Positions 1 to 29,379 of a stretch of DNA of 29,379 nucleotides are shown here, one piece after another. Within the stretch, counting starts at the first letter, position 1, and each line of letters opens with the position of its first letter. The stretch is from positions 1 to 29,379 of IMG/VR virus record IMGVR_UViG_3300032087_001288. One strand, given 5' to 3'. The stretch comes from a virus. The notes below the pieces were generated by a model. That model was not told the origin of the DNA, searched no databases, and saw only the letters and a program-made list of their open reading frames with translations. The position numbers and the translations under genes were made by a program.

Positions 1-114
1 CAGGAGCTGGTTGCGGTGCTGGCGCAGGAGCTGGTTGCGGTGCTGGCGCAGGAGCTGGTTGCGGTGCTGGCGCAGGAGCTGGTTGCGGTGCTGGCGCAGG
101 AGCTGGTTGCGGTG
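1..114. repeat. 24-base tandem repeat, about 4.75 copies
   Basis: The unit CAGGAGCTGGTTGCGGTG followed by CTGGCG starts at 1, 25, 49, 73 and 97. The four full copies are identical, and the fifth matches through 114 before diverging. It is in frame (24 bases = 8 codons) with the minus-strand gene and encodes Pro/Ala/Gln. The array reaches base 1, so its true copy number is unknown. Confidence 0.95.
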
Positions 115-265
115 CAGCAGTCTCACCAGTTGATGCTTCAGACTTCTCAGGTAACAGCTCATCAGCCAGGTCTTTTGCTAACTTAGCACCACGTTGTTGT
201 GTTGCTTCGTAACCTAGCATAAGTGCTGCAAGGCTGATGATTGCTTCAGGGTTTTTAATCGACAT
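1..265 (-). CDS. Hypothetical protein with Pro/Ala repeat tail, partial (runs off left edge)
   Basis: The minus-strand reading frame opens at the ATG whose complement is at 263-265 and stays open to the window edge, giving 88 codons. The first ~42 residues begin MSIKNPEAIISLAALMLGYE and continue as a helical, Lys/Glu-rich segment. They are followed by a tail of 8-residue APQPAPAP-type units encoded by the perfect 24-base repeats at 1-114. The start overlaps the 3' end of the upstream minus-strand gene by 11 bases, so the two are probably translationally coupled and share the promoter at 513-542. The head segment is not a family I recognise. The Pro/Ala tail looks like an extended, flexible linker, so another domain may follow beyond the edge. 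Overlap and frame support a real gene; no function is assigned. Confidence 0.7.
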   Translation of the reverse strand, partial: MSIKNPEAIISLAALMLGYEATQQRGAKLAKDLADELLPEKSEASTGETAAPQPAPAPAPQPAPAPAPQPAPAPAPQPAPAPAPQPAP

Positions 266-473
266 TGTAAAGTTCTCCAAGTTGGGATTTTTGTTCTTCA
301 GTCGGGACGATGCGTAAACGTCCGTCGTTGAAGGCTTTGATCATTTCACGCAATAACAACTGGTACGGTTTACCTGTTACACGTTTCGACTTCTTTTGAA
401 AGATGTCAAGTTCAGACGCTGCAATACGCATTCGCAAGTCACCGTCTAAAACTTCATTTTCTTCAACAGACAT
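255..473 (-). CDS. Small Arc/ribbon-helix-helix-like DNA-binding protein (putative repressor)
   Basis: This 72-residue protein has the layout of ribbon-helix-helix (RHH) repressors such as P22 Arc. A short strand (DLRMRI, residues 13-18) is followed by a helix (ASELDIFQKKSKR), a turn with G-K-P, and a second helix (YQLLLREMIKAFNDGRL) ending in Gly-Arg. Arc shows the same order: strand, helix, Gly-Arg turn, helix, Lys/Glu-Gly-Arg. The SD AGGAAA lies about 10 bases before the ATG. It is the first gene after the minus-strand promoter at 513-542, whose spacer carries the palindrome-like element also found in other promoters here, so autorepression and control of the divergent operon are plausible. 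Family assignment is by pattern only, not profile search; binding to the element is inference. Confidence 0.6.
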   Translation of the reverse strand: MSVEENEVLDGDLRMRIAASELDIFQKKSKRVTGKPYQLLLREMIKAFNDGRLRIVPTEEQKSQLGELYNVD

Positions 474-512
474 GATGAAGTTTCCTCGTAGTTCATTGTG
501 TCACCGTGGATA

Positions 513-542
513 ATCATAGTGGAACAGTGAGGAACATGTCAA
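513..542 (-). promoter_or_regulatory. Leftward sigma70-like promoter with embedded operator-like element
   Basis: Read on the minus strand: TTGACA (537-542), an 18-base spacer, then TATGAT (513-518). The spacer holds TGTTCC twice and ends TGTTCCAC directly against the -10, as in the promoter at 6137-6165. It would drive the Arc-like gene and the Pro/Ala-repeat gene. The two divergent -35 boxes lie 9 bases apart, so one bound protein could block both promoters. Confidence 0.65.
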
Positions 543-551
543 CTAAAAAGT

Positions 552-580
552 TTGACAAAGTTACACACAGGATGTAAATT
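552..580 (+). promoter_or_regulatory. Rightward sigma70-like promoter for the replication operon
   Basis: A perfect -35 TTGACA (552-557), a 17-base spacer and a weaker -10 TAAATT (575-580). The spacer begins AAGTTACAC, matching one half of the shared operator-like element. Predicted start is near 587, giving a ~120-base leader before the primase gene. This is the only good plus-strand promoter seen upstream of the 707-6136 operon. Confidence 0.55.
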
Positions 581-652
581 GATTTCCAGAAGCAAGAGTG
601 CTTAAATATTAAAGCGGCTTATCTGTGACCGTACATCATAGAAACAGCCTAC

Positions 653-703
653 TCTGACCAGGTTGCCGCAACTCTTTTGGTCAGACTTACATTTAAGGTC
701 AGA
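653..703 (+). promoter_or_regulatory. Leader RNA with two mutually exclusive hairpins at the primase RBS
   Basis: TCTGACCA (653-660) pairs perfectly with TGGTCAGA (678-685), forming an 8-bp stem with a 17-base loop. The 7-mer GGTCAGA recurs at 697-703, where its GG is part of the AAGG ribosome-binding site of the primase gene (ATG at 707). TCTGACC can therefore pair with either copy: the near one leaves the RBS free, the far one hides it. This layout fits a translational switch or attenuator. The pairings are read from the sequence; regulation is inference. Confidence 0.4.
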
Positions 704-706
704 AGA

Positions 707-3328
707 ATGACGGAACAATTATCCCTAAAAATTAGTAATAAGGAGTTCGTTGAAACTCTTTTTGGTGTTGATGCACCGTGGTGTCATGTCACAGATTTCC
801 CTCATGACCCTGGTAACATTCCTAAAGATCAACACCTCATCGCATGGAAGGGTGACTACTTCTCCCGTTATAGAATGTCGCCTAACACCAACCAATATTT
901 TACCATCAGTAACTTCTACGCTGACGAACAAGGTCAGGCACGTCGTCGCAAGGCTCTATTCAGACATACACCGGTGATTGTACTGGATGATGTGAAAGAA
1001 AAGTTGTCGATGACTGAGGTGAACAAGCTACCACAACCAGCATGGATACTTGAATCATCAGTGGGTTCTGAGCAATGGGGTTACATCCTCAATGAACCAT
1101 GTGCTGATCGTGGTCGTGTTGAGAACTTGCTCGATGGGCTGGTGGCTAACGGTCTTGCACCTGAAGGTCGTGACCCTGGCATGAAGGGTGTGACTCGATA
1201 CGTCCGACTTCCTGAAGGAATCAACAACAAAGCAAGCAAACTGGTGAACGGTCAACCGTTCCAATGTCGCATGTTACTGTGGCAACCATTCAACCGTGTA
1301 ACCCTTGAACAACTCGCTGCACCGTTCGCTGTTGACCTTGACGCAGTACGACGTGAACAACGTGTTGACGGTGCTGCTGAGATTTCTGACCATCCTCTGA
1401 TCAATATCCCTGAAACTATCCACATTAAAGAAGTTCGCAGTGACGGACGCTTCGACATTACATGTCCGTGGATGCATGAGCACACCGGTCAAGACGATTC
1501 AGGATCAGCAGTGTTCACAAACTCAGACGGTACGATGGGCTTCAAATGTCACCACGGTGCTTGTCAGGGTCGTACTGGTGCAGACTTACTGCGTCACATT
1601 GAGAATCAATCACCAGGGTTCAACTCGAAACTGAAGAACTGGCAGGTGATGCGTGAGCTAGACATTGTTGCTGAACCAATATCGTTTATGGCTGCCACCC
1701 CTGTTCAACCACCTGCACCGGTAGCACCTCAACCAGCACCACAGCTACCTGAAGTCAGCTTCATGACTCCAACTGCTGCACCACAGCCACCAGCACCTGC
1801 TGAGACTGTGACCCCTGATGCACTTCAGCTTCTTTGTGACAACCTTCGTCGTCAGCTACCTGGTACAACTGAGCAGCGTGAACTGGCATCAAAGGTGCTG
1901 AAGTTCACCGATGATATGCCAAAGATTGATCAGAAGCACTGGCACGAAATCGTGGTGGACATCATGCGATGGTCGAAGGCTGACTTCAAAGACATCATCA
2001 CTGACCTGCGTAAAACTTGGTACGGTGAGAAGGTAAGCAAAGCAGAATTTTATGATGACGTGGTGTTCGTTAAAGAACTCAACCAATTCTATGACTGGGA
2101 ATCACGCATCTTCTTCAGCACTGAAGCATTCCAGAACTCATTCAGCCACGAAGATGCAGAAGCACGCAAGATTGCACTGCAAGAAGGTCGAGTACAGAAG
2201 GTTGACCGTCTGGACTACGCACCGAAACAACCACGTATCTTCATTGAAAACGGTTGTCGCTACGCTAACACGTGGAGTGATGCAACACAGTTCTTCGGTG
2301 AACCTGGTGATGCTAGTCGCTGGACCATGCACTTCGGTGCGCTCGGTTGGGAAGAACACCGTGACCACATTGAAAAATGGATGGCGTTCACTCTTCGTCA
2401 CCCTGATCAGAAAATCAACCACATGTTACTGCTAGGTTCTGGTGAAGGTTGTGGTAAAGACTTCTTACTGTACCCACTGATCAAAGCGATGGGTGAGAAC
2501 AACACCGTCATCAGTGGTGAAGAACTACTGGAAGGGTTCAACGACTACGTGCTGTCAACCAAGTACCTGCACATTAATGAGACAGAACTGGGTGACCGTC
2601 GTGAAGCAATGGCTGTTAGTAACAAGCTCAAACCACTGGCTGCTGCACCACCAGAAACACTGTCTGTGAACCAGAAAGGTATCAAGCGCATCAAGATCAG
2701 AAACATCGTCAACGCTACCATGACCACTAACTCAGTGATGCCGTTGCGCTTGAATGGTCCATCACGACGCTTCTATGCAATATGGTCAGACCTGAACCCA
2801 CGTGACAAGCACGACAACATGAAGCGTGAGTGGCTGGATTACTGGGAAGACCGTTGGACGTGGATGAAGTCAGGTGGTTGGAAGGCTGTCGTGTACCATT
2901 TGATGCACGTCGTTGACCTGAGCAGCTTCAACCCTAACGAAGCACCACCGATGACTGAGTTCCTACGTGAGATCAAAGAGTCATCGAAGTCACCAATGCA
3001 GCAGACCCTGGAAGCATTCATCAACAAGAAACATGGTGCATTCCGTTGTGACATCCTGACTACTAATGACATGGGTGAGACTTTACGAGCTGGTGCAATG
3101 ACACCGGCTGATATGATGACCGATCCGAAGTTCTTCACGGACAAGAAGATCGGGATGCTATTGAAAGAGATTGGGAGCTACCAACAGATCCGCACCAGTG
3201 ATGCACGTCTGTGGATAGTTCGTAATGAAGAGAACTACGCTGCTATGTCATCGACTGAGTTGTACCGTGAGTACGAGCGTCAGATGCGTGAAGCACGTGG
3301 TGAACAACAACTGACTGTGGTGAAGTGA
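707..3328 (+). CDS. Primase-helicase (AEP/RepB-type primase region plus SF3-like helicase)
   Basis: This 873-residue replication protein appears to combine priming and unwinding. Residues ~1-220 resemble the archaeo-eukaryotic/RepB primase fold: hydrophobic strand plus acids in VIVLDDV (~90-96), then SSVGSEQWGYIL and a GVTRYVRLPEGINNK motif. A zinc-finger-like cluster follows at ~253-286 (CPWMHEHT ... CHHGAC), and a Pro-rich linker at ~331-366. The C-terminal half is an SF3/DUF5906-like helicase with Walker A GSGEGCGKD (577-585, Asp in place of the usual Ser/Thr), Walker B-like LHINETE (~621-627), sensor-like TTNS (~673-676) and arginine-finger-like GPSRRF (~684-689). The ATG at 707 is chosen over a TTG 10 codons earlier because AAGG precedes it. 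It heads the early operon. The primase half lacks a textbook DxD motif, so its activity is uncertain. Confidence 0.85.
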   Translation: MTEQLSLKISNKEFVETLFGVDAPWCHVTDFPHDPGNIPKDQHLIAWKGDYFSRYRMSPNTNQYFTISNFYADEQGQARRRKALFRHTPVIVLDDVKEKLSMTEVNKLPQPAWILESSVGSEQWGYILNEPCADRGRVENLLDGLVANGLAPEGRDPGMKGVTRYVRLPEGINNKASKLVNGQPFQCRMLLWQPFNRVTLEQLAAPFAVDLDAVRREQRVDGAAEISDHPLINIPETIHIKEVRSDGRFDITCPWMHEHTGQDDSGSAVFTNSDGTMGFKCHHGACQGRTGADLLRHIENQSPGFNSKLKNWQVMRELDIVAEPISFMAATPVQPPAPVAPQPAPQLPEVSFMTPTAAPQPPAPAETVTPDALQLLCDNLRRQLPGTTEQRELASKVLKFTDDMPKIDQKHWHEIVVDIMRWSKADFKDIITDLRKTWYGEKVSKAEFYDDVVFVKELNQFYDWESRIFFSTEAFQNSFSHEDAEARKIALQEGRVQKVDRLDYAPKQPRIFIENGCRYANTWSDATQFFGEPGDASRWTMHFGALGWEEHRDHIEKWMAFTLRHPDQKINHMLLLGSGEGCGKDFLLYPLIKAMGENNTVISGEELLEGFNDYVLSTKYLHINETELGDRREAMAVSNKLKPLAAAPPETLSVNQKGIKRIKIRNIVNATMTTNSVMPLRLNGPSRRFYAIWSDLNPRDKHDNMKREWLDYWEDRWTWMKSGGWKAVVYHLMHVVDLSSFNPNEAPPMTEFLREIKESSKSPMQQTLEAFINKKHGAFRCDILTTNDMGETLRAGAMTPADMMTDPKFFTDKKIGMLLKEIGSYQQIRTSDARLWIVRNEENYAAMSSTELYREYERQMREARGEQQLTVVK

Positions 3329-3412
3329 TATGTGGGCTGACTTCAAGTTCCACCTATCAACCTCCACAATGTTTGGCAATCTAAGTACATGCGAGAATTA
3401 GAAGGTGACGAT

Positions 3413-3625
3413 ATGAGCGCATTAGATAAACAAGTGGACGGTGACCACTATAAAACACAGAAGATTCAACCGGTGGAGTACATTCACGCTAACAACCTCG
3501 ACTTCTTTGAAGGGAACGTGGTGAAGTATGTGACTCGCTGGCGCAACAAGAACGGTCTGGCTGACCTTGAGAAAGCCAAGCACTACATTGAACTACTGAT
3601 ACAACTTGAGCGTGACAAGTCATGA
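3413..3625 (+). CDS. DUF3310-family small phage protein
   Basis: This 70-residue protein matches the DUF3310 pattern common in phages: H-Y near the N-terminus (DGDHYKTQKIQPVEYI), then NLDFFEGNVVKYVTRW, and an acidic/basic helix DLEKAKHYIELLIQL. Members are sometimes labelled nucleotide kinase, but they have no kinase motif and their role is unproven. The ATG at 3413, nine codons into the longest frame, is preferred because GAAGGTGACG lies just before it. The last bases overlap the longest possible frame of the clamp-like gene but not its likely start. The position between the primase and dNTP-synthesis genes suggests a role in replication or nucleotide metabolism. Confidence 0.8.
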   Translation: MSALDKQVDGDHYKTQKIQPVEYIHANNLDFFEGNVVKYVTRWRNKNGLADLEKAKHYIELLIQLERDKS

Positions 3626-3687
3626 AGCGCATCGACATCATAGGGCAGAATGGCAACGACGGTTTACATTACAAAGAGGTGACGACA

Positions 3688-4248
3688 ATGGAAAGACTAG
3701 CGCAAGCAGTCAAAGCAGCTAAAGTGTTCGCTGCTAAAAACGATTTACGATACTACTTGAACGGTGTAGCACTATACATCACTGAGAATAAAATCACATC
3801 GGTGGTTTCTTCAGATGGTCATTGCTGCGCAATCATCGGTAGTGAAGATTTACGCAAAGCTGACAAAACAGCGATCGTTGACCACAAGGATTTAGAAACT
3901 TTGTACAACGCTTTACTGCTATCGAGTGACGTGACTGTGAACAACACTTTGTCACTGATGCAGATCGGTGATTACCAAATACCGCTAGTTGACGGACGTT
4001 ACCCTGACGTTGCACGTGTTATACCAAAGAAAGAGCGTGACGCTGCAACCTTAATCGGTGTTCAACCTAACTACCTTGCTAAACTCAAACCCTTCAAACT
4101 TGAACTGTGCAAACATCTGACAACTAAAGAACGCAACCTTCAGGGTACTCGTATGCGTGCAGGTGGTGCAGATGAATCAATAATCTTCGAGTTCTCTGGT
4201 GAGAAGATTGATTCAGCTATTGTTCTTATCAACCCTATGAGGCTCTAA
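3688..4248 (+). CDS. Shortened DnaN-like sliding clamp (beta clamp domain II plus end of domain III)
   Basis: This 186-residue protein resembles the bacterial DNA polymerase III beta clamp, which encircles DNA and tethers polymerase. RYYLNG (~22-27) followed by strands and SSDGHCCAI matches E. coli domain II (RYYLNGMLFE ... ATDGHRLAV). LVDGRYPDVARVIPKKE matches LVDGRFPDYRRVLPKNP, and the C-terminus INPMRL matches MPMRL. There is no domain I, and about 50 residues are missing from the first half of domain III, so it is about half the usual ~366 residues. The start at 3688 is chosen for GAGGTGACGACA upstream; a frame from 3622 adds 22 residues but lacks such a site. It lies one base before the RNR gene in the replication operon. 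The family match is by eye but several blocks agree; ring geometry is unknown. Confidence 0.75.
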   Translation: MERLAQAVKAAKVFAAKNDLRYYLNGVALYITENKITSVVSSDGHCCAIIGSEDLRKADKTAIVDHKDLETLYNALLLSSDVTVNNTLSLMQIGDYQIPLVDGRYPDVARVIPKKERDAATLIGVQPNYLAKLKPFKLELCKHLTTKERNLQGTRMRAGGADESIIFEFSGEKIDSAIVLINPMRL

Positions 4249-4249
4249 C

Positions 4250-6136
4250 ATGGACTTATATCAGCAATACATTCACATTTCCCGATACTCACGCTGGCGT
4301 GATGACTTAGGTCGTCGTGAAACCTGGGAAGAGACAGTGCAGCGTTACATTGATTTCTTCGACACTAAAACCCTCGGTGCTCACCATGACGTGCTGAACG
4401 GTAAGGTGAAAGAGTTTATCACCGATCTGAAAGTCATGCCTTCTATGCGTGCACTGATGACAGCAGGTCCAGCGTTGCAGCGTGAGAACCTTGCAGGGTT
4501 CAACTGCTCATACCTGGCGGTCAACACGAAGCGTTCATTCGCTGAAGCACTCTACATCTTGATGTGTGGTACCGGTGTGGGCTTCTCATGTGAGCGTCAA
4601 GAAGTCGCTGGTCTTCCTGCTATCCCTGAAGAACTGAACAAGACTGACAGCACAATCGTGGTCGGTGATAGCAAGAAAGGATGGGCTAAAGCGTTCCATG
4701 CACTGCTGAACCATTTATGGAATGGTGACATCCCTTCAGTGGATTACAGTCGTGTGCGTCCAGCAGGTGAGCGTCTGAAGGTGTTCGGTGGTCGTGCGTC
4801 TGGTCCTGATCCGTTGAAGCGACTCTTCGACTTCACCGTTGATACGTTCCAGAAAGCCAAAGGGCGCAAGCTCACCAGTATCGAAGTGCACGATCTGATG
4901 TGCATGATCGGTGAGATTGTGGTTGTCGGTGGTGTCCGTCGCTCTGCACTCATCAGTCTGAGTAACCTGTCTGATCAGCGTATGCGTGACGCTAAAGCCG
5001 GTCAATGGTGGACAGACAACCCTCAACGTGGTCTGGCAAACAACTCGGTTGCGTACACTGAGAAACCATCATCTGAAATCTTCATGGAAGAGTGGCTGTC
5101 ACTGGTCAAGTCAAAGTCTGGTGAACGTGGCATCTTCAACCGTGAAGCAGCAGGTAAGCAAGCAGCTAAGTGGGGTCGTCGTGATGCCGATCTGTCGTAT
5201 GGTTGCAACCCTTGCAGTGAAATCATTCTACGTGACAAGCAACTGTGTAACCTATCTGAAGTGATTATTCGTGAAGATGATGACTTCCAAACCCTGAAGG
5301 ATAAAGTTGAGATTGCAACCATCCTGGGTACACTTCAATCAATGCTGACTGACTTCAACTTCGTATCTGAAGCATGGGAACAGAACACTGCTGAAGAGTC
5401 ATTACTGGGTGTGAGTCTCACCGGTATCATGGACAATGAACTGATGTCTGGTGCGAAAGGTCACGACATTCTAACCAAAGCATTGAACGCACTGCGTGAC
5501 CATGCTCGTGAGGTGAACAAAGTGTGGGCTGAAGCACTTGGTGTGAACCCTTCCACTGCGATCACGTGTGTCAAACCTTCAGGTACTGTGAGCCAACTAT
5601 GCAACACAGCTTCAGGTATCCATGCACGCCACAACCAGCATTACATTCGTACTGTTCGTGTCGATAAGAAAGACCCACTGTACAACTTCATGCTTGAAAA
5701 AGGCTTCCACACCGAAGATGACCAGATGCGACCAGACAGCACTGCTGTGGTGTCATTCGCTATCAAAGCACCTGAGTCTGCTGTGACTCGCAGTGAAGTG
5801 TCTGCAATGGAAGCACTTGAACTGTGGCTGTTGTATCAGCGTGAGTGGTGTGAACATAAACCATCGGTGACTATCACTGTGCGTGATGAAGAGTGGGTTG
5901 AAGTGGGTGCATGGGTGTACAAGCACTTTGACGAAGTGTCGGGTATCAGCTTCCTACCTCACACCGATCACACGTACATGCAAGCACCGTATCAGGACAT
6001 GACTGCTGATGAGTATGAAGCCTGGGTTGCTGCTAACCCGATGCCTGAAGTGGACTGGACTGAGCTGAAGGAAGAACAGGACAACACTGAAGCAATGCAA
6101 ACTTTAGCTTGTACTGCTGGTGGATGTGAAATCTAG
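4250..6136 (+). CDS. nrdJ: Class II (adenosylcobalamin-dependent) ribonucleoside-triphosphate reductase
   Basis: This 628-residue cytosolic enzyme reduces ribonucleotides to deoxyribonucleotides using B12, feeding phage DNA synthesis. It resembles the monomeric RTPR type. SRYSRWRDDLGRRETWEE lies at the N-terminus; GFNCSYL holds the first redox cysteine (C86); YGCNPCSEIIL (317-327) holds the thiyl-radical C322 and E324; LCNL holds the partner C333; and the C-terminal tail CTAGGC supplies C621/C626 for re-reduction by thioredoxin. All catalytic cysteines are present. It is shorter than Lactobacillus RTPR (about 740 residues), so allosteric parts may be reduced. It starts one base after the clamp-like gene, and the operon ends at the hairpin 6167-6194. 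The class II type fits phages whose hosts make or import cobalamin. Confidence 0.93.
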   Translation: MDLYQQYIHISRYSRWRDDLGRRETWEETVQRYIDFFDTKTLGAHHDVLNGKVKEFITDLKVMPSMRALMTAGPALQRENLAGFNCSYLAVNTKRSFAEALYILMCGTGVGFSCERQEVAGLPAIPEELNKTDSTIVVGDSKKGWAKAFHALLNHLWNGDIPSVDYSRVRPAGERLKVFGGRASGPDPLKRLFDFTVDTFQKAKGRKLTSIEVHDLMCMIGEIVVVGGVRRSALISLSNLSDQRMRDAKAGQWWTDNPQRGLANNSVAYTEKPSSEIFMEEWLSLVKSKSGERGIFNREAAGKQAAKWGRRDADLSYGCNPCSEIILRDKQLCNLSEVIIREDDDFQTLKDKVEIATILGTLQSMLTDFNFVSEAWEQNTAEESLLGVSLTGIMDNELMSGAKGHDILTKALNALRDHAREVNKVWAEALGVNPSTAITCVKPSGTVSQLCNTASGIHARHNQHYIRTVRVDKKDPLYNFMLEKGFHTEDDQMRPDSTAVVSFAIKAPESAVTRSEVSAMEALELWLLYQREWCEHKPSVTITVRDEEWVEVGAWVYKHFDEVSGISFLPHTDHTYMQAPYQDMTADEYEAWVAANPMPEVDWTELKEEQDNTEAMQTLACTAGGCEI

Positions 6137-6165
6137 TTGAACGTGTGACAATGTTCCACTATACT
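6137..6165 (+). promoter_or_regulatory. Strong sigma70-like promoter with operator-like spacer
   Basis: TTGAAC (6137-6142), a 17-base spacer and TATACT (6160-6165). The spacer GTGTGACAATGTTCCAC is a partial palindrome sharing ACAATGTT and CACTA with the promoter at 7144-7172. It begins at the RNR stop codon. The expected start, near 6172, falls inside the left arm of the adjoining terminator hairpin. Confidence 0.75.
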
Positions 6166-6166
6166 G

Positions 6167-6200
6167 AAGCCAGTAGCAATTGTGTTACTGGCTTATTTAA
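6167..6200 (+). terminator. Intrinsic terminator of the replication/RNR operon
   Basis: AAGCCAGTA (6167-6175) pairs perfectly with TACTGGCTT (6186-6194), with a 10-base loop and a T-rich tail (ATTTAA). It is 30 bases after the RNR stop. The tail is not a pure U-run, so efficiency may be moderate. The preceding promoter starts transcripts inside the left arm, so these should escape it. Confidence 0.65.
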
Positions 6201-6213
6201 TTGAGGTGACGAA

Positions 6214-6492
6214 ATGTCAGAAGAGAAACAAGAAATCACACAGGAGCTGGTTGATCAGACGTTCATCGAAATGTCTGAACTGTGGCTGGACAAGTTTGAA
6301 GAAAGCGGTCACAAGCTCGTTGCATCCTTTGTTGCAGAAAACAAGGATGGTTGGGCTGTGCAGTTCCTAGCTGAATATCAAATGGCAAAAGAACATGTCG
6401 AAAGTTTGGGACTGGTCATGCCGGTTCTGGTCGAAGGTATTACAATCAATTTATCTGAAGGTGATGACGATGCGAATCAAACGACTCATTAA
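6214..6492 (+). CDS. Hypothetical acidic protein upstream of dUTPase
   Basis: A 92-residue, strongly acidic protein with no motif I recognise. It is largely helical by composition in its first half (ELVDQTFIEMSELWLDKFEE). It ends in an Asp/Glu-rich stretch (INLSEGDDDANQ) whose DNA also carries the RBS of the dUTPase gene. It has an excellent SD (GAGGTGACGAA before ATG) and overlaps the dUTPase start by 23 bases, so the two are probably co-translated from the promoter at 6137-6165. No membrane segment is seen. Function unknown. Confidence 0.75.
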   Translation: MSEEKQEITQELVDQTFIEMSELWLDKFEESGHKLVASFVAENKDGWAVQFLAEYQMAKEHVESLGLVMPVLVEGITINLSEGDDDANQTTH

Positions 6493-6910
6493 ACCTGAGA
6501 TTGGTGATCAACCAGTCCTACCCATCCCACAACGTGAGACTGAGGGTGCAGCAGGTTACGATCTGCGTGCTGCTAAGACTCTGACCATTGCACCAGGTGA
6601 GCGTGCACTTGTTCCCACCGGTTTCGCCTATGAAATCCCTCACGGCATGGTGGGCTTCGTGCGACCACGTTCAGGTCTGGCAGTGCGTGAAGGTCTGCAT
6701 GTAATGGCTGGTGTCGTTGATTCAGACTACCGTGGTGAAGTTCATGCGCTACTGGTGAACATGGGTGATGAGCCGATCAGCATTGAGTACGGTTACCGTA
6801 TTGCACAACTTGTGGTAACCATTCACTACGGTGGTGAGCTGATTGAAGTTGATGAACTGACCAATGCAACACGTGGTGAAGGTGGGTTCGGGAGCACTGG
6901 CAAACATTAG
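6470..6910 (+). CDS. dut: dUTPase (deoxyuridine triphosphate nucleotidohydrolase)
   Basis: This 146-residue enzyme hydrolyses dUTP to dUMP and pyrophosphate, keeping uracil out of phage DNA and supplying dUMP for dTTP synthesis. All five conserved motifs of the trimeric dUTPase family are visible in order: AGYDLRAA (I), RPRSGLA (II), AGVVDSDYRGEV with the catalytic Asp (III), RIAQLVV (IV) and the C-terminal arm RGEGGFGSTG (V). Length is normal for the family. The ATG at 6470 is chosen because GAAGGTGATGACG precedes it and the protein then begins with the usual MRIKRL strand; a longer frame from 6395 has no RBS. With the upstream RNR it forms a dNTP-supply set. Confidence 0.95.
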   Translation: MRIKRLIKPEIGDQPVLPIPQRETEGAAGYDLRAAKTLTIAPGERALVPTGFAYEIPHGMVGFVRPRSGLAVREGLHVMAGVVDSDYRGEVHALLVNMGDEPISIEYGYRIAQLVVTIHYGGELIEVDELTNATRGEGGFGSTGKH

Positions 6911-6920
6911 GAGGTGTTGA

Positions 6921-7031
6921 GTGCGAAAACGTAAACGATGTGAATACAGAATGAAACCAAAACCGAACAGTAAACACTGCAAGTTAAGGAAGTGTGCTAT
7001 GTTTGAAGGTAACAGACTATCACGGAGGTGA
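6921..7031 (+). CDS. Possible 36-residue basic, Cys-containing peptide (GTG start)
   Basis: A GTG at 6921 follows a near-perfect SD (GGAGGTGTTGA, 6910-6920), 11 bases after the dUTPase stop. The product is 36 residues, very rich in Lys/Arg, with three cysteines (residues 7, 20 and 25). The basic character suggests nucleic-acid binding, but no known fold is recognised. Its 3' end contains a second strong SD (GGAGGTGA, 7024-7031) with no ATG, GTG or TTG at normal spacing. Support rests on the SD alone. Confidence 0.45.
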   Translation: MRKRKRCEYRMKPKPNSKHCKLRKCAMFEGNRLSRR

Positions 7032-7104
7032 TCGTATCTCATCACGCTGAACGAGCGTCATTGTCCGTTGGCATATCGAGCAGATAACTGGAACATAATG
7101 ACTG

Positions 7105-7142
7105 AGACCCCATACTACCCGACAGATGGGGTCTTATTTTAT
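7105..7142 (+). terminator. Intrinsic terminator after the dUTPase operon
   Basis: AGACCCCAT (7105-7113) pairs with ATGGGGTCT (7126-7134) as a 9-bp GC-rich stem with a 12-base loop, followed by TATTTTATC. It ends the 6137-start transcription unit and abuts the next promoter, whose -35 begins at 7144. Confidence 0.85.
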
Positions 7143-7143
7143 C

Positions 7144-7172
7144 TTGACTGTGGAACAATGTTACACTAGAAT
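7144..7172 (+). promoter_or_regulatory. Strong sigma70-like promoter with palindromic spacer
   Basis: TTGACT (7144-7149), a 17-base spacer and TAGAAT (7167-7172). The spacer GTGGAACAATGTTACAC is an inverted repeat with one mismatch (GTGGAACA, A, TGTTACAC), the clearest copy of the element shared with 513-542 and 6137-6165. It drives the methylase-like gene and the small genes to the terminator at 8563. Confidence 0.8.
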
Positions 7173-7203
7173 CAGATTATTACTTATCAAAGGTGACTAA
7201 TTC

Positions 7204-7908
7204 ATGGCTAGAAAGCAGAAACCCGAAGACCTATCTTCATACGACGCAATCAAGAAAGCGTTCATCAAACGATGTGAAGACCTGTCGCACGTTCGCAGCT
7301 TGCACGATGTGATCAGAGACTTTGCTGAACTGGGTCGTATCACTATCGTCAACCAACTCACACCGTTCTACTCGCAAGAAGCAGAAGATACCTACCTGAA
7401 GACCATCAAGAAGTACAACAGCGATGAGCAGTCACAGCTTGCTCAGATGCTGGCGTTCGTGTCGATGGCTCACCAGATGCAACCTGGTGACTTCCTTGGT
7501 GAAACCCTGATGGAACTCAGCATGGGTCGCAAGGAGTTGGGTCAGTTCTTTTCACCGTACTCAGTGTGCCAGCTCAATGCTCAGATGTGCATCAGTGAGT
7601 CATCGGTGAACGACAAAGGTTACATCACACTCAGTGAACCGGCTGCTGGTGGCGGTGGGATGGTCATCGCTGCACATCATCGTGCAACTGAGTTGAATGT
7701 TGATATGTATGCTCACTGTGTTGAGCTTAGTCACATGACAGCAGATCTATGTTACATCAACCTGAGTGCAGCAGGAGTCGCAGCACACGTGACTCAGGGT
7801 AACACTCTATCAATGAAGATGGGTCGCAGCTTCCCAACACCTGCACTGTGTACTGAACTGTGGCACAATCGACTAAAGTCAAACCAAGAAACACCTTGCT
7901 GGTTATAG
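7204..7908 (+). CDS. N6-adenine DNA methylase-like protein without a visible NPPY motif
   Basis: This 234-residue protein resembles the AdoMet-binding half of N6-adenine methylases (HsdM-like). GQFFSPYSVCQLNAQM (~114-129) matches the GQFxTP block. SEPAAGGGGMVIAA (motif I, ~145-158) is the AdoMet loop, and VELSHMTADLCYINL supplies the acidic ribose-binding residue. The catalytic (N/D)PP(Y/F/W) motif expected after GNTLSM is absent, and the protein ends about 30 residues later. The start follows AAAGGTGACTAATTC. It is first behind the promoter at 7144. It may be a non-catalytic decoy or regulator, or a methylase with a divergent active site. No frameshift that would restore the motif is seen, because the next gene begins 11 bases on. 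Confidence 0.75.
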   Translation: MARKQKPEDLSSYDAIKKAFIKRCEDLSHVRSLHDVIRDFAELGRITIVNQLTPFYSQEAEDTYLKTIKKYNSDEQSQLAQMLAFVSMAHQMQPGDFLGETLMELSMGRKELGQFFSPYSVCQLNAQMCISESSVNDKGYITLSEPAAGGGGMVIAAHHRATELNVDMYAHCVELSHMTADLCYINLSAAGVAAHVTQGNTLSMKMGRSFPTPALCTELWHNRLKSNQETPCWL

Positions 7909-7918
7909 GAGCAGACAC

Positions 7919-8035
7919 ATGGTCACATTATTCAATATTGCATACTCAACGGTTGTACTGGTGATGTTCGGTGCAGCTTTATATCTAACTTGGAACTATA
8001 TGAAAGAAATGGTTAAGGACTACAACAATGACTAA
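7919..8035 (+). CDS. 38-residue single-span membrane peptide
   Basis: The frame opens at ATG 7919 behind TAGGAG and ends TAA at 8033-8035, overlapping the next gene by 8 bases (ATGACTAA). Residues ~6-25 (IAYSTVVLVMFGAALYLTW) form one hydrophobic segment, followed by a charged tail with Lys, Asp and Glu. This fits a small inner-membrane peptide. Holin-like or inhibitory roles are possible, but nothing specific points to them. Confidence 0.65.
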   Translation: MVTLFNIAYSTVVLVMFGAALYLTWNYMKEMVKDYNND

Positions 8036-8270
8036 ACGTAAAAAGGTAACACGAGCTTATAAAGTGGGTCACACCGATGGTCGCAACGGTGAGCACAAGA
8101 ACCCGTACCCTGAAGGGTCACAGTGGGCGTTCGACTATGAACGTGGGTATGACGACGGTAAACCACAGCTAACCTGCTACCAATGTGACAAACCTACTGA
8201 ATGGCTTGCACCTGATAGTCGTTGTGGTGATTGCACTCGTTTAACTGTGGAAGAGGTATCAGGATGCTAA
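8028..8270 (+). CDS. Small protein with C-terminal zinc-ribbon-like CxxC pair
   Basis: 80 residues. The first half is basic then acidic (KVGHTDGRNGEHKNPYPEG, FDYERGYDDG), resembling the W/Y-rich repeats of RMF-like small proteins. The second half has CYQC and, 14 residues later, CGDC, a spacing typical of a structural zinc ribbon. The SD AAGGA lies before the ATG at 8028. Its 3' end overlaps the next small gene by 7 bases. Zinc binding is inferred from the cysteines; partner and function are unknown. Confidence 0.75.
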   Translation: MTKRKKVTRAYKVGHTDGRNGEHKNPYPEGSQWAFDYERGYDDGKPQLTCYQCDKPTEWLAPDSRCGDCTRLTVEEVSGC

Positions 8271-8380
8271 TCAAGTCAGAAAGTCTAGGTAATGCGTGTC
8301 GTGAAGCGTTTGAAGTTCACCAGGTTGCTTCAGTGAAGCGTTGTATCTGTATCAAGGGAGTGTGGCACTTATGGATCTGA
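8264..8380 (+). CDS. Possible 38-residue peptide between the zinc-ribbon and lipoprotein genes
   Basis: ATG at 8264 lies behind GAGGTATCAGG and its frame ends TGA at 8378-8380, overlapping the previous gene by 7 bases and the lipoprotein start by 10. The product (MLIKSESLGNACREAFEVHQ, then VASVKRC and a Trp-containing end) has three cysteines and no recognisable domain. The overlap-by-overlap packing with its neighbours is the main reason to believe it. Confidence 0.5.
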   Translation: MLIKSESLGNACREAFEVHQVASVKRCICIKGVWHLWI

Positions 8381-8541
8381 AGAAACTAATACCTGTGGTC
8401 ATGCTGGTCAGTGGATGCAGTACAGCAAACTTCAACATCAACTGTGTTGAGCCGATGAAGTGTAACGTCAATGTACCTGAATCAGCCACGGTGCACATCA
8501 CAAACGATAGCATCGACATCAAGTACAACGACGCAGAGTAA
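8371..8541 (+). CDS. Small phage lipoprotein
   Basis: This 56-residue protein begins MDLKKLIPVVMLVSGCSTAN, a short signal peptide with a perfect lipobox (LVSG-C) for signal peptidase II, so the mature protein would be a ~41-residue outer-membrane or periplasmic lipoprotein with acylated Cys16. The ATG at 8371 is chosen over a TTG ten codons upstream because GGGAG precedes it and the signal peptide then starts properly. The mature part has one further Cys pair (INCVEPMKCNV) and few prolines. Small lipoproteins of this size include outer-membrane spanin subunits and superinfection-exclusion proteins, but no inner-membrane spanin lies beside it. It is last in its operon, 21 bases before a strong terminator. 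Confidence 0.75.
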   Translation: MDLKKLIPVVMLVSGCSTANFNINCVEPMKCNVNVPESATVHITNDSIDIKYNDAE

Positions 8542-8562
8542 CACAGCATCATGTCGATTACA

Positions 8563-8590
8563 GACCGCCTTCGGGCGGTTTCTTTGTTTC
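8563..8590 (+). terminator. Strong intrinsic terminator with UUCG tetraloop
   Basis: ACCGCC (8564-8569), TTCG loop, GGCGGT (8574-8579), then TTCTTTGTTTC. This is a classic stable tetraloop hairpin with a T-rich tail, closing the 7144-start operon. A weaker hairpin lies at 8602-8622 (GCGcCACAG, GAA, CTGTGaCGC) between it and the converging minus-strand gene. Confidence 0.9.
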
Positions 8591-8634
8591 TATGGGAAGG
8601 TGCGCCACAGGAACTGTGACGCTGGTGGTGAGGT

Positions 8635-9075
8635 TTAGAAGAAGGAAGGTGTGTCTTCTGTTGGTACCACGTCCTTGAACCAGCGACGACCTTGACTACC
8701 GCCTTCCAGATAAACAACTCTGATCTTGTATCCGTTGGCTCTCATTGCTGCTGATATGGCTTGTGGACCTAGATGAACAGCAGGTTTACCAACCATGTTC
8801 TTGACCTCTTTAGTGCTCAAACCATTTAAGTCTTTATCTGAGATCCAGTGTCTCACAGTCATGTAGCCTGGTGTACTGTCGTATGCTTTTCGGTCCAGTA
8901 AAAGTCTCACCAGGTAATCTTTGTCCAACAACGCACGTAACACGTTGTACTGCTTACTGGTTAGTGCATGGTAGCTCTCAATACCCAAATCATACTTGTT
9001 ATTGTACTGCTCTACATAGGTTAGTAGGTCTGCTGCTGTCATATTTAAGTCTTTAGCTAAGATGTCGATGTTCAT
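8635..9075 (-). CDS. Hypothetical protein, lone minus-strand gene, possible DNA-binding
   Basis: 146 residues, basic and mixed helical. The N-terminus (MNIDILAKDLNMTAADLLTY) has the look of a short helix-turn-helix or translation-factor IF2-N-like motif, where a protein picks a rule by 'LAKDLNMTAADLL'. The C-terminal half (VRHWISDKDLNGLSTKEVKN, later ISAAMRANGYKIRVVYLEGG, GRRWF) resembles the winged or HTH tails of phage regulators, but no family is certain. A good SD (GAGGTTACT) precedes the ATG, and a promoter lies at 9108-9136. It points against all nearby genes and faces the noncoding region 9076-9626, a position typical of a regulator. Function inferred only from shape and place. Confidence 0.7.
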   Translation of the reverse strand: MNIDILAKDLNMTAADLLTYVEQYNNKYDLGIESYHALTSKQYNVLRALLDKDYLVRLLLDRKAYDSTPGYMTVRHWISDKDLNGLSTKEVKNMVGKPAVHLGPQAISAAMRANGYKIRVVYLEGGSQGRRWFKDVVPTEDTPSFF

Positions 9076-9107
9076 AGTAACCTCGTTGGTTTGTCGTGTT
9101 CACTACA

Positions 9108-9136
9108 ATTATATGTGATACTTCACTACACTTCAA
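9108..9136 (-). promoter_or_regulatory. Sigma70-like promoter for the lone minus-strand gene
   Basis: On the minus strand: TTGAAG (9131-9136), a 17-base spacer and a perfect TATAAT (9108-9113), 32 bases from the ATG. The plus-strand 9-mer TTCACTACA occurs at 9099-9107 and 9122-9130, just downstream of the -10 and inside the spacer, so a regulator could bind both. Confidence 0.75.
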
Positions 9137-9150
9137 CGTCAATACTATGT

Positions 9151-9233
9151 TTCATTACGGACAACACGGTGATATATGATACATGGTTACGGTTGTGTCT
9201 CGATTCCATGACACATTCACTTCATTACGGACA
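9151..9233. repeat. Direct repeat TTCATTACGGACA, two copies 70 bases apart
   Basis: Identical 13-mers at 9151-9163 and 9221-9233. The core TTACGG recurs at 9187-9192 between them and at 9557-9562. This resembles widely spaced iterons or regulator sites. Confidence 0.8.
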
Positions 9234-9244
9234 CAGATAAGCTG

Positions 9245-9273
9245 TTGATTTGAAAGAGAAAAACCGATATGAC
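9245..9273 (+). promoter_or_regulatory. Possible weak rightward promoter
   Basis: TTGATT (9245-9250), a 17-base spacer and TATGAC (9268-9273). The operator-like half TGTTACAC (9276-9283) falls at the expected start site. Four of six -10 bases match; judged by eye only. Confidence 0.3.
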
Positions 9274-9378
9274 ACTGTTACACTTACACTTGATGCGACA
9301 CCACCTAACTACTTGATTTTACTGTATTTGTTCTTATTTCTTTGATTAAATGACACGTTTTAGGGTTAAAATAGGATA

Positions 9379-9407
9379 TTGAGAAGTTGTGTTTGCAGCT
9401 ATATGTT
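9379..9407 (+). promoter_or_regulatory. Possible rightward promoter before the packaging genes
   Basis: TTGAGA (9379-9384), a 17-base spacer and TATGTT (9402-9407), followed by an SD-like AAAGGAAGGT (9411-9420) with no long frame after it. It could start late transcription through the terminase genes. Weak consensus. Confidence 0.35.
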
Positions 9408-9447
9408 CACAAAGGAAGGTAATGGACCGGTGAAAAACGTGTCATCG

Positions 9448-9529
9448 GTCGAATGCGTCATGGAATCGGTGATAAACGTAGGTACATCAACGACTTAGCT
9501 TGTCTGTCACGTAGCGTCGGATGCGTCAT
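9448..9529. repeat. Diverged 14-mer direct repeat GTCGRATGCGTCAT
   Basis: Copies at 9448-9461 and 9516-9529 differ at one base, 68 bases apart. GTCATC also appears at 9441, 9525 and 9536. They lie between the candidate promoter and the small-terminase gene. Confidence 0.7.
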
Positions 9530-9626
9530 CAACCTGTCATCTTATAAATCAATGACTTACGGTAAACAGTTCCACAATGAGCGATCACGGTGTATGATTA
9601 CTGAATGAACTATAAGGAAGATTCAC

Positions 9627-10079
9627 ATGATAAAGGTCAGACTACTAGATGAGTTGAATCTACCACCGAAGAAGGCGTGCTTCGTGGTGGAGTACATCAA
9701 AGATTTCGCACCACGTCGTGCAGCAGAAGCATCAGGTTATTCTGCTGACTATGGTTACCGGTTACTTGAAGAACCTGAAGTGAGCAACGCTATTGAGTAC
9801 ATCATTCAGCAGCGACTCGAAGTGAACATGATTGATGCTGACTGGTTGCTCAATGAGATGGTGGACAACCACATGATTGCACGTCAGCAGGGTAACATCA
9901 CAGCCAGCAACACAGCACTCAATATGGTGGGTAAGCACAAGCGTGTCGATGCCTTTGCTGCTGACAAGATTAAGGTCAGTACAGATGCTGATGTGGTGGA
10001 CCGCCTGGTTGCTGCACGTCGTCGTGTTTCTGAAGCTAACAAGCCACCACAGGAAGATGATGACGTTTCATTCCTGTAA
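9627..10079 (+). CDS. terS: Terminase small subunit
   Basis: This 150-residue protein recognises phage DNA for packaging and hands it to the large terminase. The N-terminal third has the family pattern: LNLPPKKACFVVEYIKDFAPRRAAEASGYS, an HTH-like DNA-binding part, followed by YGYRLLEEPEVSNAIEYII. The middle is helical, as in the oligomerisation core, and the acidic C-terminus (PPQEDDDVSFL) fits the tail that contacts large terminase. Its SD is AAGGA. It is the first plus-strand gene after the control region, and large terminase follows 113 bases later. Confidence 0.88.
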   Translation: MIKVRLLDELNLPPKKACFVVEYIKDFAPRRAAEASGYSADYGYRLLEEPEVSNAIEYIIQQRLEVNMIDADWLLNEMVDNHMIARQQGNITASNTALNMVGKHKRVDAFAADKIKVSTDADVVDRLVAARRRVSEANKPPQEDDDVSFL

Positions 10080-10093
10080 TGCTAATCTAATAA

Positions 10094-10176
10094 TGCTCAC
10101 CACTGGTTAAAGCAGTCACCAGTAGTCCGTCACCCTATTGGCAATCTTACCAGTGGTGAGCAATCCAACTGGTGAC
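10094..10176 (+). promoter_or_regulatory. Interleaved inverted repeats between terS and terL (possible RNA pseudoknot)
   Basis: Stem 1: TGCTCACCACTGGT (10094-10107) with ACCAGTGGTGAGCA (10149-10162), 14 perfect pairs. Stem 2: GTCACCAGT (10115-10123, in the loop of stem 1) with ACTGGTGAC (10168-10176), 9 perfect pairs. Order A, B, A', B' is the topology of an H-type pseudoknot. It ends 16 bases before the terL ATG, just ahead of its RBS (AAGGTGAC, 10183-10190). It could regulate terL translation or be a DNA packaging site. Confidence 0.7.
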
Positions 10177-10192
10177 AACGACAAGGTGACGC

Positions 10193-11710
10193 ATGTCTGA
10201 TATTGATATTTCATTAGCTGAAGAGATCAGCCAATTCTATGACGACCCGTTGGGCTTCGTCCGTTTCGCATATCCCTGGGGTGAACCTGGGTCATCCCTC
10301 AACGGCTTCGACGGTCCTGATGAATGGCAGGTTGACGTACTCACTGCTATCGGTGAAGCAGTCAAAGAACGTGGGTTTGATGGTATCAACGCTGTTGACC
10401 CGATCCAGGTTGCAGTGTCGTCCGGTCACGGTATCGGTAAATCAGCACTGTCTTCGTGGCTCATCAACTGGGTCATGTCCACCAGACCACATTCAAAAGG
10501 CGTTGTGACAGCCAACACCGGTGATCAGCTTAAAACCAAAACCATGTCAGAACTGGCAAAGTGGACATCACTGTGCATCACTGGTCACTGGTTCGACGTA
10601 TCCACTATGGCAATCGTTCATCGTGCCTACCCTAAGACCTGGCGTGTCGATGCTCAGACATGTCGTGAAGAGAACTCTGAAGCATTCGCAGGTCTGCACG
10701 CAGCATCATCAACACCGTGGTACTTATTCGATGAAGCATCAGCCATCCCTGAAAAGATATGGGAGGTTGCGAAAGGCGGTCTGACTGATGGTGAACCGAT
10801 GCACATCTGCTTCGGTAACCCGACCCGTAACAACGGTTCATTCTACGAGTGTTTCAGGAAGAACAGTCACCGGTGGATCACAAGACAGATTGACAGTCGT
10901 AAAGCTAAGATGACGAACAAGCGACTCATTCAGACCTGGATAGATGACTTCGGTGAAGACAGCGACTTTGTGCGTGTTCGTGTTCGTGGCATGTTCCCGA
11001 AAGGTGGTGACATGCAGTTCATACCATCAGATGTTGTCTATGATGCAATGCGTCGTGGTTCTGGCATGTACCTCGGTGATGACCCGTTGATCTGTGGTAT
11101 AGACATGGCACGTGGTGGTGACGATAACTGTATGATTCAGTTTCGACGTGGTAAAGATGCCAAGTCTGAGAAGGTTTACAAGATACCAGGTGAGAAGTCA
11201 CGTGACTCAATGAAGGTTGTGTCACTGCTGACAATGATACTTGATAGACACAAACCTGACGTTGCGTTCATGGATAAGGGTTCAATGGGTGGACCTGTAG
11301 CAGATAGGCTGCGTCAACTGGGTTACCATGTCATTGATGTTGGTTTCGGTGACAATGCTGCTGACGTGAAGCACTACAAAATGCGTACTGCTGAGATGGG
11401 TGCACGTTGTCGTCAGTGGCTGCTCGATGGTGGTGCTATTCCTAATGACACACAGCTTGAGCTTGAACTGACTGCACGTGAGTTCGGACACAATGACAAA
11501 GACCAACTGGTGTTAGAACGTAAGAAGGACATGAAGAAGCGCATCGGTGTATCACCTGACTGGGCTGATGCGTTGTATCTGACGTTTGCTGAACCTGTTC
11601 CTAAGCGTGAAGTACCACGTGGACATCTTGACCACAACCCGTACACACGTAACAATGACCGACGTGACTACAACCCGTTAGATAACATGGACTCAGATGA
11701 ATACCTGTAG
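10193..11710 (+). CDS. terL: Terminase large subunit (packaging ATPase and nuclease)
   Basis: This 505-residue motor pumps DNA into the prohead and cuts it. The ATPase half shows Walker A SGHGIGKS (77-84), Walker B WYLFDE (176-181, D180/E181) and the coupling motif GNPTRNNGSF (~208-217). The RNase H-like nuclease half has D304 (GIDMARGGDD), D361 (FMDKGS) and D459 (PDWADALYL), the three usual metal-binding acids. Length is normal. The SD is AAGGTGAC. It lies between terS and the head genes, as in most tailed phages. The conserved residues are all present, so it should be active. Confidence 0.96.
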   Translation: MSDIDISLAEEISQFYDDPLGFVRFAYPWGEPGSSLNGFDGPDEWQVDVLTAIGEAVKERGFDGINAVDPIQVAVSSGHGIGKSALSSWLINWVMSTRPHSKGVVTANTGDQLKTKTMSELAKWTSLCITGHWFDVSTMAIVHRAYPKTWRVDAQTCREENSEAFAGLHAASSTPWYLFDEASAIPEKIWEVAKGGLTDGEPMHICFGNPTRNNGSFYECFRKNSHRWITRQIDSRKAKMTNKRLIQTWIDDFGEDSDFVRVRVRGMFPKGGDMQFIPSDVVYDAMRRGSGMYLGDDPLICGIDMARGGDDNCMIQFRRGKDAKSEKVYKIPGEKSRDSMKVVSLLTMILDRHKPDVAFMDKGSMGGPVADRLRQLGYHVIDVGFGDNAADVKHYKMRTAEMGARCRQWLLDGGAIPNDTQLELELTAREFGHNDKDQLVLERKKDMKKRIGVSPDWADALYLTFAEPVPKREVPRGHLDHNPYTRNNDRRDYNPLDNMDSDEYL

Positions 11711-11754
11711 TATGCTAATAACTGAATAATTTCAAATGTCAAGAGGATTTAGTT

Positions 11755-11967
11755 ATGTGTGGAGGCTCACCAAGTGCACCAACCCCACCACCTGCTGTAC
11801 CTGAAGCACCGACTGCACCTGATACGTCAGCAAGCGGTGAAGGTCAAGCAGACCGTGATAAGCGTCGTCGTGCAGCAGCGTCTGGTCAAGGTGGTACTAT
11901 TCTGACTAGCTCACGTGGTGTGACGGACAGTGGCGCAACTGCAACTAAAACGTTGCTAGGACAGTAA
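11755..11967 (+). CDS. Small Pro/Gly-rich conserved phage protein
   Basis: 70 residues starting MCGGSPSAPTPPPAVPEAP, with a Pro-rich N-terminus, an Arg-rich centre (RDKRRRAAAS) and a C-terminus GGTILTSSRGV ... KTLLGQ. Small proteins with this GGTILTS...KTLLG end recur just upstream of podovirus portal genes, so a minor head component is likely; its precise role is unknown. Its SD is AAGAGGA. It is separated from terL by 44 bases and sits two bases before the next gene. Confidence 0.65.
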   Translation: MCGGSPSAPTPPPAVPEAPTAPDTSASGEGQADRDKRRRAAASGQGGTILTSSRGVTDSGATATKTLLGQ

Positions 11968-11969
11968 CC

Positions 11970-13004
11970 ATGTCAACGACTCGTGTGAATCTCGATGTCA
12001 CTCAGTATGTCAGAGTAACGTCTGATCCACTGCAACCGTCATCACTGTTACTACAGTCACATCGTGACACGGTTCGTATTGCATTCAGTGACGTGAAACC
12101 TGCACGAGACAATACTGTGTTCCATGAACTCGGTGATGACGATGAACCATTGAATATACCACTGACTGAAGTCGCAGTGTGGGCGTTGGCTACCACTGAC
12201 CGATGTGCATTGACTGCTACACAGGGTCGTGTACCGGTGGAAGTCAGTAACCGTGGTTCAATGGGTCAGTCTGTCTTTGTCAATGACCAGACCACACCAG
12301 CACTTGACGTGTTGTTCTTGGAACGATTGAACCAGACCACTATTGCTGCTGATACCGTGATTGACACATACACTTTCACAGCGTCACCTGGTCATGGAAT
12401 TATCGTGGGTAATACGATTGAGATTGCAAACACAACATCATTCATTCAGGCGAATGTGTTAGCAGTGAACGGTGATGTGATAACCATTGACAGTTTAATC
12501 AACCATGTATATACAGCAGGTTCAGTGTTGGTTATATCTAATTCTGACATGCTGGTTGACGGCTCAGTTACACCACGTATATTCTCTGTTTCACCTGGTC
12601 CTGATCAGAAGGGTGATATTGTTCGCATTATCATCGCTATACAGTCAACTAGTTCTATGGACTTCAGTAAGTTTGGTTCATTGCCACCGTTGACACGTGG
12701 TTGCTTGTTACGAGTGAAGAAACCAACCGGTGATTTTGTTAATCTGTTCAACTGGAAGACTAACGGTGGTTTCATCATTAGGTCATTTGACCACAATTTC
12801 CAAGAGAAGGTTGGTGGAGGTTTACATTCGTTCACATCAAGGTCAACATACGGTGGTCAGTCTAAACGTGGTGTTGTTATTCGACTTGACGGTGGTGAAG
12901 GGGTTGTACCTAACGAAGAGTTACAGATAGTGATTCAGGATGACCTTTCAACAGGTTTAGCTGAGTTCTTAGCATTGGCACAAGGTCACGAGTTGCAGGA
13001 GTAA
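11970..13004 (+). CDS. Virion structural protein, likely head fibre or adhesin-like
   Basis: 344 residues, beta-rich, with no membrane segment. Residues ~1-85 (YVRVTSDPLQPSSLLLQSHR, then VAVWALATTDRCALTATQG) resemble small beta-sandwich attachment domains of phage fibres. The middle (GHGIIVGNTIEI ... VITIDSLINHVYTAG) is another beta domain. The C-terminal part (RGCLLRVKKPTGDFVNLFNW ... GGQSKRGVVIRLDGGEG ... IQDDL) matches a protein type found next to portal genes in several podoviruses. It is tightly packed, five bases before the portal start. Assignment rests on context and general fold. Confidence 0.6.
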   Translation: MSTTRVNLDVTQYVRVTSDPLQPSSLLLQSHRDTVRIAFSDVKPARDNTVFHELGDDDEPLNIPLTEVAVWALATTDRCALTATQGRVPVEVSNRGSMGQSVFVNDQTTPALDVLFLERLNQTTIAADTVIDTYTFTASPGHGIIVGNTIEIANTTSFIQANVLAVNGDVITIDSLINHVYTAGSVLVISNSDMLVDGSVTPRIFSVSPGPDQKGDIVRIIIAIQSTSSMDFSKFGSLPPLTRGCLLRVKKPTGDFVNLFNWKTNGGFIIRSFDHNFQEKVGGGLHSFTSRSTYGGQSKRGVVIRLDGGEGVVPNEELQIVIQDDLSTGLAEFLALAQGHELQE

Positions 13005-13008
13005 CAGA

Positions 13009-14679
13009 ATGCCAACAATCATACAATTCAACAAACGACTCGAAGCACTGCGATCAGAGCGATCAACATTCATCCCACTGTATCGTGAGTTGTCTGATTA
13101 TCACCTGGCACACCGTGGTCGCTTCCTCACGTCGGATCGTAACAAGGGTTACAAGCGTAACACTAAACAGATCAACAACACGTCACGCATGTCAGCACGT
13201 ACACTTGCATCGGGTATGATGTCAGGTATCACGTCACCAGCTAGACCGTGGTTCAGACTCGGCACTGGTGAAAGTAGCCTTGACGATGTTCAAGCGGTGA
13301 AGGTGTGGCTGCATGAAGTACAGCAGATTATGTACAAAGTCTTTTCACACTCAAACGTGTATAACTCACTCCACCAGCTTTATGCTGAACTGGGTGTGTT
13401 TGGTACTGCTGCGATGGGTGTGTTCCATGACTTTGAAAACGTCATCTGGTGTAAACCTTACACAGTCGGTAGTTACATGATCGGTCTGAATGCTCAGAAC
13501 ATCAGTGACACTTTCTATCGTGAGTATGAAATCAGTGTTGCTCAGTGTATTAAGCAGTTCGGCATTGAGAACGTCAGCGAGTCTGTGAAGCAACAATGGG
13601 ATAAAGGGAACAGTGAAGCGTGGGTCAAGATTATCCATGCTGTTGAACCTAACGATGACCGTGATGGTATCAGCCCACTTGCACGTGACAAAGCGTGGCG
13701 TAGTGTCTACTACGAGAAGAGTTCTGGAACGAAAGAAGGTCAGTCGAAGTTCTTGCGTGAATCAGGGTTCGATGACTTCCCTATCCTGACACCTCGTTGG
13801 GACGTGACTGCTGAAGATGTCTATGCGACTGATTGCCCTGGTATCACAACACTGGGTGACACCAAAGCACTGCAACTTGCTGAACGTCGTAAGTATCAAG
13901 CGATTGATAAGATGGTCAACCCACCGTTGCAAGGTCCTTCGTCACTGAAGAACAAACTGAACGGTGGTAGTGTTGGACCGAATGACATAATCTGGCACGA
14001 GCAGAACAGCGAAGGGTTACGCAGTATCTACGAATTCAGACCTGATCTTGGTGCATTGAGTAACGAGATTATGACGGTGGAGCAACGCATTAAGCGTGGT
14101 TTCTATGAAGACCTGTTCTTGATGCTGGCTAACACTGACCGTCGTCAAATCACTGCACGTGAAGTTGCTGAGAAGCATGAAGAGAAGTTGCTGATGTTAG
14201 GTCCTGTACTTGAGCGTCTACACACTGAACTACTTGACCCACTGATTGACCGTACATTCAACATCCTTCAAGCGAATGGTGTTCTACCTGTACCACCACC
14301 TGAGCTTCAGAATCGTGAGCTGAACGTTGAATATGTGTCAGTGTTGGCACAAGCACAGCGTCTGGTTGCAACAGGTGCTGTTGATCGTCTAGTTGGTTTC
14401 GTTGGTCAGGCTTCACAACTGTGGCCCGAAGCACGCCACAAAGTTAACATCAACCAGGGTATCAATGAGTACGCTGAATCACTTGGTGTTGATCCTGCAT
14501 TGGTTCGCAGTGATGAAGAAGTGGCACAACGAGTACAAGTCGAAGCACAGCAAGCTGCACAGGCTCAAGCGATGGCAGCAGCAGAGCAGGGTGCGAACAT
14601 TGCCAAGACAGCATCTGAGACTGACACCGGCGGTGAGAATGCGCTTGGTGCAGTGATGCGTAATGCAGGACTAGCATAA
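13009..14679 (+). CDS. Portal (head-to-tail connector) protein
   Basis: This 556-residue protein forms the dodecameric ring at the capsid vertex through which DNA enters and leaves. It matches the podovirus head-tail connector family: an N-terminal helical stretch (LEALRSERSTFIPLYRELSD), NNTSRMSARTLASGMMSGIT, SPARPWFRL, then LYAELGVFGTAAMGV and a C-terminal QITAREVAEKHEEKLLMLGP helix with a LLDPLIDR motif. The Ala/Gln-rich C-terminus (~510-540) may form the barrel. The ATG at 13009 follows GGAG. Its stop overlaps the next start by one base (TAATG), indicating coupled translation. Confidence 0.92.
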   Translation: MPTIIQFNKRLEALRSERSTFIPLYRELSDYHLAHRGRFLTSDRNKGYKRNTKQINNTSRMSARTLASGMMSGITSPARPWFRLGTGESSLDDVQAVKVWLHEVQQIMYKVFSHSNVYNSLHQLYAELGVFGTAAMGVFHDFENVIWCKPYTVGSYMIGLNAQNISDTFYREYEISVAQCIKQFGIENVSESVKQQWDKGNSEAWVKIIHAVEPNDDRDGISPLARDKAWRSVYYEKSSGTKEGQSKFLRESGFDDFPILTPRWDVTAEDVYATDCPGITTLGDTKALQLAERRKYQAIDKMVNPPLQGPSSLKNKLNGGSVGPNDIIWHEQNSEGLRSIYEFRPDLGALSNEIMTVEQRIKRGFYEDLFLMLANTDRRQITAREVAEKHEEKLLMLGPVLERLHTELLDPLIDRTFNILQANGVLPVPPPELQNRELNVEYVSVLAQAQRLVATGAVDRLVGFVGQASQLWPEARHKVNINQGINEYAESLGVDPALVRSDEEVAQRVQVEAQQAAQAQAMAAAEQGANIAKTASETDTGGENALGAVMRNAGLA

Positions 14680-14951
14680 TGTTTGATGAAGAGAACGAAG
14701 GTGCTAAGAAGCAGCAGAAGTCACGTGAATTGGAACTGTTGACCATTCGTAATATAATGAAGAGTGAGAACGGTCGTGCATTCATGTGGCGTTGTTTGCA
14801 AAACTGCTGTACTTTTGAGAATATATTCAGTAAGGACACTGTTCAGCACGCTCACAACGCAGGTCTGAGAAGTCACGGTTTGTGGCTAGATGAGGAACTG
14901 CGAGATGCTGCAACAGAAGACTATTACAAAATGTTAAAAGAGAACAGGTGA
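14679..14951 (+). CDS. Bbp19-like small head-associated protein
   Basis: 90 residues: SRELELLTIRNIMKSENGRA, FMWRCLQNCCTFENIFS, GLRSHGLWLDEELRDAATED. This follows the pattern of Bordetella phage BPP-1 Bbp19-like proteins, which lie between portal and scaffold. Function is not established. It overlaps the portal stop by one base and is four bases from the scaffold gene. No membrane or secretion signal. Confidence 0.75.
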   Translation: MFDEENEGAKKQQKSRELELLTIRNIMKSENGRAFMWRCLQNCCTFENIFSKDTVQHAHNAGLRSHGLWLDEELRDAATEDYYKMLKENR

Positions 14952-14955
14952 CGAT

Positions 14956-15660
14956 ATGCTTATTAACAAACAATGGTTATTCAACGTCTATCAGCAAGAA
15001 GCTGGTGCAGACGGGGCTGCTGGCGGTGGCGCAGCTACCACTGGCGTGCAAGCCGAAACAGATAACACGGACGCTGGTGACAATACTCCACCGGCTGCTG
15101 TAAACGAATCCGACGCAGGTAACCCTGCTGATGATACCGGTAGCACTGATGCTGCTGGACAACAAACTGATGGTGAAGGTAGCCAGACAACACCCGACAC
15201 TTATGCCGACTTTGCGATGCCTGAAGGGGTCACAGTTGATAGCGCAATGCTGAATGAAGCAACACCACTCTTCAAAGAGTTGGGGCTTACTCAGGATCAA
15301 GCGCAGAAGCTCGTTGATTTCCAAGCTAAACAAGTCCAGGCGAGTTCGCAGAGTAACGTCGATGCTTTCAATCAGTTGATGAATGACTGGCAAGAACAAT
15401 CTCGCAATGACAAAGAGTTCGGTGGTGATAAGTTTGAAGAGAACATCGGTATCGCACGATCTGCCATTGACAAGTTTGGTACGCCAGAATTGAAGCAACT
15501 GCTGGAAGAACACGGTGTGGGTAACCACCCTGAAGTTATCCGGTTTATGGTCAACGTAGGGAAGCTGACTGCTGAAGATGTACCTGGTGGCACTACTGCA
15601 CCAACGTCGAAAGCACAAGACCGTGTGTCCCTTCTTTACCCGAATGACAAAACTGCCTAA
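14956..15660 (+). CDS. Capsid scaffold protein
   Basis: 234 residues. The first ~80 are acidic and rich in Ala, Gly and Asp (low complexity). The rest is helical: PEGVTVDSAMLNEATPLFKE, ELGLTQDQAQKLVDFQAKQV, DFNQLM-type helices, KFGTPELKQLLEEHGVGNHP. This is the usual pattern of podovirus scaffolds, which guide coat assembly and leave before packaging. A strong SD (AGGTGACGAT) precedes the ATG. It sits directly upstream of the major capsid gene, the normal place. No protease motif is seen. Confidence 0.88.
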   Translation: MLINKQWLFNVYQQEAGADGAAGGGAATTGVQAETDNTDAGDNTPPAAVNESDAGNPADDTGSTDAAGQQTDGEGSQTTPDTYADFAMPEGVTVDSAMLNEATPLFKELGLTQDQAQKLVDFQAKQVQASSQSNVDAFNQLMNDWQEQSRNDKEFGGDKFEENIGIARSAIDKFGTPELKQLLEEHGVGNHPEVIRFMVNVGKLTAEDVPGGTTAPTSKAQDRVSLLYPNDKTA

Positions 15661-15679
15661 CTAACTGAAGAGGTGAAAT

Positions 15680-16678
15680 ATGGCTACTCTAGGAAATAGT
15701 TTTATCGACTTAATCGATATTTACAAGATGCAGGACGGTCAGGGTCAATTCAACCCTATCATCGAAATGCTGATGGAAATGAACCCTATTCTTGAAGATG
15801 CAATTGCGGTTGAGTGTAACAAGGGTACTACCCACTTACACACAGTTCGTACAGGTCTACCTTCAGTGACATGGGGTCGTTTGTACAAAGGTATCCCGAA
15901 CAGCAAAGGTCGTACTGCTCAGGTTGAAGACACAACTGGTTTCGTTGAAGGTCTAAGCACCATCGACAAACGTCTGCTTGACCTGTCCACCAATGAAGGT
16001 GCAGTTCGTCTGTCTGAAGCTCAGGCTTATCTTGAAGCAATGTCAAACGAAGTAGCAGGTAAAATCTTCTACGGTAACACTGCTGACGACCCTGAAGAGT
16101 TCATGGGTCTTGCACCACGTTTCAATGACAAATCTGCTGCTAACGGTGGTCAGATCATCGATGCCGGTGGTACTGGTTCTGACAACACGTCCATCTGGTT
16201 TGTTACCTGGGGTGATAACCAGTGTAACCTGCTTTACCCTAAAGGCACTCAAGCCGGTGTTCAGCGTGAAGACATGGGTGAGCAACGTGTTACTGATGAA
16301 AATGGTAACGCTTACTACGCTAAAGAAGAGAAGTTCACATGGCATGTTGGTATGGCTGTGAAGGACTGGCGTTATGTTTCACGTGTTGCAAACATCGATG
16401 TTTCTGACATGGCTGGTGGTACAGTTAAGTTGTACGACTTCATGCGTAAGGCGTACTACAAGTTGCAGAACCGTCGTGTAGCCGGTGGTAAGATGGCGAT
16501 CTACTGTAACCGTGATGTACTTGAAGCACTGGATGCGTTAGCAACCAACGCTGGTGCAACCGATAGCTTTGTGCGCTTGAAACCAATGGAGATCGAAGGT
16601 AAAGAAGTAATGACTTACCGTGGCATCCCTATTCGTGAGAGTGATGCAATTCTTAACACTGAAGCTCGTGTGGTTTAA
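15680..16678 (+). CDS. Major capsid protein (BPP-1/epsilon15-type HK97 fold)
   Basis: 332 residues. It resembles the epsilon15 gp7/BPP-1 coat family: ATLGNSFIDLIDIYKMQD, EMNPILEDAIAVECNKGTTH, RTGLPSVTWGRLYKGI, LEAMSNEVAGKIFYGNTADD, and a C-terminal VMTYRGIPIRESDAIL strand. There is no delta-domain or cleavage site, which fits a separate scaffold. The SD GAGGTGAAAT lies before the ATG. It is followed by the cement gene, then a terminator, an arrangement that gives high expression of these two products. Length is close to other members. Confidence 0.93.
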   Translation: MATLGNSFIDLIDIYKMQDGQGQFNPIIEMLMEMNPILEDAIAVECNKGTTHLHTVRTGLPSVTWGRLYKGIPNSKGRTAQVEDTTGFVEGLSTIDKRLLDLSTNEGAVRLSEAQAYLEAMSNEVAGKIFYGNTADDPEEFMGLAPRFNDKSAANGGQIIDAGGTGSDNTSIWFVTWGDNQCNLLYPKGTQAGVQREDMGEQRVTDENGNAYYAKEEKFTWHVGMAVKDWRYVSRVANIDVSDMAGGTVKLYDFMRKAYYKLQNRRVAGGKMAIYCNRDVLEALDALATNAGATDSFVRLKPMEIEGKEVMTYRGIPIRESDAILNTEARVV

Positions 16679-16715
16679 TACCGCACGACCCTTTAACTAA
16701 CTTAGGAGAATCATC

Positions 16716-17147
16716 ATGATCTTATCCGCACAACAAACCTTTTCAGATGACCAGGCGATTACAGCAACTGCTGTATCAACTAACGTCATCGACTTAGGCG
16801 TGGCTGGTACACCGTATGGTGCTGTTGCACCGTTGAACCAGGACATCGGTAAAGGTAACAAGATTCCAATCTTGATCCAGGTCACTGAAGACTTCAACAA
16901 CCTTACGTCGTTAGAAGTCACCATCGAAACTGGTGACACTACTGCACTCGGTGATGCACGTACTTCTGAAACAATCTTGTTAGCGAACCTGACAGCAGGT
17001 AAGCAGACTTGTATTGAAGTTGTACCGAACTGCATTGATAAGCGTTACTTCGGTGTACGCTACACGGTGGTGGGTACTGCACCAACTGCCGGTAAAATCA
17101 CTGCTGGTATCACAATGGGTAACCAGACGAACATCGTCGGTGCGTAA
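16716..17147 (+). CDS. Capsid cement (decoration) protein, Bbp16-like
   Basis: 143 residues. The N-terminus (MILSAQQTFSDDQAITATAV, then STNVIDLGV) matches Bbp16-type cement proteins of BPP-1-like phages, which form jelly-roll dimers clamping neighbouring coat subunits. The rest alternates strands (PILIQVTEDFNNLTSLEVTI, YFGVRYTVVGTAPTAGKITA). The SD TAGGAG precedes the ATG. It sits right after the coat gene and before a terminator, as expected for a protein made in large amounts. Confidence 0.9.
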   Translation: MILSAQQTFSDDQAITATAVSTNVIDLGVAGTPYGAVAPLNQDIGKGNKIPILIQVTEDFNNLTSLEVTIETGDTTALGDARTSETILLANLTAGKQTCIEVVPNCIDKRYFGVRYTVVGTAPTAGKITAGITMGNQTNIVGA

Positions 17148-17160
17148 CCTTAATTGAGTC

Positions 17161-17186
17161 GGGGACTTCGTGTCCCCAATTCTTAA
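17161..17186 (+). terminator. Intrinsic terminator after coat and cement genes
   Basis: GGGGAC (17161-17166), loop TTCGT, GTCCCC (17172-17177), then AATTCTTAA. The stem is strong but the T-tract is broken, so partial read-through into the tail genes is likely. No promoter is evident before the next gene. Confidence 0.75.
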
Positions 17187-17204
17187 CTGACTTGGAGAAT
17201 CAAC

Positions 17205-17519
17205 ATGCCTAGTTACAAAGTCCTTCAAAAAGGTTTCTACGGTGGTCGTCAGTATGACCCTGCTGGTAAGCGTCCAGTGCTTCACACTGATAAACCGTTC
17301 CCGTCTAAAGGCGGTAAAGAACAAGTACCGTCATGGCTTGAAGCAACTGCTAAACCTGAAACACCTGCACAAGCGAAAGCTCGTAAAGCTGCTGAAACTA
17401 AAGCCGCTAACGCTGCTAACGCTGCTAAAAAGCAAGCTGAACAAGACCAGAAAGACATTGCTGAAGCCTCATTCATGGGTGAAGGTGAGCAAGCGTCAAG
17501 TGCCGTTGAAACACTGTAG
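17205..17519 (+). CDS. Hypothetical protein with Ala/Lys-rich helix
   Basis: 104 residues. A short N-terminal globular part (SYKVLQKGFYGGRQYDPAGK) precedes a long Ala/Lys/Gln-rich helical segment (residues ~50-86), ending acidic. The N-terminus resembles small phage head proteins carried just downstream of coat genes. The helix could form a coiled coil. A good SD (TTGGAG) lies before the ATG. Function unknown; head-completion context. Confidence 0.7.
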   Translation: MPSYKVLQKGFYGGRQYDPAGKRPVLHTDKPFPSKGGKEQVPSWLEATAKPETPAQAKARKAAETKAANAANAAKKQAEQDQKDIAEASFMGEGEQASSAVETL

Positions 17520-17528
17520 AGGTGAACC

Positions 17529-17840
17529 ATGCCTGATGATCAAGTAAAGATTAAGAAGCAATCATACGAGTCTGACGGTATGGTTTGCTGTTCCGACGGT
17601 AGCCACTATCCATACGGTACAAGTCTGAGTTTCGACGATGATATGATTGAAGAACTCGGTGTTGATAACCTAGCTGTTGGTGACATCGTTGAAGTTCGTG
17701 GGTATGCGTTTGTTGAACGTAAATCTGAACACACAAGTACAGACCACTCAAGCAAAAGCATAGGTTTACAGTTAACCACCGTTAAGATTCAACGTGAGAC
17801 TGGTGATCGAGCTGAACAGCTTTATGGTCCTAAATCATAA
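17529..17840 (+). CDS. Capsid-staple-like small head protein
   Basis: 103 residues: HYPYGTSLSFDDDMIEELGV, VGDIVEVRGYAFVERKSEHT, then a Ser/Lys-rich loop and SIGLQLTTVKIQRE. The order PYG-strand, LGV, VGD-strand, variable loop, LQ(I/L)T strand matches small capsid proteins annotated as capsid staple in other tailed phages. No catalytic residues. The SD GAGGTGAACC precedes the ATG, ten bases after the previous stop. Assignment by pattern, not search. Confidence 0.6.
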   Translation: MPDDQVKIKKQSYESDGMVCCSDGSHYPYGTSLSFDDDMIEELGVDNLAVGDIVEVRGYAFVERKSEHTSTDHSSKSIGLQLTTVKIQRETGDRAEQLYGPKS

Positions 17841-17852
17841 CAAGGTGACCAC

Positions 17853-18509
17853 ATGGCTTCTGAAGTTGAAATTTGTAACCTGGCACTGAGCAACATTCGT
17901 GCAGGTAGTATCAATTCCCTGAACGAAGGGAGCGTGCAAGCACAGTTGTGTAAACTGAAGTACCCTATCCTTCGTGATCGCTGTCTGCGTGAAATACCGT
18001 GGCAGTTTAACCACAAAATCAGAGCACTCGCACCTGTCACCACAGACATCTTCAACTGGGGTTATGCGTATTCGTACCCTGTTGACTGTCTCAAAATCCA
18101 CCGTTTAGTCGGTGTATATGAAGAATTACCGATGGGTCAATCTGACCTTGCGTCACGTCTGCTCGATAGCCGTGTTGTATCACCGACAGACCTTCGACAT
18201 CAGATACCTTATGAAGTGTTCAACTTCGACGACAACAAAGTGATTGGTGCGAATCAACCGGATTTACGCATCGACTTTGCTGGTAAGGTTACTGATCCGA
18301 ACTTGTTCAGTGATGATTTCATCATGGCGTTGTCACATCTGATTTCATCTGAAGTTGCAATACCGGTGGTTGGTGCTGAACTGGGTCGTGCGTTACGCAA
18401 TGACTCGTTACAGCTTTACCGTCAATACCTGTCGTCTGCGATAGCAACCGACATGAATGACCAATACTTCCTACCAAGTGAAAGTGACTTCGTAAACGTT
18501 AGGAGATAA
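17853..18509 (+). CDS. Tail adaptor (T7 gp11 / tail tubular protein A-like)
   Basis: 218 residues. EVEICNLALSNIRAGSINSL at the N-terminus, then CLREIPWQFNHKIRAL and FNWGYAYSYPVDCLKIHRLV, is the signature of podovirus adaptor proteins that dock on the portal. The C-terminal half is helical with LSHLISSEVAIPVVGAE. The ATG at 17853 follows AAGGTGACC. It directly precedes the nozzle gene, the T7 gp11-gp12 order. Strong match in both sequence pattern and context. Confidence 0.9.
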   Translation: MASEVEICNLALSNIRAGSINSLNEGSVQAQLCKLKYPILRDRCLREIPWQFNHKIRALAPVTTDIFNWGYAYSYPVDCLKIHRLVGVYEELPMGQSDLASRLLDSRVVSPTDLRHQIPYEVFNFDDNKVIGANQPDLRIDFAGKVTDPNLFSDDFIMALSHLISSEVAIPVVGAELGRALRNDSLQLYRQYLSSAIATDMNDQYFLPSESDFVNVRR

Positions 18510-18512
18510 GTA

Positions 18513-20834
18513 ATGCCGCAAATCACACAGCGTAGCTTTACATCAGGTGAAATTGCGCCAGCGTTACAATCTCGTGCTGACCTCACCAAGTACGCTACAG
18601 GTTTACATCTTTGTGAGAACTTCCTGGTGCGTGCACAAGGTGGTGTTTACTCACGTCCTGGGTTCAGGTTCATCGGTGAGCTTGATAATTCTGCTCGTGT
18701 GGGTCGCCTTATCCCGTTCAGCTTCAACACTGAACAGACTTACATGCTCGTGTTTGAGCACTTGAAAGTCCGTGTGATTAAAGACGGTGGGTTCGTGCTT
18801 GACGATGGTGGACCTACAATCTTTGAACTTGCTACACCTTACACTGAAGCACAGTTACCACGTTTAGGTTTCACACAGAACGCTGACGTGATGACAATCG
18901 TTCACCCTGATCATGACCCTCGTAACCTAAACCGTATGGCTGATGATGACTGGTCATTGACGACAATCGATTATGCACCAACTGTTGACAGTCCAACGTT
19001 CAGCAGTGGGTCAGTGGATAAAGCAATCACAGGTATTTCTCAGTCGAACCCTGCTGTGGTGACTGCTGTGGCTCATGGGTTCGTCACTGGTAACCTGATC
19101 AGCATCAACGGTGTAGCAGGTATGACGCAAGTGAATGGTCGCTCGTTCATCATCACAGCATTAACCAACGACACATTTGAGCTTAATGGTGAAGACTCCA
19201 CAGGTCACGACCCGTACACGTCAGGTGGTACAGCTAGTCGCCAGAACGGTGCAACAACCATTGGTGAAGGTTTCGGTGACTTCGACAAGACTTACACATA
19301 CGTTGTGACTGCTGTTGATGCTGAAGGTTCTGAATCATTGGCATCTGCTGAAGTGAGTATCACAACGGGTTCACTGGCAACCACTGCTGGTGTACGTTTG
19401 ACCTGGGACACTGTACCTGAAGCTGAGTATTATCGTGTTTACAAAGACCCTTCAGTGGGTACTGGTATCTATGGTTGGATCGGTGACTCGAACAATAATT
19501 CATTCGATGACTACAACATTGCACCGATTACCAGTGATGCACCACCAAGCGACAGACAACCGTTCAACGGTGAAGGTAACAAACCGTCAACTGTGACGTA
19601 CTACCAACAGCGTCAAGTGTTCGCTAACACATACAATGAACCACAAGCGACATTCACCACTCAGACAAACAACTTCGATTCACTGCGAGTGTCTAACCCT
19701 GCTCGTGATGATGATGCTGTGACGTTCACCATTGCTGCACGACAGGTCAATGAAATTCGTCACCTGCTACCGCTTGATTCGCTTATTCTGCTGACATCCG
19801 GTGGTGAGTGGATCATGACTGAAGGTCAAGACAGAGTTCTGACACCTGCAACAGTGGGTGTGCGTATCCAGTCATACAACGGTTGTTCAATCATCCCACC
19901 GGTTGTGATCAACAGTACAGCGTTATACCTGCAAGAGAAAGGTACACGACTGCGTGACCTGGGTTATGAGTTCAGCAGTGACAAGTACACAGGTAACGAT
20001 TTATCACTGATGTCAGAACACCTGTTTGAAGGTCACACGATTGTATCAATGGCGTATGCAGATGAACCATACAGCATTGTGTGGTGTGTCCGTGATGACG
20101 GTGTACTGTTGGGTTTAACTTATCAGCGTGAACATCAGGTGTGGGGTTGGCACAAGCACACGACACAGGGTGAATTTGAATACGTCGCAACAGTCACTGA
20201 GGGAAGTCGTGACGCTGTGTATGCTATCGTGAAGCGCACAATCAATGGTTCAGTAGTTCGATATGTTGAGCGACTTGAACCGCGTGAGTCAATCAATGCT
20301 GAAGACTGTTTCTATCTCGATTCTGGTCTGACGTATGACGGTGCACCTGCAACCGTGATCAGTGGTCTTGACCATTTGAACGGTGAGACTGTGAGTATTC
20401 TGACTGATGGTTACACTGTACCTGATCAAGTTGTTGAAGATGGTAAGGTTACACTTGTACGAGCTGCTTCAAAGGTTCATGTGGGTCTGAGCTACTTACC
20501 TGCAATTGAAACATTGGACATTGACACACCGTCACCAAGTCAGACATTGAAAGCGCAATCAGTCTCGGTGTCGAAAGTCACTATTGAGGTCGATGGTTCT
20601 CGTGGCGGTTGGGTAGGTCCACGTCAAGACAATGGTTCACCTGCACCAATGAGTGAGATCAAGCCACGTTTCGACAGTGACAACTATGACCCGATTGCAT
20701 TGAAGACTTACAAATCAGAAGTGTTTATTCAACCACAATGGGGTAAAGGTGGTGGGGTTCGCATTGAACAGCGTGCACCGTTGCCAATGTCTATACTTTC
20801 AATAATTCCACAAATCGATATAGGCGGTAACTAA
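18513..20834 (+). CDS. Tail nozzle (T7 gp12 / tail tubular protein B-like) with inserted beta domains
   Basis: 773 residues. The start MPQITQRSFTSGEIAPALQS, followed by RADLTKYATGLHLCENFLVR and GGVYSRPGFRF, is typical of podovirus nozzle proteins. Residues ~165-245 form an inserted beta domain (VVTAVAHGFVTGNLISINGV ... YTSGG). Residues ~257-345 form a fibronectin III-like insert (YTYVVTAVDAEGSESLASAE ... VRLTWDTVPEAEYYRVY). The remainder is beta-propeller-like (YQREHQVWGWHKHTT). The SD AGGAGAT precedes the ATG. Its stop overlaps the next start by one base. The nozzle closes the tail tube and contacts the host surface. Confidence 0.9.
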   Translation: MPQITQRSFTSGEIAPALQSRADLTKYATGLHLCENFLVRAQGGVYSRPGFRFIGELDNSARVGRLIPFSFNTEQTYMLVFEHLKVRVIKDGGFVLDDGGPTIFELATPYTEAQLPRLGFTQNADVMTIVHPDHDPRNLNRMADDDWSLTTIDYAPTVDSPTFSSGSVDKAITGISQSNPAVVTAVAHGFVTGNLISINGVAGMTQVNGRSFIITALTNDTFELNGEDSTGHDPYTSGGTASRQNGATTIGEGFGDFDKTYTYVVTAVDAEGSESLASAEVSITTGSLATTAGVRLTWDTVPEAEYYRVYKDPSVGTGIYGWIGDSNNNSFDDYNIAPITSDAPPSDRQPFNGEGNKPSTVTYYQQRQVFANTYNEPQATFTTQTNNFDSLRVSNPARDDDAVTFTIAARQVNEIRHLLPLDSLILLTSGGEWIMTEGQDRVLTPATVGVRIQSYNGCSIIPPVVINSTALYLQEKGTRLRDLGYEFSSDKYTGNDLSLMSEHLFEGHTIVSMAYADEPYSIVWCVRDDGVLLGLTYQREHQVWGWHKHTTQGEFEYVATVTEGSRDAVYAIVKRTINGSVVRYVERLEPRESINAEDCFYLDSGLTYDGAPATVISGLDHLNGETVSILTDGYTVPDQVVEDGKVTLVRAASKVHVGLSYLPAIETLDIDTPSPSQTLKAQSVSVSKVTIEVDGSRGGWVGPRQDNGSPAPMSEIKPRFDSDNYDPIALKTYKSEVFIQPQWGKGGGVRIEQRAPLPMSILSIIPQIDIGGN

Positions 20835-21298
20835 TGATTGAGTTTGTAAGACCCACAGTTGAGATGGTCGAATCGATAGCAGCAGACATGCGACAAGCAG
20901 ACGCAGATGAAGTGTGGGCTTCAAACCATCACACACCGTTAGAGTCGATGATGAAAGGTTGGGGAGCGTCTGACTTCTCAACAGTCGCAATGTGTGACGG
21001 TGAACCACTGGTGATGATTGGTCTAGTTAAGCGTGACGTGTTATCAGGTAGTGGTGTCGTGTGGATGCTCGGTGCGAACAGAGCAATGAAATACAAGAAA
21101 GAGTTCTTTCGTCAGACGAAACCTGTGATCGATGAGATGCTGACTATTTGTCCCCGTTTGTGTAACATGGTTCATGGAAAGAATACGAGCAGTATTCAGT
21201 GGTTAAAGTGGTTAGGGTTCACAATAGAAGAACCGATCCCTTATGGTCCTGATGGTGAACTGTTCCATCGATTTTATTTAGAGGTGAACTATGTGTAA
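20834..21298 (+). CDS. GNAT-fold internal virion protein (T7 gp13/DUF2833-like)
   Basis: 154 residues. The layout (FVRPTVEMVESIAADMRQAD, then CDGEPLVMIGLVK, GVVWMLGANRAM, and SSIQWLKWLGFTIEEP) is the GNAT acetyltransferase fold as in the T7 gp13/DUF2833 family. T7 gp13 is needed for normal virion assembly but is not known to be an active acetylase. The acetyl-CoA loop is poor here, so activity is doubtful. It overlaps the nozzle stop by one base and the gp14-like gene by 8. Confidence 0.8.
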   Translation: MIEFVRPTVEMVESIAADMRQADADEVWASNHHTPLESMMKGWGASDFSTVAMCDGEPLVMIGLVKRDVLSGSGVVWMLGANRAMKYKKEFFRQTKPVIDEMLTICPRLCNMVHGKNTSSIQWLKWLGFTIEEPIPYGPDGELFHRFYLEVNYV

Positions 21299-21857
21299 CC
21301 CGATGGCGATTCAAGCCGGTGTGATGATAGTTTCTGCTGCATATACAGCAGACCAACAAGCAGACCAGGCACAATACCAATCTGGTGTGCAGGAGTACAA
21401 TGCTGCTGTAGCTGAGAATGAAGCACAAGAAGTACAAAACAAAAGTGTTGAAGAAGAGAACTTACAGCGTCGTCGTACTGCTGAACTGTTGTCTAAGCAG
21501 CGTGCTCAACTTGGTGCTGCGAATGTTGACTTGTCATCAGGTTCAGCACTTCAACTTCAAGAGGATACACTTGCACTCGGTGAAGCTGATGCACTGCGTA
21601 TCCGCAGCAACTACGACGCACAAGTTGAATCACTGCAAACTCAAGCTGAGTTACTTCGTGACCAAAGTGAGTTCACAGAGTCAGCAGGTAAAAAAGCAGC
21701 AGGTGGTACACTTCTACAGGGTGCTGCTGGTGCACTGGGTACAGGTGTGGCTGATAAGTGGTTCACTCCAACAAGTTCAGCAAGTGTGTTAGCAGGTTCA
21801 CCAAGTCCTATCAGTGCAGGTGGTGTGGTCGGTGATCCATTAGTAGGAGTCGCATAA
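21291..21857 (+). CDS. Internal virion (ejection) protein, T7 gp14-like
   Basis: 188 residues. The N-terminus is hydrophobic (MAIQAGVMIVSAAYTADQQA); the middle is a long coiled-coil-like helix rich in Gln, Glu and Ala (QYQSGVQEYNAAVAENEAQE); then QLGAANVDLSSGSALQLQED; and the end is Gly/Ala/Ser-rich. This is the pattern of gp14-type ejection proteins, which leave the particle first and enter the outer membrane. SD-like GAGGTGAAC precedes the ATG. The genes on both sides are the matching gp13- and gp15-like ones. Confidence 0.82.
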   Translation: MCNPMAIQAGVMIVSAAYTADQQADQAQYQSGVQEYNAAVAENEAQEVQNKSVEEENLQRRRTAELLSKQRAQLGAANVDLSSGSALQLQEDTLALGEADALRIRSNYDAQVESLQTQAELLRDQSEFTESAGKKAAGGTLLQGAAGALGTGVADKWFTPTSSASVLAGSPSPISAGGVVGDPLVGVA

Positions 21858-23488
21858 TGCCAAAAGTAGCACAGTACGGTGAACCTCGTGTTCAAACTCA
21901 GATAGCTAGACAACCACGTGCTGATGCTTCAGCAGGGAATGCTGTGTTCCAGTCAAACATCAGAGCAGCAGAAGGTCTTGCGTCAGTAGCTCAAGCCGGT
22001 GCACAGATGATGCAGCGCATTGACACCACGTCTGCTGAAGAAGCATTGGTGGCATTCGAGCGTGACAAGAACAATCTGTTCTTCAATCCTGAAAGTGGTT
22101 ACTTCAATACGCAAGGTAAGAACGCATTCGACAATGCGACTGCTGCGAATGAAGCACTGGCTAAACTGAAACAACAATACGGTGAGAATCTGAATGCCAA
22201 CGCTCGGACGATGTTCGACAAGTCAGCAGATCTTCACATCACAAAAGGTCAAGCAGACATTGCACGTCATTCTTCTAAAGGACTGAAAGCCTGGGAAGTT
22301 GCCACTATCAATTCACAGGTCGAGAACACTGTTGAGAATGCTTCATTGTATTGGAATCAACCCGACCAGTTAGCGGTGCAAAATGCGTTAGGTCGTCAGG
22401 CAGTGCTTGACGCTGCTGAACTCGAAGGAATTGGACCTGAAGCCACTGCTGAACGATTGCAGACCTATGACTCATCATTCACCAAAACAGCGATTGCAAC
22501 AGCCACCAGCCACAGTTCAGCAGAAGGTCAAGCGTTGTTCGATAAACACGGTGACCGTTTAGAAGGTCCAGACAGAATCAAACTGGAAAAGGATATTGCT
22601 GCTAAGGCGAAAGCTGAGAAGATTCAAGCTAACTCACAGCAAGCAATCATCACCGGTGCACGTCTGGCTGATCAGTACGATAGTCGTGAAGACATTCGTA
22701 ACGAAGTAAACACTATCGAAGACCCTGAGCTACGCAGTAAGACGATGACTGAAGCAATGCGTCAGTTTAACCTGAAGCGTCAAGCAGAGTCTGAAGCACA
22801 AGCGGAATCATTTGACGCTGCTGAGTCGCACATTTACGACGGTGGTAGTGCTGAAACATTCCAAGCTGAAGACCCTGAAGGGTGGGAACGTCTGAGTGCT
22901 AAACAGAAGAAGAGTCTTGAAACAGGTAAACCTGTGGTGACTGATTGGAACTTGTATTCTGATCTGATGACATTACCGAAGGAAGAACTTGCGAAAGTTA
23001 ACCCTGCTGATCACATCTCACAACTTGCACCTGCTGAACGTAACAAATTGATTAGTGCAGTGAAGAGTGCAAGAGGTACAGGTACAGCAAGCGAGAAGAT
23101 TGATCACCAGGTTGGTCGTACTCGTAGTGCTCAGACCACTGCTGCTGTTGAGCAGATACTGGGTAAGAAAACTAAATGGAACGATGACAAACGTAAACAA
23201 GCTGATGCTTTCTATGACCTACTTGACAGTGAAGTGAAGTATCGTGAGCAACAAAAAGACGGTCAATTGACATCGCAAGAGTTTACTGATGTGTTGTCAG
23301 ATCTTACTCGTGAGGTTACTATTGAACGTAGTGCGTTCGGTGTTGGGTTCTTATACCCTGATGCGGAACAAAGTGTCACAGACATACCACCACAGAACAT
23401 GCGAGTGCTATCAGAGTTCTTGCGTAGTAATGGAATACCGGTGACTGCTGACAACCTCCTAAAAGCTCAACGACAGGCGACTAAATAA
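21857..23488 (+). CDS. Internal virion (ejection) protein, T7 gp15-like position
   Basis: 543 residues, almost all helical and rich in Ala, Gln, Glu and Lys. The start (VAQYGEPRVQTQIARQPRAD) and a helical region with GYFNTQGKNAFDNATAANEA and LKQQYGENLNANARTMFDKS match a widespread podovirus ejection protein. GEPRV near the N-terminus followed by an FNTQGK block is typical. It lies between the gp14-like and giant polyvalent genes, as T7 gp15 lies before gp16. The SD AGGAG precedes the ATG. It probably forms part of the ejected tunnel through the periplasm. Confidence 0.82.
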   Translation: MPKVAQYGEPRVQTQIARQPRADASAGNAVFQSNIRAAEGLASVAQAGAQMMQRIDTTSAEEALVAFERDKNNLFFNPESGYFNTQGKNAFDNATAANEALAKLKQQYGENLNANARTMFDKSADLHITKGQADIARHSSKGLKAWEVATINSQVENTVENASLYWNQPDQLAVQNALGRQAVLDAAELEGIGPEATAERLQTYDSSFTKTAIATATSHSSAEGQALFDKHGDRLEGPDRIKLEKDIAAKAKAEKIQANSQQAIITGARLADQYDSREDIRNEVNTIEDPELRSKTMTEAMRQFNLKRQAESEAQAESFDAAESHIYDGGSAETFQAEDPEGWERLSAKQKKSLETGKPVVTDWNLYSDLMTLPKEELAKVNPADHISQLAPAERNKLISAVKSARGTGTASEKIDHQVGRTRSAQTTAAVEQILGKKTKWNDDKRKQADAFYDLLDSEVKYREQQKDGQLTSQEFTDVLSDLTREVTIERSAFGVGFLYPDAEQSVTDIPPQNMRVLSEFLRSNGIPVTADNLLKAQRQATK

Positions 23489-26400
23489 TGGCAGATTTGA
23501 ACTTAGAGAACATTGACCTCGGTAGCTTCGGGATAAACGAAGAAAAAGAGACACAGCTCAATGCAACAATGTCTGAAGCGGTGAAGGTCAATCCAGACCA
23601 ACATGCTCAGACTGTTAAGCTGAGTCAAGCATCTGGTGTACCTGAGTTCGCTGTTAAATCAAACCCTGAGCAAGTAGAGCACAAGCTGAAGTTAGACCAG
23701 ATCAACCTTGAAGGTATGACCACACGTGCACCGAAGACTTCCAATTTCTTAACTGCTGATGTGAACAATGCTGTCATTGCACAGGAAGACGTGACTGCCG
23801 GTTTGCTTGAAGGTATTGAAAAGACGTTCGACGGTTTAGGTGGTGCGATCAGCGTTGGCTTCCAGACTCAATACAAAGGGTTCAAACTGAAAGGTATCGA
23901 AGACACGCTGAAGCAGTTTCAACCACAAGACGGTTTGCTCAGTGGGTTGATTGATATTGACCCTGATCTGCTCTATGCCATCTCAGACGACTATAACCCC
24001 GACCTGACTCGTGAAGAGTTCATTGCTGCTAAAGAAGAAGCTGCGAATCGATTAGTCGGTGAAATCCAAGAACTTCAGAAAGAACGTAAAGACCTGACCC
24101 CTGAAGACATGAACATTGTGCAAGAAGGTGTTCGTGCTGGTGTCGAGTCGATTGCTAACATGTTACCTGGCATTGGTTTGACTGTGTTATCACGTGGTCG
24201 TACTGCACCGTTACTGTTCACCGTTGGTGCTCAGACGTATGCAGGTTCATACGGTGACAGTCGTGCTGAGGGTCTGACCCCTGAAGAAGCACAATGGTAC
24301 GCTGGTATCGATGCTGCGATTGAAGTAGGTACTGAGCTGTTACCAACCGGCACACTTGAAACCATTATCACCGGTCAAAGTAAAGGTCTGAAAAAAGATG
24401 CACTGAAGTTCGTCGTCCGTGAGATGGGTACTGAGCAACTTGCCACTGCATTGCAAACAGTCAACTCGTACATGTTCGGACTTGATAAAGAATTAGAGAA
24501 CGCCACATCTGCACAAGAAATTGTTGAGATCCAGATGCGTCGTCAAGCGGTGACTGCCATCGCTACAATCGTAGCTGGTGGTACTCAGATCACTGCTGCT
24601 ACTGCTGTGAATAAAACTGTGGAAAAGCTATCACAGACTGAGCAGCAAACCGAAACCAAAGGTGCTATTGAGCAAGAGAACATTGACAAGCTCAGTGCTG
24701 ACTCAGTTGCGTCGAAGCTGCGTGAACGTGACGTTGAATCATTCAAGCAGTTCGTGCGTGAAGCTGACGGTGAGAACAACACCAACGTGTTCATTGACGG
24801 TGTGCAAACTGCATTATACCTACAAGGTAAAACTCGTGAAGAGATTGACGCTGATCCTGCATTGAAGGTACTCGACAACGCTGTGCGTGAGTCACGTGCA
24901 ACCGGTGCAGACGTTGCTATTCCTGTAGAAGATTTCATGGGTGACGTTGCTGGTACTGAAGCGTTCACACAGTTGCGTGACCACATGACAATGAGTGAGG
25001 AAACCGTTTCACCATTCCGTCAGGAACAGCACAAGGTTGAGACTCAGAACTATGTGAAGTCGTTGCTGGATGAAGCGAATGAGAACGCATCAGAGTACGT
25101 TGAAGCACAAGAGATTTACACACAGGTTCGTGACCAACTGGTTGACACCGGTGTGGTGAGTCCTGCTAACGCTTCGACTATGGCTCAGATCGTCCCTGCA
25201 TGGGCGACTGCTCAGGCACGTCGTACAGGTCGAACGGTTCAAGAAGTCTATGAGTCAGCAGGTCTGACAATTGAAGGACCACAGACCGGTGAGCGTGCAC
25301 GCCTTGAAGGTGAGCAGGTGCTTGAACAGGAAGTTGCTGATGATGCACTGTTCCAGTCTTCAGTTGATGAGATAGATGTTACACAACCACCGAAGAACCT
25401 TGCTGTGGTCCACAACATAAGTGAACCAGGACTTGCAGCAGTTGAAGACCTCGGTGGTATGGCTGCACCTTCGATTGCGGTTACCAACATCGACAAAGGT
25501 GGTTTCACTAATTTCGGTGAAGTGTCGCTGATTGCTGATCCTAGTGTACTTGATGACCCAACATTCAAGACGTTTGATGCTGACATCTATTCAGCACGTC
25601 AACCACGTTCAGTTGATAGCTATAAGCAGAAAGAACTTCGTCAGTTGACTGATAACATTGAGCAGTCTGCTGAAGGTACAGGGTTACGACCACTGTACGA
25701 CATCAGTGAAATATCTGACCTGGATAAAGATGTGGTGTTTAACCACTGGCTGACTACTGTTGGCAAAGCACCGAAACTGAAAAAGATGAAGAAAACACCG
25801 TTGTCAAAAGCGGTTGAAGGTGTGGACAACAACGACCTTGCTGACAGTGACAAACTGAAGCAAGCAGTCGCTGACATCTACAAAAAGCAATATGACGACA
25901 TGGTTGCAGCGTTTGGTGAAAACCCTTCTGACGCTGATCTTGCTGTCATCAATGATGTTGCAGCAGATTGGTTTGAAATTAAACTGCCTGAAGGTGTTGA
26001 GCTTCGTCGTGTACCAGATGATGAAAACAAAGGTGTCGCATACTTCAAAGGTGATGAACAAATCACTGACACCGTTTCTGGCGGTAGTCCTTCACTGCGT
26101 CGTCGCAGAGCGCAGAAAGCATACGAAGATCAACTGAAAGAGTCTGGTGACTTCGAGCTTGATTTCACACAACCGAAACGAAACCTGATCACCAGTGCGG
26201 TCAGTGATGTTCGCAAAGTCCGTGAAGGGTTTGACCAGGATAAATTCCGTGAAGACTTAGCCAAGAAGAACCAGAACACCAAGTTACGTGCTGACTTCAA
26301 AGACTGGTTGACTGAAACCTACTCAGGTCTTGTTTCAAAGAAACAGTTATTCAAAGGTTACACACCATCTGGTGACCGTAAGTACGCTGAGTACACACTG

Positions 26401-29379
26401 AACAACGTCGTGCGTGAGATGACCAAAACCCTGCAAGGTGGTGAAGGTATGAACTACGGTGTGGCTTCAGTGCGCTCACGCTACGCTAATGAGTTATCCA
26501 CGAAAGAGAAGGTGCAAGCATCACGTGATAAGTTTGTCACATCTGAAGAGATGGACGTTATCAAGGAAGAGTCTGCTGCTAAGTTTGAAGAAGCGTTGGA
26601 GCAGTTGAAGCCATATTACAAGTATGACACCGATGGGTGGGGTTATGGTAACGATGTTGCTGAAGCAATCACTGAAGGTCCGAAAGGAGTACGTGAAGCA
26701 TTTGGTAACAGTCCTGAAGCTAAGAAGATAATCGATGAACTGGGTAAATACCTGGCATCGTTACCGACTGAATACTTTGAGACTAAAGTTCAACGTGCAA
26801 TGCAGTTGTCAGAGTTTGACACTGCTGTTGTACCGAAGAACGCATCTAAGGAAACCGTTGATCGGTTGAAGTCTCACGGTCTGAAGATTCGCAGATATGA
26901 CCAGAATGTCGAAGGTTCAAGAAACGAAGTCGTATCTAAACTGAGCAAGCTGTTATTCCAGAAGCAACCGGACACCGGTAAAGCTCGTGGTTACTACGAC
27001 CCTGAAAACAGTATTATCCGTCTGACTGAATCTGCTGACCTGTCAACATTCCTGCATGAGTTTTCACACTTCATGTACGAGATGGAACTGCAATCAGGTA
27101 CTGAACTCGGTGCAAGCATCAACAACTGGTACAAGCGTAACGCTGAAGATGTAGCTGCTGAAGCAACCAAATACCTCAACGGTCAATTCGACCCACTGAA
27201 GCAGGGTGAGCGTACCACCAGCGACAAGACCATCAATGAAGCAAGTGTGGTGAACTACCTTGAAACAGGTACAACCGGTAACACTGACAAAGATGCTGCA
27301 ATTCGTCGTGCTACTCATGAACAGTTTGCTCGTGGTTTCGAGACTTACCTGATGGAAGGTAAAGCACCAAGTATTGAACTGCGTAACGCATTCAGAACTT
27401 TCGCACGCTGGTTGTCACAGATTTACCAGGCACTGCGTGGACAGTTGAACGTGAAGCTCGACAACGAGATGCGCCAGGTGTTTGACCGACTACTTGCCAC
27501 CGAAGAACAGATTGCTGCTGCTGAGTCACGTGCACGAGTTGAACCGATGTTCACCGATGCTGCAATGGCTGGTATGACGACTGAAGAGTTTGCTGATTAT
27601 CAGAAGCGTCAAGGTAAGGTCAAGGACGTTCAGTCTGAAACACTGCGTGACAAACTCATGGCATCACTGACTCGTAAGACGAAGCAGTGGTGGAAGGAAG
27701 AGAAAGCTGATCTGATTGACGAAGAGATGAGTCGCCTATCTGGTGAAAAGGTTTATGCAACTGCTGCACGTCTGCGTGACGGTGACATCAAGCTGGACCA
27801 TGCCACCGTGAAAGAGATGATTGGTGAAGAGAAGACTGACAAACTGGGTCGCACATCAACACGTATCCCTGACAAACTTCGTGGTATGACTGCGAAAGGT
27901 AAGAAGGGTGTTCATCCTGACGAAGCTGCTGCGTTCCTTGGTTACAACTCAGGTTCAGAAATGCTGAACGACCTGATCGTTGCGCCACCAATCAAAGAGA
28001 CTGCTGAAGCTAATGCTGAAGCTGCGATGATTGAACGCCACGGTGACCCGTTCACTGACGGTACAATTGAGCAACTTGCTAACGAAGCGGTGATGAACGA
28101 AGAACGTGGAAAGCTGATCCTGCATGAACTGAAGGTTCTTACTCGTGGTACGAACCAGCGAACCCTTGACCGTCAAACAATGAAATCGGTTGCTGAAGAA
28201 CGTATCGGTCAGTTGTCGTTCAGAGAGATTCACCCTGGTAAGTATCGTAAGGCTGAGATTCGTGCTGCTCAAGAGTCTGCACGCATGTTGGCTGAAGGTA
28301 ACAAGGAAGGTGCTGCACAGGCTAAACAGCGTCAAGCACTGAATTACTATCTTGGTATGGCTGCAACGGAGGCAAAAAATGAGACAACGAAGATCGTTGA
28401 CCGCATGGCTCGTTACAACAAGAAGAAAGTCAGAGAAGAAATTCAGAAAGCTGAAGGTGGCTACTGGGAGCAGATCACCAAAATCCTTGAACGTTTTGAA
28501 TTCAGAAAAACTGCATCATTGAGGCAGGTTGACGAAGTTAATCAGGACATCAATTCATGGATGCGTGAACGTGTCGATATTGATGGTGATGGTCTGGTGC
28601 TTCACAACGCTGTGTTAAATGAGTCATACGTTACCCACTGGAAGAATGTTGCATACAGTGACCTTCAGGGTATCGATGACTCAGTGAAGAACATTGAGCA
28701 CGTTGCCCGTTACGCTAACAAGCTGACACGCATGGGTGAAGAAATCGAGTTCAATAAGCTGGTGGATCGCTGGACAACTAGCATGGATGAGAACGTTGAA
28801 ACTCGCTTCAAGTCGAAACGTACTGACGTTGTTGAAGGTAAGAAGTGGGGTCGTTGGTTGATGGCTCAGATGACGAAAATCCCGTTCATGGCTTCATGGC
28901 TTGACGGTGGTGAGCGTGTCGGTATCAGTCACCAGGTTCTTGTTCAACCGTTCACCGATGCGTACAACGCTGAGATCAAGCTGTGGGATGAAGCCGGTAA
29001 ACCTGTGATGGAAGCAATTGAAGGTCGTGACAAAGAAACCATCAAGCGTCACAACCGTAAAATCTACATCCCTGAAATCGATGACAATTTGTATGGTCAT
29101 CAGATCCTAGCTGTTGCATTGAACACCGGTAACGAAGGTAACTTGAGAAAGCTACTACTCGGTGAAAAATGGGCGAACCCTGACAACGATGCTGAAATCA
29201 CATTGCAGAACCGTAAACTGCAAGCGGTGTTAAGTCACATGACTGAATCCGATTGGAAGATGGTTCAGATGATTTGGGATCAGATGGACACGTTGTATCC
29301 GCAACTTGCTGAAGTGCACCGTCGCACCACTGGACTTGTACCACCTAAAGTTGAAGCGACACCGGTTGAAACACCGTTC
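23488..29379 (+). CDS. Giant polyvalent ejection protein with metallopeptidase motif, partial (runs off right edge)
   Basis: An unbroken frame of 1964 codons from ATG 23488 (overlapping the previous stop by one base) to the edge. Residues ~213-300 hold hydrophobic/amphipathic stretches (ESIANMLPGIGLTVLSRGR), and ~352-375 another (AVTAIATIVAGGTQITAATA). At ~637-715 lies a polyvalent-protein-associated domain (NLAVVHNISEPGLAAVEDLG ... FGEVSLIAD). At 1190-1194 is HEFSH, a zinc-metallopeptidase HExxH, followed by HEQFARGFETYLMEGKAPS (E1278/E1285, possible third ligand). The remainder is helical and resembles the large-polyvalent-protein tail regions. Position after gp13/14/15-like genes suggests the T7 gp16 role: injected with the DNA. 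No transglycosylase is seen in the visible part. Confidence 0.88.
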   Translation, partial: MADLNLENIDLGSFGINEEKETQLNATMSEAVKVNPDQHAQTVKLSQASGVPEFAVKSNPEQVEHKLKLDQINLEGMTTRAPKTSNFLTADVNNAVIAQEDVTAGLLEGIEKTFDGLGGAISVGFQTQYKGFKLKGIEDTLKQFQPQDGLLSGLIDIDPDLLYAISDDYNPDLTREEFIAAKEEAANRLVGEIQELQKERKDLTPEDMNIVQEGVRAGVESIANMLPGIGLTVLSRGRTAPLLFTVGAQTYAGSYGDSRAEGLTPEEAQWYAGIDAAIEVGTELLPTGTLETIITGQSKGLKKDALKFVVREMGTEQLATALQTVNSYMFGLDKELENATSAQEIVEIQMRRQAVTAIATIVAGGTQITAATAVNKTVEKLSQTEQQTETKGAIEQENIDKLSADSVASKLRERDVESFKQFVREADGENNTNVFIDGVQTALYLQGKTREEIDADPALKVLDNAVRESRATGADVAIPVEDFMGDVAGTEAFTQLRDHMTMSEETVSPFRQEQHKVETQNYVKSLLDEANENASEYVEAQEIYTQVRDQLVDTGVVSPANASTMAQIVPAWATAQARRTGRTVQEVYESAGLTIEGPQTGERARLEGEQVLEQEVADDALFQSSVDEIDVTQPPKNLAVVHNISEPGLAAVEDLGGMAAPSIAVTNIDKGGFTNFGEVSLIADPSVLDDPTFKTFDADIYSARQPRSVDSYKQKELRQLTDNIEQSAEGTGLRPLYDISEISDLDKDVVFNHWLTTVGKAPKLKKMKKTPLSKAVEGVDNNDLADSDKLKQAVADIYKKQYDDMVAAFGENPSDADLAVINDVAADWFEIKLPEGVELRRVPDDENKGVAYFKGDEQITDTVSGGSPSLRRRRAQKAYEDQLKESGDFELDFTQPKRNLITSAVSDVRKVREGFDQDKFREDLAKKNQNTKLRADFKDWLTETYSGLVSKKQLFKGYTPSGDRKYAEYTLNNVVREMTKTLQGGEGMNYGVASVRSRYANELSTKEKVQASRDKFVTSEEMDVIKEESAAKFEEALEQLKPYYKYDTDGWGYGNDVAEAITEGPKGVREAFGNSPEAKKIIDELGKYLASLPTEYFETKVQRAMQLSEFDTAVVPKNASKETVDRLKSHGLKIRRYDQNVEGSRNEVVSKLSKLLFQKQPDTGKARGYYDPENSIIRLTESADLSTFLHEFSHFMYEMELQSGTELGASINNWYKRNAEDVAAEATKYLNGQFDPLKQGERTTSDKTINEASVVNYLETGTTGNTDKDAAIRRATHEQFARGFETYLMEGKAPSIELRNAFRTFARWLSQIYQALRGQLNVKLDNEMRQVFDRLLATEEQIAAAESRARVEPMFTDAAMAGMTTEEFADYQKRQGKVKDVQSETLRDKLMASLTRKTKQWWKEEKADLIDEEMSRLSGEKVYATAARLRDGDIKLDHATVKEMIGEEKTDKLGRTSTRIPDKLRGMTAKGKKGVHPDEAAAFLGYNSGSEMLNDLIVAPPIKETAEANAEAAMIERHGDPFTDGTIEQLANEAVMNEERGKLILHELKVLTRGTNQRTLDRQTMKSVAEERIGQLSFREIHPGKYRKAEIRAAQESARMLAEGNKEGAAQAKQRQALNYYLGMAATEAKNETTKIVDRMARYNKKKVREEIQKAEGGYWEQITKILERFEFRKTASLRQVDEVNQDINSWMRERVDIDGDGLVLHNAVLNESYVTHWKNVAYSDLQGIDDSVKNIEHVARYANKLTRMGEEIEFNKLVDRWTTSMDENVETRFKSKRTDVVEGKKWGRWLMAQMTKIPFMASWLDGGERVGISHQVLVQPFTDAYNAEIKLWDEAGKPVMEAIEGRDKETIKRHNRKIYIPEIDDNLYGHQILAVALNTGNEGNLRKLLLGEKWANPDNDAEITLQNRKLQAVLSHMTESDWKMVQMIWDQMDTLYPQLAEVHRRTTGLVPPKVEATPVETPF

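Follow-up and report, generated by a model that had tools for sequence, protein, structure and literature searches.

What do two long, interleaved inverted repeats do in the short gap between the two terminase genes of a Vibrio-type phage? The question is raised by a 29,379-nucleotide stretch of viral DNA, the window, in which terS (9627-10079, plus strand) is followed by terL (10193-11710, plus strand) after 113 nt. Both gene calls came from a reading of the sequence alone, and both hold: the 150-aa small subunit matches Pfam Terminase_2 with an E value of 2e-12 as well as PHROG 51, and the 505-aa large subunit matches PHROG 2 and 5902 and finds relatives by tblastn. The same sequence-only reading had described a 14-bp perfect inverted repeat (10094-10107/10149-10162) and a 9-bp one (10115-10123/10168-10176), nested in A-B-A′-B′ order and unlikely to be there by chance. 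We found both repeats in the terS-terL gap as described and in that order, and the interleaved topology is kept in relatives. When the gap was shuffled 5,000 times with dinucleotide composition preserved, perfect inverted repeats of at least 9 bp arose in 70 shuffles and of at least 11 bp in 4, and not one of the 5,000 contained either a repeat of at least 14 bp or two repeats of at least 9 bp. Besides the 14-bp pair, the whole window has no perfect inverted repeat that reaches 11 bp with a gap of at most 70.

We collected relatives by tblastn-type TerL scans, which gave 80 viral contigs, and then from further sets with TerL alignments. The resulting comparison table holds 33 loci, and the pairing tests cover 27. 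A covarying fold was found at the same junction in relatives whose TerL is 65-99% identical, among them the cultured Vibrio phages 1.021.A, 1.185.O, PS25B.1, and MZH0603 and many uncultured ones. Across these loci, the letters of the 14-bp repeat arms are almost wholly replaced while their complementarity is kept. Inside them lies a hairpin with a near-constant CGTCACC loop, and GGTGAC follows, once or twice, ahead of the start codon.

In the window, where all parts are read on the plus strand, the 14-bp repeat makes up the outer helix, P1, with the 5′ arm TGCTCACCACTGGT at 10094-10107 and the 3′ arm ACCAGTGGTGAGCA at 10149-10162, both defined by the perfect repeat and by covariation. P1 encloses a second helix, P2, whose covarying arms CCAGTAG (10119-10125) and CTATTGG (10135-10141) include one G·U pair. 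Comparison of loci delimits the P2 loop TCCGTCACC (10126-10134), with the near-invariant CGTCACC at 10128-10134, as well as the two sides of the internal loop, J1/2 (10108-10118) and J2/1 (10142-10148), and a linker (10163-10170) that leads to a predicted third helix, P3. CGTCACC would be the 5′ strand of P3, and the 3′ strand would be a first copy of GGTGAC (10171-10176), pairing with 10129-10134. The terL Shine-Dalgarno sequence AAGGTGA overlaps a second copy, GGTGACG (10183-10191 together); this copy, at 10185-10191, is an alternative 7-bp partner of the loop at 10128-10134. In the family at large, P1 has 12-17 bp, P2 mostly 5-8 bp, and the loop with CGUCACC 8-10 nt; the P1-P3 linker is 7-12 nt long in most of the window's group and 14-20 nt in loci with a small internal loop. 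Folding of the isolated P1+P2 domain returned these helices as the core of the minimum free energy structure, with a few extra pairs, at −32.4 kcal/mol, and the duplex energies of the loop were −9.6 kcal/mol with copy 1 and −11.4 kcal/mol with copy 2. Folding of the whole gap with pseudoknots disallowed favoured another nested structure (−37.4 kcal/mol, z −3.1); the case for the pseudoknot therefore rests on comparison and not on the energy of one sequence.

Covariation in relatives had been named as the check on this structure, and for P1 it is strongly present. We scored each 5′ arm against its own 3′ region and against that of every other locus. Over the 27 loci, the pairing score of P1 was 31.9 with its own arm versus 17.9 with swapped arms, and that of P2 was 13.1 versus 5.7; for neither helix did any of 10,000 permutations reach the observed value. 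When 24 matches, including a minus-strand self-match of L007, were aligned with a covariance model, the covariation score was 0.656, compared with 0.218 (sd 0.018) for shuffled and at most 0.114 for slid alignments, and for each of the 21 P1/P2 pairs at least one sequence had both bases changed, values that lean toward the fold because the alignment was fitted to the structure. The swapped-arm test and a test of strand are independent of that alignment. For the latter, P1 was located strand-blind, with a score that penalizes all mismatches equally, and its mismatches on the sense strand proved to be 23 G·U, 1 A·C, and 4 others. Since an A·C on the sense strand is a G·U on the opposite strand, the ratio of 23 to 1 indicates that P1 is kept as terL-sense RNA. 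The nominal p of 3e-6 for this asymmetry is too small because the loci share ancestry, but the direction is clear: P1 is selected as sense RNA, and not as a DNA palindrome or an antisense RNA. At the level of sequence comparison, these data show an RNA fold made of P1 and P2 around a near-invariant loop.

A loop-tail pairing of at least 5 bp is possible in 25 of the 27 loci. Covariation for P3 is thin because the loop and GGTGA are near-constant, and its own-arm excess is small, the observed sum being reached by 109 of 5,000 permutations over the 27 loci. The loop TTCGTCACT of L270 pairs over 9 bp with AGTGACGAA, both sides having changed relative to CGTCACC/GGTGACG, and the Shine-Dalgarno sequence of this locus, AAGGTGGC, fits the changed loop poorly. 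L084 has a shifted 8-bp version, CCCGTCAC/GTGACGGG. The pairings in these two loci favour copy 1 as the partner of the loop. A smaller internal loop goes with a longer P1-P3 linker (Spearman −0.61, p 0.0015, for loci that cluster by ancestry); such a trade-off would follow from a need for the loop to span the distance to GGTGA, and we take it as supporting evidence only. The comparisons support well a P3 pseudoknot in which the loop pairs with GGUGA(C/U) just 3′ of P1.

The sequence-only reading had proposed an H-type pseudoknot built from the two perfect repeats. Its general form survives, as an H-type-like RNA pseudoknot adjoining the terL ribosome binding site: the first-helix positions (P1 and P2) covary, and the loop can pair with the 3′ sequence, with covariation for that pairing in L270 and L084 only. 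The second helix, by contrast, had been chosen wrongly. The 9-bp helix GTCACCAGT/ACTGGTGAC occurs as a stem only in the window and the near-identical L081-L083 and is broken in L001, and there is no own-arm excess for it in the 27 loci (346 of 5,000 permutations reach the sum). The conserved partner of GGTGAC is instead the P2 hairpin loop (10126-10134), which had been overlooked. With a duplex energy of −14.0 kcal/mol and arms that overlap P2 and copy 1, the 5′ arm (10115-10123, plus strand, found in near-identical phages only) running into that of P2, the 9-bp helix could compete with P2 and P3 in the window.

How widely does the element occur? The terS-terL gap measures about 97-165 nt in loci that bear it and is longer where DNA has been inserted; the element is absent from loci whose terS and terL almost abut. 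It was likewise absent upstream in four of four prophage relatives compared, which come from bacterial genomes and have TerL at most 54% identical. Viral contigs scanned three times with degenerate patterns gave mostly chance matches, and those left after filtering for P1 and P2 were nearly all terS-terL junctions of this clade; matches in other contexts (L131, L144, and L154) were GC-rich or repetitive and were taken as chance. The automatic filter of the gap survey missed L084, L245, L027, L028, and the variants L374/L368. Upstream of terL, the P1-like stems of the variants L019/L374 and L024/L368 surround a core of another kind, GAAGGTGAA..TCATCGGCA, and its CATCGG/CATCG is matched by CCGATG/CGATG ahead of the start codon; from their sequences, these are possibly pseudoknot versions with an entirely changed P3. 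In L084 (MN592897.1, phage MZH0603), the annotated terL start falls within the P1 3′ arm (element at 1107-1152), and homology together with a Shine-Dalgarno sequence places the start at TTG 1153. In L083 (MW824406.1, phage PS25B.1), the distance from terL to the next gene is about 600 nt (2675-3312), compared with about 45 nt in relatives.

In L004, L049, L018, and L354, terL is set apart from the element by a small ORF or other DNA, and P1, P2, and copy 1 are retained despite the insertion. The inserted gene of L049 (1905-3008) encodes a T5orf172 domain, and that of L003/L013 is an HNH endonuclease gene (HNH_3/AP2-like; 2456-3004 in L013). These two unrelated homing-endonuclease-type genes occupy the same junction, where each separates the element from terL, and overlap the terL start. 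In L245 and in L013, with its inserted gene, the loop is kept and no P3 partner lies nearby.

Directly after the terS stop, at 10080-10088 on the plus strand, comparison of loci revealed an extended −10-like motif, TGCTAATCT (family consensus TGnTAnnCT). TGnTAnn(C/A)T ends 3-12 nt upstream of P1 in 31 of the 33 loci, with near matches in the other 2, a distance that would probably put the RNA 5′ end at P1; we infer a transcription start at about 10094-10096, around the first base of this helix. The TGA of the motif is the terS stop codon in some phages, and in others the stop lies upstream; since the position of the stop varies, coding does not explain the motif. No consistent −35 was found among the members, about half of which have no −35-like match at all. 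A fixed −35, ATGACG at 10060-10065 with a spacer of 17, was discarded: it recurs only with a similar acidic TerS tail and may be coding. A generic promoter scan gave no call at the −10-like motif, so we treat the promoter as putative. The junctions of L046 (upstream of 3001) and L381 (upstream of 1201) are variants with TGTTATGAT, followed by a 12-bp perfect stem, CAGGCACCTGGT/ACCAGGTGCCTG, that encloses a P2-like hairpin, and directly after it by TTTTTTT. By sequence, this arrangement resembles a promoter combined with an intrinsic terminator ahead of terL.

The terL message probably begins with the element and is controlled by it in translation or lifetime. More specifically, we consider it an even call that the element is a structured 5′ leader of this message whose pseudoknot governs terL initiation. 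The RNA would start at P1, driven by an extended −10 promoter that overlaps the terS stop or follows it closely. In the window's group, P3 would form on GGUGAC copy 1, 8 nt ahead of the terL Shine-Dalgarno sequence, and the loop could swap from there to the second GGUGAC, the Shine-Dalgarno sequence itself. Such a swap would allow the leader to expose or close off the terL start site and so set the amount of TerL, and perhaps of downstream gene products, relative to TerS; control of the terS:terL ratio, suggested already by the sequence-only reading, is plausible. Where a relative has one copy only, the Shine-Dalgarno sequence itself would be covered by this pairing. In general terms, a loop with an anti-Shine-Dalgarno sequence would control ribosome access to whichever gene comes next, usually terL. 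It weighs against this reading that GGTGA is nothing unusual as a Shine-Dalgarno sequence in this phage, serving 8 of 24 listed genes; the two strands of the window (1-29379) together contain 49 GGTGAC, versus 22 expected. A bolder version, which we put forward tentatively as an outside chance, is that the loop mimics the anti-Shine-Dalgarno sequence and chooses between a decoy and the terL GGUGAC, a two-state switch in a new family of phage leader pseudoknots. The element persists where terL is displaced (L004, L049, L018, and L354), which means that blocking the terL Shine-Dalgarno sequence is not the whole story everywhere.

A role in RNA stability or processing is unlikely, though it accounts for part of the data. 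P1 could be a 5′-terminal or intercistronic stem that acts against 5′-end-dependent decay, or one that RNase III cuts between the terS and terL messages, with P2 and P3 contributing compactness. The stem is long, perfect, unconstrained in sequence, and directly downstream of the −10-like motif, and it survives displacement of the terL start by inserted genes, as this reading would have it. However, the near-invariant CGTCACC loop and its GGTGAC match go unexplained, as does the position of the match, 7-20 nt past P1 and usually adjoining the start codon. The loop could also be kept near-invariant by a protein rather than by pairing. TerS, TerL, or another protein might read the CCGUCACC loop on P1/P2 and repress or activate translation as gp32 does in T4, where gene 32 sets the precedent (PMC535899). 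Loop invariance does exceed what pairing with a tolerant partner needs, and L245 retains the loop without a P3 partner. On the other hand, complementarity to the Shine-Dalgarno sequence explains the loop more simply, and the loop of L270 changes together with its partner; we find such an operator doubtful. The leader pseudoknot, which ties the loop to its GGTGAC match, is the reading we prefer.

Two further explanations fare far worse. The sequence-only reading had raised a packaging start or a DNA-protein site, in which the arms would be TerS-binding repeats or a cruciform at a pac or cos site; the location between terS and terL and the CACCAGT/ACTGGTG cores repeated in the window fit this, but the cores are missing from most relatives, the letters of P1 are free while its pairing is kept, and its G·U-rich mismatches mark a sense RNA, unlike a DNA site, so with neither DNA-level conservation nor a strand-symmetric palindrome found we regard it as very improbable. 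It is just as hard to credit a free-standing small RNA made from the −10-like motif, for instance a packaging-associated one like phi29 pRNA, with readthrough into terL incidental: the element does persist with genes inserted before terL, and in L046/L381 the hairpin and TTTTTTT follow a good extended −10, but the window and most members have no terminator after P1, and P3 extends into the terL ribosome binding site in most members. An intrinsic terminator or attenuator was rejected, P1 of the window being followed by ATCCAACT with no U-run and no terminator-like call, and a T-run being present only in L046/L381; so was terS readthrough or frameshifting, the element lying past the terS stop and terL in a different frame.

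Is the element related to a known RNA? Rfam 15 gave no family at the gathering threshold in the window or in seven diverse members, and minus-strand matches to microRNAs, all below threshold, were taken as chance. To our knowledge, no RNA element devoted to control of the terminase large subunit has been described, and literature searches found none. A pseudoknot at the translation start controls initiation in the repZ mRNA of IncI/IncB plasmids, where it needs a leader peptide and an antisense RNA; these are not seen here, and gene, size, and sequence are different as well. Likewise, the rpsO (S15) mRNA has a pseudoknot at its translation start that controls initiation (PMC3014915), again with another gene, size, and sequence. 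The candidate RNAs of Rfam and of Weinberg et al. 2010 (PMC2864571) were, like this element, recognized by their covariation and lie upstream of a single class of gene; the word "terminase" is absent from the main text of that paper.

The closest likeness is to the gene 32 leader of phages T4, T2, and RB69, a phage pseudoknot 5′ of the Shine-Dalgarno sequence of a gene for a DNA-handling protein (PMC535899, PMC3014915). That position is shared, and so is the neighbourhood of a homing-endonuclease gene, SegG in T4 (PMC535899) and those of L003/L013 and L049 here. According to a 2010 review (PMC3014915), the T4 pseudoknot is possibly the sole viral case in translational autoregulation. The T4 element is a two-helix pseudoknot of about 28 nt that lies upstream of UUAAA repeats, and it nucleates gp32. 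In contrast, the element described here spans about 80-100 nt, its long P1 enclosing a hairpin whose loop pairs downstream; it precedes terL instead of ssb, there is no sequence match, and no UUAAA or UAAA repeats were found (in the window, at 10163-10192). The element may work like the T4 gene 32 leader, an analogy of function; homology was supported by none of our tests.

If the bolder version is true, a self-contained switch would time production of the DNA-packaging motor. Because the covarying family is present in cultured Vibrio phages (1.021, 1.185, PS25B.1, and MZH0603), such RNA-level timing could be tested in isolates.
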